Assembly: GCA_001769125.1 (NCBI GenBank)
Contig: MEOG01000020.1
Coordinates: 1-64,000, forward strand
Length of the DNA stretch: 64,000 bases
DNA from: Bacteroidetes bacterium GWF2_35_48
Lineage (GTDB): Bacteria; Bacteroidota; Bacteroidia; Bacteroidales; GWF2-35-48
Direction of reading: 5' to 3'
The position numbers and the translations under genes were made by a program. Positions within the stretch are counted from its first letter, which is position 1. The number at the start of each line of letters is the position of its first letter. A model generated the notes under the pieces. It was not told the origin of the DNA and did no database searches. It saw nothing but the letters and a program-made list of their open reading frames with translations. Positions 1 through 64,000 of this stretch are shown one piece after another.

Positions 1-65
1 TTATTTAATTAACCAACTGATTATCAAATAGTTATGAACAAAATATTGTTCATTGTTATCATATA

Positions 66-245
66 TTAAAATTCAAAACAGTTTCTTAGTTTTTCGATTT
101 TTTTCTTACATTTTTCACATTTTATTTTAACATCGAAAACATTGCAAATATCTTTTAGTGATGATACATTTCTGGTTATAATTGTCATCTTAATTTCTTT
201 CTTTGAAATTCCGTGGCATTTGCATATTATTTTGTCTTCTTTCAT
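66..245 (-). CDS. BFD-like [2Fe-2S]-binding small protein
   Basis: A 59-residue reading frame with ATG at 243-245 and TAA at 66-68. It begins MKEDKIICKCHGISKKEI and carries a CEKC pair at residues 43-46. The CxC near the N-terminus, the following IS-x-x-EI helix and the later CxxC are the pattern of the bacterioferritin-associated-ferredoxin (Fer2_BFD) fold, whose four cysteines bind one [2Fe-2S] cluster. It lies 166 bp downstream of hcp on the same strand, so it may act as an electron carrier or iron-sulfur partner in the same stress response. A hairpin-forming heptamer repeat separates it from hcp, so co-transcription is uncertain. The family assignment comes from the motif pattern only, and the partner is inferred from context. 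Confidence 0.7.
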   Translation of the reverse strand: MKEDKIICKCHGISKKEIKMTIITRNVSSLKDICNVFDVKIKCEKCKKKIEKLRNCFEF

Positions 246-289
246 GTCAAAAATATAATGGTAAATAAGCTAGTGGTTTAAAAAAAAAA

Positions 290-387
290 TTGTTGCAGGT
301 TGCAGGTTGCAGGTTGGCGTGATGTAGTAATTTTCAGCAAATCCGTAATAAAGTATTTTTTACCTGCAACTTGCAACTTGCAACAAT
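290..387. repeat. Heptamer-armed inverted repeat, family A, copy 1
   Basis: The left arm (290-317) is a tandem 7-mer GCAGGTT repeated about three times. The right arm (362-387) is a tandem TGCAACT run in the opposite sense, so the arms pair with G-T wobbles around a loop of about 44 bases. It sits just downstream of the hcp stop codon and could act as a transcript-end hairpin. A second copy is at 14258-14334. Confidence 0.75.
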
Positions 388-411
388 TATGTCGTTTATC
401 TCTTTTTTTCA

Positions 412-2061
412 CTAGATGAAAAACATTCTTAAATCATCATCCACAGTGCCAATGCCACTGATTCCGAAATTTTCCACTAATACTTTTGTTACATTTGGTG
501 AAAGAAATCCTGGTAATGTTGGACCTAAGTGAATGTTTTTCACACCCAGATGGAGCAATGCAAGTAGCACAATTACAGCTTTCTGTTCGTACCATGCAAT
601 GTTGTAAACAATGGGAAGTTTATTAATATCGTCTAATCCGAAAACTTCTTTAAGTTTAAGCGCAATTACGGCAAGGGAATAGGAATCATTACACTGTCCT
701 GCATCGAGAACCCTTGGAATTCCTCCAATGTCTCCCAGTTTTAATTTATTGTAACGATATTTTGCGCATCCTGCTGTTAGAATAACAGAATCCTGTGGTA
801 ATTTTTGAGCAAATTCTGTGTAATAATTTCTGTCTTTAAATCTGCCATCACAACCTGCCATTACAACAAATTTCTTAATAGCACCTGATTTAACAGCATC
901 AACAACTTTATCTGCTAAAGCCATTACCTGCGCATGAGCAAAACCACCTACAATTTCTCCTTTTTCAATTTCAGTTGGAGATGTGCATTTTTTTGCATGT
1001 TCAATGATTTCAGAAAAATCTTTTCTTCCGTCTTTGGTTCTGTTTGGAATGTGTTTGAATCCTTCAAATCCGGAAGCACCTGTAGTATAAACCTTATCTT
1101 TATAATTTGAATTTTCTGAAGGAGGAACTAAGCAATTCGTTGTAAAAAGAATGGGTCCGTTAAAGCTTGCAAATTCTTCTTTTTGTTTATGCCATGCATT
1201 ACCATAGTTGCCAACAAAATTATCGTACTTTTTAAAGAAAGGATAGTAATGAGCAGGCAACATTTCACTGTGTGTATATACATCTACTCCTGTGCTTTTT
1301 GTTTGTTCAAGTAAATCTTCAAGATCCCTCAGGTCATGACCGCTAATAAGAATTGCAGGATTATTCCGAACGCCAATATTTACTTTTGTTATTTCAGGAT
1401 TACCATAGCGACTTGTATTTGCTTTGTCGAGCAATGCCATTACCTCTACACCATATTTTCCGCACTCTAAAACCAGACCAACAAGTTGATCAATTGTCAA
1501 TGAATCATCAGTTGTTGCAACAAGTCCTTTTTGAATGAAAGCCCATATTTCTTTATTTTCATAACCCAGATTGTGCGCATGTTCACCATAGGCAGCAATC
1601 CCTTTGATTCCGTAAATCAGGAGTTCTCTCAGCGAGCGTACATCTTCGTTGCTTGTGCTGAGAACACCCACTGTCAGTGATTTTGTGTAAATTTCTTCTT
1701 CTGTTTTTGGAATCCATGTAGCGCATTCATGAAGAGAAGAAAATTTAGCTCCTGCTTTTTCTGCTGTTTGCTTCATCATATCACGTAGTTCAATCCCTTT
1801 TTTGATACGATTAAGAAAAACATTTTTGTCGAAATTAGCATTTGTAATCGTAGTAAAAAGTCCATCGAAAATGAATTTATTAACTTCATCATTTTCTATT
1901 CCTTTTTCTCTTGCTGCGTTACTGAAAACAGAAACACCTCTCAGAACATACATTAACATGTCCTGCAGGTTCGCAACTTCATCATTTTTTCCGCATACAC
2001 CTTTGATGGTACAACCTGTACCTTTTGCCGTTTCCTGGCATTGAAAACAAAACATACTCAT
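412..2061 (-). CDS. hcp: Hydroxylamine reductase (hybrid-cluster protein, class I)
   Basis: A 549-residue hybrid-cluster (prismane) protein, which reduces hydroxylamine to ammonia in vitro and is linked to nitric oxide detoxification. The N-terminus has cysteines at 5, 8, 17 and 23 (C-x2-C-x8-C-x5-C), the class I spacing that binds a cubane cluster in strict anaerobes. Downstream motifs [23 protein letters not shown] and TTNCLVPP carry hybrid-cluster ligands (His, Glu, Cys), and [11 protein letters not shown] and [10 protein letters not shown] supply the C-terminal cysteines. Length is normal for the class. It follows the ferredoxin-like gene by 82 bp, a gap holding a palindrome. An Rrf2 regulator upstream probably controls it. 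The cytoplasmic location is expected from the family. Confidence 0.97.
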
Positions 2062-2093
2062 AGTTATATAGATTTAAGATTAATATTTAATAG

Positions 2094-2127
2094 ACTGTAT
2101 CATCGCCCCATGGGGCGATGTTACAGT
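2094..2127. repeat. Palindromic element, family B (ferredoxin-hcp gap)
   Basis: A 34-bp near-perfect palindrome centred on CATCGCCCCATGGGGCGATG (2101-2120), flanked by ACTGTA and TACAGT with one mismatch. It lies between the ferredoxin-like gene and hcp. Related palindromes occur at 3643-3719, 4077-4128, 10752-10795, 11163-11205 and 29480-29538, so it looks like a dispersed REP-like element rather than a dedicated operator. Confidence 0.75.
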
Positions 2128-2143
2128 TTTGAACAGAACTTTT

Positions 2144-3022
2144 TTACAACCGTATCCATTCCTCTTTTATTACTTCGCCCTGAACACTTACGATAATGAC
2201 TTTTAGTGGTACTTTTCGCGTTGCCTGTTGTAATGCCGTTTTAGCCAATTGAAGTAACCCGCCACAGCAGGGAACTTCCATTATCATTACTGTTATTGTA
2301 TTTACTTTAGCTTCGTCAATCATTCCAATTAATTTTTCCACATATACTTCCATGTTTGAATCCAGCTTGGGACAAGCAATTGCGAGTCCTTTTCCCTTTA
2401 AAAATTTTTGATGAAAATTTCCCATGGAGAAAGCTACGCAATCTGCTGCAAGGAGTAAATCTGCATTTCTAAAATACTGTGCATTTTTACTGACGAGGTG
2501 TAACTGAACCGGCCATTGCCTGAGTTCACTTTGCACTTCAGTAATCTCTTGACTTGCTTCTTTTTTGTCAAAGCTCATTTCCTGAGAACCCATGCAGCCG
2601 CAGCCTCCACCGGATTCATGCGTTTGTGGTTTTTGCATAGTATGTACTTTAAATTTAACTTCATCAAGATCGAAAGGCAAATTATTTCTGTTTTCTTCTA
2701 GCCAGTTTACAGCTTGTTTAAGGTAAGTTGTTTCGCTGTGTTCTTTCAGATGCTGCAGGTGCGCGATCATTGTGTTTTTGCCTTTGGGTATTATATCTTT
2801 AATAACCGCAATTTCATCGTAGGGAGCAGCTTCCCGTTCGATAATTTCTAAAGCTCCTTCCGGGCAATGACCTAAGCATGCGCCTAGACCGTCGCACATG
2901 AGGTCGCTAATCAGGCGTGCTTTTCCATCAATAATTTGCAATGCACCTTCGTGGCAGTTTGGAATGCAGAGACCGCATCCGTTGCATTTTTCTTCATCTA
3001 TTTGTACAATTTGACGTTTCAT
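2144..3022 (-). CDS. 4Fe-4S dicluster ferredoxin-like protein, Hcp partner
   Basis: A 292-residue protein with two ferredoxin-type clusters at the N-terminus: CNGCGLCIPNCHEG (about residues 13-26) and CDGLGACLGHCPEG (about 43-56). A linker then carries a GGGCGCMG motif near residue 140, and a C-terminal domain of about 120 residues contains CCGG near residue 252. Proteins of this build often sit beside hcp in anaerobes and are thought to deliver electrons to it. Here it lies between the Rrf2 regulator and hcp on the same strand. The cluster motifs are seen directly; the electron-donor role is inferred from context. Confidence 0.88.
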   Translation of the reverse strand: MKRQIVQIDEEKCNGCGLCIPNCHEGALQIIDGKARLISDLMCDGLGACLGHCPEGALEIIEREAAPYDEIAVIKDIIPKGKNTMIAHLQHLKEHSETTYLKQAVNWLEENRNNLPFDLDEVKFKVHTMQKPQTHESGGGCGCMGSQEMSFDKKEASQEITEVQSELRQWPVQLHLVSKNAQYFRNADLLLAADCVAFSMGNFHQKFLKGKGLAIACPKLDSNMEVYVEKLIGMIDEAKVNTITVMIMEVPCCGGLLQLAKTALQQATRKVPLKVIIVSVQGEVIKEEWIRL

Positions 3023-3062
3023 ATTCTTTAATTTCTATTTTAATATTTAGGTATTGTTTTGC

Positions 3063-3479
3063 TTAAATACATTTAATTTTTTTAGCATAATCAGAAAGTT
3101 TTGTTGCTTCAAGAAAATTTTTAAATTCAGCCGTTATTTTTTTTCCTAAGCCACCGAAAATACATTTATCCTGTGGACATATTTTATGATCTACCGGGCA
3201 TTCTGTCTGCCTTAAATCTCCTTCAATTGATTTATATATTTCGTAAAAAGTTATTTCATCAGATTTTTTCAGCAGGTTAAAACCACCAGATGGTCCTCTG
3301 CCAGATGAAAGCATCTGATCTTTAACTAAACGCTGCAATACCTTAGATGTATGATGGCGGGATGCGCCTAATCTGTCAGCAATGTTATTTGCATTCAGGC
3401 GAATGGGGGAGTTCAGGATCAGAATCATGCTGTGAATTGCAATGTGAGATGCTTCTGATAATGTAAAAATTTTTGCCAT
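3063..3479 (-). CDS. Rrf2-family transcriptional regulator (likely Fe-S sensor)
   Basis: A 138-residue Rrf2 protein starting MAKIFTLSEASHIAIHSM. The winged helix (NIADRLGASRHHTSKVLQRL, GRGPSGGF) is followed by three cysteines in ECPVDHKICPQDKC, the cluster-ligand region used by IscR and NsrR. A longer reading frame runs to 3656, but the ATG at 3477-3479 gives the standard family N-terminus and a promoter-like pair lies inside the longer frame, so the short start is preferred. It is 40 bp upstream of the ferredoxin-like gene and then hcp, so it probably controls both in response to nitrosative or redox stress. A paralogue lies at 6109-6528. Confidence 0.9.
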   Translation of the reverse strand: MAKIFTLSEASHIAIHSMILILNSPIRLNANNIADRLGASRHHTSKVLQRLVKDQMLSSGRGPSGGFNLLKKSDEITFYEIYKSIEGDLRQTECPVDHKICPQDKCIFGGLGKKITAEFKNFLEATKLSDYAKKIKCI

Positions 3480-3513
3480 TTTATTAATTGTATTATTTCG
3501 GTAATTCAATACG

Positions 3514-3546
3514 CAAATATAGAAATTAAATAATTCATCATCCAAA
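3514..3546 (-). promoter_or_regulatory. Bacteroidota-type promoter for the rrf2-ferredoxin-hcp operon
   Basis: Read on the minus strand, TTTG (3543-3546), a 21-base spacer and TATATTTG (3514-3521) match the Bacteroidota -33/-7 consensus TTTG-N19-21-TAnnTTTG. The ATG lies 34 bases downstream, which supports the 3479 start. Confidence 0.6.
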
Positions 3547-3642
3547 TATTTTTCAATAAAAATTTTATTTATTTTATAAATTATTGAAATACAAGATATT
3601 AGAAAATGTAAAAAAGAAGGAAAGATAAAGAGGCATGGTATA

Positions 3643-3719
3643 ATACATCGTCCCACTTGTGCTGCGATGCATTGAGCGTAGTCGAAATAATCGAAGTCGA
3701 AGCATGGGACGATACAGTA
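3643..3719. repeat. Palindromic element, family B, with GAGCG-type loop
   Basis: Arms ATCGTCCCA (3647-3655) and TGGGACGAT (3705-3713) enclose a loop holding TTGAGCGTAGTCGAAA and TCGAAGTCGAAG. The same kind of loop occurs in the copies at 4077-4128, 14258-14334 and 29480-29538. It sits just beyond the stop codon of the SpoIIE gene and may end that transcript. Confidence 0.65.
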
Positions 3720-3723
3720 CCTT

Positions 3724-6105
3724 TTAATATTTAAGAGCGATTAATGTAATATCGTCTGTTTGTTCAATAGGAGAGCCTGTGTTATTTTGCCAATTAAATA
3801 GTTCGGTTTCGAAACAAATTTTTTGTTCAGCTAATGTTTTATGAGCGTTATTTTGCAGAAGCAGTTTAAAGTTTTTATGAAGATATTTTTTGGAGGAAGG
3901 CCCTCCAAACTGGCTTTGGTAGCCATCGCTAAATAAATAAATTGTGTCGCCTTTCTGTAATTGGAATATTTGATTTGTAAAGGGGTTCATTTTTTCGTGA
4001 ATTCCTATGGGTTGTTTGTCTCCCTTAACTTCGTTCAAAGTTATGGTAGATAAATCGGGGCAAATTTCCTTAATATGTAGCATCGCCCCATTTGCGCTGA
4101 GCGAAGCCGAAGCGTGGGGCGATGCTACCATTAAAGGATTATTCGCCCCTGCAAATTGAAGTTCCATCGTTTCGGTGTTTATTGCAACAAAAGCGATATC
4201 CATACCATCTTTCACAGAGTGGTTTATTTCATAATTTCCCTTTTGATGAAGAGATTGAATGATGTGAGTTCGTAAATGATTCAACACATCCGCAGAGGTT
4301 TGGATTTCTTTTCTTGATACAATATCATTCAGAATTGAAATTCCCATCATACTCATAAAAGCACCGGGAACGCCATGACCTGTACAATCTCCAACAGCAA
4401 AAAGTAACATTTTTCCTTTTCTGGCAAACCAGTAAAAATCTCCGCTTACGATATCTTTCGGTTTAAAAATGACAAAAAAATCTGAGAAATAATTTTTAGG
4501 ATTACTCTCTTGAGGCGAAATAACAGCTTGAATGAAATCGTTGGAAGGTATTACCGCACTTTGAATACGTTCTGCATATTTAATGCTTTCCGTAATATTT
4601 TCATTGATTAAAGAAATCTTATCTCGTTGATGCTCTATCTCGTCACGTTGAGCTGCAATTTCTTCATTCTGCTGGTTGAGCTCTTCATTTTTCTCTTCAA
4701 TTTCATGCTTTTGTTCAGCAAGAAGTTTATTCGCTTTCTTTTTTTGCATAAAGCTGTAAAAGGCAACAATTAATAAAATAAGAACCAGAATAAATCCTAT
4801 ACTGAAAGCTGTTTTTTGTATTTTTTGTTGTTTAATTTCGGATTTCTGTAATTCAATTTCTTTTTGTTTCTTTTCATTCTGGTATAAAGACTCCATTTCA
4901 TTGAGGCTTTTTGTACTTTCAATGTTGAAAATACTATCGTTGTATTTGCTGTATAGCTTGTGGTATTTGTATGCTTCTTTATAATTATGCAGGCTGTCAT
5001 GAATTTCAGAAAGCAAAAAACAATTTGTTCTAATATCGTCTATTGAACCTGTAATTCTTGAGTAATCCATGCTTATATTAATATAAGTAAGTGCTTTGTC
5101 GTAATTTTTTAGTTTTATATAAATTCCGGCTATATTCTGGGTAACAATTGCAATCCCTTTTATATCTTCAAGCTCTTCATCAATCGCGAGTGATTTTATA
5201 AAATAATCCAGAGCTTTCTGATAATCTTTATTCTCAGAATAAATATTTCCTATATTGTTATAACAACCCGAAATTTCTCTTTTGTTTCCTGTTTGCTCCA
5301 TCATTTTTTGAGAACGAATATAGTAAAGCAACGCTTTATCGGTATTTCCCTGTAGGTAATATATGTTGCCAATATTACTAAGATTTCCATAAATTCCTTT
5401 AATGTCTTGCAGCTCTTCTTTTATTTTTAATGCCTTTTCAAGATATTTCAGAGATTGTTCAAACATATTCTGCATGGCATAAATAATACCTATGTTCGCA
5501 TAACATCTTGAAATATGATTTTTATCTTTTAACTCATCGCCATATTTCAAAGATTTCAGATAGCAATCGAGCGATTCATTTAGTCTTCCCTGCTCTTTAT
5601 AAATATTTGCAATACTTATATAGTAAACAGAAATTCCTTTTTCGTTTTTAATTTCCATGCTCAAACGACCTGACTTTTCATAATATTCTAATGCAAAATT
5701 GTATTTTCCCTGATCGCTGTATATGTTTCCAATATTCAAATAACCTTGAGATTCTTTTTTTTTATTTTTTAAAGATAGATTTAATTTAAGTGCTTTCCTG
5801 TAATATTTCAGTGCAGGATGGTAATCTCCTGTTTCATAATAATAATCTCCAATCGCATTGTAGCTGTCAGAAACACCATTCATGTAATTTATTTTTTCTG
5901 ATAAATTCAACGCATTCTCAAGCATACGTTGAGCCTTGGGATTTTTATACTGAATATAGATTTCCCCAAGACGAATAAATGCACTAATTTTTAGAGTATC
6001 GTGGTTACTGCTATTGGTAATATTCAATAGATTTTTTTCTTCATGCGTCTGCGCAAAAAGGGAGTAAGAGAAAATGACCAAAATGACCAGAAACAGAAGC
6101 TTCAT
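3724..6105 (-). CDS. TPR-repeat, membrane-anchored SpoIIE-family protein phosphatase
   Basis: A 793-residue signalling protein. It has a signal peptide (about 1-18, ending SLFAQ), about eight to nine tetratricopeptide repeats (about 30-395), one membrane helix (about 433-452), a Glu/Gln-rich coiled coil (about 455-505) and a C-terminal PP2C/SpoIIE serine phosphatase (about 540-793). Phosphatase motifs include VSGDFYW, VGDCTGHGVPGAF, GANNPLM and YLFSDGY, with the metal-binding aspartates present. The TPR part is predicted to be periplasmic and the phosphatase cytosolic. The start lies 3 bp after an Rrf2 regulator gene, so the two are probably co-transcribed. A palindromic repeat is inserted in frame at residues 660-677. 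The target phosphoprotein is unknown. Confidence 0.9.
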   Translation of the reverse strand: MKLLFLVILVIFSYSLFAQTHEEKNLLNITNSSNHDTLKISAFIRLGEIYIQYKNPKAQRMLENALNLSEKINYMNGVSDSYNAIGDYYYETGDYHPALKYYRKALKLNLSLKNKKKESQGYLNIGNIYSDQGKYNFALEYYEKSGRLSMEIKNEKGISVYYISIANIYKEQGRLNESLDCYLKSLKYGDELKDKNHISRCYANIGIIYAMQNMFEQSLKYLEKALKIKEELQDIKGIYGNLSNIGNIYYLQGNTDKALLYYIRSQKMMEQTGNKREISGCYNNIGNIYSENKDYQKALDYFIKSLAIDEELEDIKGIAIVTQNIAGIYIKLKNYDKALTYINISMDYSRITGSIDDIRTNCFLLSEIHDSLHNYKEAYKYHKLYSKYNDSIFNIESTKSLNEMESLYQNEKKQKEIELQKSEIKQQKIQKTAFSIGFILVLILLIVAFYSFMQKKKANKLLAEQKHEIEEKNEELNQQNEEIAAQRDEIEHQRDKISLINENITESIKYAERIQSAVIPSNDFIQAVISPQESNPKNYFSDFFVIFKPKDIVSGDFYWFARKGKMLLFAVGDCTGHGVPGAFMSMMGISILNDIVSRKEIQTSADVLNHLRTHIIQSLHQKGNYEINHSVKDGMDIAFVAINTETMELQFAGANNPLMVASPHASASLSANGAMLHIKEICPDLSTITLNEVKGDKQPIGIHEKMNPFTNQIFQLQKGDTIYLFSDGYQSQFGGPSSKKYLHKNFKLLLQNNAHKTLAEQKICFETELFNWQNNTGSPIEQTDDITLIALKY
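4077..4128. repeat. Palindromic element, family B, inside the phosphatase CDS
   Basis: A perfect 14-bp inverted repeat, GTAGCATCGCCCCA (4077-4090) and TGGGGCGATGCTAC (4115-4128), with loop GCTGAGCGAAGCCGAAGCG. It is the same element type seen between genes, here read through as residues VASPHASASLSANGAMLH of the SpoIIE phosphatase. Confidence 0.85.
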
Positions 6106-6108
6106 AAA

Positions 6109-6528
6109 TTATTTCTTTTTTTTCTTTTTTGAAATAAATTGGTCAAGTGTAGATTTAGAGAGGTATTCTTTGAATTCTTTTGTTATTTTGCTCACAACAT
6201 TTCCCATAAGGCATTTATCGAAAGGGCAAACCTGATTATCTACAGGGCAATGCGTCAGTTCGATGGGACCTTCAATGGATTCATAAATTTTAAGCAAGGT
6301 TATTTCTGATGCTTTTTTTTTCAGGGAAAAGCCACCATAAGGGCCCCGGTTTGAGCTCAGGAAATCATCTTTAACGAGCCTTTGAAGAATTTTGGCAATA
6401 TGATGTTTTGATGAGCCTGTAAGTTCTGCTATTTTTATAACATTAATTTTTTCGGATGCCTGAGCGATTAAGACCATTGAATGAATTCCAATAGATGCTG
6501 CTTCTGATAATGTAATAAGTTTTGACAT
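6109..6528 (-). CDS. Rrf2-family transcriptional regulator, second paralogue
   Basis: A 139-residue Rrf2 protein (MSKLITLSEAASIGIHSM) with winged-helix segment IAELTGSSKHHIAKILQRL and cysteine triad HCPVDNQVCPFDKC. The triad has the same spacing as in the Rrf2 protein at 3063-3479, so the two are close paralogues and both probably carry an Fe-S cluster. It ends in an unusual run of six lysines. The next gene (TPR-SpoIIE phosphatase) begins 3 bp after its stop, suggesting one transcript. A weak -7 box (GATATTTG on the minus strand, about 6555-6562) lies just upstream. The signal and regulon cannot be read from sequence. Confidence 0.9.
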   Translation of the reverse strand: MSKLITLSEAASIGIHSMVLIAQASEKINVIKIAELTGSSKHHIAKILQRLVKDDFLSSNRGPYGGFSLKKKASEITLLKIYESIEGPIELTHCPVDNQVCPFDKCLMGNVVSKITKEFKEYLSKSTLDQFISKKKKKK

Positions 6529-6913
6529 AAAAATGTATTAAGTATTTTAATGCTCAAATATCGGAATTTTTATTTTATGAAGTTAAAAATAGGATGATTT
6601 TTTTTGTTTCAGGTATTATAATTCCACACCTTTAATAATTTTGGTAATTCGATATTTTTAGTGGAAAATAAATAATTAACTTTATTTAAGACAAGTGATG
6701 CCCGGCTATTTTCAAACGGAAAACATCCTCGAGGTTTCAGCGCACCTGAAGGGTATAAACCCCGAGGGTGTTCCTATTGCATAATTAGCGGGTATTTAAA
6801 CATTCACTAATTTTGGAGAATAACCTCTTTTACTGAAGAAAAAAGTGTGTTTGTTACCTGATTGGTATAAATCAGTTCGTTGTAATCAAAATACATTAAG
6901 TCTTATGAAAATA
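6529..6913. other. Intergenic region between rrf2-2 and xdhB
   Basis: No convincing gene was found in either orientation. It holds the upstream region of the second Rrf2 gene and one hairpin element (6722-6772), which may end the xdh transcript. The rest is AT-rich with nothing I can assign. Confidence 0.5.
6722..6772. repeat. Palindromic element, family D (possible transcript-end hairpin)
   Basis: Arms AACATCCTCGAGGTTT (6722-6737) and AAACCCCGAGGGTGTT (6757-6772) pair with two wobbles around a 19-base GC-rich loop. It lies about 140 bp downstream of the xdhB stop codon. No U-tract follows, so it is better described as a repeat element than a canonical terminator. Confidence 0.6.
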
Positions 6914-9226
6914 TCATATAGTCTTTGAGACACTTGCAGGCAACTTTTCTATTGATAACAAAATATTTTCATTCGTTGCGGGGATACAAAAATCTGGTTC
7001 AATTTTATGATTTTTAATTGAAGAAATTGCATCTTTAATTGCTAACCACACGGAAAATGCCAGCATAATAGGTGGCTCTCCAACTGCTTTGCTTTTACGA
7101 ATAGCATTTGGATTTGGATATCCTTTCAGAAGTTCCACGCGAAAATCAGCAGGTATATCTTGTATTGAAGGAATTTTGTACGTATCGGGTGAATGATTGA
7201 GCAAATAACCTTTTGCATCGTACTTCATTTCCTCGGATGTAACCCAGCCCACACCTTGTATAAATGCGCCTTCTACTTGTCCTTTGTCAATATTCGGAAT
7301 AATAGATTCTCCCACATCGTGCAAAATATCGGAACGCAACAATTGAACCCTGCCTGTTAAAATATCTACCTGAACTTCACTTACAGCCATTCCGAATGCA
7401 AAGTAATGAAAGGGTTTTCCTTTCCCTGTAGCTCTGTCGAAATGGATGTCAGGGGTTTTATAAAAACCTGTAGCACTCATGCTCACTTGCTGTATGTATG
7501 CAAGAGAAACCAATTGCAGAAACGACATTTTGCGATCCGGATTTTGTGAATCGTACACTACATTATTTTCAAATACAATTGCTTTTTCGTCTGTTGGAGG
7601 GACATTATTTTTTCTCAATTCTTTTGCAGCAACAGGAATCAAGCGGTATTTCAGCTTTTCAATGGCATCTTTTACTGCCGCTCCATTCAGGTCTGACCCA
7701 GAAGAAGCCGCTGTAGCAGATGTGTTTGGTACTTTCGATGTATTCGTTGCATTCACTTTTATCTTATCAATACTCACACCCATTTCGAGTGCTGCTATTT
7801 GTTGTATCTTTGTATTGAGTCCTTGTCCCATTTCTGAGCCGCCATGATTTACAAGAAGTGTTCCGTCAGTATAAATATTTACCAAAGCACCTGCCTGATT
7901 TAGAAATGATGAGGTAAATGAAATACCGAATTTCACAGGAGTTAACGCAATTCCTTTTTTATAAAATTCATTTTCATTATTGAATTTTTCAATATCTTTT
8001 TTTCTTTTTTCGTAAGAAGAAGAATTCATCAATTGCTCCCACAAAACATAGAGGCGGTTATTTTCTACGGTCTGTCCATAAGGTGTAGTATTGCGTTCAT
8101 TGAGTCCGTAAAAATTTTTATAACGAATTTCTGCTGCATCTTTTTTAAGAATACGTGCAATTTTATCTATGATTGTTTCTACACAAGCCATCCCCTGAGG
8201 CCCACCAAAGCCACGAAATGCGACATTCGATGGCAGGTTCGTTTTCATTGCTTTACCAATGATGCGCATGTTTGGAATGAAGTACGAATTCTCAGCATGA
8301 AGCATCGCGCGTTCGAGAATGGCCATACTTAAATCGCTTGCATAACCACCATTTGCATAATGCAGCACATCTATTGCGAGAATTTTTCCATCATTATCAA
8401 ATCCTGCTTTGTATTTGAACAAAAAAGGATGGCGTTTGCCTGTTATGAGCTGATCTTCGTCGCGCTGCAAACGAACTTTTACAGGTCTTTTTGTATGATG
8501 AACAAGCAGAGCAGCCCATGCTGCAAGATGATTTCCCTGTGTTTCTTTTCCTCCAAAAGCGCCACCCATTCTGCGCATTTCAACTTCAACTTCATTTTTT
8601 TGCACACCCAGAACCTCTGCAATAATTGCTTGTGTTTCCATGGGGTTTTGCGTGGAGCTGTATGCTTTGATGTCATTCCCTTCTCCGGGAACACACAAGC
8701 AGATTTGTGTTTCGAGGTACCAATGCTCCTGACCCCCTGTGATTAATTCTCCCTCAAGAATATGAGGCACATTTTTAAAAGCTTCTTCTACATTTCCACA
8801 TTCAATTTTTCGCTCGGGTTGTAAAAGCATGTTTTTTTCAATTGATTCTTCAATCGTAACAACAGCAGGGAGAATTTCATACTCAATTTTTATTACTTTT
8901 TTTGCTTCAAGCGCAGCTTCTTCACTTTCTGCAGCAATAAGAAAAACAGCCTGTCCGATACATTCCACCTTTTCAAAAGCAAGCGCCGGCTCATCGTGAA
9001 ACACAGGCCCCATATTGTTGTGTCCGGGAATATCTTTATGCGATAAAATTGCATGTACACCCTTAACTTTTTTTGCTTCTTCCAAATCAAAAGAAATAAT
9101 TCGTGCATGTGCATGCGGACTGGTGTAAACAAATCCGTGCAAAAGCTGATCATTGATTTGAATATCGTCAATATAAACCGCTTCGCCGGTTACGTGGTAT
9201 TTTGCGCTTTCGTGATAGGTGGTCAT
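6914..9226 (-). CDS. xdhB: Xanthine dehydrogenase, molybdenum-binding subunit
   Basis: A 770-residue molybdopterin-binding large subunit of a xanthine dehydrogenase, which oxidises hypoxanthine and xanthine to urate. Motifs in order: VTGEAVYIDDI at the N-terminus, RMGGAFGGKETQ (cofactor contact), FRGFGGPQG (substrate-site Arg region), HGGSEMGQGLNTK and AVGEPPIML, which carries the catalytic Glu. This set fits xanthine dehydrogenase better than aldehyde or CO dehydrogenases. It is the last gene of an operon xdhC-(DUF2283)-xdhA-xdhB, 86 bp after xdhA. The Fe-S and FAD sites lie on XdhA, giving the bacterial two-subunit arrangement. Confidence 0.95.
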   Translation of the reverse strand: MTTYHESAKYHVTGEAVYIDDIQINDQLLHGFVYTSPHAHARIISFDLEEAKKVKGVHAILSHKDIPGHNNMGPVFHDEPALAFEKVECIGQAVFLIAAESEEAALEAKKVIKIEYEILPAVVTIEESIEKNMLLQPERKIECGNVEEAFKNVPHILEGELITGGQEHWYLETQICLCVPGEGNDIKAYSSTQNPMETQAIIAEVLGVQKNEVEVEMRRMGGAFGGKETQGNHLAAWAALLVHHTKRPVKVRLQRDEDQLITGKRHPFLFKYKAGFDNDGKILAIDVLHYANGGYASDLSMAILERAMLHAENSYFIPNMRIIGKAMKTNLPSNVAFRGFGGPQGMACVETIIDKIARILKKDAAEIRYKNFYGLNERNTTPYGQTVENNRLYVLWEQLMNSSSYEKRKKDIEKFNNENEFYKKGIALTPVKFGISFTSSFLNQAGALVNIYTDGTLLVNHGGSEMGQGLNTKIQQIAALEMGVSIDKIKVNATNTSKVPNTSATAASSGSDLNGAAVKDAIEKLKYRLIPVAAKELRKNNVPPTDEKAIVFENNVVYDSQNPDRKMSFLQLVSLAYIQQVSMSATGFYKTPDIHFDRATGKGKPFHYFAFGMAVSEVQVDILTGRVQLLRSDILHDVGESIIPNIDKGQVEGAFIQGVGWVTSEEMKYDAKGYLLNHSPDTYKIPSIQDIPADFRVELLKGYPNPNAIRKSKAVGEPPIMLAFSVWLAIKDAISSIKNHKIEPDFCIPATNENILLSIEKLPASVSKTI

Positions 9227-9312
9227 AATTGTAAAGTAAAAAATTTTGATACTATTTCTTTTTAAAAAAATACATAAGTACTAATATTTGTCTTTCTCAA
9301 TAAGGAAATATG

Positions 9313-10737
9313 TTATTTTGTTTCGCTCCAAAATTTCAGTAAAAGATTTCTTGCCATTATTTTACGGGCATCTGCACCTGAACGGGCATCTGAGATAGGT
9401 GTGAATTCTTCATCAATCAGGGTCATGGTCTGCTCCACATGCTCCCTTGTCCATTCTTTACCGAGCAAATAATTTTCTGCTTTTGCAGCACATTTTGTAA
9501 GTGCAGCCATTCCTCCGTAATATAAGGCAATCTCTTTTACAATTCCACTTTCAATCTTTAATCTGAATCCTGCGCTGACAGTAGAAATATCCATATCTTT
9601 CCGCTTGGATACCTTATACGATTTCACAATAGTTCCTTCGGATAATTTCGGAATAATTACAGAGGTAATCAATTCGTCGTTTTTTAATTGTGTAGTACGA
9701 TACGACACTACAAATTCCCGCAGTTTTATTTCACGGCTGGAACTTGCATTTTCCACACAAACACTTGCATCGTAGGCCATCAGTACCGGAGGCGTATCTC
9801 CAATGGGAGAAGCAGAACCGATATTTCCACCCAGCGTGGCTTTATTTCTTATCTGTTTTGAACCAAAAACACTCAGCATTTCATACAAGGCAGGAAATAT
9901 TTTTTTGCTTTTCATGCGCACATCTTCCATGCAAGCACCACTGCCAAAAATTACAGCATCAGACTTTGTTTGTATTTTCTTTAGTCCCGCAATATGAGAT
10001 AGATCAAGCAGCATGGGTAAAAATTCTTTTTTCTTTGTAACACGCAGCGCAATATCTGTAGCGCCATTTATTACTAATGCATCAGGATATTTTGCTTTAA
10101 GACTTAATGCCTTTGCTTTGGTAAAAGGAATAAAATAATTTTGTTTTCCTGTATTGAGAGAAATAGCAGTTTTCGTATTTATGCATTCAAGCATTTTGAT
10201 TATTTCAGGCTCTTCTTCAGAAAATTTATCTTTTCCCTCCAACTTGCAGGCGCGCTGGGTGGCTTCAATTATGGGTCTGTAACCGGTACAACGGCATAAA
10301 TTACCTGTAAGCGCATCATTTATTTCAGCAAGCGTAGGTTTCTTGAATTGCTTGAAAACGGCAAACATGCTCATCACAAAACCGGGAGTGCAAAACCCAC
10401 ACTGGCTGCCATCTGTTTCTATCATTGCCTGCTGAACGGGGTGCAAATTTGTTGAATTTCCAAGGTTTTCAACTGTCAGAAGCTGCTTGCCGTGGAGCAT
10501 TGGAAGAAAGATGATACAACTGTCATAAGCGCGGTATTCCAATTTTCCGTTTTTATTTTCAGCAATAACTACAGTACAAGCACCACAATCGCCTTCGGCA
10601 CAACCTTCTTTTACTCCTTTATGCCCGGACAGACTGCGAAGGTATTGAAGTACGGTTGTTGTGGGCGTATACACAGAATTTGAAAAATCTATTTCCGTTA
10701 ATTTGTTTCCTAAAAGGAATGTAATTTTTTGTGACAT
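9313..10737 (-). CDS. xdhA: Xanthine dehydrogenase small subunit, [2Fe-2S] and FAD binding
   Basis: A 474-residue electron-transfer subunit. Residues about 1-170 hold two [2Fe-2S] sites: EGCAEGDCGACTV (plant-type) and CGFCTPGFVMSM plus GNLCRCTGYRP (helical). About 195-370 is the FAD domain (INGATDIALRV, TLGGNIGSASPIGDTPP) and about 375-470 the CO-dehydrogenase flavoprotein C-terminal domain. This matches the bacterial XdhA layout and length. It passes electrons from the Mo centre in XdhB through Fe-S to FAD and then to NAD. It lies upstream of xdhB and downstream of the xdhC/DUF2283 region on the same strand. Confidence 0.95.
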   Translation of the reverse strand: MSQKITFLLGNKLTEIDFSNSVYTPTTTVLQYLRSLSGHKGVKEGCAEGDCGACTVVIAENKNGKLEYRAYDSCIIFLPMLHGKQLLTVENLGNSTNLHPVQQAMIETDGSQCGFCTPGFVMSMFAVFKQFKKPTLAEINDALTGNLCRCTGYRPIIEATQRACKLEGKDKFSEEEPEIIKMLECINTKTAISLNTGKQNYFIPFTKAKALSLKAKYPDALVINGATDIALRVTKKKEFLPMLLDLSHIAGLKKIQTKSDAVIFGSGACMEDVRMKSKKIFPALYEMLSVFGSKQIRNKATLGGNIGSASPIGDTPPVLMAYDASVCVENASSSREIKLREFVVSYRTTQLKNDELITSVIIPKLSEGTIVKSYKVSKRKDMDISTVSAGFRLKIESGIVKEIALYYGGMAALTKCAAKAENYLLGKEWTREHVEQTMTLIDEEFTPISDARSGADARKIMARNLLLKFWSETK

Positions 10738-10751
10738 AGGGTTTATTTTTG

Positions 10752-10795
10752 ACGGTATTGTAGAATCGCTCCATGGAGCGATTTTACATTACCGT
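10752..10795. repeat. Palindromic element, family B (upstream of xdhA)
   Basis: A 44-bp palindrome with core AATCGCTCCATGGAGCGATT and ends ACGGTA / TACCGT, with a few mismatches. It is nearly identical to 11163-11205 and part of a larger direct duplication covering the 3' end of xdhC. Confidence 0.85.
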
Positions 10796-10867
10796 ATTAT
10801 ATTTCTAACATCAATTAATTTCGCCAGTATGCTGACCGCAATCTCTTGTGACTTTTCAGCAATAAAT
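10796..10867 (-). pseudogene. Duplicated 3' fragment of xdhC
   Basis: Read on the minus strand this encodes KFIAEKSQEIAVSILAKLI and then DVRNIIR followed by a stop inside the adjacent palindrome. It matches the true XdhC C-terminus at 11199-11280 (FAAETPQEIAVSILAKLI, DVRNTLR). There is no start codon and it follows directly after the DUF2283 stop, so it is a non-coding remnant. With the adjacent palindrome it forms a direct repeat of about 115 bp, 411 bp away from its parent. Confidence 0.85.
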
Positions 10868-11062
10868 TTATGCTACTTCGTATTCAAATTTTGCAGGATT
10901 TCCTGTTTGCTTTGAAGCATTAAGAATTTCAATGCCAACAATAGAACCGTTTTCAGCATAGTCAATTATAATTCCCGGTTTGTCTTCACTGCTATCATGG
11001 ATTTCTGATTCACTAAATCGGATATACAATACATCAACTTCTTTGTCATACTTTATTTTCAT
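10868..11062 (-). CDS. DUF2283 domain-containing small protein
   Basis: A 64-residue protein starting MKIKYDKEVDVLYIRFSE, with GIIIDYAENGSIVGIEILNAS in the middle, the hallmark of the DUF2283 family. No function is established for that family. It interrupts the xdh gene order and is bracketed by two copies of the xdhC 3' end plus palindrome, which suggests it arrived by insertion or recombination. It is on the same strand as xdhC and xdhA, so it is probably transcribed with them. A role in purine oxidation is not implied. Confidence 0.85.
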   Translation of the reverse strand: MKIKYDKEVDVLYIRFSESEIHDSSEDKPGIIIDYAENGSIVGIEILNASKQTGNPAKFEYEVA

Positions 11063-11162
11063 AGTATTTTTCGATTTTTGACGTTTTATAAACTGTAATT
11101 ATTTTTTTTATCTCTGTATTCACAAAAACCCTTATTAAATATTTTAGTTCTTGTGTTTCTAC

Positions 11163-11205
11163 CGGTATTGTAGAATCGCTCCATGGAGCGATTTTACATT
11201 ACCGT
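11163..11205. repeat. Palindromic element, family B (overlaps the xdhC stop)
   Basis: A near copy of the 10752-10795 palindrome with core AATCGCTCCATGGAGCGATT. Its end supplies the last codon and the stop (11199-11201) of xdhC, so the element was inserted at, or has been captured as, the gene's 3' end. Confidence 0.85.
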
Positions 11206-11963
11206 AGTGTATTTCTAACATCAATTAATTTCGCCAGTATGCTGACCGCAATCTCCTGTGGTGTTTCAGCTGCAAATTTAATCCCAATGGGCATATCAAT
11301 TTTTTCAATTTCTTCGGGTGTCAAAATTTTTTCATCATTCAGCATTTTTTTTACTTCTGCTACTTTGCGCTTACTGCCAATCATCCCAAGATAGGCATGC
11401 TCTTTTTTACATGCTAATTTTAATATATCAAAATCGTGCATGTGGTTATAGGTAACAATTACTATAAACGTTTTTCTGTCAAATTTTATATTGTCAAGAA
11501 TTTCTTTGTAATCTTTGTTGATACAAGCACATTTAATTTCAGAAAAATCATTAAATACATCAATTCTCTCATCTATGACGGTAACATCAAATCCCAACTC
11601 AACACTAAACTTTGCGAGGGCTTTTCCAATATGACCTGCTCCAAATATATGCAAAGGAATTTTTCGGGAAACAGGCTCAATATAAACTTCCATATTGCCA
11701 CCGCACTCCATGGCAAGATCTTTTTTTAGGTCGTACTTCAGCAAAACAGGAGCTTTGGACAATATTACTTTTTGGGCTTCTTCAATAACTGTTTTTTCTA
11801 TTGTTCCTCCACCAACCGTTCCGATTATTGTTCCGGTTTCTGTTACGATCATTTTGGAACTGCTTTTACGCGGAGAGGAACCAAATGTTTCCACAACAAT
11901 ACAGAAAGCTGCATTGATATTATCATTCTCCAGATCTGCCAGATGTTGAAATATTGATTTCAT
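11199..11963 (-). CDS. xdhC: XdhC/CoxI-family molybdenum cofactor insertion factor
   Basis: A 254-residue XdhC protein, which binds the molybdenum cofactor, promotes its sulfuration and delivers it to XdhB. The N-terminal part has ETFGSSPRKSSSKMIV and GTVGGGTIE (about residues 25-60). The C-terminal Rossmann domain has LHIFGAGHIGKALAKF and YLGMIGSKRKV. A longer frame reaches 12089, but the ATG at 11961-11963 gives the family start MKSIFQHL and lies 23 bases below a TATATTTG box, so it is preferred. It is the first gene of the xdh operon. Its stop lies inside a palindromic repeat. Confidence 0.92.
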   Translation of the reverse strand: MKSIFQHLADLENDNINAAFCIVVETFGSSPRKSSSKMIVTETGTIIGTVGGGTIEKTVIEEAQKVILSKAPVLLKYDLKKDLAMECGGNMEVYIEPVSRKIPLHIFGAGHIGKALAKFSVELGFDVTVIDERIDVFNDFSEIKCACINKDYKEILDNIKFDRKTFIVIVTYNHMHDFDILKLACKKEHAYLGMIGSKRKVAEVKKMLNDEKILTPEEIEKIDMPIGIKFAAETPQEIAVSILAKLIDVRNTLR

Positions 11964-11986
11964 TTTTATGAATTTTGTTGCAATCA

Positions 11987-11994
11987 CAAATATA
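11987..11994 (-). promoter_or_regulatory. -7 box for xdhC
   Basis: TATATTTG on the minus strand matches TAnnTTTG and lies 23 bases upstream of the xdhC ATG at 11963. No clear -33 TTTG was found at the right spacing. Confidence 0.45.
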
Positions 11995-12112
11995 TTATTT
12001 TTTTGTTTAACCGATATGATTTTTATCGCATTGTTTCTAATCTTTGCTGCAATTATTTCTTTATAAATAAATTTTTTCTTTACTTGCATTGATTTTTATA
12101 AAACCTTAAAAA

Positions 12113-14218
12113 ATGAGAAAAATTAATTTTTTTTTAATTCTATGTGCAATGATTGGATTTTCGTGTTCCAATAATGAAACCAAGGATGTTGCGGTTACCG
12201 GAAATCCTTTAATTGACAAACAGGACAACCCTTTTGGGGTGGCTTCTTTTGAAAAGATTAAACCTGAGCACTATCTGCCTGCTTTTGAAGAAGGAATGAA
12301 GCGACAAAATGATGAGATTAATTCTATTATCAACAATAGTGAAATACCAGATTTTAAAAATACTGTTGAGGCATTATTTAACAGTGATGAACTTTTATAT
12401 AATGTAAGTTTGGTATTTGATAATGCAACTTCTGCCAATACGAGCTCTGCATTAGATTCTATTTCAGAAGTCATTAGTCCTCGCCTTGCTAGACATCGGG
12501 ATGAAATATCCATGAATCCAAAATTGTTTGAAAAAATTAAAGCTGTATATGAAAACAAAGCATCTTTTTCTTTAAATGCAGAACAAACATTTTTGATGGA
12601 TAACATATATAAAAGTTTTGTCAGAAACGGCGCACTGCTTGCTCCTGAAAAACAAGCAGAACTTAAAAAAATAAATGAAGAACTTTCAGGTCTGTCAGTT
12701 AAATTTGGTCAAAATCTTTTAGCTGAAACTAATGCATTTAAAATGTTTGTAGATAAAAAAGAAGATCTGGCAGGGCTTCCTGAAGATGTTATCTCCGGTG
12801 CTGCAGAAGCTGCTGAAAAAGATGGAAAAACAGGACAATGGATGTTTACCACTCACAAACCAAGCATGCTCCCTTTTCTTCAGTATGCAAAAAACAGAAG
12901 TCTGCGTGAAAAAATTCTTACAGCATACATGATGCGCGGAAATAATGGAAATTCAAACGATAATAACAAGGTACTTGCAAAAATGGTTACCTTAAGGTAT
13001 CAGAAAGCAGCCTTACTTGGATACAAAAATTATGCTGCATATAAGCTTGAAACCCGTATGGCGAAATCACCTGAGAATGCATTTGAGCTTTTAAATAAAT
13101 TATGGGAGAAATCAATTGCTGTTGCGAAAAAAGATGCAGTTTCTCTTCAGAAATTATTGTCGCAGGATAGTCAGAAAAATACACTGGCAGCTTGGGATTG
13201 GTCGTATTATTCAGAAAAACTCCGCAAAGAAAAATACAATCTTGAAGAAAGCGAAGTGCGTCCCTATTTTAAATTAGAAGATGTTACTACCGGAATATTT
13301 ATGGTTGCAGAAAAACTGTACGGATTAACATTTACAAAAATAGATAATATTTCGTTGCCACATCCTGATGCAATTGCTTATGAAGTTAAAGAAGCGGATG
13401 GAAAGCATCTTGGCGTTTTTTATCTTGACTTTTTTCCACGCGACAGCAAAAGAGGCGGTGCCTGGTGTACAGAATACCGTGGACATCATATCAAAGAGGG
13501 CAAAGAAATAACACCTATTACTTCTGTTGTTTGTAATTTCACAAAGCCCACAAAAGATACTCCATCGCTTTTAAGTATGGATGAAACGGAAACATTGTTT
13601 CATGAGTTTGGTCATGCGCTAGAAAGTCTTATGTCTAAAGTTTCTTACAGAACAACTTTTGTTGCAACAGATTTTGTTGAGCTTCCCAGTCAGGTAATGG
13701 AACATTGGGCGTTTCATAAAGATGTTCTTAAATTGTATGCCAAACATTATAAAACGGGAGAGGTAATACCCGATGTCCTTGTACAAAAAATTAACAACAG
13801 TTCACTTTTTAATCAGGGATTTGGAACTACAGAATACCTTGGGGCATCTCTTCTGGATTTGGAATATCATTCAATTGAAAATAGCAATGATGTTGATGTG
13901 CAGAAATTCGAAAAAGAATTCCTGATAAAAATTGGTCTGATTCCTGAAATTCCGCCACGTTACAGAAGCACTTATTTTTCCCACATCACAGGAGGTTACG
14001 ATGCAGGATATTATAGCTATATCTGGTCTGCAGTACTTGACAATGATGCATTCGATGCGTTTGAAGAAAAAGGTGTTTTTGATAAGTCGGTTGCAGAAAA
14101 ATTCAGAAAAAATATTCTTGAAAAGGACGGTATTGAAGATCCTGTAAACATGTATGTGAATTTCAGAGGGAAAGAGGCTGGTATTGAACCATTATTGAAA
14201 AACAGAGGATTGTTGTAA
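12113..14218 (+). CDS. dcp: M3-family peptidyl-dipeptidase, lipoprotein
   Basis: A 701-residue M3 metallopeptidase. It begins with a lipoprotein signal (MRKINFFLILCAMIGFSC, Cys18 as the lipidated residue), so it should be membrane-anchored rather than cytosolic like E. coli Dcp. The zinc site HEFGHALESLM is present near residue 498, with FVELPSQVMEHW downstream supplying the third ligand, and SHITGGYDAGYYSYIWS near the C-terminus for substrate binding. The enzyme removes C-terminal dipeptides from peptides. It is divergent from xdhC, with about 150 bp between them, and stands alone. A family A repeat follows about 40 bp after the stop. Confidence 0.93.
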   Translation: MRKINFFLILCAMIGFSCSNNETKDVAVTGNPLIDKQDNPFGVASFEKIKPEHYLPAFEEGMKRQNDEINSIINNSEIPDFKNTVEALFNSDELLYNVSLVFDNATSANTSSALDSISEVISPRLARHRDEISMNPKLFEKIKAVYENKASFSLNAEQTFLMDNIYKSFVRNGALLAPEKQAELKKINEELSGLSVKFGQNLLAETNAFKMFVDKKEDLAGLPEDVISGAAEAAEKDGKTGQWMFTTHKPSMLPFLQYAKNRSLREKILTAYMMRGNNGNSNDNNKVLAKMVTLRYQKAALLGYKNYAAYKLETRMAKSPENAFELLNKLWEKSIAVAKKDAVSLQKLLSQDSQKNTLAAWDWSYYSEKLRKEKYNLEESEVRPYFKLEDVTTGIFMVAEKLYGLTFTKIDNISLPHPDAIAYEVKEADGKHLGVFYLDFFPRDSKRGGAWCTEYRGHHIKEGKEITPITSVVCNFTKPTKDTPSLLSMDETETLFHEFGHALESLMSKVSYRTTFVATDFVELPSQVMEHWAFHKDVLKLYAKHYKTGEVIPDVLVQKINNSSLFNQGFGTTEYLGASLLDLEYHSIENSNDVDVQKFEKEFLIKIGLIPEIPPRYRSTYFSHITGGYDAGYYSYIWSAVLDNDAFDAFEEKGVFDKSVAEKFRKNILEKDGIEDPVNMYVNFRGKEAGIEPLLKNRGLL

Positions 14219-14257
14219 AAATGAAAATTAACTGAATTTATAAATCTTATACTTTAT

Positions 14258-14334
14258 GTTGCAGGTTGCAGGTTGCAGGTTGGCTTCGACTTCGCTCAAC
14301 CACCCTGAACAGGAAACTTGCAACTTGCAACAAC
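14258..14334. repeat. Heptamer-armed inverted repeat, family A, copy 2
   Basis: The left arm is about three GCAGGTT heptamers and the right arm ACTTGCAACTTGCAACAA. The loop contains CTTCGACTTCGCTCAA (14284-14299), a motif shared with the family B loops. It lies between dcp and rfbB. Confidence 0.75.
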
Positions 14335-14374
14335 TATAAAAAAAATAAATCACTTTATAAAAAAATAAATAAAC

Positions 14375-15424
14375 ATGCCCAAAACAATATTAATAACAGG
14401 TGGAGCTGGCTTTATTGGCTCACATGTAGTACGGCTTTTTGTAACAAAATATCCAGAATATAAAATTGTAGTTCTCGATAAACTTACGTATGCCGGAAAT
14501 CTTGAAAATTTAAGGGATATAGATAAATCGCCCAATTATGAGTTTGTAAAAATGGATATTTGCGATCAAGATGTTTTTGAATTATTTCAAAAATATAAAT
14601 TTGACGGAGTAATTCATCTGGCAGCAGAGTCGCATGTTGACCGCTCTATTACGGATCCCATGGCTTTTGTTCAGACAAATGTAATTGGAACATGCAATTT
14701 GTTGAATGCAGCAAAAGAAAGCTGGAAAGATGCTTTTGAGGGAAAATTATTCTATCATATTTCAACCGATGAAGTATATGGCTCACTTGAGCATGAAGGT
14801 TTTTTTGTTGAAGAAACATCATACGATCCGAAAAGCCCATATTCTGCATCAAAAGCAAGCTCTGATCATTTTGTGCGCGCATATCACAACACATATAAAA
14901 TGCCGGTGGTTATTACGAATTGCTCCAATAATTATGGACCCAATCAATTTCCTGAAAAATTAATTCCACTGTGCATTCATAATATTAAAAACAACAAACC
15001 AATTCCTGTTTATGGAAAAGGTGAAAACATACGCGACTGGCTGTACGTGGTAGATCATGCACATGCAATTGATGTTGTTTTTCATAAAGGAAAAGTGGGA
15101 GAAACTTATAATATTGGTGGAAATAATGAGTGGACGAATATCAGTCTGATACATAAACTTTGTGAAGTAATGGATGTTCAGCTTGGCAGAGCAGCAGGAG
15201 ATTCTGCCAAATTAATTACGTTTGTAAAAGATCGTGCCGGTCATGATTTGCGTTATGCTATTGACAGCTCAAAACTGCAGAAGGAATTGGGATGGGAGCC
15301 TTCGCTGCAATTCGAACAGGGCATTGTAAAAACAGTAGAATGGTATCTGACAAACGAAGAGTGGCTGAACAATGTGGTTTCTGGTAATTATACAAAGTAT
15401 TATGATGAGATGTACGGGAAATAG
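14375..15424 (+). CDS. rfbB: dTDP-glucose 4,6-dehydratase
   Basis: A 349-residue extended short-chain dehydrogenase. It has the NAD-binding GGAGFIGSH (residues 9-17), the catalytic region HISTDEVYG with its DE pair, and YSASK (about 156-160) carrying the Tyr/Lys pair. SNNYGPNQFPEKLIP and YVVDHAHAI are typical of RfbB/RmlB. It converts dTDP-glucose to dTDP-4-keto-6-deoxyglucose, the precursor of rhamnose and other deoxysugars. The usual rfbA, rfbC and rfbD neighbours are absent in this window. It probably serves the surface-glycan pathway together with the locus beyond 33 kb. Confidence 0.95.
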   Translation: MPKTILITGGAGFIGSHVVRLFVTKYPEYKIVVLDKLTYAGNLENLRDIDKSPNYEFVKMDICDQDVFELFQKYKFDGVIHLAAESHVDRSITDPMAFVQTNVIGTCNLLNAAKESWKDAFEGKLFYHISTDEVYGSLEHEGFFVEETSYDPKSPYSASKASSDHFVRAYHNTYKMPVVITNCSNNYGPNQFPEKLIPLCIHNIKNNKPIPVYGKGENIRDWLYVVDHAHAIDVVFHKGKVGETYNIGGNNEWTNISLIHKLCEVMDVQLGRAAGDSAKLITFVKDRAGHDLRYAIDSSKLQKELGWEPSLQFEQGIVKTVEWYLTNEEWLNNVVSGNYTKYYDEMYGK

Positions 15425-15464
15425 GGGAATTAAGAATTAAGAATTGGGAATTGGGAATTGATGG

Positions 15465-15546
15465 ACAATAGAAATACAATAGAAATACAATAGAAATACA
15501 ATAGAAATACAATAGAAATACAATAGAAATACAATAGAAATACAAT
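15465..15546. repeat. 11-bp tandem repeat
   Basis: Seven full copies and one partial copy of ACAATAGAAAT in direct array. It is preceded by short runs of AAGAATT and GGGAATT. It lies between rfbB and the CpsB-type phosphatase and is non-coding. Confidence 0.95.
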
Positions 15547-15649
15547 TGAACATCTATTGTTGCTCTATTGACCATCTTTTGAATTTCAATCGTAACCCTA
15601 TTATACGCCTAATGAATGATAAAATTTAACTGAAACATTAAAAAACCAA

Positions 15650-16396
15650 ATGGGAATTTTTAATAAAATATTCGGAGAAAAGCAGTGCAGGATTCCTGCT
15701 GATTTATCCGTTTTAGAAACAGATTTGCATTCCCATTTAATACCCGGCATAGATGATGGAGCAAAAACTTTGGATGATGCGCTTGTACTGGTTCGAGAGC
15801 TTCATGAATTAGGTTATAAAAAGCTTATTACTACTCCTCATGTAATGAGTGATTATTATCAAAATTCGCCTGAAACAATTTTATCGGGTCTGGAAAAACT
15901 CAAAGAAGGAGTCATAGCCGCAAATATTCCTGTTACAATAGAAGCTGCGGCAGAGTATTATATTGACGAACATTTTGCTTCCAAAATTGAAAAAAAAGAA
16001 TTACTCACTTTTGCCGGAAATCATGTTTTAATTGAATTGCCATTTTTTAATGAGCCGAAAAATCTTAATACAGAAATTTTCAATCTTACTATATCTGGAT
16101 ATAAAGTTGTATTAGCACATGTTGAGCGTTACACATACTGGTTTCATGATTTTGAAAACTATGAAAAGTTAAAAGACAGAGAAGTTTTTTTTCAGTTAAA
16201 CCTTACATCTCTTTACGAAGATGGGAAAAGTCATATACGCAAGATATGTGAAAAATTGATTGATGCAGGCATGATTAATTTTCTTGGCAGCGATGCGCAT
16301 AATCCTGAGCATATAGAAAAAATTAAAAAGGTATTATCAAATAAACACCTGAAAATACTAATAGATTCAGGTAAGCTGTTGAATAAAAATTTGTGA
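15650..16396 (+). CDS. CpsB/YwqE-type PHP-domain tyrosine-protein phosphatase
   Basis: A 248-residue PHP metal-dependent hydrolase. TDLHSHLIPGIDDGAK (about residues 27-42), TTPHVM, LAHVERY and LGSDAHNPEH carry the metal-binding His and Asp residues. This is the CpsB/Wzb-like group that dephosphorylates the bacterial tyrosine kinase controlling capsule and exopolysaccharide export. The cognate Wzc-type kinase is not in the window. It follows rfbB by about 225 bp, a gap filled by the 11-bp tandem repeat, and is followed 25 bp later by the TM2 gene. Confidence 0.92.
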   Translation: MGIFNKIFGEKQCRIPADLSVLETDLHSHLIPGIDDGAKTLDDALVLVRELHELGYKKLITTPHVMSDYYQNSPETILSGLEKLKEGVIAANIPVTIEAAAEYYIDEHFASKIEKKELLTFAGNHVLIELPFFNEPKNLNTEIFNLTISGYKVVLAHVERYTYWFHDFENYEKLKDREVFFQLNLTSLYEDGKSHIRKICEKLIDAGMINFLGSDAHNPEHIEKIKKVLSNKHLKILIDSGKLLNKNL

Positions 16397-16421
16397 TTTT
16401 TTTTGTGGATAATAAATAATT

Positions 16422-16880
16422 ATGTTGCGTGCTATATTACTGATTTCTGTATTTCTTTTTTTCTTTCCTTTTTTCTCATCGGCAGAAGTTTTATTTTCAG
16501 CCTGCCAGGAAAAAACAATTGTAATTGTTGTTGAAAATTCAGCAGAAGCAGATTATTTTTTAACTTATCAGGATAATATTAAAGCCGGAAAAAAAAAGTA
16601 TTTTAAAATCGGGAAAAAAATATTCAGAAACCCATTTTATAAGGAAAACACAGCGAACGGAAAACAAAAATTTGCCACAATTGTTATTATTTTACTGACC
16701 GGGCCTCTTGGCGGGCATCGCTTGTATCTTGGAACAAAACCGGTAGTCCCTGTAATTTATGCGGTAACACTTGGTGGAGGAATCGGTATACTCCCCATTA
16801 TTGATCTTTTTGCAATTGCATTTACAAAAGATATTTCACGATATGTAGATAATGAAAGAGTGATAATGTGGTTGAAATAA
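16422..16880 (+). CDS. TM2-domain membrane protein
   Basis: A 152-residue protein with an N-terminal signal or membrane helix (about 1-22). After a short extracytoplasmic stretch it has a C-terminal TM2 domain of two membrane helices, around TGPLGGHRLYLGTKPVVPVI (about 89-108) and GGIGILPIIDLFAIAF. The G-x-H-R-x-Y-L-G turn is the TM2 signature. The function is not known. It follows the CpsB-type phosphatase closely and may be on its transcript. Confidence 0.85.
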   Translation: MLRAILLISVFLFFFPFFSSAEVLFSACQEKTIVIVVENSAEADYFLTYQDNIKAGKKKYFKIGKKIFRNPFYKENTANGKQKFATIVIILLTGPLGGHRLYLGTKPVVPVIYAVTLGGGIGILPIIDLFAIAFTKDISRYVDNERVIMWLK

Positions 16881-16905
16881 AAACCTGCATATCTTTCAAC
16901 AAAAT

Positions 16906-16935
16906 TTTGCATATAAAAAAAAAGTTGTATTTTAG
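16906..16935 (+). promoter_or_regulatory. Putative promoter for cmk-ispH
   Basis: TTTG (16906-16909), an 18-base spacer and TATTTTAG (16928-16935) approximate the Bacteroidota -33/-7 consensus, 24 bases before the cmk ATG. Confidence 0.45.
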
Positions 16936-16959
16936 TCAGAAACTCATATTCTCATAATA

Positions 16960-17661
16960 ATGCTGACATTGAAAAAAGATATTATCATTGCTATAGATGG
17001 CTATTCCTCATGTGGTAAGAGTACACTTGCAAAATCTCTCGCAGGTATTCTGAAATACACATATATTGACAGTGGCGCTATGTACCGTGCTGTTACGCTT
17101 TACGGACTGCGCAACAATTATGTAAGAACCGGTTTTGTAGATACAGACAAAATGATTCAGAATATTTCAAATGTGAAAATTGAATTCCGGCTGAATGAAG
17201 AAACACTCAGAAATGAGTTGTGGCTAAATGGCGAAAATGTTGAAGACGAAATCCGGGGAATGGAAGTTGCCAATAACGTAAGCCCTGTAAGTACTATTGC
17301 AGAAGTTCGTAAGCGCATGGTTTTTTTACAGCAGGAAATGGGTAAAAACAAAAGTATTGTGATGGATGGTCGTGACATTGGAACGGTTGTGTTTCCTGAA
17401 GCAGAACTGAAATTTTTTGTAACAGCAGACGTTGACGTCCGGGCGCAGAGGCGTTATAAAGAATTTAAAGAAAAAAATATTCCTATAACAATCGAAGAAA
17501 TAAAAGAGAACATCGGTCAACGAGACCACATTGACGCGACCCGCAAAGAAAGCCCCCTGCGTCGGGCAGAAGATGCCGTAATTCTTGACAACAGTAATCT
17601 TTCCCGGGAAGGGCAATTGGAATGGGCGATAAACTATATAAAAGAGCATTTTAGTTCATGA
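16960..17661 (+). CDS. cmk: Cytidylate kinase
   Basis: A 233-residue (d)CMP kinase that phosphorylates CMP and dCMP to the diphosphates. The P-loop GYSSCGKSTLAK (about residues 11-22), YIDSGAMYRAVTLYG, VMDGRDIGTVVFP and the C-terminal RRAEDAVILDNSNLS are all diagnostic. Length is normal. Its stop overlaps the ispH start (ATGA), giving translational coupling with ispH. Confidence 0.97.
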   Translation: MLTLKKDIIIAIDGYSSCGKSTLAKSLAGILKYTYIDSGAMYRAVTLYGLRNNYVRTGFVDTDKMIQNISNVKIEFRLNEETLRNELWLNGENVEDEIRGMEVANNVSPVSTIAEVRKRMVFLQQEMGKNKSIVMDGRDIGTVVFPEAELKFFVTADVDVRAQRRYKEFKEKNIPITIEEIKENIGQRDHIDATRKESPLRRAEDAVILDNSNLSREGQLEWAINYIKEHFSS

Positions 17662-18527
17662 ACATAGAAATTGACCCCGGCTCTGGTTTTTGCTTTGGTG
17701 TTGTGTATGCAATTCAACGCGCAGAAGAAGAACTAAAAAAACACAAAACACTGTATTGTCTTGGCGATATTGTTCACAATAATGTGGAGGTAAATCGTCT
17801 TAAAGAGCTTGGTCTTGTTACTATTGAACACAGCCAGCTAAAAAATCTTCACAATTGCAAAGTATTAATACGTGCTCACGGAGAGCCGCCCGAAACGTAC
17901 CAGATTGCTTTTCAAAATAATATTGAACTTATTGATGCATCCTGCCCGGTTGTGCTTCGCTTACAAAATAAAATTAAAAACGGGTTTGACCGGATGAAGG
18001 AAGTGAACGGACAGATTGTGATATACGGGAAAGAAGGTCATGCCGAAGTCAACGGATTAGTCGGGCAAACAAAAGAAGAAGCCATTGTAGTCAACAAAAT
18101 TTCAGACCTTGATAAAATTGATTTTACACGCCCTGTTATTTTATATTCTCAGACAACGCAAAGTACAAGCGGTTTTCAGGCAATTCAGCAAGAAATTGAA
18201 AAAAGACTTGCCAGTATGAATGTAAATTTTTCATTTGTTGCAAACGACACGATTTGTCATCAGGTTTCAACACGCGGGCCACAACTCATGGAGTTTTCAA
18301 AAACACACGATATTATTATTTTTGTAAGCGGAAAAAAAAGCTCGAATGGTAAAATGCTTTACGAAGTATGTAAAAAAGAAAATCCGAACACCTATTTTGT
18401 TTCAGACGTTGACGATCTTGATTTTTTCTGGTTTTCTGAAAATAAATCGGTGGGTATTTGCGGTGCTACATCAACACCTCGCTGGCTGATGGAAAAAATT
18501 TGTAATGAGATAAAAAACAGAAAGTGA
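17658..18527 (+). CDS. ispH: 4-hydroxy-3-methylbut-2-enyl diphosphate reductase
   Basis: A 289-residue [4Fe-4S] enzyme, the last step of the MEP isoprenoid pathway, giving IPP and DMAPP. The three cluster cysteines are in GFCFGV, DASCPVV and DTICHQVS. The acid-base Glu region GKEGHAEVNGLVGQT and the SQTTQS motif are present. It is coupled to cmk by a 4-bp overlap, a pairing often seen in Bacteroidota. This shows that the organism uses the MEP route. Confidence 0.97.
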   Translation: MNIEIDPGSGFCFGVVYAIQRAEEELKKHKTLYCLGDIVHNNVEVNRLKELGLVTIEHSQLKNLHNCKVLIRAHGEPPETYQIAFQNNIELIDASCPVVLRLQNKIKNGFDRMKEVNGQIVIYGKEGHAEVNGLVGQTKEEAIVVNKISDLDKIDFTRPVILYSQTTQSTSGFQAIQQEIEKRLASMNVNFSFVANDTICHQVSTRGPQLMEFSKTHDIIIFVSGKKSSNGKMLYEVCKKENPNTYFVSDVDDLDFFWFSENKSVGICGATSTPRWLMEKICNEIKNRK

Positions 18528-18648
18528 TTTTTTGTGGATTTTTTTACTTTCAGCCTGTCCTCCTTAAAAGAAACAGTATGTTTTTTGGGATAATTTGGTG
18601 GCGAAGAAAATACTTTCAGAGTGGGACTCAACAATAAAAAAAAATTAA

Positions 18649-18656
18649 TACTTTTG
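18649..18656 (+). promoter_or_regulatory. -7 box for the phosphofructokinase gene
   Basis: TACTTTTG matches TAnnTTTG, 24 bases before the ATG at 18681. No clear -33 element is present. Confidence 0.4.
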
Positions 18657-18680
18657 AGGTAAATATTAAATTAATAGAAT

Positions 18681-19907
18681 ATGATCAAACAAAAAACCGT
18701 AGTTATACTATGCGCTGGTGGTCCTGCACCCGGCATCAACACTGTTATTGCAACTGTTTCAAAAAGGTTTATTTCGGGAGGATACAGAATATTGGGATTA
18801 AATTATGGATACAAAACTATTTTCATGTCAAATCCCGATTTTATTGAAATCAATTATGATCTGGCAGACCGTATTTTTGATAAAGGCGGATCGTATCTGA
18901 AAATGAGCAGGCATAAACCCAAAAAAGAAGAATTTAATGTAGATTTTTTCGTTAAAGAAAACATTGTACTTCTTGTAACAATAGGGGGCGACGACACTGC
19001 ATCCTCTGCAAACAGAATTAGCCAGTATCTTGCAGAAAACAATCATAAAATACAGAACATTCATGTTCCGAAAACCATAGACAACGACCTTCCGTTGCCA
19101 GACAATATTCCTACATTCGGATACCATACTGCAAAGAATGAAGGAGTGCGTATATGCAAAACCATATTGGAAGATGCGCGCACCAGCGATGGTTGGTTTG
19201 TCATTTCTGCCATGGGTCGTGAAGCAGGACATCTGGCTCTGGGTATTGGTTTGGCTTGTCATTACCCGATGATTATTATTCCTGAAATGTTTTATAAGGT
19301 TTCTGTTACTTTTGACAGAATTTTAAAAATGATTATCTCTTCAATGGTAAAGAGGGAACTGATGGGATTAAAATACGGTGCTGCCATTGTTTCAGAAGGT
19401 GTTTTTCATTATTTTGATGAAGAAGAAATTATGAATTGCGGCATTGTTTTCACGTATGATGACCATGGACACCCAGAACTGGGGAATGTAAGTAAAGCAC
19501 ATATTTTTAATGTACTGTTGCAAACCGAACTAAAAAATCTGAATTTAAAATTCCGCAGCAGACCCGAAGAAGTAGGCTATGAGCTGCGTTGCGTGTCTCC
19601 TATCGCATATGATTTAAAATATTGCACGAATCTTGGCAATGGAGTAAAAGTACTTTTTGACCGTGGAGAAACTCAATGTATCGTTGTTTCTACAGCAAAT
19701 GATGAAGTTCTTCCTTTATACATGAAAGACATTTCCAATGAGCAGGGCATTATCAAACCACGTCTTGTTAATGTGCAGTCAGAGCGCTTTCTCGTTACAT
19801 TGGGAAGTTTTGAATATATCACGGAAAGAGACTATGCTGCCGCGAAAAAATATTTTGCAAACCCTGAGGAATACGATTTGAAGAATATTTTGAAAATTGA
19901 GATTTAG
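18681..19907 (+). CDS. 6-phosphofructokinase, likely PPi-dependent
   Basis: A 408-residue PFK-family enzyme (CAGGPAPGIN near the N-terminus). Two diagnostic positions favour pyrophosphate as phosphoryl donor: GGDDT in place of the ATP-type GGDGS, and PKTIDND in place of PGTIDND. The Asp and Lys there block ATP binding in known PPi-PFKs. AMGREAGHLALGIG and the C-terminal substrate region are also present. It interconverts fructose 6-phosphate and fructose 1,6-bisphosphate, reversibly if PPi-linked. It is monocistronic with its own -7 box. The donor is inferred from residues, not measured. Confidence 0.9.
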   Translation: MIKQKTVVILCAGGPAPGINTVIATVSKRFISGGYRILGLNYGYKTIFMSNPDFIEINYDLADRIFDKGGSYLKMSRHKPKKEEFNVDFFVKENIVLLVTIGGDDTASSANRISQYLAENNHKIQNIHVPKTIDNDLPLPDNIPTFGYHTAKNEGVRICKTILEDARTSDGWFVISAMGREAGHLALGIGLACHYPMIIIPEMFYKVSVTFDRILKMIISSMVKRELMGLKYGAAIVSEGVFHYFDEEEIMNCGIVFTYDDHGHPELGNVSKAHIFNVLLQTELKNLNLKFRSRPEEVGYELRCVSPIAYDLKYCTNLGNGVKVLFDRGETQCIVVSTANDEVLPLYMKDISNEQGIIKPRLVNVQSERFLVTLGSFEYITERDYAAAKKYFANPEEYDLKNILKIEI

Positions 19908-20157
19908 ATTTAATCGGATTTTTTGACACGAATTCTCACAAATTATTTTATTAGGGTGCTATTTGAACGCAGACCTTGTCTGTCGAAAGTCAAGATGACG
20001 CAGATGCAGCAGTTATGGTTGTAGCAACGGTCACGCAAAACGTGATCTTAGAAATTAACCATTGAAATTTATATTTTAATTTTGGTCTAAAATATAAATA
20101 CAATTGGTATAATTTGCTACTGATTCCGCTGTGTTCAAAAGATTTCAAGATTTTTGG

Positions 20158-20165
20158 TATATTTG
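20158..20165 (+). promoter_or_regulatory. -7 box for the fic gene
   Basis: TATATTTG matches TAnnTTTG and lies 20 bases before the ATG at 20186. The -33 position is weak. Confidence 0.45.
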
Positions 20166-20185
20166 CAGATAGATAATAATAATTT

Positions 20186-20971
20186 ATGTGGCAAGATATT
20201 AAAAAATATAGAGAAAAATATAAAAAATTAGGATTACAGAATTCGATTGATTATGAAAAATTCTGTATGATTTCTATTGTATATAATTCATCAAAAATTG
20301 AAGGATGTTCTTTATCTGAAACCGACACAAAAATATTAATAGAAAATGATCTAACAGCAAAAGGGAAACCCCTTCGTGACCATTTAATGGTAAAAGATCA
20401 TTACAATGCATTTTTATCAATAAGAGAGAGAGCTTTCAATAAAGAAAAAATTACAATTGATTTCATAAAAGATATTAATGCAAAAGTAATGAGTAGTACG
20501 GGTGGTATTATAAAATCAATGGCTGGAGATTTTGATACTTCAAAAGGAGACTTACGATTTGCTCAAGTTTATGTTGATAAAAAATATTTTCCGAATTATA
20601 AAGAAGTACCAAAATTACTAGAAAAATTATGTACAGCGATTAATAGTAAAATTGATACAGTAAAAGAAAACGATATTATAAAATTATCTGCTGACATCCA
20701 TTACAATTTAGTAAATATCCATCCTTTTGGCGATGGTAATGGAAGGACATCAAGACTGTTTATGAATTATATACAGTTATATCATCAAGAACCTTTGATC
20801 AAAGTTTTTACTGAGGATAGAGCTAAATATATATCTGCTTTAAATGACACAGAAGAAAATGAAAATCCTGATATTTTCAGAAACTTTATTTGCAGTCAAC
20901 AAATTAAATTTTATAAAGCTGAAATAAAAAAATTCTCAAACTTAAAATCAGAATATATATTGCTGATGTAA
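20186..20971 (+). CDS. Fic-family protein (putative AMP-transferase)
   Basis: A 261-residue Fic protein. The core motif HPFGDGNGRTSR (residues 179-190) has the catalytic His and nucleotide-binding residues intact. An N-terminal SSKIEG (35-40) fits the inhibitory (S/T)xxxE(G/N) motif, making it a class II Fic protein that is self-inhibited. Such enzymes transfer AMP (or remove it) on Ser, Thr or Tyr of target proteins. No antitoxin gene is adjacent, as expected for class II. It stands alone between a PFK gene and a convergent alpha-oxoamine synthase gene. The target is unknown. Confidence 0.93.
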   Translation: MWQDIKKYREKYKKLGLQNSIDYEKFCMISIVYNSSKIEGCSLSETDTKILIENDLTAKGKPLRDHLMVKDHYNAFLSIRERAFNKEKITIDFIKDINAKVMSSTGGIIKSMAGDFDTSKGDLRFAQVYVDKKYFPNYKEVPKLLEKLCTAINSKIDTVKENDIIKLSADIHYNLVNIHPFGDGNGRTSRLFMNYIQLYHQEPLIKVFTEDRAKYISALNDTEENENPDIFRNFICSQQIKFYKAEIKKFSNLKSEYILLM

Positions 20972-21029
20972 TAATCGCAAACATAGACCTAACATCAAAA
21001 CACACGAAATAAAAAACGTTATTATTAAA

Positions 21030-21071
21030 CGTAAAAGAGCGCAGGGAGTAATTCTCTGCGCTCTTTTACGT
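21030..21071. terminator. Bidirectional terminator hairpin between fic and the PLP enzyme gene
   Basis: ACGTAAAAGAGCGCAGGGA pairs with TCTCTGCGCTCTTTTACGT around a short loop. The stem is long and GC-rich in the middle with A/T tracts at both ends, suiting two convergent genes. Confidence 0.85.
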
Positions 21072-21094
21072 TTTACAGATAATAAAATTTATTC

Positions 21095-22336
21095 TTAAAT
21101 TTCTGCAATTTTATCAGACATATATTTTCCGGCAGCAAGTTTTTTTGCTACTTCAGAGAAAGCATTAATTGTATATTCAACATCTGCTATAGTGTGTTCT
21201 GAAGTGGGTATCAGACGGAGAAGAATAACGCCTTTCGGTACAACCGGATATGCCACCATTGAGCAGAATACGCCATAGTTTTCACGCAGGTCAACAATAA
21301 CATTTGTGGCTTCGGGAATAGAGCCTGATAAAAATACAGGAGTAACCGGAGATTGCGTGTTGCCAATATTAAAGCCTTTTTCTTTCAGTCCATTTTGAAG
21401 CGCATTCACAACATTCCATAATTTTTCACGCAATTCGGGTTTGGTACGAAGTAATTCCAAACGCTTCAAAGCACCAAAAACCATAGGCATTGGGAGTGAT
21501 TTTGCAAAAATCTGCGAGCGCATATTATATTTCAAAAAGTCAATCACATATTCATCCGCGGCAATAAAACCGCCGATTCCGGCCATTGCTTTTGCAAAAG
21601 TTCCGAAATACAAATCAATTTTATCCTGCACACCAAAAAACTCACCGGTGCCCTGCCCTGTTTTTCCCATTGTTCCGAAGCCATGCGCATCATCAACAAG
21701 AAGCCGGAAATGATAGCTATCTTTTAAATCGCAGATTGCTTTTAAATTGCCCAGATCGCCGGACATACCGAAAACGCCCTCTGTTATTACCAGAACGCCT
21801 CCGTTTTGTCTTGCTGCGATTTTTGAAGCTTTATCTAACTGCCTGTGAAAATTTTCCATATCATTGTGGGGAAACACAAAGCGTTTTCCGAGATGCATAC
21901 GCATTCCGTCTATGATACAAGCATGCGCTTCAGAGTCATAAACAATAACATCGTTGCGGCTTAAAAGCGAATCAATAATTGAAATCATTCCCTGATAACC
22001 ATAATTAAGCAGGAATGAATCTTCTTTTCCGGCAAATGCAGCCAACTGTGCCTCCAGTTCTTCGTGTTTAACGGTTTGACCCGACATCATACGCGCACCC
22101 ATAGGATACGCCATTCCATAATCTTTCGCTGCTTCTGCATCTGCTTTACGCACCTCCGGATGGTTTGCAAGACCGATGTAATTGTTTAAACTCCAGTTAA
22201 GGACTTCTTTTCCCCTGAATTTCATACGGGGGTTAATTTCTCCTTCTAATTTTGGAAATGTAAAATAACCGTGTGCTTCCTTCTGGTATTTTCCAAGAGG
22301 GCCACGATTTCCTTTGATTCTTTCTAAAATATCCAC
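21095..22336 (-). CDS. Alpha-oxoamine synthase family PLP enzyme (KBL/SPT-like)
   Basis: A 413-residue fold-type I PLP enzyme of the family that includes glycine C-acetyltransferase, 8-amino-7-oxononanoate synthase and serine palmitoyltransferase. Visible motifs: NNYIGLANHPEV, GARMMSGQTVKHEELE, DDAHGFGTMG (PLP-binding Asp and His) and TFAKAMAGIGGF carrying the PLP-linked lysine. The family decarboxylates an amino acid while joining it to an acyl-CoA. Which acyl donor is used cannot be read here, and no biotin or threonine-degradation genes are adjacent. It might serve sphingolipid or related amino-lipid synthesis, common in Bacteroidota, but this is inference. Confidence 0.88.
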   Translation of the reverse strand: MDILERIKGNRGPLGKYQKEAHGYFTFPKLEGEINPRMKFRGKEVLNWSLNNYIGLANHPEVRKADAEAAKDYGMAYPMGARMMSGQTVKHEELEAQLAAFAGKEDSFLLNYGYQGMISIIDSLLSRNDVIVYDSEAHACIIDGMRMHLGKRFVFPHNDMENFHRQLDKASKIAARQNGGVLVITEGVFGMSGDLGNLKAICDLKDSYHFRLLVDDAHGFGTMGKTGQGTGEFFGVQDKIDLYFGTFAKAMAGIGGFIAADEYVIDFLKYNMRSQIFAKSLPMPMVFGALKRLELLRTKPELREKLWNVVNALQNGLKEKGFNIGNTQSPVTPVFLSGSIPEATNVIVDLRENYGVFCSMVAYPVVPKGVILLRLIPTSEHTIADVEYTINAFSEVAKKLAAGKYMSDKIAEI

Positions 22337-22362
22337 GATAATTTATTTTAAAATTTATGAGG

Positions 22363-22370
22363 CAAAGTTA
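22363..22370 (-). promoter_or_regulatory. -7 box for the alpha-oxoamine synthase gene
   Basis: TAACTTTG on the minus strand matches TAnnTTTG, 26 bases before the ATG at 22336. No -33 motif was found. Confidence 0.4.
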
Positions 22371-22469
22371 ATTTTTTTAGAAATGAAAAAGAGAAAATAA
22401 AAATATTTATTATATGAGCTTGGGTAAAATGTGGGAAATGTTGTTGGAGAAGGGAGTTTGGAGAGTAAA

Positions 22470-22699
22470 GTCGGTAGTCGGCAGTCGAAAAAGTCAGCAG
22501 TCAGCAGTCAGGAAGTCAGCAGTCAGCAGTCAGGCAGTCGGCAGTCAGCAGTCAGCAGTCAGCAGTCAGCAGTCAGCAGTCAGCAGTCAGGAAGTCAGGA
22601 AGTCGGCAGTCAGGAAGACTGTAGGCTGAGGACTGAGGACTGTAGACTGAGGACTGTAGACTGAGGACTGTAGACTGAGGACTGTAGACTGTAGACTGA
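22470..22699. repeat. Heptamer-armed inverted repeat, family C, copy 1
   Basis: The left arm is many copies of a 7-mer with CAGTC core (AGTCAGC and variants). The right arm from about 22615 is a tandem GACTGAG/GACTGTA run whose GACTG core is complementary. It fills most of the 420-bp gap between the alpha-oxoamine synthase gene and the outer-membrane protein gene. Reading frames through it encode only SQQSAV-type repeats and are not genes. A related element is at 26678-26804. Confidence 0.85.
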
Positions 22700-22756
22700 T
22701 TAAAAAAATCTTTTTACCTAAAATAAATTATTGCCAGAAACTTGTATCAATACAGT

Positions 22757-23422
22757 TCAATCTCTCGGAAAAACATAGCCAATCTGAAAGCCTGCTGTAA
22801 AGCCGAGTTTGCCAAAGCGGTATATGCCTCTGATGCCTCCATAAGCACCAGCAAAAAAATTATCTTTAACCTGAAAATAGGCTTTAATTCCGGTTTCGCC
22901 GCTCATGTAAATTGTTTTGGGAAGCGTTTCGAGGCGACGGGCATAGTCAACACCAAAAGGATTTACATAAATTGAAAAAGCAAATTGCGAGAAATTCCGG
23001 GGATGAATTTTAAAATTTACACCCTCGGGCAACAGCAATGTAAGAATACTCAGAAACACCCAGCCTCCACGGTTCGAGTCTGCTTCTAAAGCAAACATTA
23101 ACATATAGGGAGAAACAACCGTTCCCGGAGTTCCATGAACTGAATACAGCTTGTTGTCTTTATAACTAAGTGAGAATTTATAGTTCAACGAAAGAAAATC
23201 AGTAACAGATGGTTCAAAAGAAATACCCATGCTCCATACCTGCTGGTTTCCATAAAATGTAAGATCAGGAGTTAAGGCAGCTGTCCAGCCTGTTTGAAAA
23301 ATAGAAGAAGTGGTAGATTTCCCTGATTTTACAAGCGGATTGCCAGCATAGATGTTTGCAATAAAAAAAGAAAAACAAAGAAAGCAAAAAAGTTTTCGGA
23401 TGTTGTTAACAGATACGCACAT
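22757..23422 (-). CDS. Predicted outer-membrane beta-barrel protein, unknown function
   Basis: A 221-residue protein with a signal peptide (hydrophobic LFCFLCFSFFIANIYAG, about residues 11-27). The remainder has alternating polar and aromatic short strands, for example TPDLTFYGNQQVWSMGISFE, and repeated GYV/GIR/YRFG patterns, suggesting a small beta-barrel. No named family was recognised. It is divergent from purD with a 51-bp gap containing -7-like sequences. The exact start is uncertain, but the signal peptide fits this one. Confidence 0.65.
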   Translation of the reverse strand: MCVSVNNIRKLFCFLCFSFFIANIYAGNPLVKSGKSTTSSIFQTGWTAALTPDLTFYGNQQVWSMGISFEPSVTDFLSLNYKFSLSYKDNKLYSVHGTPGTVVSPYMLMFALEADSNRGGWVFLSILTLLLPEGVNFKIHPRNFSQFAFSIYVNPFGVDYARRLETLPKTIYMSGETGIKAYFQVKDNFFAGAYGGIRGIYRFGKLGFTAGFQIGYVFPRD

Positions 23423-23438
23423 TTTTCACAATAGAATT

Positions 23439-23446
23439 TAACTTTG
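23439..23446 (+). promoter_or_regulatory. -7 box for purD
   Basis: TAACTTTG matches TAnnTTTG and lies 27 bases before the purD ATG. It sits inside the near-palindrome TAACTTTGTAAAGTTA shared with the divergent gene. Confidence 0.4.
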
Positions 23447-23473
23447 TAAAGTTACAAAAAAATCAAAACAGAT

Positions 23474-24754
23474 ATGAATATTTTGCTTTTAGGCTCCGGT
23501 GGCAGAGAACACACCCTCGCATGGAAAATGAATCAAAGTAACTTGTTAAAAAAACTTTTTATCGCACCCGGAAATGCAGGCACTTTGCAGGCAGGCACAA
23601 ATGTTTCTCTTGATATTTTAAATTTTGAATCTGTTGGAATATTCTGTATTGAAAACAATATTGAGATGTTAATTGTTGGTCCCGAAGAACCCCTTGTTAA
23701 AGGGATATGTGATTATTTTCAATCAGAAGAACGCTTGAAACATATTGCATTAATTGGCCCCACAAAAACGGGCGCACAATTAGAGGGCAGCAAAGATTTT
23801 TCCAAGCAGTTTATGGAAAGATATAATATACCAACAGCGCGATACAAGAGCTTTACAAGAGATACTGTTGCAGATGGATTTCAGTTTTTAAAATCGTTAC
23901 AAGCTCCTTATGTTTTAAAAGCAGACGGACTTGCAGCCGGAAAAGGTGTTATTATTCTTGAGAATATAACAGAAGCTCAAATAGCACTTGCAGATATGCT
24001 TGAAGGCAAATTTGGCGATGCAAGCAAAACCGTAGTTATTGAAGAATATTTGCATGGAATTGAAATGTCTGCTTTTGTTGTAACAGATGGAAAAAGTTAT
24101 AAAATTTTGCCTGAGGCTAAAGATTACAAACGCATTGGAGATAGCGACAAAGGGTTGAATACAGGAGGCATGGGAGCCGTATCGCCTGTTCTTTTTGCTA
24201 ATGATGAGTTCATGAAAAAGCTCGAAGATCGTGTAATAAGGCCAACAATAAAAGGGCTGCTGAATGAAAGTATTCATTATTGCGGGTTTATTTTTTTCGG
24301 AATTATGAATGTGAAAGGAGATCCTTATGTTATTGAATACAACGCGAGGATGGGCGATCCGGAAACAGAAGTTGCTGTACCCAGAATAAAAAATGACCTT
24401 GTGGAAATTTTTATTGCAATGGCCAAAGGCAATCTTGAAAAAATAAATATTGATATAGATAAAAGAACCGTAACGACAGTAATGATGGTCTCTGAAGGAT
24501 ACCCGGAAGCGTATGAAAAAGGAAAAGAAATTTCAGGATTAGAATGTGTGGAAAACTGTATCCCCTTTCATGCAGGTACAAAATTAGAGGATGAAAAAAT
24601 TGTAACAAACGGTGGAAGAGTAATTGCTGTAAGCGCTTTTGGGAAAAATATTCAGGAAGCAAGAAATTTATCGTACCAGGGAGTTGCAGTAATAAATTAT
24701 GAGGGAAAATATTTCAGAAAAGATATCGGTTCAGACTTAATGAATCTAAAATAA
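23474..24754 (+). CDS. purD: Phosphoribosylamine-glycine ligase
   Basis: A 426-residue GARS enzyme of de novo purine synthesis, which joins 5-phosphoribosylamine and glycine with ATP. MNILLLGSGGREHTLAWK at the N-terminus, the ATP-grasp loop KADGLAAGKGV, NTGGMGAVSP and EYNARMGDPETE are all diagnostic. The length is that of a stand-alone PurD. It ends at a strong bidirectional terminator. Confidence 0.97.
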   Translation: MNILLLGSGGREHTLAWKMNQSNLLKKLFIAPGNAGTLQAGTNVSLDILNFESVGIFCIENNIEMLIVGPEEPLVKGICDYFQSEERLKHIALIGPTKTGAQLEGSKDFSKQFMERYNIPTARYKSFTRDTVADGFQFLKSLQAPYVLKADGLAAGKGVIILENITEAQIALADMLEGKFGDASKTVVIEEYLHGIEMSAFVVTDGKSYKILPEAKDYKRIGDSDKGLNTGGMGAVSPVLFANDEFMKKLEDRVIRPTIKGLLNESIHYCGFIFFGIMNVKGDPYVIEYNARMGDPETEVAVPRIKNDLVEIFIAMAKGNLEKINIDIDKRTVTTVMMVSEGYPEAYEKGKEISGLECVENCIPFHAGTKLEDEKIVTNGGRVIAVSAFGKNIQEARNLSYQGVAVINYEGKYFRKDIGSDLMNLK

Positions 24755-24780
24755 AAAAAGGAGCGAAAAGCTCCTTTTTT
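24754..24780. terminator. Bidirectional terminator between purD and the TPR protein gene
   Basis: AAAAAAGGAGC and GCTCCTTTTTT form a perfect 11-bp stem with a 5-base loop between two convergent genes. The T-tract on the plus strand and A-tract on the other serve both directions. Confidence 0.92.
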
Positions 24781-24781
24781 A

Positions 24782-25483
24782 TTACTCTTTATTGAGTTTA
24801 TATTTTATTCTGGCAATATATTTTTCGGCTTTTCGCGACTCCTGACTTTTTGAAAAATCTTTTTCTATTATTTCATAAATTTTCAGAGCATTATCCATGT
24901 CGCCCAGCTTTTCATAAGCCAAGGCAGCTTTCATGAAGAAAACCGGACTTGTAAAATCATTGTTTACTTTTTCAGCAGCTTTCAAATAAAAATCTACGGC
25001 TTCTTTTGTTTTTCCAAGTTCCATGTTCGCGTCTCCGATACCGCCAATTGCAAGGGGTGCAAGAAATTTATCGCTGGATTTGAATTGATCAAGATATTCA
25101 ATAGCTTTAGGAAAATCTTTCAGACGCAAATAGCACATTCCTGCATAGTATTTTGAAAGGTTACCGCTTTTTGTACTTCCGTATTCTTCGATGATATTTA
25201 AAAATCCAAAATAATTGCCATCGCCATTTAAAGCAATACGGAAAGAGTCTTTTTCAAAATATTGTTCAGCCACGAACATTTGTTTTTGAGCTTCTTCCTG
25301 TTTTGGTTTTAGATAAAAACTGTTATAAAGAAGATAACCGCCAATGACAACTATAATTGCTCCAATCACACCGGAGATAATCTTTTTATTATCTTCAATA
25401 AATTGTTCGGTTCTGCTGAGAGCGGTGTCAACAGCTATGATTTTATCGTCTGAATTATCAATATTGCTTTTTTCTTTTGCCAT
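24782..25483 (-). CDS. YfgM-like membrane-anchored TPR protein
   Basis: A 233-residue protein: a polar N-terminal segment (1-33), one membrane helix IISGVIGAIIVVIGGYLLYNSF (about 35-56) and a periplasmic TPR domain. The TPR units include YYAGMCYLRLKDFPKAIEYL and KAALAYEKLGDMDNALKIYE. This matches the YfgM/TPR_21 group, linked in E. coli to the Sec translocon and periplasmic chaperones. It stands alone, convergent with purD. A TACATTTG -7 box (25514-25521, minus strand) lies 30 bases upstream. Confidence 0.8.
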   Translation of the reverse strand: MAKEKSNIDNSDDKIIAVDTALSRTEQFIEDNKKIISGVIGAIIVVIGGYLLYNSFYLKPKQEEAQKQMFVAEQYFEKDSFRIALNGDGNYFGFLNIIEEYGSTKSGNLSKYYAGMCYLRLKDFPKAIEYLDQFKSSDKFLAPLAIGGIGDANMELGKTKEAVDFYLKAAEKVNNDFTSPVFFMKAALAYEKLGDMDNALKIYEIIEKDFSKSQESRKAEKYIARIKYKLNKE

Positions 25484-25513
25484 AATAACTTATGTATTCA
25501 ATTTTAAAGAGTG

Positions 25514-25521
25514 CAAATGTA
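25514..25521 (-). promoter_or_regulatory. -7 box for the TPR protein gene
   Basis: TACATTTG on the minus strand matches TAnnTTTG, 30 bases upstream of the ATG at 25483. Confidence 0.4.
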
Positions 25522-25685
25522 TGATTTTTATGAAATAAATAAAAAAAAATATTTTTTTTGTTGCTTGTTGCCTGAAATACAGTAAGAAGAGTTAATTGAT
25601 TGTGTGTTTTATATCTCTGTTTAGCTCTTATTAATCCTTTTAAATTTTCAAATGAACATCATTTTTTAAATCAAAAGCTCTTTTA

Positions 25686-25693
25686 TATCTTTG
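25686..25693 (+). promoter_or_regulatory. -7 box for the T9SS cargo gene
   Basis: TATCTTTG matches TAnnTTTG, 28 bases before the ATG at 25722. The -33 position is only T-rich. Confidence 0.4.
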
Positions 25694-25721
25694 AAAATCA
25701 AATCTATTAAAAAAATATTCT

Positions 25722-26657
25722 ATGCAAAGCTTCAGAACGATACTGTTTACAGCCCTTTTGGTAATATCAGGCTTTTATCTTTTTGCTCAATATTCTGTAC
25801 ATATAAATCAGCCGCCACCAGTAAGCCGACCTCAGATTTGTTTAGTTACGGTAAGTCCGGAATCTGATAAAAATCTTATTGTATGGGAAAAAAATAATGC
25901 AGAACGTGTTGCTGAATATAAAATATACAAAAGAGATGATAATGATTTACAATATTATCCTATCGGAATAAAATCTGTAACAGAAACAGGAATTTTTGCA
26001 GATTCTGCATCAACACCTCATCTCAAATCAAACTATTATAAAATTTCTGCAATTGATTCATGTGGAAAAGAGAGCGAACTCAGCGACGCGCATAAAACAA
26101 TTTATTTATCTGTAAGTGATGAGGGAAATTCTTTTTTGCTTGAATCAGAACACTACGAGGGGCTTTCGTTTCAAAATTATGAGATATGGCGCGGCATTCA
26201 GGCTGATAATCTTTTTTGGATCGGCGTTAATCCTGCTGACAGTATATTTTATTCAGATATTAACGCGCCGGGTGGAACTTTTTTTTATCAGTTAAAAATG
26301 AACTTGCCAGTTCCTTGTAACCCTGAACAAGCAAAAGAACTCAGCGGGCCTTTCATGAAATCTCTTTCAAATATTGAGGGAGTAAGCAATGTTTCTGCTT
26401 TATTACATTTTAATAAAAATAAATCCCTCATAATATTTCCCAATCCTTTTTCAGAAAAAACTAAAATTATTTTTTTAAATCCGGAAGCAAAAGAATATTC
26501 TTTAACCCTCACAGATATAACAGGAAAGCCGGTTTACGTGAAAGAAAAAATAAGATCTAATTCTGTAGAAATTGAAAAGGGAACGTTGAAGCCGGGTTAT
26601 TACAATCTGATTTTAAAAGGAGAAAAATGTGAATATGGGATGTTGATCGTTAACTGA
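25722..26657 (+). CDS. Secreted protein with T9SS type A C-terminal sorting domain
   Basis: A 311-residue protein with a signal peptide (about 1-23, ending FYLFAQ). A middle part resembles fibronectin type III-like strands (LIVWEKNNAERVAEYKIYKR, then YYKISAIDSCGKESELS). The C-terminal signal of about 75 residues has the type A pattern: IIFPNPFSEKTKI, SLTLTDITGKPVY and LKPGYYNLILKG. It should be exported by Sec and then the type IX secretion system and attached to the surface. No catalytic motif is seen. Confidence 0.85.
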   Translation: MQSFRTILFTALLVISGFYLFAQYSVHINQPPPVSRPQICLVTVSPESDKNLIVWEKNNAERVAEYKIYKRDDNDLQYYPIGIKSVTETGIFADSASTPHLKSNYYKISAIDSCGKESELSDAHKTIYLSVSDEGNSFLLESEHYEGLSFQNYEIWRGIQADNLFWIGVNPADSIFYSDINAPGGTFFYQLKMNLPVPCNPEQAKELSGPFMKSLSNIEGVSNVSALLHFNKNKSLIIFPNPFSEKTKIIFLNPEAKEYSLTLTDITGKPVYVKEKIRSNSVEIEKGTLKPGYYNLILKGEKCEYGMLIVN

Positions 26658-26677
26658 TATTTCGGGAATAGTGGAAA

Positions 26678-26804
26678 AGTCGGCAGTCGGCAGTCGAAAG
26701 AGTCAGCAGTCGGCAGTCAAATAGTCGGCAGTCATGAAGACTGAAAACTGAAAACTGAAAACTGAAAACTGAAGACTGAAGACTGAGGACTGAAGACTGA
26801 AGAC
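26678..26804. repeat. Heptamer-armed inverted repeat, family C, copy 2
   Basis: The left arm has CAGTC-core heptamers (GGCAGTC, AGCAGTC) and the right arm a tandem ACTGAAA/ACTGAAG run with GACTG cores. It lies between two genes for secreted proteins. Same design as 22470-22699, with different copy numbers. Confidence 0.8.
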
Positions 26805-26853
26805 CAATTAATAATTTTTTTTTTATATAACATAAGTAATAACCTAATTAAGG

Positions 26854-29319
26854 ATGAAAAAACTATATATTATTTTAATATTTCTTGCCGGTTTTAGTAA
26901 ACTGTATGCTCAGCAATATGAATGTCAGGGAAGTTTATTTGATATTTTGTTAACGGGATTTCAGGAGGGTACAATATCATGGCAGCAGTCGGAAGATTCT
27001 TCTATATGGGAAATTATTCCGGGAGAAAATGATACAATTCTGGTTCAGAATGCAAGCCAGTCTTTGTACTACAGGGCTATGGTCGTAAATGAAAATTGTA
27101 CTTCTTTTTCTTCTGTTACACGAATAATTATTGTTACCGCTACAGATGCTGCTATTGCAGGAGCAGATCAGGTAATTTCAAATGGTATTGTTGCCACTTT
27201 ATCTGCGCAACCTGTTACTAATGGCGCGGGAAGTTGGAGTATTTTATCAGGCTCAGGTGGTCTTATTGAGAATTCAGAAAATGCAGCAACAACGTTTACA
27301 GGCTTAAATTGCGGAGAGTATCAGCTCGTGTGGACTGTGGAAAATAATCCCTGTCCCGCCAGTGCAGATACGATTACAATAATTTTTCAGAATTACCCCA
27401 CAACAGCGAGTGCAGGGAATGATCAGGTTATAACAAATTCTAATAGTACTACTATTTCTGCGCAGGTTGCAACAACAGGAACAGGACAGTGGAGTATTCT
27501 ATCCGGAATCGGAGGCTCCATTGGTGTATCAGCAAATGCAATCACGACATTTTCAGGTCAGAATTGCGCAAGCTACCAGCTATTGTGGACAGTTGAAAAC
27601 AATCCATGTACCGCATCTGTTGATACGCTTTCTGTTATTTTTCAATACGAGCCTTCGGATGCAATTGCAGGGCAGAATCAAAACGGAACACAAATGTGCG
27701 GTTTAACATCTGCAAGTTTAAATGCAACAGCGCCTTCAAATGGGGTAGGACTCTGGACTGTGTTATCAGGAAATGGTGGCAGTTTCAGTGATGCATCTTT
27801 GCCCGATGCCGTTTTTTCAGGATTAGCAGGTGTGTCGTATTCACTAAAATGGGCTATTACAAATGGAAATTGTCCTGAAAAAAGTGATACAATACTTGTC
27901 CGTTTTCGTCAAAATCCTTCTCTTGCAAATGCCGGTCAAGATATGACAGGCGTTGAAACCTGTGGTTTATCATCACTCTCGCTTTCTGCAACAGCACCAG
28001 TAGTTGGGACAGGAACATGGAGCATCGTGAGTGGCAATCCCGGCTTTTCAGATATTTATGCGCCGGATGCAACAATCATCGCAATGTCGGGAAGTTCTGT
28101 TGTTTTGTTGTGGACTGTGGAAAATGATTCCTGTACAGCAAGTACAGATCAAATAAATATTATTTTCAATCAAAATCCTTCACAAGCCAATGCAGGAGCA
28201 GATTATACAGGAGCCTCAACCTGTGGCATCACATATCTGACAATACCCGCGAATACACCTGCAGTTGGAGTCGGTGTATGGACTATTGAAAATGGCTCTG
28301 GTGGGAGCTTTGCAGATGCAAATAATCCTTTTGCCGATTTTACAGGAATTGCCGGCACATTATATACCTTGCGCTGGACCATTTCAAATGCGCCCTGTCC
28401 TGCTTCTTCAGATGACATGCTTGTACAATTTCATCAAAATCCTTCTGCTGCAAATGCAGGAACGGATCAAGCTTTTAACGGCAGTACCGTAACACTGGCA
28501 GCACAAAGTCCATCAGTAGGTATTGGAAACTGGAGTATTTTGAGTGGTACCGGAGGAACAATTTCTAATCCGACTAATCCTTCAAGCGGCTTTACCGGGT
28601 TGCAAGGATTAAGCTATCAGCTAATATGGACGGTATCGAACGCGCCCTGCAATTCCAATTCAGATACGGTAACTATTTGTTTATTTGTATGTGGGAATCC
28701 TTTTACTGATTACAGGGATGGCAGAACATACATTTCTTTGCAGATTGGCTCACAATGCTGGATGGGGCAAAATCTTAATATCGGCAATATGATTGCTGCC
28801 AATACAAACCAGTTGCATAATCAGATTTATGAAAAATATTGTTATGATAATGATACAAACCAGTGCAATACGTGGGGAGGCTTGTATCAGTGGGGCGAAA
28901 TGGTGCAGTACCTCAATGGTGCATCGAATGCGGCAAGCTGGAATCCCATTCCCACGGGTTACATACATGGCATTTGCCCGACAGGCTGGCATCTTCCGAA
29001 TGATCAGGAATGGAGTACTCTGACTACATTAAATGGTGGATTGGGGCTTGCAGGCGGAGAAATGAAAGAAACCGGTACAAGCCATTGGGCAAGTCCAAAC
29101 ACCGGAGCTACAAACAACAGCGGATTTTCTGCAATTCCATCGGGGCAAAGGGTTGCCGGAATTTTTCAGGACAAAAGCTTTTATGCTTACTTTTGGTCAA
29201 CAACTGAATATTCAGCAATAAATGCATACAACAGGACACTCAGATACGACGACATGGGAATCCTATATCTTGGCTATTCTAAGCAATATGGAAAATCGGT
29301 AAGATGTATAAGAGATTGA
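26854..29319 (+). CDS. Secreted six-repeat surface protein with C-terminal FISUMP domain
   Basis: An 821-residue protein with a signal peptide (about 1-19, ending KLYAQ). Six tandem repeats of about 80-90 residues run from about 92 to 610. Each opens with A-x-AG-x-(D/N)Q, continues with a G-x-W-(S/T)-I-L-SG-x-GG segment and closes with L-x-WT-(V/I)-x-N-x-PC. The C-terminus (about 620-821) is a Fibrobacter succinogenes major paralogous (FISUMP) domain: IGSQCWMGQNLN, CPTGWHLPNDQEWSTL, YFWSTTEY and GKSVRCIRD. No T9SS sorting domain follows. Probably cell-surface; ligand unknown. Confidence 0.88.
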   Translation: MKKLYIILIFLAGFSKLYAQQYECQGSLFDILLTGFQEGTISWQQSEDSSIWEIIPGENDTILVQNASQSLYYRAMVVNENCTSFSSVTRIIIVTATDAAIAGADQVISNGIVATLSAQPVTNGAGSWSILSGSGGLIENSENAATTFTGLNCGEYQLVWTVENNPCPASADTITIIFQNYPTTASAGNDQVITNSNSTTISAQVATTGTGQWSILSGIGGSIGVSANAITTFSGQNCASYQLLWTVENNPCTASVDTLSVIFQYEPSDAIAGQNQNGTQMCGLTSASLNATAPSNGVGLWTVLSGNGGSFSDASLPDAVFSGLAGVSYSLKWAITNGNCPEKSDTILVRFRQNPSLANAGQDMTGVETCGLSSLSLSATAPVVGTGTWSIVSGNPGFSDIYAPDATIIAMSGSSVVLLWTVENDSCTASTDQINIIFNQNPSQANAGADYTGASTCGITYLTIPANTPAVGVGVWTIENGSGGSFADANNPFADFTGIAGTLYTLRWTISNAPCPASSDDMLVQFHQNPSAANAGTDQAFNGSTVTLAAQSPSVGIGNWSILSGTGGTISNPTNPSSGFTGLQGLSYQLIWTVSNAPCNSNSDTVTICLFVCGNPFTDYRDGRTYISLQIGSQCWMGQNLNIGNMIAANTNQLHNQIYEKYCYDNDTNQCNTWGGLYQWGEMVQYLNGASNAASWNPIPTGYIHGICPTGWHLPNDQEWSTLTTLNGGLGLAGGEMKETGTSHWASPNTGATNNSGFSAIPSGQRVAGIFQDKSFYAYFWSTTEYSAINAYNRTLRYDDMGILYLGYSKQYGKSVRCIRD

Positions 29320-29330
29320 GTGAAAAATAA

Positions 29331-29374
29331 AAAAAAATCCCGTTACACAAGATCATTGAACAGCGGGATTTTTT
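29331..29374 (+). terminator. Terminator after the FISUMP protein gene
   Basis: AAAAAATCCCG (29332-29342) pairs with CGGGATTTTTT (29364-29374) around a 21-base loop, 12 bp after the stop codon. Confidence 0.75.
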
Positions 29375-29384
29375 ATACATTTTA

Positions 29385-29470
29385 AAATGCAAGATTTTGT
29401 CATAAAATTTGCAGTTTAACCTTTTTTTACAAAAGAAAATTTCGGGCAAATTTTTCGCCAAAATTGTTTA
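29385..29470. repeat. Diverged repeat, copy 1 (GATTTTGTCATAAAATTTGCA)
   Basis: Shares GATTTTGTCAyAAAATTTGC and GCAAATTTTyCGCCAAA with 32068-32150. It lies downstream of the FISUMP protein gene and is non-coding. Confidence 0.6.
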
Positions 29471-29479
29471 TGTATCAGT

Positions 29480-29538
29480 TGTTTTTACCCCGAGCTTATT
29501 TCGACTTCGCTCAATAACCATTGCTCGGGGTTACAAAC
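29480..29538. repeat. Palindromic element, family B (ACCCCGAGC arms)
   Basis: ACCCCGAGC (29487-29495) pairs with GCTCGGGGT (29523-29531). The loop is TTTCGACTTCGCTCAA (29499-29514) plus TAACCATT. It is near the 3' end of the convergent EF-G-like gene. Confidence 0.75.
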
Positions 29539-29654
29539 ATTCGACTCCTCCAGAGTCGTTTTTTTCCTGCATTTTATCTGCCACAACAGATTCGATCAAA
29601 TTTTTGTTTTCTATTAATATTTAGTCACGAGGTAAAGAGTTCTGAAATCAACGA

Positions 29655-31811
29655 TTAATCATCATCTTCGTCAGCAGCGTGCGCTTTGAGGAGTTCATTC
29701 TGAACTTCGCCCGAAACCTGAGTATATTCAGAAAATTTCATGGAATATACAGCCCTGCCACCGGTTATTGAGCTTAAAGCTGTTGAATACTTGTTCATTT
29801 CTGCGAGGGGAACTTTAGCTGTAATTTTCTGGAATCCTTTTTCAGCACCCATTCCCTGAATAATAGCTCTTCGGCCTTGAAGGTCGCTCATAACATCACC
29901 CATATAATCGGCAGGTACAAGAACTTCTACTTCATAGATAGGTTCAAGAATTTTCGGACCTGCTTTTTTGAAAGCCTGGCTGAATGCATTACGACCAGCT
30001 AAACGGAAAGAAATTTCATTGGAATCAACAGGGTGCATTTTACCATCATATACAGAAACTCTGATATCGCGGGCATAACATTTTGTAAGCGGACCTTCTT
30101 CCATTTTTTCCATAATTCCTTTTAAAATTGCAGGAAGAAAACGGGCTTCAATAGAACCGCCGACAATACAGTTAAAATAAACTAATTTACCGCCCCATGG
30201 AAGATCGTGTTCTTCTTTACCTCTTACAGAAATATTGATTTCTTTTCCATCAATAATATATTTTTTAGGATCAGTCATTCCATCAACATAGGGCTCAATA
30301 ACCATGTGTACTTCTCCAAACTGACCGGCGCCTCCGGATTGTTTTTTATGACGGTAATCTGCCTGCGCAATTTTGGTAATGGTTTCGCGATAAGGAATAC
30401 GTGGCGCAATGAATTCGGTTGGAATTTTATAGACATTGTCAAGATGCCATTTCATAATATTGAGGTGAAATTCGCCCTGTCCGTGAATAATGATTTGTTT
30501 TAATTCTTTAGAATATTCAACAACCAATGTCGGATCTTCTTCTTTCATTCTGCTTAAGGCTTCGCCTAATTTTTCTTCTTCACCTTCTGTAACCGTTTTA
30601 ATGGCGGTTCTGTATTTGGGGTTAGGAAAAGCAATATTTGGGAATGCAGCGCCATCATTTCCGGCACTCAGGGTATGATTTGTTTTTGTAGCTTTCAGCT
30701 TAACAGCAGCACCAATATCTCCGGCTGAAAGTTCTGACACTTTTGTCCTGTTTTTTCCTGCAACAGCAAGAATTTGTGCGAGGCGTTCTTTATTTCTTGT
30801 ATTGTTATTTTGCAAATCAATACCTTCAGTGATTTTACCGGAAATTACTTTAAAATAGTTTACCTCTCCGATATGTTCTTCCACAGATGTTTTGAAAACA
30901 AATGCTGAAACAGGTTTAGAAGGATCGATAGCGATTTCATTTCCTTCAATGGTTGTCCATGCAGGGAGTAAATCAGGAGAAGGACAACTTTTAACAACAA
31001 AATCTAAAAGACGGCTCACACCAATATCTTTTTTTGCAGATATACAGAAAATCGGGAACATGCCGCGACTTAAGATTCCTTTTGCAATACCCGAGCGGAT
31101 TTCATCTTCGGTCAGTGTATTATTTTCAAAGAAAATTTCCATTAATTTTTCATCACTTTCGGCAGCTTTTTCTATCAATTGCGACTGAAGTTCCTCAGCT
31201 TTGTCTTTTTCATCAGCGGGGATATCAAGAATTTGAGGTTTGTGGCTGCCGGCAGTGTATTTATACATTTTCATAGCAACCAAATCTATAATGGAATCAA
31301 ATCCAGAGCCGGTAGTTACGGGATATTGTGCAAGAATCGCATTTCCACCATAACTGGCTTTAATCATTTCAATTGTTTTTTCAAAATTTGCTTTATCGTG
31401 GTCAAGGTGGTTGATAACAATAATCATGGGTTTGTTATTCTTTTCAATATTTCTTCCATGAATTTCCGTACCCACCTCTACACCATTTTGTGCGTTGATT
31501 AACAGAACTGCTGTATCTGCAACATGCATAGAAGAAGCAACACCTCCGACAAAGTCGTCAAGACCGGGGGCATCTAAAATGTTTATTTTATGATCCGTCC
31601 ACTCTGTGTATAAAACAGTAGAAAAGATAGAAGAACATCTTTCCTGTTCAATCGGGTTGTAATCCGAAACGGTGTTTTTGGTTTCAACAGCACCTTTACG
31701 GTCAATAATACCTCCAGCCTGAAGCATAGACTCTGCCATCGTGGTTTTTCCCGAGCCGGTATTGCCTGTCAGAACAATATTACGAATTTGTTGTGTCTGG
31801 TAATTTTTCAT
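29655..31811 (-). CDS. EF-G2-like translation elongation factor paralogue
   Basis: A 718-residue protein with the full EF-G domain order: G domain, domain II, then EFG_III, IV and C. The P-loop GNTGSGKTT (16-24) is intact. G3 reads DAPGLDDF (80-87) where canonical EF-G has DTPGHVDF, so the catalytic His is Leu84. G4 reads NHLD (134-137) instead of NKMD, and switch I reads ERCSS instead of ERGIT. These fit the EF-G-like/FusA2 subgroup, of which the Bacteroides EF-G2 is reported to support translation without GTP hydrolysis. It is monocistronic with a promoter at 31849-31878. The role under starvation is inferred from that relative. Confidence 0.9.
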   Translation of the reverse strand: MKNYQTQQIRNIVLTGNTGSGKTTMAESMLQAGGIIDRKGAVETKNTVSDYNPIEQERCSSIFSTVLYTEWTDHKINILDAPGLDDFVGGVASSMHVADTAVLLINAQNGVEVGTEIHGRNIEKNNKPMIIVINHLDHDKANFEKTIEMIKASYGGNAILAQYPVTTGSGFDSIIDLVAMKMYKYTAGSHKPQILDIPADEKDKAEELQSQLIEKAAESDEKLMEIFFENNTLTEDEIRSGIAKGILSRGMFPIFCISAKKDIGVSRLLDFVVKSCPSPDLLPAWTTIEGNEIAIDPSKPVSAFVFKTSVEEHIGEVNYFKVISGKITEGIDLQNNNTRNKERLAQILAVAGKNRTKVSELSAGDIGAAVKLKATKTNHTLSAGNDGAAFPNIAFPNPKYRTAIKTVTEGEEEKLGEALSRMKEEDPTLVVEYSKELKQIIIHGQGEFHLNIMKWHLDNVYKIPTEFIAPRIPYRETITKIAQADYRHKKQSGGAGQFGEVHMVIEPYVDGMTDPKKYIIDGKEINISVRGKEEHDLPWGGKLVYFNCIVGGSIEARFLPAILKGIMEKMEEGPLTKCYARDIRVSVYDGKMHPVDSNEISFRLAGRNAFSQAFKKAGPKILEPIYEVEVLVPADYMGDVMSDLQGRRAIIQGMGAEKGFQKITAKVPLAEMNKYSTALSSITGGRAVYSMKFSEYTQVSGEVQNELLKAHAADEDDD

Positions 31812-31848
31812 TTTATATCACTCTAATTATTAATTACTAAAAAGCTTG

Positions 31849-31878
31849 CAAAAATAATAAAATTTTGAATTGCACAAT
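31849..31878 (-). promoter_or_regulatory. Putative promoter for the EF-G2-like gene
   Basis: On the minus strand, ATTG (31875-31878), an 18-base spacer and TATTTTTG (31849-31856, matching TAnnTTTG) lie 37 bases upstream of the ATG. Confidence 0.45.
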
Positions 31879-31914
31879 ATTTTTTATTGTTGAATTCCTT
31901 TGCTTTTAAAAATT

Positions 31915-32417
31915 GAGCCTACTCCGATAAGTCATTTTTTGCCACAGAGACTCAAAGGCTCTAAGTTTCACAAAGGCGATATGGTAGAATATCAAGACTT
32001 TGTGTTTCCTTGAGCCTTCGTGCCCCTACTGGTTGCAGCTACTGTGTGGACACATCTTTGTTCTTAAAGCGAGATTTTGTCACAAAATTTGCATGCTTCT
32101 ATCTTATTATAAGTTTCGCTGAGCAATTGAGCAAATTTTCCGCCAAATCATTTAATTATGAGTCCACTCCGAAAACCCTTTTGCCACAGATTACGCCAAT
32201 TTTCACAGATTATTAATTCTATTAATCAGTGAATTAAATCTGTGTTAATTCGTGAAATCGGTGGCAATTCAATAAAATGATACTTTTCGGAGGAGACTCA
32301 ATTATATTTTTCCCAACTTTTGATTTTATGAAAAAATACAATACTTCACATATTTGTGTCCACACGGTAGCTGGTTGCAGGCAGGTATTTTTTGAATATG
32401 TACTTTTCGGAGTGACC
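31915..32417. repeat. Nested inverted-repeat region
   Basis: Three nested inverted-repeat pairs. Outer: GAGCCTACTCCGATAA (31915-31930) with TACTTTTCGGAGTGACC (32401-32417), imperfect. Middle: CAGCTACTGTGTGGACACA (32036-32054) with TGTGTCCACACGGTAGCTG (32356-32374), 18 of 19. Inner: GAGTCCACTCCGAAAA (32160-32175) with its near complement at 32284-32299, enclosing a CCACAGATT...AATCTGTG palindrome. No transposase reading frame lies inside. It could be a MITE nest or remnants of several insertions. Confidence 0.7.
32068..32150. repeat. Diverged repeat, copy 2 (GATTTTGTCACAAAATTTGCA)
   Basis: Partner of 29385-29470, inside the nested inverted-repeat region. The two copies are in the same orientation, about 2.7 kb apart, flanking the EF-G2-like gene. 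Confidence 0.6.
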
Positions 32418-32728
32418 TTAAAATTAATTTTTATATTGAAGTAATGATGGATACAAATGGGATATAAAAAAAATAAAGTTCGTCAAATAAACGAAAGTTT
32501 TTTATTTTTCTTCGTTATTTAAACGAAACCCTAAATATAATCTATAAGAATATACATAGGCATGCACACCCACTAGCTCGGATTTATAATCCGAGACTCG
32601 CCGCTTGTAATTGTACAGACGTTGCACATCAACGTTTTCCCCTACGCTATTACAGTTTACCATCCGCCGCGGAACCACTTCCCGCTTCTTACAAAAATCG
32701 CTAAAGACATTATCGGAAGTCTATTTCG
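32418..32728. other. Non-coding region downstream of the broken ATPase gene
   Basis: No gene was found. It holds two 17-bp TTCGT...ACGAA sites (32479-32495, 32511-32527) and a hairpin CTCGGATT-TAT-AATCCGAG at 32577-32595. The remainder (32596-32728) is more GC-rich than its surroundings and shows no open frame I can assign. Confidence 0.5.
32479..32527. repeat. Pair of 17-bp dyad sites
   Basis: TTCGTCAAATAAACGAA (32479-32495) and TTCGTTATTTAAACGAA (32511-32527), 32 bp start to start. Each has TTCGT/ACGAA half sites, the form of a dimeric regulator site, but no adjacent gene start fits. Confidence 0.6.
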
Positions 32729-33784
32729 TCAATTAAACTCCAGGCATAAAAAATCTCTTAAATTTATATGCTTAACACCCTTATAAGAGCCAACAGGATA
32801 TTCGTCCATAGTTACAACATACTTAGGATAATTATCTTTAACCAGCAATAAACGCCCGAATTCTCTTTCTTTAACCTTGTCGTTCGGTATGAGATAAGCA
32901 ACCTGAACGTACAAAATTTCGCCATTCTTTTGGGCAACAAAATCAATTTCACTTTCAGGAGTAACACCAACGCCAACATCAAAGCCCTGATTTAATAAAT
33001 GAATAAAAACTACATTTTCTAATACAGCAGGAACAGAAAAATTATTTAACCCGATAAGTGCATTTCTTAATCCCCAGTCTTCAAAAAAATATTTATTATT
33101 TGTTGTAAAAATATTTTTCCCTGTTAAATTGATTCGACGAAGTTTATATACAAAAAAAGCATTTTGCAAATATTGCAGATAGCTCAATACAACCTTTGTT
33201 GAAATATCTATTTTCTGAGATTTTAAATAATCGCTGATTTTATTTGCAGTAAATAAATTACCGGTATTATGTGCCAGATATTTTATTAAATTTTCAAAAA
33301 AATCTATATTTCGGATATTATAACGTTGTATGACGTCTTTATATATAATGGTAGAAAGAATATTTTTTAAATAATCAAAAATAACATCATCTTTTTTGAC
33401 CAGATTTTTAATAAAAGGCAGACCGCCCCATTTCAAATAATTTTTCAGCGCATCATTGTTGTTTTTCAAATCGTGAAAAATCAGGAATTCGTTAAAAGAG
33501 AGTGTTCCAACTTTTATTTCGATATAGCGACCGCTTAAGTATGTAGCCAAATCTCCTGATAATAAATTCGCATTACTTCCCGTGCAATAAATATCTACAT
33601 TTTTTTTATTCTGAAAATGACGAAACGCCTTTTCAAAATATTCGATGTCTTGAACCTCATCAACAAATAAATAATTTTTTGTCTTGGGATTAATTACAGA
33701 TTCTGTATATTTAATGAGCGACTGATAATTATTAATAAAATCAAAATCGCTTAATTCCTTATCAACATAAATGATATTCGCAGA
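32729..33784 (-). pseudogene. AAA_14/DUF4143 ATPase, 5'-truncated
   Basis: The open frame encodes the C-terminal about 350 residues of an AAA_14 ATPase with a DUF4143 C-terminal domain. NYLFVDEVQ is the Walker B strand, DIYCTGSNANLLSGDLATYL the sensor region, and EIKVGTLSFNEFL, KWGGLPFI and ENVVFIHLLNQGFDV the DUF4143 part. The frame stays open from the stop at 32729 up to 33784, where in-frame TAA and TGA codons occur and the expected Walker A region is absent. The first ATG of a shorter reading would lose Walker B as well. It is therefore a remnant lying between the repeat region and the polysaccharide locus. Confidence 0.8.
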
Positions 33785-33842
33785 TTATCAAGAATAGACG
33801 GAAACATTATTTATCAACATTCTTTTTTTTAACAATAATTGT

Positions 33843-34976
33843 CTAAACCTGATTCTTTGTAATAAAAGAAAATCTTTCTTTAAATTTTAAAAAAGGTAAT
33901 TCAAAATACTTATAACTTAATTTAGCAATTATAACAGTAATAAGAAGAGATAAAATTGTTTCAAGTATCATTACCTGCCAAAGCTGATTATTAAAATTAA
34001 AATATTTTGTTATGTTTATTGTTATTAAAATGCCAATAAAATGAAGACAATATAATCCATATGTAATAATTCCTAAATTAGAAATTTTCTTGAAATTTGA
34101 TAATTTGAATAAAGAATTTATTGAAAAACTTTGCTCCAATATAACGAACAGAATGATTATTGAAATTATAAGTCGCTCAAAAATACGAATATACGAGTTT
34201 GAAAAAAGAAATTCATCTCTAAATAAAAACACAAATATTAATAGAAGGTAGATTAATAAAATATGAAATCTACTAAATTTTTCTATTACAATTCTAAACC
34301 GGTTAGAAATATTAAATAGCCATGCTCCTATTGCTCCTATAGACATATCTCCAATACATGACAATGTATGATATTCATGCATCATATATGTATCATTACA
34401 GCTTCGGAAAATTAAATTAGATAATAAAATAACAGTAAAAGGTATCCATAATTTTTTTAATGGAAATAAAAAAATTATTATTGGCCAAATAAAATAAAAC
34501 TGTTCTTCTATAGCGATACTCCATAAAACACCCAAAATAGATGCATCTGGCAACCCTTTATTGATAAAATCAAAATTATTTAAAAAAGTTAAATAATATA
34601 CCGGATCTGCTGTTTCATTTGTCCCCAGCCCAAGCATGTTTTTAATAAATGGGAAGATTACAAATCCAATAAACACGCATATAAAAAACAAAGGCCAAAT
34701 TCGAAGTATTCTTCTCAGCCAAAATTTTGGAAGGCTTATCTGCCCATTCATTTTTTTTTCTTCAACTAATAAATAGGTAATTAAAAACCCACTTAAAACA
34801 AAGAAAAAATTTACACCCAAGTTCCCGTTTGCAAATAATTCTTTTTTGAAAAATACATAGATTGGGCTATTTTTTATTACTTCTATTTCTGAATAAAAGC
34901 TATGAAACAAAAAAACAGATAAAAAACAAAAAAAACGTAACCCGTCAAGATTTTTAAAATAAATACTTTTCTTCAT
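33843..34976 (-). CDS. Acyltransferase-3 family membrane protein
   Basis: A 377-residue integral membrane O-acyltransferase (OafA/YrhL-like) with about ten membrane helices. The N-terminal LDGLRFFCFLSVFLFHSF carries the family Arg-x-His arrangement, followed by VNFFFVLSGFLITYLL and FWLRRILRIWPLFF. It probably adds acetyl or another acyl group to the surface glycan at the membrane. It is the last gene of the minus-strand polysaccharide locus, 11 bp after the preceding membrane protein gene. Confidence 0.93.
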   Translation of the reverse strand: MKKSIYFKNLDGLRFFCFLSVFLFHSFYSEIEVIKNSPIYVFFKKELFANGNLGVNFFFVLSGFLITYLLVEEKKMNGQISLPKFWLRRILRIWPLFFICVFIGFVIFPFIKNMLGLGTNETADPVYYLTFLNNFDFINKGLPDASILGVLWSIAIEEQFYFIWPIIIFLFPLKKLWIPFTVILLSNLIFRSCNDTYMMHEYHTLSCIGDMSIGAIGAWLFNISNRFRIVIEKFSRFHILLIYLLLIFVFLFRDEFLFSNSYIRIFERLIISIIILFVILEQSFSINSLFKLSNFKKISNLGIITYGLYCLHFIGILITINITKYFNFNNQLWQVMILETILSLLITVIIAKLSYKYFELPFLKFKERFSFITKNQV

Positions 34977-34987
34977 TTTATTTTATC

Positions 34988-36421
34988 TTAACTTACTGAC
35001 TCCGATATAGAATGTCCCATTTTATCCTGCTTCTCTTTTTCGCTTTCAATTTGTTTGTGTCTTATAAAAAACAATGCTGCCATGTAAAATGGAATTAAAG
35101 GGATCTTGTATCTTACTAAAGCTCCAAAATTAGAAGTGGAAAAACCAATAGAAAACGCAAAGCTCATCGCAAATACAAAGGAAAACAAAATTAAAGGATG
35201 ATCAAAAAGAGCATTCAATAAAAACATGGGGCTTCGTCGGAACAATATCATAAGTGTAAAAATTATTAAAAATGTATTTTCCAACCCTGAAAGTAACATA
35301 ACAATATTTCTCACATCCCACAAAAAAGGTCTAAATAGCCCAGCTGTCATTGCTTGAGGTATTTTTATCATAATACTCATCATACTTGTTTTATCATAAT
35401 CCCCAATATTAAAATTATTACTTCCATATTGTTCTGCACGCACTAAATCTCTTCGTATCACATCAGCCTTGTTTATCATCTTGTCAATATTCTCATAATC
35501 ACCCCCAATAATTTTACCTGTTGCCCCTAATATCAAACCACCAACCACCCATGCAACCATAAAAATGCTTGGAAAAATCAGCACTCTGTGAAAATTACTT
35601 TTAACGGCTTTAAACTTATAGAAAACAAACCAAATGACAAATCCAAAAAATAAAGAATATAAAATATAAGGTTTTATAGAAATAATAATATAAGAACTTA
35701 TAAAAAATGCAACAAAATAAAAGTAGTATTTAGTTTTACCTTTTTTAATAAATAACTGATAAAAACTATAAGTGAGCCAACCAGCTGCAGCCAGTGTCCA
35801 GGAATCTTTCAATATACCTGAGCCCCAAAAAGCAACTGATGGCATAAATATAATTGCAATAGCAAATTCTTTATGCAACTTTGGAAAATGAATATAAAAT
35901 ACCTGATATAATTTCCAAACTCCAGAATAAGTAATATAAGCAGTTATTATACTTGTTAACAAATAGCCTTTAATTCCAAAAAATATAAGTGGTGTAGTTA
36001 AACGAACAACAAAAAAAGCCTGAGGGTCTTTCCAATAAAAAAATTGATAATTGTACTTTGCAAATATTGAAAAATTTTCTGATGACAAATTTCCTCCCAT
36101 AATAGAAAAAAAGTTCAGTGGCTCATTAAACAGCATCTCTGACATCCCGCGAGCATTGTTAAAATAAACAAATGTATCCCCACCATCATAATAATATGTA
36201 TATATCATACAAAAACAAAAAACCCCGAGCATTTTAAAAAGTAAACCATTTACATAATACTTATATTCAAAATTTGCATTGATTTTATTACGTTGTGTTC
36301 GGCGTGCTAAATAAAAAATAATTAAGAAAAATACAGGAAAAAGGATGTATTCCCAAAATTGAATTTTAGCCTGAAATATAAGGATATAAAGATCTGTATA
36401 AATGAAATTTTTATCGGGCAT
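34988..36421 (-). CDS. Polytopic membrane protein, possible Wzy-like polymerase
   Basis: A 477-residue protein with about ten to twelve hydrophobic helices. No named family was recognised with confidence. An acidic loop DGGDTFVYFNNA (about residues 79-90) follows the third helix, and GSGILKDSWTLAAAGWLTYS lies mid-protein. A C-terminal polar tail follows the last helix. In Wzx/Wzy-type loci such a protein is often the polymerase, and no other better Wzy candidate is visible here, so that role is suggested from context. It could also be a GT-C glycosyltransferase. Confidence 0.6.
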   Translation of the reverse strand: MPDKNFIYTDLYILIFQAKIQFWEYILFPVFFLIIFYLARRTQRNKINANFEYKYYVNGLLFKMLGVFCFCMIYTYYYDGGDTFVYFNNARGMSEMLFNEPLNFFSIMGGNLSSENFSIFAKYNYQFFYWKDPQAFFVVRLTTPLIFFGIKGYLLTSIITAYITYSGVWKLYQVFYIHFPKLHKEFAIAIIFMPSVAFWGSGILKDSWTLAAAGWLTYSFYQLFIKKGKTKYYFYFVAFFISSYIIISIKPYILYSLFFGFVIWFVFYKFKAVKSNFHRVLIFPSIFMVAWVVGGLILGATGKIIGGDYENIDKMINKADVIRRDLVRAEQYGSNNFNIGDYDKTSMMSIMIKIPQAMTAGLFRPFLWDVRNIVMLLSGLENTFLIIFTLMILFRRSPMFLLNALFDHPLILFSFVFAMSFAFSIGFSTSNFGALVRYKIPLIPFYMAALFFIRHKQIESEKEKQDKMGHSISESVS

Positions 36422-36435
36422 AAGTGATAGTCTAA

Positions 36436-37551
36436 TTACTTTTTGTATAAAAGGAAATACATTTTGTAAATAAATTCAAGTCGTTTTTCATCATTTGGAT
36501 AGTCTTTATATGTTTTTGGGGGCAAGTTTAAAATTGAATCAAGTTCTACAATATTAATAGCCAGCTTTTTACTCAAGTATTCTTTGTCTTTTTCTAACTC
36601 CAAGCTATTGTAGGGAGGTATCTTTAATATTGCAAGTGCATCATCACGAATTATTTCTCCGGCACAAATTTGAGTTGAATAGGTTGCCTTGCGGTAATCT
36701 ATATTAAATTTAACTGGCAAATAATAAGACTGAATAAATTTAGTGTATATTGATTCATGATGCTTCCCTCCATAGTTTTCCCAAGCTAACTTATCTTCTA
36801 GTATTTTTACAGCTTCTTTTTTATTATAGGGTACCAAATTTAAAGGATACAATATTTTTATTTTTTTAAATAGTTTATAATATGTTTCTTGAATAAATCC
36901 AAAAGCCGGAAAGTCTTTTAATTTTACTTTTCCAAATTTTTTATGAATAGAATTTAAATATTTTAAATCTTTTGGATTATATTGAAATCTTTTTGGGAGA
37001 ATTCCTTCAGTCGCATAGTTACCCCCAGATAAAATAAATTTTATTTTATGTTTTGCTGCAATTTTGTGCAATACTCCCTGAATTGCCATATCAGTTGGAT
37101 TTTCTGCTTCAGGGACAGATGCTTTAAGGAAAGATAATTGTAAATCTTTAAATTCCTCCCAGTTTAACACAACAGTGTATAAATCAATCCCAAGAATATC
37201 CAATGCTTTTTTTATATTTAAAACAGCTACTCTTGCGTTCCACCCATTATCCATATGAACGGCCAAAGGATTTAAACCCCAATGTTTAGCAAGATAACAT
37301 AAATATATACTATCAACACCTCCGCTTACACCTATTATCGAGTCATACTTATGATTTATTCCCTTTGATTTAATTAGTGTAATAATATTTTTAAGCTTTT
37401 TATCACTTTCTTCTCCATTATATATTTCGTTCGAAATTTTATTAAAAAAATCATTACAATGATTGCAAAACCCATTGCTATCAAAAATAATATTAGGATC
37501 TGAATTGTCCATTACACATCGTTCACACCTTCTGTACATTTTTTTATCCAT
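36436..37551 (-). CDS. N-acetyl sugar amidotransferase (WbpG/PseA-like)
   Basis: A 371-residue PP-loop ATPase. The cysteine pairs RCERC (9, 12) and FCNHC (29, 32) suggest a zinc site, and SGGVDS (76-81) is the ATP pyrophosphatase loop. The family converts an N-acetyl group on a sugar to an acetamidino group, using ammonia that HisH/HisF-like partners supply in Pseudomonas LPS. No hisH or hisF homologue is visible here, so the ammonia source is open. It lies between the Wzy-like gene and a GT4 gene on the same strand. Confidence 0.88.
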   Translation of the reverse strand: MDKKMYRRCERCVMDNSDPNIIFDSNGFCNHCNDFFNKISNEIYNGEESDKKLKNIITLIKSKGINHKYDSIIGVSGGVDSIYLCYLAKHWGLNPLAVHMDNGWNARVAVLNIKKALDILGIDLYTVVLNWEEFKDLQLSFLKASVPEAENPTDMAIQGVLHKIAAKHKIKFILSGGNYATEGILPKRFQYNPKDLKYLNSIHKKFGKVKLKDFPAFGFIQETYYKLFKKIKILYPLNLVPYNKKEAVKILEDKLAWENYGGKHHESIYTKFIQSYYLPVKFNIDYRKATYSTQICAGEIIRDDALAILKIPPYNSLELEKDKEYLSKKLAINIVELDSILNLPPKTYKDYPNDEKRLEFIYKMYFLLYKK

Positions 37552-37640
37552 TAATAACAGTTTATTTAAAACAAAAGTAGGGTTTTAAATCTAATAAATT
37601 ATTAGTATTTTTTAAAATTAAATAAGATTCGGAATAAACT

Positions 37641-38993
37641 TTATTTATTAATGACTGTATAAGGAGGTGTAATTTTATTTATTATTCCAGCAAGTTTTTC
37701 AACTTGGATTTTTCTGGAATATTGTTCTGTATTTATCGAATGACATTCTATTTTTCTTTTCTCTTCAAATTCTACTTTTAAATTCAATAAAACCTCCCAC
37801 AAATGCTCCTCGTTTTTAATGCAGAATCCTGAATTAGTATTCGTTATCAAGTCCTCCTGTGATTGCATGTTGATGTTAAAAATTTTCTTCTTAAAGTATT
37901 TGTTTATTAGTTTTTTTTGAGCGGTTGCATTCGTATAACAAAGTAAAATTTTTCTTTTCAAACCTATATATTCAAATGTTTTAGTAGAAATAAAGAAATA
38001 ATCATTAAAAAGCAACATTACATCGTTTTTAGATAATTCGAGAAGAAGTTTATTGTTAGGAATCCTTGGAAAAATGTTAACAACATTTATTAAATTAAAA
38101 TATTTAGCTAAAATTATTTTTTTTAGTTCATCAGAAATATTGATACCATAAAAATTAATTTTTAATTGTGTATTTGTTTCATATAAAAATTTAGAGACTG
38201 TACTTAAAAAGCTTTCAAAAGGATGATCCCGTTCCTTATAAATAGTACCAGCGAACGCAATATTTAATTCGCAATTTTGAGGTTGAGTATTTTTTGTGGA
38301 TTCAATGATTTCTTGATCATATCCATTGGGGATAATATGAATCATTTTCCTTAATATATTCGTAGGTAATTGTGTTCTAACAAAGTCCGCAACGGTTGTG
38401 ATGGAAGAACAAGTGCGAACAATTTTTTTTTCAAAAAAACGACTCCAAATTTTAAATAGAGTTTTTTTTTCAAGAGTAATATCAAAAGACCAAGGGTCGC
38501 GATAATCAGCAATCCATGGAATTTTATATTTTGCGCTTAATTTTGCTGCGTATTTGAATAAAATGAAGGGATCTCCGGTAGCAATAATGATATCAATTTT
38601 GTTTGACTTTAAATAACTTTTGGCAGTGTTGTAAATTTGTGACTTAGAACCAGTGAATGAAAACCATTGAATAATTTCATAATAAGTAGAAAAAAAATTT
38701 CTTATAAATTTATATTTTTTTTCTCCATGCTTTAATAATATTTTGTTTGATATATTAGGGGTATAAGGTGTTTTAATGATTGTTCCATACTCGTTTTTTT
38801 CAATTATAATTTTTGATGAACTTCCAGGAGCTATATAGTCAAGCTTATTCCCAAATTGGCAATCCCACTGACGTGTCACAACTATAGGATATACGTTAAA
38901 TTCTTTTAAATATTTATACCAGCTATAGGGACGTAATGACCCTACAGAAGTAAAGGGTGGAAAATCATAAGTAAGAATAAGTATTTTTTTCAT
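37641..38993 (-). CDS. GT4-like glycosyltransferase, paralogue of the fused GT gene
   Basis: A 450-residue GT-B fold glycosyltransferase. It begins MKKILILTYDFPPFTSVGSL, with RPYSWYKYLKEFNVYPIVVTR following. This is the same opening as both halves of the 900-residue protein at 40033-42735. WIADYRDPW (about residue 160) and IPNGYDQEIIE are shared with them. The C-terminal GT4 E-x7-E is not clear. It ends 7 bp after the formyltransferase gene begins the next operon step. The sugar donor is unknown. Confidence 0.85.
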   Translation of the reverse strand: MKKILILTYDFPPFTSVGSLRPYSWYKYLKEFNVYPIVVTRQWDCQFGNKLDYIAPGSSSKIIIEKNEYGTIIKTPYTPNISNKILLKHGEKKYKFIRNFFSTYYEIIQWFSFTGSKSQIYNTAKSYLKSNKIDIIIATGDPFILFKYAAKLSAKYKIPWIADYRDPWSFDITLEKKTLFKIWSRFFEKKIVRTCSSITTVADFVRTQLPTNILRKMIHIIPNGYDQEIIESTKNTQPQNCELNIAFAGTIYKERDHPFESFLSTVSKFLYETNTQLKINFYGINISDELKKIILAKYFNLINVVNIFPRIPNNKLLLELSKNDVMLLFNDYFFISTKTFEYIGLKRKILLCYTNATAQKKLINKYFKKKIFNINMQSQEDLITNTNSGFCIKNEEHLWEVLLNLKVEFEEKRKIECHSINTEQYSRKIQVEKLAGIINKITPPYTVINK

Positions 38994-39000
38994 AAATATA

Positions 39001-39987
39001 TTACCTTGGCAGGTTAACCCATTGTTTTCTTAAAATATTATTCGAATGAAGCATCAAACCTTTAATTATTTCATTTTTTTCAATACCTTCATGTTTTCTT
39101 ACTAATAAAGAGGTATCACCAGTTTTCACAATAAAAGAACCATCAAAAAAACACTCACAAATCTGCCCACAATTCATATCATCCCAGCGTAAATGAGTGT
39201 CAAACGGTATTGCAGACCAAATTTTCAACTTATTTATGCTTCCATTTTGTGACTCATAAAAAGTAAATGCACCTGGGAAGGGTTTTGTTACGGCTCTGAT
39301 AAGATTGTATATATCAAAAGTAGCGTCTTCCCAAAAAATTAATCCATCATCTTCTGTTCGTTTAGGGTAAAATGATTTCGAATTTTCTTTTTGTCTTACT
39401 CGGGGATAGTCATTTGAAATAATTTTGGGCAAAGCGTATGAGCACAATTTAATCATAGCAACAAGATTTTTAAAATGCAAGGTTAAAGCATCATCAAAAG
39501 ATGTTATTTCAAAATATTGGGTTGCGACAATGTCACCATCGTCCATGCCCGGATTATACCTAAATAAGTTTGTAATAAATATTTTTTTATCCTGAATTAA
39601 TGACCAGTTAAGTGGGCTTCTTCCTCTACCATGGGGTAGTGGTTTATTGGAACCATGCATGCCAAAAGCCCCCACTGAAAGAATATCTAAAAACCAAACA
39701 GGGATTAATCTCTGCCAACCCATGCACAACAATATATCAATTTTAATATTTTTAATATTCTTTTTATCTTCTTCGGATTGTAAATTATAATTATTTGCAA
39801 TGTAGTAAGGAATAAGCATTTCTTCGAGATAAGGTTTTAGGTCAAAGTAACCGGCCACCTTATGCTTTTTAGCTTTTTCTGAATTAATTGTAATAACATA
39901 ATCTATACTAAATCCTTCTTTCTGCAAACCCTTTATCAGATCTAAAGTAGTATGCTTACATCCGGCAACAGCAATTTTATTTTTCAT
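39001..39987 (-). CDS. Sugar N-formyltransferase (Fmt/ArnA-like)
   Basis: A 328-residue N10-formyl-tetrahydrofolate-dependent formyltransferase with a Rossmann-type N-terminal domain and a C-terminal OB-like domain. GMHGSNKPLPHGRGRSPLNW holds the catalytic His, and GMDDGDIVATQYFEI the catalytic Asp. The Asn that sits two residues before the His in Fmt and ArnA reads Gly here. Context rules out methionyl-tRNA formylation, so the likely job is adding a formyl group to an amino sugar. It lies between GT genes, and a PIG-L deacetylase is encoded two genes upstream. Confidence 0.85.
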   Translation of the reverse strand: MKNKIAVAGCKHTTLDLIKGLQKEGFSIDYVITINSEKAKKHKVAGYFDLKPYLEEMLIPYYIANNYNLQSEEDKKNIKNIKIDILLCMGWQRLIPVWFLDILSVGAFGMHGSNKPLPHGRGRSPLNWSLIQDKKIFITNLFRYNPGMDDGDIVATQYFEITSFDDALTLHFKNLVAMIKLCSYALPKIISNDYPRVRQKENSKSFYPKRTEDDGLIFWEDATFDIYNLIRAVTKPFPGAFTFYESQNGSINKLKIWSAIPFDTHLRWDDMNCGQICECFFDGSFIVKTGDTSLLVRKHEGIEKNEIIKGLMLHSNNILRKQWVNLPR

Positions 39988-40032
39988 ATATTTTTTATTT
40001 TATATCAAATCCATTTACATATTTTTTATACT

Positions 40033-42735
40033 TTAAATAGATTTAACAATATCTGCTAATATTGAAGTTTGAGTCTTTCTTGACAATCTTTCAATTTTGA
40101 TCGAATTGCATTTAATAAATTGATTCTCCTGAAATTCTGCATATAAGCCTTTCAAAACTTTTAATAAATGATTTGAATTCTGAATAATAATTCCAGAGTT
40201 CGTTTCTATGATAAAATCTTCCTGAATATGAGAATTATCGCAAATATCAACCTTAAGTTTATAAAATTTATTATACAAAATCTTTGATTCGACATCATCA
40301 GAATAGCAAAAAATTATCTGACGTTTTAAAGCAATATAGTCATAAATTTTAGTCCCAATAATATGATAATCATTAAATAAAAGGAATACGTTATCCAAGG
40401 ATAGTTTTTTCATCAAAAGTTCATTAGATATTTTAGGATGTACGTAAACAAATGGGATAAGTGAGGGATATTTTAAGTTTATTAATTTTGTTATTTTTTC
40501 AGACTCATTTACTCCATAAAAATTTATTTGAAGTTTTGGGTTTGACATTTGCATAATAAAACAACAACATACTTTTAAAAAACTTTCTAGGGGATGCCAA
40601 ATATAAATAGTTCCTGCAAAAGAAATACTTAAAATTTTATTCTGCTGGTTTATTTCACAAGATTTCTCCACAGCCTCCGGATCATAACCGTTAGAAACAA
40701 TTGAAATGGGTTTATTTGAATTTGTAACTAATATCAGTTTTTTAAAAAATGGTGAAACTGTCAATATCTGATAAGAATTTGCAACAACTTTTTTTTCAAT
40801 AATTGAATTTAAAAATTTCAATATTTTATTATTTTGCATAGCAATATCGTTCGTCCATGGATCTCTATAATCTGCAATCCATGGGATATTATATTTCTTA
40901 CTGAGCAATGAGGCATATTTAAATAAAACAAAAGGGTCGCCAGTAGCGATTATTGCGTCTACTTTATTTGATTTTAAAAAATTATTTGCAGCAAAATATA
41001 TTTGGGCTTTAGCACCAATCAAAAACATAAATTGACCTATTTCATAATATGCAGAAAAAAGCTTACGAATTAATTTAAATTTAGTGTTTCCGTATAAAAG
41101 CAAAAGTTTATTAGAAATATTAGGAGAATAGGGAGCACAAATCAATGTGCCGTGCTCTGACTTTTCAATTGTTGTTTGAAATGAATCGCTAGATGAAATA
41201 TAATCAATTTGATTACCGTGTGTGTGTTTCCACTGCCGAGTAACAACTATTGGATATAATCCAAATTCGTGTAAATATTTATACCAACTGAAAGGTCTCA
41301 AACCTCCGACTGATATATATGGAGGAAAATCGTAAGCCAAAATTAAAGATTTCTTTATACAACCAGAAATTTTATATATAGGTTCAATATTATAAAATTG
41401 TTTATTTTCAATTATAGATTTTACTAATTCTGCTAATTTACTTGTCTGCAAAAGTCTTGAATATTGCTCTACTCCTACTGACTCACATCTAATAAATCCG
41501 TTTAATTCAAATTCAGAATATAAATCCTTTAAAATTTTTGCCAAATGTGTAGAGTCTTTTACAATAATACCCGAATTTGTATTGCGAATAATATCTGCTT
41601 GCAGGTCATTATTATCAGACTTATTTTTAAATTTTATTCTACAGTATTTTTCGTATAATTTATTTGCTTCTGAATCATTAGAATAACACAACAATATTTT
41701 TCTTTTTAAAGCGATATACTCAAATATTTTAGTTCCGGTTGCAGCATAAGCATTAAATAACAAAAAAACATTCTTCTTTTTTAATTCTGATAATAAAATA
41801 TCATTGGATATTTGAGCATGAAAAATAATATGTTTTTCAAGTTCTGGAATTTCCTCTGACACTACCTTTTCAATTTCAGGTTGTATATTAATTCCATAAA
41901 AATGAATTTTTATTTTCACATATGAATTTTTGGTTATAAATTGGTGAACAACCCTTAAAAAACTATATATAGGGTGGTGCTTATAGATTGTTCCCGCCAA
42001 AGCAATGGAAAATTCTGAATTATTCTGAGGGATGTGGTTTATTTTATCTATTATATTTTCATTAAAACCGTTATTTATAACTATAAATTTATCTTTATTT
42101 TTTTCAAGTATTAGTTCTTTAATAGTATCTACAACTGTAATTATTTTACAGCATGATTTATTGTATTTTCGTTCAAAAAAAGTTTCTAGCCATCTTTGCA
42201 AGAAAATTTTTTTATGAAAATCAGTCCTTGACCAAGGATCTCGGTAGTCTGCCACCCATGGTATATTGAACTTGTGCGAAAGCCTGTCTGCATACTTAAA
42301 AAGAATATAAGGATCAGCAGTTGCAATAATTATATCTACTTTATTAAATTTAAGATAATCTGCAGCAGCATAATAAATTGGTTTTTTATTTCCTGTAAAA
42401 AAAATAAATTGAGAGAATTCATGTAAGGCAGTAAAAAACTTCCTTACCAGAACAAATCTATTTTCTCCAAATTTTAACTGAATTTTATTTCCTAAATTAG
42501 GTGTGTAGGGTGCACATATAATTGTACCTTTCTTTTCAATATTTAAAATTACCTGATCCGAAATGCCTGCTTTGACATAGTCATTTTTATTTCCAAATGA
42601 ATTAGACCATTGTCTTGTAACAACAACCGGATATATATCGAATTTGTGAAAAGATTCATACCAGCTAAATGGTCTCAAACCTCCGACAGAAATGTAAGGG
42701 GGAAAATCGTACGCAAGTATTAAGACTTTCTTCAT
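40033..42735 (-). CDS. Fused tandem GT4-like glycosyltransferase (two domains)
   Basis: One 900-residue frame made of two homologous GT-B proteins. Residues 1-459 begin MKKVLILAYDFPPYISVGGL. Residues 460-900 begin IKKSLILAYDFPPYISVGGL. The second domain's first codon is ATA (41356-41358) where its relatives have ATG, and the first domain has no stop before it. Each half keeps WVADYRDPW or WIADYRDPW and a GTKIFEYIALKRKILLCYS or GTKIYDYIALKRQIIFCYS segment. A third copy is the gene at 37641-38993. The fusion arose from tandem duplication with loss of the internal stop and start; whether both halves are active is unknown. Confidence 0.9.
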   Translation of the reverse strand: MKKVLILAYDFPPYISVGGLRPFSWYESFHKFDIYPVVVTRQWSNSFGNKNDYVKAGISDQVILNIEKKGTIICAPYTPNLGNKIQLKFGENRFVLVRKFFTALHEFSQFIFFTGNKKPIYYAAADYLKFNKVDIIIATADPYILFKYADRLSHKFNIPWVADYRDPWSRTDFHKKIFLQRWLETFFERKYNKSCCKIITVVDTIKELILEKNKDKFIVINNGFNENIIDKINHIPQNNSEFSIALAGTIYKHHPIYSFLRVVHQFITKNSYVKIKIHFYGINIQPEIEKVVSEEIPELEKHIIFHAQISNDILLSELKKKNVFLLFNAYAATGTKIFEYIALKRKILLCYSNDSEANKLYEKYCRIKFKNKSDNNDLQADIIRNTNSGIIVKDSTHLAKILKDLYSEFELNGFIRCESVGVEQYSRLLQTSKLAELVKSIIENKQFYNIEPIYKISGCIKKSLILAYDFPPYISVGGLRPFSWYKYLHEFGLYPIVVTRQWKHTHGNQIDYISSSDSFQTTIEKSEHGTLICAPYSPNISNKLLLLYGNTKFKLIRKLFSAYYEIGQFMFLIGAKAQIYFAANNFLKSNKVDAIIATGDPFVLFKYASLLSKKYNIPWIADYRDPWTNDIAMQNNKILKFLNSIIEKKVVANSYQILTVSPFFKKLILVTNSNKPISIVSNGYDPEAVEKSCEINQQNKILSISFAGTIYIWHPLESFLKVCCCFIMQMSNPKLQINFYGVNESEKITKLINLKYPSLIPFVYVHPKISNELLMKKLSLDNVFLLFNDYHIIGTKIYDYIALKRQIIFCYSDDVESKILYNKFYKLKVDICDNSHIQEDFIIETNSGIIIQNSNHLLKVLKGLYAEFQENQFIKCNSIKIERLSRKTQTSILADIVKSI

Positions 42736-42759
42736 TTTTTTGTTTAGAGGTTTATAAAT

Positions 42760-43395
42760 TTATTTTATGATCCATCGAATAACATCAAAAGTTTCGGCAT
42801 ATCTTCCTCCTACCTGTACTCCTCTAGTCATCGCAAGACCTTTTATATATTCTTCACTAGAGTACTTTCTTCCTATTTGTGACCGATAACACTTGAGCGA
42901 CTCAAGTTTATTCGCTACATGCCTGTCTTCTAAATGAACAAAACAAGTTGTCTCAAACACATAATTATTCCAAGGTAATTCATATCCTAATAAAGATGTG
43001 AACTTGAAAGCCCGCATTGCCTCTTGCGTTATGGTGAAGTGATCTTGATGAACATCAAATTTTGAAGGGGTAAAAACAAGATCAGGTTCAATATTTTTAT
43101 TTAAAATAACCATATCCTCTAAAATTTCTTGTCTGTGATAAGATAATTTTCGTACAGGATATTTTAAAATATATAAATTTTCAGTTTTAATACCTAGCAA
43201 TTTTGTGGCATTCTTAACTTCAACTTCTAAAATATCTTTTGGCAGACCTTCAGGGACAGATTCTTCTGCACAAGAAAAAGCAGCATAATGTATTTCTGCA
43301 CCAATTTCAATAAATTTACTTATAGTCCCTCCACAACCAAATTCTCCATCATCTGTATGTGGAGCTAAAACCAAGATTTTTTTAATTGATTCCAT
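42760..43395 (-). CDS. PIG-L/LmbE-family N-deacetylase
   Basis: A 211-residue zinc deacetylase. APHTDDGEFGCGGTISK (about 11-27) is the AHPDDE-type metal site and VHQDH (about 114-118) supplies another ligand. The family removes N-acetyl groups from sugars or sugar conjugates. It starts the downstream run of minus-strand genes, after the convergent plus-strand pair, and has a possible -7 box upstream. With the formyltransferase it may exchange acetyl for formyl on an amino sugar, which is inference. Confidence 0.9.
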   Translation of the reverse strand: MESIKKILVLAPHTDDGEFGCGGTISKFIEIGAEIHYAAFSCAEESVPEGLPKDILEVEVKNATKLLGIKTENLYILKYPVRKLSYHRQEILEDMVILNKNIEPDLVFTPSKFDVHQDHFTITQEAMRAFKFTSLLGYELPWNNYVFETTCFVHLEDRHVANKLESLKCYRSQIGRKYSSEEYIKGLAMTRGVQVGGRYAETFDVIRWIIK

Positions 43396-43702
43396 TTAAA
43401 TTTTGTAAGAATTTTTTGAAAATAATCTGTTTAATAAACAAGTTCAAACACTTTTTTATTTTGTAGCAAAGTTAGCCTGAATTATTTATAAAAAAAAGAA
43501 AGTTTGTTAAAGAGAAGCAAACATATTTTGAAGTTTAGCAATCATTAATTTTGAAGTTTTGTTGATACTCTTGGCATCTTTGTTGTTCTCTTCATTTGAG
43601 TACTTGCATTTCTGGCTGAGTTATTATTTTCTAAAAAAATATCATTGTTATTTATCTTATTAAAAAAATGCATATATTTGTACCAAATAAAGATTTTTCA
43701 AT
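43396..43702. promoter_or_regulatory. Divergent promoter region, PIG-L and LbH acyltransferase genes
   Basis: This gap separates two divergent genes. TAACTTTG on the minus strand (43467-43474) lies 71 bases before the PIG-L ATG, and TATATTTG on the plus strand (43673-43680) lies 22 bases before the acyltransferase ATG. Both match TAnnTTTG. No -33 element has correct spacing and no gene lies in the gap. Confidence 0.5.
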
Positions 43703-44245
43703 ATGATAAATAAAACAAGCGTCATACCACAAAATTTTAAACATGGGTTAAATTTAAAAGTGGGTAACTTTTGCATAATTGAAGAAAACGTCACGATTGA
43801 GGATAATGTTATTATTGAAGATTATTGTATTATTAGAGAAAATGTTTTTATCGGAAGCGGTACTCATATTAAGAGTTTTGTCGAACTTAGAACTAATACT
43901 GTGATAGGCAAAAATTGTATGATTGATTCTAAAGTTTCTAGCTCCGGGAACTGTAAAATAGGCAACAATGTTACTTTAAGATATGATACTATAATAGCCA
44001 GAGGAGTTGAGATTGGCGACAATACTTATATTTGCCCACGGGTTATGACTAATAATTTAGATGCTACACAGGCTTCAATAGGTGGTGCAAAAATTGGAGC
44101 AAATTGTTTTATAGGAACCAATGCAGTTCTCCAACATGGAATTTCTATTGGAGACAATGTAATTATTGGTTCGATGTCATTTATTAACAAAGATTGTAAT
44201 CCAAATTCTACTTATATTGGGATTCCAGGCAAAAAAATAAACTAG
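43703..44245 (+). CDS. Hexapeptide-repeat (LbH) acyltransferase
   Basis: A 180-residue left-handed beta-helix protein built almost wholly of [LIV]-G-x4 hexapeptides (IGSGTHIKSF, IGKNCMIDSK, IGDNTYICPR), ending IGIPGKKIN. These are usually trimeric acetyl- or acyltransferases acting on sugar nucleotides or glycans. It is on the plus strand, opposite to the surrounding locus, and is followed 2 bp later by another LbH gene, so the pair forms its own small operon. The substrate is unknown. Confidence 0.85.
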   Translation: MINKTSVIPQNFKHGLNLKVGNFCIIEENVTIEDNVIIEDYCIIRENVFIGSGTHIKSFVELRTNTVIGKNCMIDSKVSSSGNCKIGNNVTLRYDTIIARGVEIGDNTYICPRVMTNNLDATQASIGGAKIGANCFIGTNAVLQHGISIGDNVIIGSMSFINKDCNPNSTYIGIPGKKIN

Positions 44246-44247
44246 TA

Positions 44248-45120
44248 GTGAAGATACCATTTCCTATCGATACATCATTTGTTTCTCAGGCATTTGATTT
44301 AAAACTTGTTGGACAGAATATTCCTATTTACGGGTTTTCAATACCTGACAACCAGAAAGAAAACACAATTATTTGGACAAAAACTAATCATGTCTTTCTA
44401 AATTTAAAAAAAGGAATTATTATAGCTCCTGAATCATTTGAATCGATTGCAATTGAGGGTGTCACATATTTATTCTGTAGTAAATCGCCTAGATTAATAT
44501 TTGCAAAAATTATTAATAAGTACTTTTCTCATTTATTTCCCGATGATCTGACAAATTTTGTACACGAACATAAAAATAATAAAAGTATAAAAATCGGAGA
44601 GAATTGTTTTATTGCCAAAAATGTAAAAATTGGAGCTGATACAATTATCTTACATAACACTTCTATATTTGAAAATACTGTGATTGGTAATAATTGTTTG
44701 ATTCAATCAGGTTGTTCTTTAGGGACATCTGGTTTGGGGTTTGAATATGATGGGGAAGAAATTGTTAATTTTCCGCAATTAGGAGGTGTTGTCATTAAAA
44801 ATAATGTGGAAATTGGACCTAATTCTACTATAAGAAAAGGGGCTTTAGGTAATACTATCATTGAAGATGGATGTAAGATTGGTGCTCTTTCAAACATTGG
44901 ACATAATTCTCATATTGGAGCTCAATCAATTCTTACTTGCCAGTGCATAATTGGAGGATCAGCGGTTCTTGGGAAAAGAGTCTTTATGGGAATGAATTCT
45001 ATTATAAAAAATAAAATTGTGATAGGTAATAATACTGTGATTGGTATGGGTGCTGTGGTAACAAAGAATTTTCCCTCAGATATAACTATAATCGGAATCC
45101 CTGCAAAAATCAAAAAATGA
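44248..45120 (+). CDS. LpxD-like hexapeptide acyltransferase
   Basis: A 290-residue protein starting at GTG (44248-44250), 2 bp after the previous stop. The N-terminal part (about 1-110) resembles the LpxD uridine-binding region, and the rest is a left-handed beta-helix (IGENCFIAKN, IGADTIILHN, IGPNSTIRKG, IGALSNIGHN). It may be an acyltransferase for an amino sugar in the glycan. It is unlikely to be the housekeeping LpxD, since it sits in a glycan locus and is paired with another LbH enzyme. It converges with the Wzx gene, 15 bp apart, with no terminator hairpin seen. Confidence 0.78.
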   Translation: MKIPFPIDTSFVSQAFDLKLVGQNIPIYGFSIPDNQKENTIIWTKTNHVFLNLKKGIIIAPESFESIAIEGVTYLFCSKSPRLIFAKIINKYFSHLFPDDLTNFVHEHKNNKSIKIGENCFIAKNVKIGADTIILHNTSIFENTVIGNNCLIQSGCSLGTSGLGFEYDGEEIVNFPQLGGVVIKNNVEIGPNSTIRKGALGNTIIEDGCKIGALSNIGHNSHIGAQSILTCQCIIGGSAVLGKRVFMGMNSIIKNKIVIGNNTVIGMGAVVTKNFPSDITIIGIPAKIKK

Positions 45121-45135
45121 AAATTAAATAATACT

Positions 45136-46602
45136 TCATTTAATTCGAAACATTTTTAACATTTTTTTTAACATTTTATTTTTAATTTTTTGTTGTTTGA
45201 AAAACGTGAAAAAAACAATAAAAAGAAACAAGGAACAAACAATAATAAAAAAGAAGTATTTACCATTAATAATATAATGATTTAAAAAATAAAGAACGAA
45301 TATAAACAAAATTATCTCTCCAATAATTATCAAACTATTTTTTATTTCAATCTGAAGATTGGCTTTTTTCTTTCCAAAATAATATAAAAATGAAACCATT
45401 ATGATATAAGAAATTATTTGGGAATACCCTGCCACAACCACACCATATCTTTTCATAAATAGTATATTGATAAGCAGACAAACACTTCCGCTTATTATAA
45501 TTCCATATAAAATATAAATATTTTTTTTTATCAGACTGAAGCAGATACAAAATTGATTTGATACAATATAAATTACATTTGCAAGTGCCATTAGTGGAAC
45601 AACCTTCATCACGGCAAGGTACGATTCGTCGGCAAGTAATAACGTTAATAATGGGGTAAATAATACAATGCCAACCAATACTAAAGAACTTGCAAAAACA
45701 GAAAGATCAAAAACTTTTTGATAAGTGCTTTCTGCATCATTATCCTTTCTGATAGACATAATATAAGGACCTATTGCCATTCTTATCATATCTGAAAGCA
45801 CAACAATTGGAATAACTAATTGAGTTGATAAAGCTAGAATAGAAACCTCTTCATTATTAATTAACGATTGAGTTCCTATAAATTTATCAGCAGCTAGAAT
45901 GATTATATAAAATAAACTTGATGCAATAAATGGCCATGAATATGTAAATATTTTTTTTAGGAGTTTTGAAGAAAAGTATTTATAGTTAAAATAGAAAAAA
46001 CTTTTTTTTATAAAAAATAGACATACTAATGTTCTTGAAAGTATTTGTGCTAAAACAACTCCAACGAGACCTAATTGAAAAATTACTAAAGAAAGATATA
46101 CAAGTAATAATGTGAAAATTGATTCCAGTAAGACTATTATTACTACATATTTGGGCTTCCTGTCAATTCTGAAAAAATTAATATTTGTAATATTTATTAT
46201 ATATGGGAGTAATTGTATTCCTATTAAAACCAGACACCATTGAATAACATTAATGTTTAAACTGTTAATAATAAAAAAATTGGTAAAAAATGGTGAAAGA
46301 AAAATTAAAAATAGAATTATTAAACCTGCAATGAATACTTGATAGTAAAACCATGATGTGAAAACAAATTTACGATATCGTATATTTTCATATTCATAAT
46401 AATAAAAAAACACACCAGAGTTAAGAGCTAAAAAAAAAGATAAAAAAGTGAATGTTAATTGTAACATCACGAAATTAGAATAATCTGTTTTTCCTAAGTA
46501 TGAAGTAAAAATTGGTATTAGTAGCATTGCAAAAAACCGGGAAAAAACATTTCCAAAACCATAAACTATGGTTTCACCTATGAACCCTTTAATTTTACTC
46601 AT
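45136..46602 (-). CDS. Wzx-type oligosaccharide flippase
   Basis: A 488-residue membrane protein with 12-14 predicted helices and the start MSKIKGFIGETIVYGFGNVF, then IPIFTSYLGKTDYSNFVMLQ, typical of polysaccharide (MATE-like) flippases. It would move lipid-linked repeat units across the inner membrane. Its start overlaps the preceding acyltransferase gene by 8 bp. A Wzy-like gene is encoded at 34988-36421, so the locus looks Wzx/Wzy-dependent. Confidence 0.92.
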   Translation of the reverse strand: MSKIKGFIGETIVYGFGNVFSRFFAMLLIPIFTSYLGKTDYSNFVMLQLTFTFLSFFLALNSGVFFYYYEYENIRYRKFVFTSWFYYQVFIAGLIILFLIFLSPFFTNFFIINSLNINVIQWCLVLIGIQLLPYIINITNINFFRIDRKPKYVVIIVLLESIFTLLLVYLSLVIFQLGLVGVVLAQILSRTLVCLFFIKKSFFYFNYKYFSSKLLKKIFTYSWPFIASSLFYIIILAADKFIGTQSLINNEEVSILALSTQLVIPIVVLSDMIRMAIGPYIMSIRKDNDAESTYQKVFDLSVFASSLVLVGIVLFTPLLTLLLADESYLAVMKVVPLMALANVIYIVSNQFCICFSLIKKNIYILYGIIISGSVCLLINILFMKRYGVVVAGYSQIISYIIMVSFLYYFGKKKANLQIEIKNSLIIIGEIILFIFVLYFLNHYIINGKYFFFIIVCSLFLFIVFFTFFKQQKIKNKMLKKMLKMFRIK

Positions 46603-47134
46603 TATCTAACCTATGATTTTCTCTTTGCTTAAATTGTAAATATATACTATTTATCAATTGCTTTATTTCTTCACTAGATGCTTTAACTCCTGTACCATGT
46701 TTTTTCGATATGGAATCTGTAATTTCATATAGAACATCACGTTCTTTACATTTTTTCATATAATTTTCTACAGTTGTTATTATTTTTGCTGGATTGCCAC
46801 CAACAACAGAATAGGGTGGAATATCTTTAGTAACAATAGCTCCTGCTCCAATAATACAGCCATCTCCGATTTTTACTCCCGGTAAAATTACTGCATTTGC
46901 ACCAAGAAAAACTTTTTTACCAATAATGGTTTTTTCAACTCTTAATTTACCACAATGAAGTATTGTGCTAGCATCATGTGCTAATATAATTGAACCTGGA
47001 GCAGAAATGAATTCTTCACCTATCTCAACAAGCTCAGAAAGACCATCAATATTGCTATTCATGCCTTTATTATAATAACGAGATGGTCCTTTTGAAATTT
47101 GATAAATTGTCTTTAAAATTCTTAAAAATTGCAT
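46595..47134 (-). CDS. WbbJ/maltose-acetyltransferase-like O-acetyltransferase
   Basis: A 179-residue LbH acetyltransferase. The C-terminal half has IIGKKVFLGANAVILPGVKI and GAGAIVTKDIPPYSVVGGNPAKII, the acetyl-CoA-binding signature of the CysE/LacA/NodL group. It probably O-acetylates a sugar of the repeat unit. It overlaps the flippase gene by 8 bp and follows the C5-epimerase-like gene by 3 bp. Confidence 0.9.
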   Translation of the reverse strand: MQFLRILKTIYQISKGPSRYYNKGMNSNIDGLSELVEIGEEFISAPGSIILAHDASTILHCGKLRVEKTIIGKKVFLGANAVILPGVKIGDGCIIGAGAIVTKDIPPYSVVGGNPAKIITTVENYMKKCKERDVLYEITDSISKKHGTGVKASSEEIKQLINSIYLQFKQRENHRLDNE

Positions 47135-47137
47135 AAA

Positions 47138-48070
47138 TTATTTTTTAATCAAGGTTTCTATTTTTTTTATTCTGGGCTGAACGCGATACATAATATTTAC
47201 AATTATTTTATGAATTGGATTATTCCAGTTATGTTCCCATTTCACTGAGTATGTATTAAAGATTTCTTTATTTGTTAGTAAAAACATTATTTTCATTAAT
47301 GGAACATGTACATTTTTCTGATAGTAATAGCTTACTAACTGTTTTTTTAGTTGATCATAAACCGACCAATACCAAACATCGTATTTTTTTAGATTTACTT
47401 CTAAGGTATAAATGCAAGAAATCCACAACTGATTTATTTCTTCCTTTCTTGTAACCCTGTAAAGATCAAGAATTCCAAAAATTGTATAGATAAATCCATT
47501 TAAAACATAAGATGGTTTTGAAGTAGGGTATTCTTCAAACCAGATACAACCATTCTTGTCAATTCTTTTGAATCCACCCTCACTGTATTCATATTTGAAA
47601 GATTTGTAAATTGCCTCTGCTACTTCAAGATATTTTGAGTCGTTATACAATTGGTAGGCTCTCAGGTATACTGAAATTGCCTGCCCATGAACCATCCCTG
47701 ATATCCACCCTTTTTCTAAATCATACTGTTTGCACTCAGAATTTCGCCAAATAACACCATCGTTAAATTTTTCTTTTTTACTCTCTAGCCAATTTATACA
47801 ATTAAGAAAAATATTTTTATTTTCTTGAATATTTTCCTTCCTTATTAATAAGTCGTAGCACATCAGTGCATATTGAATTGTAACTATTGGAGCATAATTT
47901 TTTTTTTTCTCATCAATACAATATGGAATGCCTTTTTCATCCAGACATGCGAAAATTCCTCGGGAAATATGAACTATGGCAGGTGAAATATCCTGATAAT
48001 ATTGACCAAGATTTGTTTCATGAGAAATATTTCCAACGTCCAGGTTTAAGCTGATATCAATCCCTGCCAT
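47138..48070 (-). CDS. Glucuronyl C5-epimerase-like protein, copy 1
   Basis: A 310-residue soluble protein of the D-glucuronyl C5-epimerase C-terminal (alpha/alpha-barrel) family. Marks are GMVHGQAISVYLRAYQLY, EGGFKRIDKNGCIWFEEYPT, SYVLNGFIYTIFGILDLYRV and QKNVHVPLMKI. Animal and bacterial relatives convert glucuronic to iduronic acid in polymers. Its start overlaps a GT4 gene by 14 bp. A paralogue is encoded at 56733-57680. The reaction is inferred from family membership and has not been shown here. Confidence 0.82.
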   Translation of the reverse strand: MAGIDISLNLDVGNISHETNLGQYYQDISPAIVHISRGIFACLDEKGIPYCIDEKKKNYAPIVTIQYALMCYDLLIRKENIQENKNIFLNCINWLESKKEKFNDGVIWRNSECKQYDLEKGWISGMVHGQAISVYLRAYQLYNDSKYLEVAEAIYKSFKYEYSEGGFKRIDKNGCIWFEEYPTSKPSYVLNGFIYTIFGILDLYRVTRKEEINQLWISCIYTLEVNLKKYDVWYWSVYDQLKKQLVSYYYQKNVHVPLMKIMFLLTNKEIFNTYSVKWEHNWNNPIHKIIVNIMYRVQPRIKKIETLIKK

Positions 48071-49181
48071 GATTCATTTGTTTATATGTATCAATAAATT
48101 TAGGTAAAACAGATTTCCATGAAGCAAATCTTGTAATTATCTCTTTATTGTGTTGGCATTTTTTCTTATATAAATCTAGGTTTTCAAGAATATTAAAGAA
48201 TCTTATCAAAAAATCATTTTTATTGCTTCTTTCAAAAAATACTCCTAATTTTTCATATACTTGATAGGGTAACCAATCTCCTACTAAAAGGACATTAGAT
48301 GCAGTCATCGCTTCTTTTATTGAACTCGCCAGAGCATCTGTTGTTTGGCAGTTTACAGTTATATCTGAAAGTATTTTAGTCTCTGCTAATTCCTCGTTTG
48401 TTAGTTTGTTTTCGATGCACAAGTAATCAATACTTAAAGATTTAATATGTAATTTTAGTTTTTGGACGTAGTCGTCAGTTCTCCCCAATGCCATAGGAAT
48501 TATTAAAAAAAGTTTCTGTTTTATCTCGTCATTTAAATCCTTTAAAAGGTTTAGGAATAGCAAATGTTGTTGTTCCTTCTTTGCATTGTACCCAATTGTA
48601 ACAACGATTTTATTCTTACTAATATTAAATTTGTTTCTATATACAGATCTGTTTTCTAAAGTGTTTAATTTTGCAATTAAATCAATACGATTTGATCCAT
48701 ATTGATTGTGTTCAATTTTATTATCTAAACCCGGAAAAAAGGAGTCAAATTCTTTTTGCATATTTTCACCCATTACTATTTTATCAGCGACTTCAAATAT
48801 TTTTTTTTGTATTTTTTTTTCAGCAATACTACTTCGATAAAAGTCAGAACCAAAAAGTGTAGCAATAATTTTTACTTTTCTTTTTTTTATAGATTCAATA
48901 TATTTTGAGTAATAATGTCCACACCATTGAATATCAACTATATCATTTTCATGGATATATTTTTTTATAATCATTTTTCGAAAAAGGCGCCTGTATATTT
49001 TTGCTGTAAAACCGATACATATTTTTGGTATTAAATTATGAATATGATTATTGCAATCTATATACCTTAATTCCCAAATATCAAGACAAGTAACAGATAT
49101 ACTGTTTTTCTTCAACCCATCTATAAGTTCTTGAGTACATACATGCCAAAATGGTATAGGAGTAAGTATCTTTATGTTCAT
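48057..49181 (-). CDS. GT4-like glycosyltransferase
   Basis: A 374-residue GT-B protein starting MNIKILTPIPFWHVCTQELI. Motifs include ATLFGSDFYRSS, HNQYGSNRIDLIAKL and ADITVNCQTTDALASSIKEA-like C-terminal residues (SDITVNCQTTDALASS, then IKEAMTASNVLLVGDW), where the E and donor-binding region lie. The gene overlaps the C5-epimerase-like gene by 14 bp, so the two products may act on the same residue. The donor and acceptor are unknown. Confidence 0.8.
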   Translation of the reverse strand: MNIKILTPIPFWHVCTQELIDGLKKNSISVTCLDIWELRYIDCNNHIHNLIPKICIGFTAKIYRRLFRKMIIKKYIHENDIVDIQWCGHYYSKYIESIKKRKVKIIATLFGSDFYRSSIAEKKIQKKIFEVADKIVMGENMQKEFDSFFPGLDNKIEHNQYGSNRIDLIAKLNTLENRSVYRNKFNISKNKIVVTIGYNAKKEQQHLLFLNLLKDLNDEIKQKLFLIIPMALGRTDDYVQKLKLHIKSLSIDYLCIENKLTNEELAETKILSDITVNCQTTDALASSIKEAMTASNVLLVGDWLPYQVYEKLGVFFERSNKNDFLIRFFNILENLDLYKKKCQHNKEIITRFASWKSVLPKFIDTYKQMNHGRD

Positions 49182-49182
49182 C

Positions 49183-50232
49183 TTATTCCTGAATCATTTT
49201 AAGGTATTCTTTCCATTCTCCAATATCCTTCCAACTATTTTCACTAATTGGAAAAACACCTACTCTTTTTTTCTTTTTTTGTAACAGTTCAATAAGCGAT
49301 GTTATGTGAAAAAAAGTGTTTTGTGGAATTTCACTAATAAGATGTGGTTCCAAAATATAAAAACCAGTATTTATTTTAAAAGTAATTTCCGGTTTTTCGG
49401 TTATTGAATCCAATACACCATTTTTACCTGTTTCTATAGTACCGTAAGGGATTGAATAATTTTTAAGGGCTGCAACGACTGTTAGTTCATTGTTGTTTTC
49501 TCTATGATATTTGAGTATTTCAGAGTAATCCTGGTTAATTAATATATCACAGTTTGTCACAAAAAAAGTTTCTTTAATCACGTCTTTTAAAAGTTGTAAA
49601 CTGCCAGCTGTCCCTAGTGGTTTCAATTCTTCAAGATAGGATATATTGTATTTTTGTTTTACTTGGTTTTCAATATAATATTTTATAATATCTGACTTGT
49701 AGTTAACCGATAGAAAAAATTTGTCACAACCATATTCAATAAAACTTTCAAGGATTTCTTCAATAATTGTATTTTCTCCTATCGGAAACAAAGGCTTTGG
49801 AATCACATTTGTTAACGGTTTTAATCTTTGCCCCTGCCCTCCTGCCATTATAACAACAGGTAAATTTATTTGTGTTTTGTTTTTTAAAGTTTCATCACCA
49901 ATAATATCTTCCCAGTAAACAACTTTAACCAAATATCCTTTTGAATCAATAACTGGCATAGCCTCTACTCTTTTTTCAAGCATAACTTGTTTAATTTCAT
50001 CAAATGATTGCTGGGTATTTGCAACAGTAATTAATTTCCTTAAAATATCTTTAATCGGTGTTTCTAAAGATTTTTGGTTGATTATTGCCCTCTGTAAATC
50101 TCCCAGGCTAAGTACCCCAATAAATTTATTGTCAGATTCTACAATAAAAAGAAGTTTGCATTTTTTTTCGTCCATTAATTTCAATGCAGAAATAATGGTT
50201 AGATTTATTGATACAATGTTGTTCCTGTTCAT
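49183..50232 (-). CDS. PtmE-like CBS-domain sugar-1-phosphate nucleotidyltransferase
   Basis: A 349-residue protein with two CBS domains (about 1-115) followed by an NTP-transferase domain with MAGGQGQRLKPLTNVIPKPL (about 127-146). The same build occurs in PtmE of Campylobacter, a GlcN-1-phosphate guanylyltransferase of the legionaminic acid pathway. It would activate the sugar used by the adjacent LegB-like dehydratase. It overlaps the PglD-like gene by 4 bp and ends the five-gene module. The nucleotide is not proven. Confidence 0.85.
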   Translation of the reverse strand: MNRNNIVSINLTIISALKLMDEKKCKLLFIVESDNKFIGVLSLGDLQRAIINQKSLETPIKDILRKLITVANTQQSFDEIKQVMLEKRVEAMPVIDSKGYLVKVVYWEDIIGDETLKNKTQINLPVVIMAGGQGQRLKPLTNVIPKPLFPIGENTIIEEILESFIEYGCDKFFLSVNYKSDIIKYYIENQVKQKYNISYLEELKPLGTAGSLQLLKDVIKETFFVTNCDILINQDYSEILKYHRENNNELTVVAALKNYSIPYGTIETGKNGVLDSITEKPEITFKINTGFYILEPHLISEIPQNTFFHITSLIELLQKKKKRVGVFPISENSWKDIGEWKEYLKMIQE

Positions 50233-50876
50233 AGTTTGTTACCTTTAATTAATTTTATAGCAGGTACCCCTACATAAATTCCAGGTTCTGTAATGTTTTT
50301 AGTAACAACTGTTCCTGCCCCTGTTTGTACAAAGTCGCATATAGTTACATCGTTGCTTACTGTTGTCGAAATTCCTATATTGCAGCATTCTCCAATTTCG
50401 CAGTGCCCTGCAATAGATACAGTCCCAGAAATCATAGTGTGTTTTTTAACTTTTGAATCAGTAACATAGCTTCTTATTTGAATAAATACATCATCTTCAA
50501 TAATTGCATTCATATAAAGAATAGAAAATGGAAATACTATAACTCCTTTTCCTATTTTAGCGGTACTATCTATTAAACAGCTTGAGTGTATGAAAGTCGC
50601 AAATGGTATTTTGAATTCAAATCTTTCAAAAACTTCTTTTCTGTATTTTAAACGCGTGTAACCTATTGAATTTATTAACTGATCAAAAACATTATTTCTG
50701 AATGCTGATTCAATATCATTAAGGGTTCCAATTACAGGGTAACCATTTATTATGTTTCCAACTGGCGTGAAATCGTCAAAATAACCAACAACATCAAATT
50801 GATTATCTTCTACAATATAATGCGCTATATGCTTAGCCATTTCACCAGAACCAATAAAAGTTACACGTTTTTTCAT
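50229..50876 (-). CDS. PglD/NeuD-like sugar acyltransferase
   Basis: A 215-residue protein. The N-terminal Rossmann-like PglD_N domain starts VTFIGSGEMAKHIAHYI, and DVVGYFDDF follows. The C-terminal part is a left-handed beta-helix ending VTKNITEPGIYVGVPAIKLI. Relatives acetylate 4-amino sugar nucleotides made by DegT-family enzymes, and the DegT gene is two genes upstream. It overlaps the nucleotidyltransferase gene by 4 bp. Confidence 0.85.
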   Translation of the reverse strand: MKKRVTFIGSGEMAKHIAHYIVEDNQFDVVGYFDDFTPVGNIINGYPVIGTLNDIESAFRNNVFDQLINSIGYTRLKYRKEVFERFEFKIPFATFIHSSCLIDSTAKIGKGVIVFPFSILYMNAIIEDDVFIQIRSYVTDSKVKKHTMISGTVSIAGHCEIGECCNIGISTTVSNDVTICDFVQTGAGTVVTKNITEPGIYVGVPAIKLIKGNKL

Positions 50877-50883
50877 TTTTTAA

Positions 50884-52056
50884 TTAATACATTTCTATTT
50901 TTACAGTAGCGAAAAATTGATTTTTTAACTCAAGTAAATTATTCATATTTTTACTTTGTAATACGACAAAGCCTATGCGGTCTATGCTGTTTTTAATTTC
51001 ATTTATTGTTGAGCCGACACTAACATTTAGTTCGAAACTTTTTACACCAATTATTTTTTGTGCTTTTTTTAAACCAGAAACAGATTTGATAGTTCCAGTT
51101 GGGAGGTTAAAATAGAATATTCCTGAAAAGTTATCTTTTTCACGAGAATAAATGGGAGTATTTCCAAGTGATATTTCAATTAACATTTTTTCAATATTAA
51201 TTCCGGACGATAAAGGTGTAAGCATTGATGTTATATAATCGCCACCAAGCCTGGGGCTGGTTTCAAGAATAAAAATTCCTTTTTCGTTAACTTTTAACTC
51301 TGTATGAGAAGCACAATTGTCAAATTTAAATGCAATTGCAATTTTATCAATAATTTCAACTATTTTTTCTTTGATGTTTTGATCCAGATTAGCAGGCTGA
51401 ATATGCCCCAGCTCAACATGATATGGTAAGGATGTTGTTGTTTTTTCAGTAAATTGGATTATTTCTGTTTTACCTTTAAAATGAATAGCTTCTATGCTGT
51501 ACTCATATCCATCAATCACTTCTTCAATCACAACATTTGGTTGCTTCGTGTTTTGAAAAGCATAATTTAATGAGATCCTTGCTGTTTCAAGGGAAGCACA
51601 AGTTGAGACTCCCCTGCTACCTGAGTTGTCTCTTGGTTTTACAATAACAGGAAAATCTGAAATATCATCAACATTACTAACCAGATATCCTTTAGGGCAT
51701 GGAATATCATTTAACTGAAAAGTCTTTTTCATTAAAAACTTATCTGTAGATAACAGGGCCGTTTGTTCACTATAAAATGGAATGTTATATTTAGAAGCCA
51801 GCTTTGCCATCATAACCAATGGTTTGTCTGTTGCAGATGTAATAATCGCTTTTATCTTATATTTTTCTATAATATCACATGTTTTTTTGAAGTCCTGACC
51901 GTCTATTACTTCAAACAAATCTGCAATACTTTTTCCTTTTGCTTTAGAGTCCGGATCAATAACAATGGTAAATAAGTCCATAGATTTACAGCAATTGATC
52001 AAAGAAATTTGTAAATTACCGCCACCAAAAACCAATATTGTTTTTTTATTGTACAT
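50884..52056 (-). CDS. ATP-grasp ligase
   Basis: A 390-residue ATP-grasp protein: an N-terminal domain (ILVFGGGNLQISLI), the central grasp (FPVIVKPRDNSGSRGVSTC, VVIEEVIDGYEYSIEAIHF) and the metal-binding ETSPRLGGDY. Such enzymes join a carboxylate to an amine or similar group with ATP. Its place inside a sugar-nucleotide module between aminotransferase and acyltransferase genes suggests aminoacylation or amidation of the 4-amino sugar, but no substrate is known. It overlaps the DegT gene by 11 bp. Confidence 0.85.
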   Translation of the reverse strand: MYNKKTILVFGGGNLQISLINCCKSMDLFTIVIDPDSKAKGKSIADLFEVIDGQDFKKTCDIIEKYKIKAIITSATDKPLVMMAKLASKYNIPFYSEQTALLSTDKFLMKKTFQLNDIPCPKGYLVSNVDDISDFPVIVKPRDNSGSRGVSTCASLETARISLNYAFQNTKQPNVVIEEVIDGYEYSIEAIHFKGKTEIIQFTEKTTTSLPYHVELGHIQPANLDQNIKEKIVEIIDKIAIAFKFDNCASHTELKVNEKGIFILETSPRLGGDYITSMLTPLSSGINIEKMLIEISLGNTPIYSREKDNFSGIFYFNLPTGTIKSVSGLKKAQKIIGVKSFELNVSVGSTINEIKNSIDRIGFVVLQSKNMNNLLELKNQFFATVKIEMY

Positions 52057-53185
52057 TCTCTAATATTGAATTCAAAACTGAACAAATATAGTCAATTTCA
52101 TCTGTTGAAAGAGAACCATACATCGGGAGAGTTATTTCATTGTCGGAAACATATTCTGTTACTGGTAAACCAATTTTAAATGTCTTATAAATAGAAAACC
52201 TGTGTACTGCAGGATAATGCACGCTGGTCTGAATACCAGCTTCGTGCAGCTTGTTTCTGATGGTGTCTCGTTTAAAAGATGTTGAATTTTTTAATACTAT
52301 TGGAAAAATATAATTCGATACAAACTCCTTGTTATCAGAAAAAGGTATTATAATATTTTCTAATTTACTTAATTGTTTAAGATAATATGCTCGGACTTTT
52401 TGTCGGGATTCTAAATCGTTTTGTAATTTTTTTAATTGAGATAAAGCAATTGATGCACGAATATCATCCATTCTGAAATTATACCCGAGTTCTATAATAT
52501 CGTAAGATGTAGCATGCCCTTGTGCTCTTTGATATGATAACGAGGTCATGCCATGAGAGCGCAAAAGACGGATACGCGGTTCGAATTTTGAATTATTTGT
52601 AACGATCATGCCTCCTTCACCAGTTGAAATATTTTTATTAGAAAAAAAACTAAAACACCCAATATCACCAATAGATCCGAGTTTTTTTCCTTTGTGTTCA
52701 GACATGGGTCCATGACATGCGTCTTCGATAATTTTTAACTTGTATTTATTTGCAATTTCTTTAATTTTATCCATGTCACATGGAAATCCGGCAAAATGAA
52801 CAACAATAATGGCTTTAGTTTTTGATGTAATTAGTTGCTCTATTTTATCTGGATTAATATTGATATTTTCAAAACTTTTTATATCACAAAATACAGGAAC
52901 TGCATTTACATATCTTATAGCATTTACCGTAGCAGCAAAAGTCAGAGAGGGACAAATAACTTCATCGCCATCAGAAACATTTAATATCCTGAATGCTAAA
53001 TGTAGTGAATCCGTACAGTTTGAAAGAGAAACAGCGTGCTTTACATTCAGCATTCTGGCAAATTGTTCTTCTAGTTCTTCGCATTTAGGCCCAGTTGAAA
53101 TCCATTTTGAGCGAATTGTTTCAATAACTGCAAATTCTTCAGATTCGTCAAAATTTAATTTAAAAAGAGGGATTTTATATTCCAT
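52046..53185 (-). CDS. DegT/DnrJ/EryC1 family sugar aminotransferase
   Basis: A 379-residue PLP aminotransferase. SLSNCTDSLHLAF, DVSDGDEVICPSLTF-like residues, EDACHGPMSEHKGKKLGSIG and FSFFSNKNISTGEGGMIVTN (containing the PLP lysine) mark the family. It would add a 4-amino group to the 4-keto sugar nucleotide from the adjacent dehydratase, which starts 2 bp upstream. The closest functional analogue in legionaminic-type pathways is LegC, but which one this is cannot be decided here. Confidence 0.9.
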   Translation of the reverse strand: MEYKIPLFKLNFDESEEFAVIETIRSKWISTGPKCEELEEQFARMLNVKHAVSLSNCTDSLHLAFRILNVSDGDEVICPSLTFAATVNAIRYVNAVPVFCDIKSFENININPDKIEQLITSKTKAIIVVHFAGFPCDMDKIKEIANKYKLKIIEDACHGPMSEHKGKKLGSIGDIGCFSFFSNKNISTGEGGMIVTNNSKFEPRIRLLRSHGMTSLSYQRAQGHATSYDIIELGYNFRMDDIRASIALSQLKKLQNDLESRQKVRAYYLKQLSKLENIIIPFSDNKEFVSNYIFPIVLKNSTSFKRDTIRNKLHEAGIQTSVHYPAVHRFSIYKTFKIGLPVTEYVSDNEITLPMYGSLSTDEIDYICSVLNSILENVQ

Positions 53186-53187
53186 TA

Positions 53188-54162
53188 TCAGACGTTATAA
53201 ATATTCCATTTATAGTTTGCAAGATTTTTTTCATTTAAAAACCACTTGATTGTTTCACTTAACCCCTTTTCAATATTATACTTTGGCTTAAACCCTGTTA
53301 ATTTTTGAATTTTACTATTGTCTCCAAATAGGCGAAATACTTCAGAGTTTTTTGGGCGAATTCTATTATTGTCTTTTGTTATTTGAATTTCTGAATTCAT
53401 TTTTTTTGCAATTAATTCTGTTATTTCACTCATGGAAATTTCAAAATTACTGGAAATATTTATTTCCTGCCCAATGGATTCATTGCATTCAGCCAATTGA
53501 ATAAATCCCTCACAGGTATCTTGTACAAAAGTAAAATCTCTTGTTGGCGTTAAATCCCCTAATTTAATGTTTTTTTTACCTGATGCTATTTGAGTAATAA
53601 CAGTAGGGATAAATGCTCTGGCAGACTGACGAGGCCCGTATGTATTGAATGGTCTTACAATTGTAACAGGTAATTGAAAGGAATTAAAAAAACTCAATGC
53701 AATTGCATCTGCTCCAATTTTTGAAGCTGAATAGGGGGATTGTGGTTGTTTGGGATGATTTTCATCAATGGGTACATATTTGGCTGTTCCGTAAACTTCG
53801 CTTGTTGAAGTTACAAGTACCCTTTTTACATTATTATCTCTTGCGGCTTGACAAATATTCAAGGTCCCAGAAATATTTGTTTCTAAATAGCTGTTGGGAG
53901 CTATATAAGAATAGGGAATTGCAATTAATGCGGCCAGATGAAAAACTACTTCAATATCTTTTAAAAGCATATTACAAAAATGGGGATCCCTTATGTCGCC
54001 GGTAACTATTTCTAGATTTTGATGCCTTAAACCTTCAAGCCATCCCCAATTATTAAATGAATTGTAAAAAGATAATGCTTTTACGTTGTAATTTTTTCTC
54101 AAAAGCATTTCGGTTAAATGAGAGCCAATAAAACCATCTGCACCAGTTATAAGTATTTTCAT
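53188..54162 (-). CDS. legB: LegB-like NAD-dependent 4,6-dehydratase
   Basis: A 324-residue extended SDR. GADGFIGSHLTEMLL is the NAD site, with LSFYNSFNNWGWLEGL and FHLAALIAIPYSYIAP typical of LegB, and YSASKIGADAIALSFF holds the catalytic Tyr/Lys. LegB makes a 4-keto-6-deoxy sugar from GDP-GlcNAc (or UDP-GlcNAc in relatives). It is the first gene of the compact module with DegT, ATP-grasp, PglD-like and PtmE-like genes. LegG, LegI and LegF are not in the window, so a finished nonulosonic acid is not implied. Confidence 0.85.
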   Translation of the reverse strand: MKILITGADGFIGSHLTEMLLRKNYNVKALSFYNSFNNWGWLEGLRHQNLEIVTGDIRDPHFCNMLLKDIEVVFHLAALIAIPYSYIAPNSYLETNISGTLNICQAARDNNVKRVLVTSTSEVYGTAKYVPIDENHPKQPQSPYSASKIGADAIALSFFNSFQLPVTIVRPFNTYGPRQSARAFIPTVITQIASGKKNIKLGDLTPTRDFTFVQDTCEGFIQLAECNESIGQEINISSNFEISMSEITELIAKKMNSEIQITKDNNRIRPKNSEVFRLFGDNSKIQKLTGFKPKYNIEKGLSETIKWFLNEKNLANYKWNIYNV

Positions 54163-54312
54163 TTTTCAAGTTTTGTGTTTTTCACAAAAATAGTAATTTA
54201 TTCTTTCACATTTTACAACTATTTATTTTTCGTAAACACTTAAAATGAATACGCAACTTGATTTATATTTATTCTGATAATTTAACGAGAATATTATTTG
54301 CACAAATAAGAA

Positions 54313-55557
54313 TTATAAGCCTAATAATTCATCAGCAAATTTGTTATAGTTTATGTCGGCATTATAACTTTTTTTCCAAAAATCAAATGCATTCTGTCTA
54401 TAGTGTAACTGATTCTCTAAACTGCTTGATAAATAAGTTTCAATTACCTGAGCAATTACATTTACATCAAATTCTTTATTAATCAAAAATCCGAATTTTT
54501 TATTTACAATTTCAGATGTGCCTCCAACATCCGTAGCAATAATAGGTATGCCCGCAGATAATGCCTCCATAATACTGACCGGAATTCCTTCTGATTCACT
54601 GACATTAATAAATAAATCTACATAATTATTGTGATAAAACTCTAGTATTTCACTGTTTTTAACGATTCCCTTGAAGCAAAATTCAACATGTGATATTTTT
54701 TGTTTAGCATATTCTTCAAGTTCTTTTCGTAGCTCTCCTTCTCCCCAATGCACCCATTTTATTTTTTTAAATTGAAGTTGAGCCAATATATCAATTATCA
54801 GATGAATTCTTTTTAAAGGCAATAAGAAACTGCAACTGCAAAACAGAACCGAATCTTCCTTTTTTTGGACGTTGCATACACGAGTACTTGTTTTACCAAG
54901 CCTTGAGATTGAAATTTTATTTTCGAATTGGCTCCCTAACAATCTGAGAAATTCCATTTTTCCGGCTAATGATATTGAATAGGTTTGATCTAATGATAAT
55001 ACAATATTTTTTTTAAAAGGTAAATAGGGAATAGGATGGCGATCAAAAAAAATATCCCAACCGTGTGATCTTGAAATACACTTAAAGTCCTTATTCTCTT
55101 TTTTTAAAAGCGCCAAAGCCAATGATTTATAATCATGCCAGTATGAGTAAAATATTATATTCTGTGATTCATATCTGTTTTTTCTAACAATTATATTTAT
55201 AAATCTTGTTAAGATACGTGCCTTAACAATATCCATATACATTATTTTAAAAATATGAAAAATGAGCTTTAATTTAAAGTTTTTAATAATATAAAATATC
55301 TCTTTCCAGAAAAATATCTTGGAAAAACTTAAAAGACCAAAAATTTTTATATCAATAGTTACTTTTTGTGAATAGGTGTTGACAAAAACATTTGAGGGTA
55401 AATGTCTAATATAATTTGGATTATTTTGCTCTTTTGTTATAATAATAATTTTTTCAAATCTTTTAGCAATTATGCCAATTTCGTCATCAAGAAAAAATTC
55501 TTCGTATAAAAAGGGATAACTCTCAGTTAATAATATTAATGTTTTTTGTTTATCCAC
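54313..55557 (-). CDS. GT4-family glycosyltransferase
   Basis: A 414-residue GT-B transferase. The C-terminal donor region is clear: NVSESEGIPVSIMEALSAG then IPIIATDVGGTSEIV, holding the E-x7-E pattern. The N-terminal part begins TLILLTESYPFLYEEFFLD. It lies 150 bp upstream of the LegB-like gene. A gap of 43 bp separates it from the next GT4 gene. Substrate unknown. Confidence 0.92.
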   Translation of the reverse strand: MDKQKTLILLTESYPFLYEEFFLDDEIGIIAKRFEKIIIITKEQNNPNYIRHLPSNVFVNTYSQKVTIDIKIFGLLSFSKIFFWKEIFYIIKNFKLKLIFHIFKIMYMDIVKARILTRFINIIVRKNRYESQNIIFYSYWHDYKSLALALLKKENKDFKCISRSHGWDIFFDRHPIPYLPFKKNIVLSLDQTYSISLAGKMEFLRLLGSQFENKISISRLGKTSTRVCNVQKKEDSVLFCSCSFLLPLKRIHLIIDILAQLQFKKIKWVHWGEGELRKELEEYAKQKISHVEFCFKGIVKNSEILEFYHNNYVDLFINVSESEGIPVSIMEALSAGIPIIATDVGGTSEIVNKKFGFLINKEFDVNVIAQVIETYLSSSLENQLHYRQNAFDFWKKSYNADINYNKFADELLGL

Positions 55558-55600
55558 TTTGTGAAAAAAATTAAATCATAATTCTGATTTATAACCAATC

Positions 55601-56758
55601 TTATAAACTTATAGTATAATAAAAATCTATTAATTCCTTAATTTTAATAGTCACGTCAAATCTAGCCGCGTACTGTTTTGAATATTCGGACATATTTGAA
55701 TACATCTCTGGTTTGTTAATCAAAGATTTAATCGTATTTGAAAAAAGTGATGCATCCTGTTTAAAAAGCATAAATCCATTCCTGCCTTCTTCAATTACAT
55801 CCCTGTTCCCTTTCCCATCAAGTGTAATTACGGGCAAGCCAGCAGCCATTGCTTCAAGGAAAACTAGACCAAATGCTTCGGATAAAGCAGAGTGTATATA
55901 TAGATCGCATTTTTTGTACCACTCTTCAACATTATGGCAAATCCCTCTTAAAAATATTTCGTTTTCAAGATTGTTACTAATCACTAAATCCTTGATCATG
56001 TTAAATTTTTCTCCGTCACCTATTAAGTTCATTTCAAAAGGTACATTTTCTTTTTTTAACTCTTTTGCAACTTCGATTAAAAATTTCTGATTTTTCTTGT
56101 ATTGAAAACTGCCTACGTTAAGCAACCTTATTGGTTGATTAGGATTAATTCGTCTATTATTAATGTTGAAAAAACGATTATAGTTAAAGCCATAATAAAT
56201 CAGATTAACATTTTTGACCATTGAGGACGGCAATGATTTTTTAAAGTATTTTTCTGTATCACTTGAATTTGCAATAAAATAAGTTGTTGTGTTTTTATAT
56301 TTTTTTCTAGTTATATATATTTTTTCTATAAAATGTAAAATGCTTTCCTTTTTTAATAAAGTACTGAGTGAAAAGTTTTTAAATTGTACCATCTTGTCAT
56401 GACAATGGCAAACATACCTGATATCTTTGTGATTGTAGTATGAACTTAAAAATTCAGCTAAAAATCTATGAGTGTGAATAATATGTGGCTTAAAAGATTC
56501 CAGTAAATTTTTATAAGCATTATTCTCGTTTTCTCCAAATAATCTGAATGTTTTGTAATCTAATATTTTAACAGGATAATTGTTTGTGAATTCAGTATTT
56601 TGATTATTATCATAAAGAGCTGCAATTATAAATTCTATATTTTTCGTTTTAGAAATTTCACAGCACAAATCCATCAAATACCTTTCAGCTCCTCCTTTTC
56701 CTAAATCTGTGATGAGAAATAGTACTCTTAATTTATTTTGATTTGTAGAAATCATCAA
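55601..56758 (-). CDS. GT4-family glycosyltransferase, coupled to C5-epimerase-like copy 2
   Basis: A 385-residue GT-B transferase with DLGKGGAERYLMDLC near the start and SALSEAFGLVFLEAMAAG, PVITLDGKGNRDVIEEG in the donor site. Its start region overlaps the C5-epimerase-like gene at 56733-57680 by 26 bp, which points to coupled expression. The donor sugar is unknown. Confidence 0.93.
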   Translation of the reverse strand: MMISTNQNKLRVLFLITDLGKGGAERYLMDLCCEISKTKNIEFIIAALYDNNQNTEFTNNYPVKILDYKTFRLFGENENNAYKNLLESFKPHIIHTHRFLAEFLSSYYNHKDIRYVCHCHDKMVQFKNFSLSTLLKKESILHFIEKIYITRKKYKNTTTYFIANSSDTEKYFKKSLPSSMVKNVNLIYYGFNYNRFFNINNRRINPNQPIRLLNVGSFQYKKNQKFLIEVAKELKKENVPFEMNLIGDGEKFNMIKDLVISNNLENEIFLRGICHNVEEWYKKCDLYIHSALSEAFGLVFLEAMAAGLPVITLDGKGNRDVIEEGRNGFMLFKQDASLFSNTIKSLINKPEMYSNMSEYSKQYAARFDVTIKIKELIDFYYTISL

Positions 56759-57680
56759 TCATTTTTTTTAAATTTCGAATCCGTGGTTTTACTCTGAACA
56801 TTAATTTAACAAAAAGAAAATTTAATGGAGTTATTTGCTTTTTCCATTTTTGATAATATTTTTTAAATATAGGTTCTTCTGTCAAATAGTATAATATTTT
56901 TAACTGTGGAACATGAACATTTTGTTGATAATAATATCGTACCAATTCTTTATTTAACAGATCATAGATAGACCAATATGATGTACTGAATTTATGAATA
57001 TTTTTTTTTAAAGTTATGATGCATTTGTCAATATCTTTTTTTACTTCAGTATTTCCAGTAACTCTGTAAAGATCATACAATCCAAAAAGTGTGTAAATAT
57101 ACCCGTTTAAAACAAATGTGGGCTTTGGTGTTGGATATTCTTCAAACCAAAGATCTCCGTACTCATCGAATCTTCTTACGCCACCGTTATTATACTCAAA
57201 TTTTAAAAATTCATATGCCTGTATTGCAGTATTTAAAAGATTTTCATCATTAAGCGCCTGATACATCCTTAAATAAAAAGAAATAATCTCTCCTTGAGCC
57301 ATAGCGGATGGCCAGGGAGGATCTATTTTATACTTTTCATCAAAAACATAATTATACCAGACACTCGTATTATTTTTTGTTGTCTTTAAATTATTTAAAA
57401 CAAGTAAACAGTGTTTTAAAATCTGTAAAGTCTTTTGATCTCTGTTTTCAAGCCATTCAGCATGAAGCATAAATCCATATTGTGCGATGTTAACAGTTGA
57501 ATAATATAACTCTTTATTATTTCGGCACATTGGTACTCCATTAGGATCTATAACACCGTTATAAATGTTATTTGTTGTATAATGGATTAAAGCAGGTCGC
57601 ATATCAATATAATAGGATCCCAGATTTTTATCCAGAGAAACATTACCAAGAGAAAATTTTATTTTTCGGCTTTCTTCCAT
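56733..57680 (-). CDS. Glucuronyl C5-epimerase-like protein, copy 2
   Basis: A 315-residue paralogue of the protein at 47138-48070. It shows GSYYIDMRPALIHYT, AMAQGEIISFYLRMYQALN, NGGVRRFDEYGDLWFEEYPT and FVLNGYIYTLFGLYDLYRVT, then QQNVHVPQLKILYYL. Both lack a signal peptide and an N-terminal domain, so they match only the C-terminal catalytic barrel of animal GLCE. It follows asnB by 22 bp and overlaps the next GT4 gene by 26 bp. Epimerase activity is inferred. Confidence 0.82.
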   Translation of the reverse strand: MEESRKIKFSLGNVSLDKNLGSYYIDMRPALIHYTTNNIYNGVIDPNGVPMCRNNKELYYSTVNIAQYGFMLHAEWLENRDQKTLQILKHCLLVLNNLKTTKNNTSVWYNYVFDEKYKIDPPWPSAMAQGEIISFYLRMYQALNDENLLNTAIQAYEFLKFEYNNGGVRRFDEYGDLWFEEYPTPKPTFVLNGYIYTLFGLYDLYRVTGNTEVKKDIDKCIITLKKNIHKFSTSYWSIYDLLNKELVRYYYQQNVHVPQLKILYYLTEEPIFKKYYQKWKKQITPLNFLFVKLMFRVKPRIRNLKKMIDDFYKSK

Positions 57681-57702
57681 TATAATATTCAGAAAAGGAG
57701 GA

Positions 57703-59562
57703 TTAAAAATTTTTTAAATACCATAATTTGAAAATATATAAATTCCAAATTAATTTTCTATTATTTTGTTTTTTTGAAATATGATCGTAAAGTATTTTTT
57801 TTACATATAAATCAGAGAAAAAATCATCTTTAGAGCTTAAAATATTAAAAACGTCACTTTTTAAATCTTCACGAATCCACTTTGAGAGTGGAATCCCAAA
57901 CCCTTTTTTGGGTCTGTTAATTATCTGATCAGGAAGTTTATTTCTCATTACCTTTTTTAAAAGATACTTACAAGTTCCATTTCTTATTTTATAAGTTTTC
58001 GGCAATGTGCTAATAAAATTAACCACTTCTGTATCCAGAAAAGGCACTCTTACTTCTAGGGAATTAAACATAGAAGCCCTATCAACTTTATATAAAATAT
58101 CATCTAATAAATAGGTTTTATAGTAAATATAAAGAATTTGATTAAAATAATTTTCATTAGGAATGTTTTTCAAAAAATAATCAACTACATCAAGACCATT
58201 TCCATTCTCTATTTGCAATCCAATATCTTTTTTAAATAGGTGGTTTTTCATTAATGGAGTGAAACTTCCTAGCCAAAGAGAATGGGTATAATTTTTATTG
58301 CTTTCAAAACCTTTTAAAAATTGATTGATTTTAAAATCAAGGCTTATGTTTTTATCACTTACAGGCAAAAATTGAGAAATTTCAGTAAATATTTTTATAA
58401 TTATTGCAGGAAATAATCTGAAAAATTTAGCATATTTTTCAGAAATAAAAGTAGGATAGCCTGCAAGCAATTCATCGCTGCCATCCCCCCCTAAAGCAAC
58501 AGTAACATGCTCGCGGGTAAATTTTGATAAATAATATGTTGGTATAATTGATGGATCTGCAAAAGGTTCATCTAATTTATCAATAATTTCAGGAAGAAGG
58601 GTCAATGATTGCTTTGAAGATAATATTTGTTCATTATGATTAGTGCCAAGGTGACCAGCAACTTTTTTTGCATAATTGCTTTCATCATAACTTTTTTCTT
58701 CAAAACCAATAGAAAAAGTGTTGATTTTTTGACTACAGTTTTTTTGGGCATAATATGCTATAGCACTACTGTCGATTCCACCACTAAGAAATACACCAAG
58801 GGGAACATCACTCATCATACGTTTTTTAACAGCATTGTTTAAAAGTAAATCGAGTGTATTTATTGCATCTGGGATTGAGATATTCTTTTCATTGAAATTC
58901 ACGTTCCAATATATTTTTTTTTCTGTAATTTTATTTTTCTTAACAATCAAATAGCTTGCAGGTTCCAGTTTATAAATGTTTTTATAAATAGAAAATGGTG
59001 TTGGAACATAATCGAAAGTCAAATATTGATTTAACGTGTTTAAATTAAGCTCTTTTTTAACAGATGGGTAAAAAAATAAAGATTTTGGCTCAGATGCAAA
59101 AACGAATGATTGATTATCATGATAAAAATAAAGTGGTTTTTTTCCCATTCTGTCTCTTGCTAAAAATAAAGTTTTCTCATTGAAGTTATATATAGCAAAA
59201 GCGAACATCCCATTAATAATATCAAGACAATCATGTCCATATTCAATATACGCATTTAATAGAACTTCTGTGTCTGATTGTGTTCTAAAGAAATAGTTTT
59301 TTGTTTTTAATAATTTTTCTTTTATTTCTAAATAATTATAAATTTCTCCGTTAAAAACTAAAGCATATTTTTTATCAGCAGAAAAAAAGGGTTGGTGGCT
59401 TCGGCTGTCTAAATCTATTATACTTAAACGGGCTTGAGCTAGTCCTACGTTTTCAGTAAAAGAAATCCCTAAAAAATCTGGGCCTCTGTACTGAATTGAA
59501 GATATCATTTTATAAATAATGTCTTCATTCCCAAAGCCAACAAATCCTGCTATTCCACACAT
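57703..59562 (-). CDS. asnB: Asparagine synthase (glutamine-hydrolysing) family
   Basis: A 619-residue class II amidotransferase. MCGIAGFVGF puts the nucleophile at Cys2. The glutaminase region includes SIIDLDSRSHQPF and ALVFNGEIYNYLEI. The synthase domain has VFLSGGIDSSAIAYYA (about 256-271), the AMP-binding PP-loop. In polysaccharide loci such AsnB-type enzymes amidate uronic acids, which would suit the uronic acid enzymes nearby. A plain asparagine role is also possible. Confidence 0.93.
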   Translation of the reverse strand: MCGIAGFVGFGNEDIIYKMISSIQYRGPDFLGISFTENVGLAQARLSIIDLDSRSHQPFFSADKKYALVFNGEIYNYLEIKEKLLKTKNYFFRTQSDTEVLLNAYIEYGHDCLDIINGMFAFAIYNFNEKTLFLARDRMGKKPLYFYHDNQSFVFASEPKSLFFYPSVKKELNLNTLNQYLTFDYVPTPFSIYKNIYKLEPASYLIVKKNKITEKKIYWNVNFNEKNISIPDAINTLDLLLNNAVKKRMMSDVPLGVFLSGGIDSSAIAYYAQKNCSQKINTFSIGFEEKSYDESNYAKKVAGHLGTNHNEQILSSKQSLTLLPEIIDKLDEPFADPSIIPTYYLSKFTREHVTVALGGDGSDELLAGYPTFISEKYAKFFRLFPAIIIKIFTEISQFLPVSDKNISLDFKINQFLKGFESNKNYTHSLWLGSFTPLMKNHLFKKDIGLQIENGNGLDVVDYFLKNIPNENYFNQILYIYYKTYLLDDILYKVDRASMFNSLEVRVPFLDTEVVNFISTLPKTYKIRNGTCKYLLKKVMRNKLPDQIINRPKKGFGIPLSKWIREDLKSDVFNILSSKDDFFSDLYVKKILYDHISKKQNNRKLIWNLYIFKLWYLKNF

Positions 59563-59565
59563 AAA

Positions 59566-60378
59566 CTAATGTTTAATTCCTCCAAATTTCCAGGAGTTAC
59601 CATTTCTGAAAATGATATAGGTTGAAGATAAATCAATCGAAGGCGTTATTTTAAGCAAATTCTTAATTTCTTTTTTTGAAAAATATCTTGTTTGTGGAGT
59701 AACTAATTGGTCAAAAGCTACATGTCTGAAAAAAGCAAACTCTCTTTTTGAAATCCAGCAAGAGTATTCGTATAAAGGGAATTTTTGAAAAAGAGTTATT
59801 TTTGAAACTGTTTTGGCGTAAAAAAAATAAGCAGCAGAGAGAGGAGTTGCTATACAATATTTTGTAACCCACCAAGGCAATTTTGAAGATATTCTTCTTA
59901 TAGGATCGACAAAATACCGGATAATAGTATTACCTTCTTTCGCATATACCCAACAATGAAATCTTCCTCCTTTTTCAGTGTTTTCCAATACTGATTTGAA
60001 CCCGCTTAGTGGATTTTTAAGGTGATGAAGAACACCAATACAGTATACTAGGTCGTATTTCTCTTTTGTAAGGAATGAGGTCAGATCTTCTTTTATTATT
60101 GAATAATTTTTATAGTTAGTGTTTCGCATATTAATTTCGCAGGATGATACTGAGTTGCCCAGATCAACTCCTGTTAAAAATTTTGGTTTTAATGATGCTA
60201 CATGAACCATTAAGCTTCCGTTTCCACATCCAAGTTCAAGGATTTTTTTATCCTTGATGTTTTCTTCTTTTAATGGATGAAACCAATCTGCAAATTGTTC
60301 ATACGTGTAAATAGTCCCTTCTGGTAAATTGTTCCAAGAGGTTGAAAAAGCAGTTGCAGTTTTTTGATCACTATTCAT
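59566..60378 (-). CDS. Class I SAM-dependent methyltransferase
   Basis: A 270-residue methyltransferase with the SAM motif KILELGCGNGSLMVHVA and YDLVYCIGVLHHLKNP downstream. It lies 3 bp upstream of asnB on the same strand, so it is in the same operon. It probably methylates a sugar or lipid-linked intermediate. The substrate is unknown. Confidence 0.88.
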   Translation of the reverse strand: MNSDQKTATAFSTSWNNLPEGTIYTYEQFADWFHPLKEENIKDKKILELGCGNGSLMVHVASLKPKFLTGVDLGNSVSSCEINMRNTNYKNYSIIKEDLTSFLTKEKYDLVYCIGVLHHLKNPLSGFKSVLENTEKGGRFHCWVYAKEGNTIIRYFVDPIRRISSKLPWWVTKYCIATPLSAAYFFYAKTVSKITLFQKFPLYEYSCWISKREFAFFRHVAFDQLVTPQTRYFSKKEIKNLLKITPSIDLSSTYIIFRNGNSWKFGGIKH

Positions 60379-60717
60379 TTTGAAATTTTAATCTTCATAA
60401 ATTTAATACATAAAAAAAATGCTTAACATGATAATATAAAGTTGTTTTTAGTTTATGGCTTTAATAAAAATTCATCGAATTCTAAATTATTTTAATGTTT
60501 TAACTAATTTGTTCAATAAATTTGATTCCAGATTTTTCTTTAATTTTAAAGAAAAATTATTTCAAATGAGTGACACAAATGTTTTGAAAAGTAAAAGCAG
60601 AAAACATTAAGTTTTTATTGTAAGTAATTATTCTTTTTTGTAATCCATATAGTTAATATTTATTAATTCGATTTTAAACCCAAATTTATTATATTGATTA
60701 TAGTGTCTGGTATACCA
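60379..60717. other. Intergenic region within the polysaccharide locus
   Basis: AT-rich, with no gene seen. A possible minus-strand -7 box, TAAATTTG (60681-60688), lies about 300 bp upstream of the methyltransferase ATG, which is far for a promoter. No hairpin stood out. Confidence 0.4.
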
Positions 60718-61659
60718 TTAATTATCTATGTTTATTTTTTCTTTTATTGTAAAAGGAAATTTATTCTGACTTTCAAAATAAGTTCTCATTATCATTTCAG
60801 CAATAACTCCAAGCAAAATCATTAAAATTCCAACAATAAAAAACATGGCTGATAAGGTTGGTAAAGGTGTTTGTATAAAATCCTTCTGACCTGTAATTTT
60901 AAAATATACCGCGAAAGCTGCACATGCAAACATTACAATAAAAGATAAAATTCCAGCCCCTCCAAAAAAATGAATTGGCCGATGCATGAATTTGTCAAGA
61001 AATTTTATTAGAATCAAATCAAGAATTACTTTGTAAATTCTAAAAAGTCCATAATTACTTTTACCATAAATTCTGGGTTTATAACTTACAGGAATTTCAG
61101 TTACTTTTCCTCCCTGCCAGTTACAAAAAACAGGAATGAAGCGGTGCATTTGTCCATATAGTCTAACATCTTTTATAATATCTTTTCGGTATGCTTTGAG
61201 AGTACATCCATAATCATGCAAATGAACCCCTGAAATTTTGCTTATAAGTTTATTAGCAATAATTGAAGGCAGTTTCCTTGATAAAAATTTTCCTTCCCAC
61301 CTGTCCTTTCTCCAACCACTAACCACATCATAACCCTTTTCTAATACATTCAGGAGATTTTTAATATCATTTGGGTCGTTTTCCAGATCGCTGTCTATAA
61401 GCACAATAATATCTCCTTTAGCGAATTGTATCCCTGCGTTTATAGCCGCAGTTTGGCCGAAATTTCTTTTGAAATTAATAAGCTTAACACAGGAGTTATC
61501 TATAGCTGTTTTTTTTAATTCTTCCCAACTGGAATCTACTGATCCATCATTTACTGCAATTATTTCATAGGAATAATTTATCAGAGATTCATGTAAAAGA
61601 GAAAACAAGACGGAAATATTTTTGGACTCGTTATATATTGGAATAACTATTGAAATCAT
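60718..61659 (-). CDS. GT2-family glycosyltransferase (DPM1/ArnC-like) with two membrane helices
   Basis: A 313-residue GT-A protein. ISIVIPIYNESKNISVLF opens the domain, AVNDGSVDSSWEEL and LIDSDLENDP give the DxD region, and GQTAAINAGIQFAKG follows. Two C-terminal membrane helices (about 233-255 and 270-293) match the polyprenyl-phosphate sugar transferases such as ArnC. It would load a sugar onto undecaprenyl phosphate for a GT-C enzyme, and a candidate GT-C gene lies directly upstream (61668-63140). Confidence 0.93.
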   Translation of the reverse strand: MISIVIPIYNESKNISVLFSLLHESLINYSYEIIAVNDGSVDSSWEELKKTAIDNSCVKLINFKRNFGQTAAINAGIQFAKGDIIVLIDSDLENDPNDIKNLLNVLEKGYDVVSGWRKDRWEGKFLSRKLPSIIANKLISKISGVHLHDYGCTLKAYRKDIIKDVRLYGQMHRFIPVFCNWQGGKVTEIPVSYKPRIYGKSNYGLFRIYKVILDLILIKFLDKFMHRPIHFFGGAGILSFIVMFACAAFAVYFKITGQKDFIQTPLPTLSAMFFIVGILMILLGVIAEMIMRTYFESQNKFPFTIKEKINIDN

Positions 61660-61667
61660 ATAAAATA

Positions 61668-63140
61668 CTAATTAGAATTAATATGCAATATATTTCTTTT
61701 TTTGAAAATTTCTATAAATATTTTTTGTTTTAGCATATTTATTAAACAAAAAGAATAGAGTATCTCAAAAGTAATGATTGGAATTAAATATCTGAAATCA
61801 TTTGATTTGAATATAATTGCGTGAATGAAATAAAAGTATATCAGAATTAAAGAAATTAATAAAAAAGGGGCATTTAAATTATGGTTTATTATTAAAATTA
61901 TAATAAATAAAAAACTTAATATTTGAGTCACCCAAAAACAAAAATCAACAAAATATCGGAATACTAAAAGCCATTTATTCGTAGTATTATATTCGCCAAA
62001 CATTCTGTAAGTTGAGCTGGAAAAGATTAACCGTGAAAGGAATTTCAAAGGGGAATAAAAATAATAAATTATTTTTTTTTCCATCTTAACAGAATTTGTA
62101 TATTCCTTAAGCTTCTTTTTTATTTGTATATTCTTGGCAATTCTAATACTGTCAGATATTGCATTATTAAATGAAGTTAAACCATCTTGAGCAATTAAAA
62201 TATCCTTTTTCATATTAATCAAAGTATCTTTGTTAAATTTTGATGTAAAAATATTTTTATCATAGGGACAGTTTTTAGTGTTTGAATAAAACCATACATT
62301 GTTTTCCCATTCTTCTCCTATTGATTGAAGAAAATGGATCATATCCATTGAATGCATTTTTTCGTTGAGATAAACAGGATGAAATATAGTTGGAGTTGTT
62401 AGGTTTATTTTATTTTTATAATGGTAGTTACCTGCAATCCAAACGCCTTCGAAAAGAATCAATGGAAGAAAAAAAAGTATTGAATACCTGATAAGATGCA
62501 ATATCCCTTTTTTGTAATCTTTAATAATGAAATATAGGAAAAACAGTAAAAATAAAGGAAAACAAACTGGTCTTAAAAATGCCATCCAGGTAAGAAGAAT
62601 TCCTATAATGACTATATTGAATGTTGTTCTTTTATAAACAAGTAAAAACACACTTATTAACATGAACGAAGAAGTGAAACTTTCTGTTAATGCAGCGATA
62701 TCATAAAATGAAATAATAGGGAATAAAAAATATCCTAAAAAGGTTATAATGAATATCTTAAATCTGTTAACTATCCGAAACGCAAATAATGCAAGCAAAT
62801 AAAGTGAAATTGAGGCAAAAATATATTGAATAAAAATTATAATATTTAGAGAGGTTCCTGATTCGAAAACAAAACGAAGTAAGTAATAGGGCAAGCCATA
62901 ACCAAACATTCTGTATTGAAATAAAAAAGAAAAATCTTTGTGATGAATAAGGTTTTCTATTGGTTGAATATAGCTGGATGTATCATTTGAAATATAGCCG
63001 ATAAATCCTTTTATGTTAATTATATCGTCTGGTTTAGTAGAAAAAAAGAGGATGAAAAAAATAAAAACAACAAATTTTAAAAGGAAAGCAACTATAAGCC
63101 AAAATTTCCAATTTTCTGGATTAATTTCCAATTTTCTCAT
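61668..63140 (-). CDS. Polytopic membrane protein, possible GT-C glycosyltransferase
   Basis: A 490-residue membrane protein with about ten helices. An acidic loop after the first helix (YISNDTSSYIQPIENLI, about residues 49-65) and a long central hydrophilic stretch resemble GT-C transferases that use lipid-phosphate sugars. It lies 8 bp upstream of the GT2 gene, which supports pairing. Its N-terminal region overlaps the upstream epimerase gene end by 20 bp. The family was not named with confidence. Confidence 0.6.
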   Translation of the reverse strand: MRKLEINPENWKFWLIVAFLLKFVVFIFFILFFSTKPDDIINIKGFIGYISNDTSSYIQPIENLIHHKDFSFLFQYRMFGYGLPYYLLRFVFESGTSLNIIIFIQYIFASISLYLLALFAFRIVNRFKIFIITFLGYFLFPIISFYDIAALTESFTSSFMLISVFLLVYKRTTFNIVIIGILLTWMAFLRPVCFPLFLLFFLYFIIKDYKKGILHLIRYSILFFLPLILFEGVWIAGNYHYKNKINLTTPTIFHPVYLNEKMHSMDMIHFLQSIGEEWENNVWFYSNTKNCPYDKNIFTSKFNKDTLINMKKDILIAQDGLTSFNNAISDSIRIAKNIQIKKKLKEYTNSVKMEKKIIYYFYSPLKFLSRLIFSSSTYRMFGEYNTTNKWLLVFRYFVDFCFWVTQILSFLFIIILIINHNLNAPFLLISLILIYFYFIHAIIFKSNDFRYLIPIITFEILYSFCLINMLKQKIFIEIFKKRNILHINSN

Positions 63141-64000
63141 ACCATTCGTTGAATTTTTTTAATCCCTCAGTAATGTTGAATTTTGGATTATATCCCAGGA
63201 GACGTTGTGCTTTTTCAATATTTGCATGAGTAATAATCATCTCACCTTCTCTTAATTTTTGGTTTTTTCTAATAATTTTTATTCCTGAAAGTTCCTCAAT
63301 CTGTTGTATTAAATCTTTTAGAAAGATATATTGATTATTGCCAAGATTAATTATTTCATAAATTGGGTTTTGGGATTCTTTTAAAAATTTAACACCTGCA
63401 ACAATACCGTCTAAAATATCTTCAATATACGTGTAGTCGCGTGCAGTGAGGCCGTCTCCGTATACATCAACAGGTTTTGACTTGTAAGCGCTGTCAAAAA
63501 ATTTATAAATAGCTAAATCGGGTCGGAGACGAGGACCATAAACAGAAAAAAAACGAAAATTAATTATTTTATAATTATAAAGATTAAAATATGAATAATT
63601 TAAAAGCTCCATCGATTTTTTAGTAACAGCGTATACAGAAACCGGGCTGTTTGCTTTTTGTTCCTCTTTAAACGGTATTTTATCGCCATTTCCATAAACA
63701 GATGAAGATGAAGCAAAAATGAGTTTATCACAACAAAATGCCTGCATTATATTTAAAATAGAAAGAGAGCCAGCAATGTTTGTGGATATATATTCCTCAG
63801 GGTTCTTAATTGAACCCATAACTCCCGCTTTGGCTGCTAAATGAATAACAAGATCAAATGTTCCGGTTATTTTACTTTTTATAAATTTTTCATCCTGAAT
63901 ATCTGCTTCTAAAAAATAAAATGCATTACAACTTAAACTTTTTGATAAATTGATTAACTTTATTTGCTTTGAATAAAAAATATCAAAATTATCAATTCCG
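63121..64000 (-). CDS. UDP-glucuronate 4-epimerase-like NAD-dependent epimerase, partial
   Basis: The frame stays open past the internal ATG at 63819 to the window end, so the 5' part is cut off. Visible residues include FDLVIHLAAKAGVMGSIKNP, ASSSSVYGNGDKIPF, YAVTKKSMELLNY (Tyr/Lys pair) and INFRFFSVYGPRLRPD, which resemble UDP-glucuronate 4-epimerases. The N-terminal GxxGxxG lies outside the window. It would supply UDP-galacturonate from UDP-glucuronate, fitting the C5-epimerase-like proteins downstream. Confidence 0.82.
   Translation of the reverse strand, partial: GIDNFDIFYSKQIKLINLSKSLSCNAFYFLEADIQDEKFIKSKITGTFDLVIHLAAKAGVMGSIKNPEEYISTNIAGSLSILNIMQAFCCDKLIFASSSSVYGNGDKIPFKEEQKANSPVSVYAVTKKSMELLNYSYFNLYNYKIINFRFFSVYGPRLRPDLAIYKFFDSAYKSKPVDVYGDGLTARDYTYIEDILDGIVAGVKFLKESQNPIYEIINLGNNQYIFLKDLIQQIEELSGIKIIRKNQKLREGEMIITHANIEKAQRLLGYNPKFNITEGLKKFNEWYEKIGN

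Follow-up and report, generated by a model that had tools for sequence, protein, structure and literature searches.

A truncated DUF4258-DUF2283 module, very probably inserted with duplication of the xdhC 3' end, lies between xdhC and xdhA of Bacteroidetes bacterium GWF2_35_48

Organization of the xdhC-xdhA region

The window analyzed in this study is the whole stretch of 64,000 nucleotides from contig MEOG01000020.1 (positions 1 to 64,000). On its minus strand, xdhC is followed by a palindrome, a short stretch, a DUF2283 gene, a second xdhC 3' end, a second palindrome, xdhA, and xdhB, in this order. The features are as follows.

11199 to 12089, minus strand: xdhC (XdhC/CoxI family; PF13478, E = 4e-35; PF02625, E = 3e-19)
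11163 to 11280, minus strand: repeat copy A, the native xdhC 3' end (26 codons and stop) plus palindrome (repeat comparison)
11163 to 11205, no strand: REP-like palindrome copy A, 91% self-complementary
11049 to 11162, minus strand: C-terminal half of a DUF4258 (RelE-like) gene, beginning at the palindrome edge, two residues deleted (profile and alignment)
10868 to 11062, minus strand: DUF2283 gene, 64 residues, intact, in the antitoxin position of the module (PF10049, E = 1.5e-21)
10753 to 10870, minus strand: repeat copy B, a displaced xdhC 3' end without a start (26 codons and stop) plus palindrome
10752 to 10795, no strand: REP-like palindrome copy B, 91% self-complementary
9313 to 10737, minus strand: xdhA-like gene (2Fe-2S and FAD domains; PF01799, PF00941, PF03450), next in the operon
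6914 to 9226, minus strand: xdhB-like molybdopterin subunit (PF02738, PF20256, PF01315)
2097 to 2124, no strand: another member of the palindrome family, the third in the window (CCCC/GGGG variant; pattern search)

A within-window comparison aligns positions 10753 to 10870 with 11163 to 11280 over 118 bp (92.4% identity, E about 1e-45), and an ungapped comparison gives 125 nt at 90% identity with a spacing of 410. The repeat consists of the final 26 codons and the stop codon of xdhC together with the 43-bp palindrome. The first-pass annotation was thus right to describe a DUF2283 gene between two copies of the xdhC end, each with a 43-bp palindrome, whereas its count of about 23 shared codons was too low. 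The last codon and the stop codon of xdhC (CGG TAA) are supplied by the palindrome, and the TAA stop codon of DUF2283 also forms the first three bases of copy B. The palindrome portion is identical in the two copies; nine of the 118 positions differ, and the copies are therefore two distinct sequences and not a single stretch assembled twice. The peptide at the end of copy A, ETPQEIAVSILAKLIDVRNTLR, is similar to the XdhC ends of relatives and retains the ETPxEIA motif, which is present in some of them. In the displaced copy six codons are changed, and five of the six changes alter the residue. Because the motif is kept in copy A and most changed codons of copy B are residue altering, the xdhC-attached copy is taken to be the working one and the displaced copy to be drifting. 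No recombinase-sized open reading frame is present in the 410-bp unit. Recombination between the copies would restore the order xdhC-palindrome-xdhA, and the clean excision proposed in the first-pass annotation is hypothetical and possible in principle.

The DUF4258 fragment and the intact DUF2283 gene

The 100 bp between the palindrome and DUF2283 are not blank; they belong to a DUF4258 gene fragment, the stop codon of which (11046 to 11048) overlaps the start of DUF2283, beginning 14 nt inside that gene. The 38-residue frame VETQELKYLIRVFVNTEIKKIITVYKTSKIEKYYENKV aligns with the second half of the family in 30 intact DUF4258 sequences; in this alignment two residues are missing from it, one of which is a nearly invariant proline. 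A DUF4258 profile built from 31 rows, one of them the window fragment itself, matches the fragment at positions 47 to 86 of 86 (E = 4e-11) and matches nothing else in the genome. An independent profile built from eight other DUF4258 proteins matches it at positions 46 to 85 (E = 2e-12), and Pfam alone gives no score for the 38-residue piece. The toxin-like gene is therefore incomplete, with only profile positions 47 to 86 left; the arrangement of DUF2283 after an overlapping DUF4258 is preserved, overlap included, although DUF4258 is reduced to its C-terminal half. The AF2 model of DUF4258 (pLDDT 88) has a helix-helix-four strands-helix topology, and its best PDB matches are RelE structures, at weak scores (E = 0.12, probability 0.8-0.9). 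The fragment is predicted to be unable to make this fold, as it lacks the two N-terminal helices and two of the four strands.

The genome, the assembly of which is 98% complete, yielded no intact DUF4258 gene, and the DUF2283 gene of the window is thus an orphan; i.e., it is intact and lacks an intact cognate DUF4258, as an orphan antitoxin would, the antitoxin role itself being a prediction. A PF14076 search of the same genome detected a second DUF4258 piece, comprising the N-terminal 25 positions (C140:39545-39619; L114, L115); this piece is cut off by a hairpin array of another kind (GCAGAGC-type) and lies next to Y1-transposase genes.

The DUF2283 protein is 52-72% identical to 41 relatives. 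Other families of the order contain relatives with 59-72% identity across all 64 residues, most of which are preceded by a DUF4258 3' end reaching into the start of DUF2283. It departs from nearly invariant columns at two sites (E23D and D25S). Its model has a pLDDT of 93, and the PDB search found no relatives by sequence and none that are convincing by fold. Taken together, the insert is a toxin-antitoxin-like module truncated in its toxin-like gene. Most likely, the DUF2283 gene is now a relic that may still be expressed together with the xdh genes; conceivably, it could protect against an incoming DUF4258 module.

Comparison with the xdh loci of relatives

We searched 60 genomes, i.e., the genome of the window and 59 others of the same genus or order. 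An XdhC match was found in 20 of them (19 besides the genome itself), and in 8 of these 19 (L026, L027, L028, L030, L031, L033, L034, and L038) an XdhA-type gene directly follows xdhC with neither palindrome nor DUF2283; the other eleven have different neighbors or were not read through. The comparison within the genus covers one other species, whose XdhC is 62% identical, and no closer relative by XdhC was present among the genome contigs searched. The exact 14-base core of the palindrome is absent from all 59 other genomes. The insertion between xdhC and xdhA is the derived state. The comparison of xdh loci suggested in the first-pass annotation thus found the arrangement lacking in these eight relatives, and the opposite case, in which all relatives carry the same arrangement with diverged copies, was looked for among them and not found.

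The REP-like palindrome family

The palindrome core GCTCCNNGGAGC has 17 exact occurrences in the genome, and a 28-base pattern with up to three mismatches detects at least 57 copies (reversed-pattern control, 0). The copies are spread across many contigs, as is expected of REP elements, i.e., dispersed imperfect palindromes in many copies. Stem changes compensate between copies (CTCC/GGAG, TTCC/GGAA, and CCCC/GGGG), and the positions 11th and 16th from the dyad are usually mismatched; in this stem comparison, row L119 duplicates the other window copy. The outer arms of the family are locus specific, yet still partly complementary. A search of RNA families at the palindrome gave nothing close to a gathering score.

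The known features of REP and RAYT-associated palindromes served for comparison. The present family resembles REP elements in its dispersed short imperfect palindromes, compensating stems, GTA..TAC ends, and fixed mismatch positions. It differs in its relation to a cognate RAYT: the genome has 10 Y1-transposase matches, and no core was found within 1.5 kb of any of them. Flanking direct repeats are absent at all 14 other palindrome loci examined. The palindrome as the end of a cassette was ruled out, since it belongs to a dispersed family with 14 other loci free of flanking direct repeats. The earlier picture of DUF2283 as a self-contained cassette with a palindrome end is accordingly abandoned: the palindrome is a dispersed repeat, and the insert is, as far as its alignment indicates, a damaged toxin-antitoxin-like module. 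The broader proposal, an insertion at a gene end with regeneration of that end or after duplication, is in keeping with the empty sites in eight genomes and with the absence of the core from the other 59.

Pairing of DUF4258 with DUF2283

DUF2283 loci were fetched by name (the best 80 of 349), and 76 of them come with 300 bp or more of upstream sequence. In 45 of the 76, DUF2283 is immediately preceded and overlapped by a full DUF4258; in the remainder, DUF4258 is 5'-truncated (10), frameshifted (3), internally deleted (1), full but apart (2), or absent (15). Most loci were picked because DUF2283 was intact, and these counts alone therefore cannot show that DUF2283 outlives DUF4258. From the other direction, all nine strong matches to intact DUF4258 (E below 1e-25; 393 genomes of the order) adjoin DUF2283 matches. 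Among 20 plasmid records with DUF2283, an overlapping DUF4258 is annotated in 4 and a RelE/ParE toxin in 1, and an adjacent DUF4258 is present in at least one more. At one locus (L092, contig 1-925 region), DUF4258 and DUF2283 are fused in a single open frame of 155 codons, a natural toxin-antitoxin-like fusion. At another (L095), a short element with inverted-repeat ends interrupts DUF4258 upstream of a retained DUF2283, at nearly the codon where the DUF4258 fragment of the window starts.

NCBIfam and PADLOC gave no name for DUF2283 or DUF4258 above the cut-off, or none at all. In the open-access literature searched, the name DUF2283 was not found, nor were both DUF names together; PF10049 does occur. 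The available excerpt of PMC11980606 lists DUF4258 among the toxin families of the RelE/ParE superfamily, with unknown activity and the order antitoxin-toxin, and does not mention DUF2283. The gene order observed here, with the toxin-like gene first, is opposite to the one listed in that excerpt. The toxin and antitoxin roles of DUF4258 and DUF2283 are thus putative, resting on family assignment and gene order.

Compared with RelE/ParE type II modules that include DUF4258 (PF14076), the present one is similar in its two short overlapping codirectional genes, an upstream product in PF14076, a predicted RelE-like arrangement, occurrence on plasmids, and scatter across phyla; it is different in its DUF2283 partner, the leading position of the toxin-like gene, and the breakage of that gene in the window. 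As in solitary (orphan) antitoxins, the antitoxin-side gene is retained without a working toxin gene, whereas here the remnant of the toxin gene and the scar left by insertion can still be recognized.

Repeats around other DUF2283 loci

Comparable footprints were observed at several other DUF2283 loci. In Lacihabitans sp. LS3-19 (L210), about the last 20 codons of a 756-residue gene and its terminator lie on both sides of DUF2283 as a 120-bp repeat (88% identity) with exactly two copies in the 5.7-Mb genome; DUF4258 is absent or only a trace. From its C terminus, we take the repeated gene to be aconitase-like. At L262, about the last 46 codons of a gene, presumably relA/spoT-like on our reading, flank an intact DUF4258/DUF2283 module on both sides (139 bp). 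At L154 and L145, an intact module has on either side a copy of a terminator only, which follows a gene that we read as dnaK-like. DUF4258 is intact at L262 and L154, so truncation and gene-end duplication are separable. L154 and L145 possibly derive from one ancestral event. Their terminator copies are more alike within each genome than between genomes, a pattern that suggests independent events or continuing gene conversion. L280 is a seeming mirror case: the downstream gene has a second copy of its 5' end (MIQP...), and DUF4258 seems to take its start from the upstream copy.

Taking a local score of at least 18 as a bracketing direct repeat, 13 of 65 named and 12 of 53 unnamed DUF2283 loci are bracketed (three loci are common to both sets: L094 = L194, L093 = L178, and L091 = L173). 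The corresponding values are 0/1300 and 1/1060 for mixed-locus pairs and 8/347 and 4/100 for shifted intervals at the same loci; an earlier version of the test gave 10/60 versus 4/104. Other small genes are bracketed in 9 of 86 cases in the same loci and in 18 of 174 cases in 0.8 Mb of the own genome plus the window, the latter count leaving out the case of the window itself. Against these, 13/65 gives Fisher p values of 0.11 (same loci) and 0.05 (own genome), and at a score of at least 40 the comparison is 7/65 versus 3/86 (p = 0.10) and 4/174 (p = 0.01). Bracketing repeats are thus common around small genes, and part of the DUF2283 signal is background. A strong general enrichment at DUF2283, initially considered, shrank to about twofold against other small genes; these controls are ORF calls, some of which are probably spurious and inside repeats, which would raise the control rate. 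Several bracketing repeats were set aside as plainly dispersed or of low complexity (L178, L194, L136, L169, L170, L258, and L112), as a probable tandem pair of DUF2283 genes (L196), or as probably two T9SS-type gene ends (L140).

A downstream copy of the gene end was found at 7 of 503 gene ends of the own genome: xdhC, two paralogous cases (L240), three that lie beyond the gene or scarcely reach into it (L224, L242, and one at L232), and one partial match, probably dispersed (also L232). The L240 pair (11072-13932) consists of tandem paralogues with near-identical 3' ends, probably by gene conversion, which we take to be RhuM-like. Gene-end duplication occurs at 4 of 115 DUF2283 loci versus 2 of 502 gene ends (p = 0.013), a comparison that is descriptive only, because the criterion was set post hoc, L145 and L154 may represent one event, and the baseline cases are paralogues (L240). 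Given that the excess of bracketing repeats over other small genes is no more than about twofold, the recurrence elsewhere of the footprint, i.e., a gene 3' end duplicated around a DUF4258/DUF2283 module, is suggestive.

Origin of the arrangement

The module has been reduced to the complete DUF2283 gene and the final 38 codons of its toxin-like partner. Its first junction is at the palindrome foot, within the DUF4258 frame, and it ends on the TAA common to DUF2283 and the repeat. That a truncated module was inserted together with a gene-end duplication is very probable, and a DUF4258-DUF2283 module, or a piece of one, likely entered the xdhC-xdhA gap at the REP-like hairpin on the xdhC stop codon. 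As the route, we tentatively suggest a replication-type template switch, which, read from this one strain, has somewhat less than an even chance of being correct. Synthesis would leave xdhC at the foot of the hairpin and copy part of a module located elsewhere, entering inside DUF4258 and exiting just past the stop codon of DUF2283, the TAA of which is shared with xdhC. It would then re-enter xdhC about 118 bp upstream and recopy the xdhC end and the hairpin. xdhC would stay whole, the displaced copy of its end would be dead DNA free to drift, and DUF2283 would be left as an orphan antitoxin-like gene, probably a relic, that could possibly bind an incoming DUF4258 toxin. A single template switch would give exactly these junctions and would account for the cut on the 5' side of the toxin-like gene. 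Against this route, microhomology at the junctions amounts to only 3-7 bp, template switching has no unique signature, and no intermediate was seen in any sequence examined.

The same structure could arise in two steps, in which slippage at the hairpin doubles the xdhC end and the palindrome and a module fragment is later inserted illegitimately. Palindromes promote slippage, and this genome is rich in repeats, both dispersed and tandem. We nevertheless consider a prior tandem duplication somewhat unlikely: it requires two events with coincident borders (the hairpin edge and the first base of the second copy), the coincidence would be needed again at L210 and L262, and among the 503 gene ends of the genome no other nonparalogous coding end is duplicated downstream, except for the partial L232 match. 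Integration of DNA from a related strain, in which the module was already joined to an xdhC end and only one side recombined by homology while the other joined illegitimately, would naturally produce direct repeats, and the 8% difference between the copies is what a donor allele might show. Five of six changed codons of the displaced copy are residue altering, which resembles drift and not a functional donor allele; the explanation also merely shifts the origin to the donor, and we regard it as distinctly unlikely.

Movement of DUF4258-DUF2283 modules to gene-end hairpins by a dedicated recombinase or REP transposase is suggested by the REP-like palindrome at the junction, the 10 Y1-transposase matches, and the terminator or gene-end repeats beside several modules. 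The sequence, length, and boundaries of the repeats differ at each site with no common end sequence, the palindrome is missing from the Y1-transposase loci, and flanking direct repeats are missing from all 14 other palindrome loci examined, all of which makes such a mobile cassette very unlikely. The genome is a draft of 142 contigs, as an assembly artefact might call for; with an E value of about 1e-45, nine differing sites, and both copies inside a 67-kb contig, the probability of an artefact or of chance similarity is negligible.

Relation to known systems and implications

Orphan antitoxins, REP elements, and the insertion of toxin-antitoxin modules between adjacent genes are known kinds. 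The chromosomal ccd(O157) of E. coli lies between folA and apaH (PMC7167474, PMC7232551); it is similar to the present case in that a module stands between otherwise adjacent genes with REP sequences at the site and signs of decay, and it is different in that a gene-end duplication is not stated in the available excerpts of these papers. A search of the open-access literature returned no fitting prior report of gene-end duplications around toxin-antitoxin modules. As far as our searches go, two elements are new: the pairing of DUF4258 with DUF2283, in which the toxin side is frequently lost, and a recurring scar in the form of a duplicated gene end.

The DUF2283 family thereby gains a clear partner, DUF4258. 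Where a duplicated gene end surrounds a module, the duplication is a scar that can be dated and from which the entry point and the breakpoints in the donor can be read; it bears on the integration route of toxin-antitoxin modules, which the available excerpt of a 2020 review calls unelucidated (PMC7167474). The scar recurs in about three unrelated places besides the window, and systematic search and testing are therefore feasible. More generally, DUF4258-DUF2283 modules, and perhaps toxin-antitoxin modules as a whole, might enter without a recombinase at gene-end hairpins or terminators and leave a gene-end duplication of 40-140 bp, a generalization that we offer as speculation and consider unlikely. 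If it were true, the host gene and its terminator would be rebuilt on the near side with a dead copy on the far side, the window would hold one such scar, and scars of this kind would provide a general way to find integrations.
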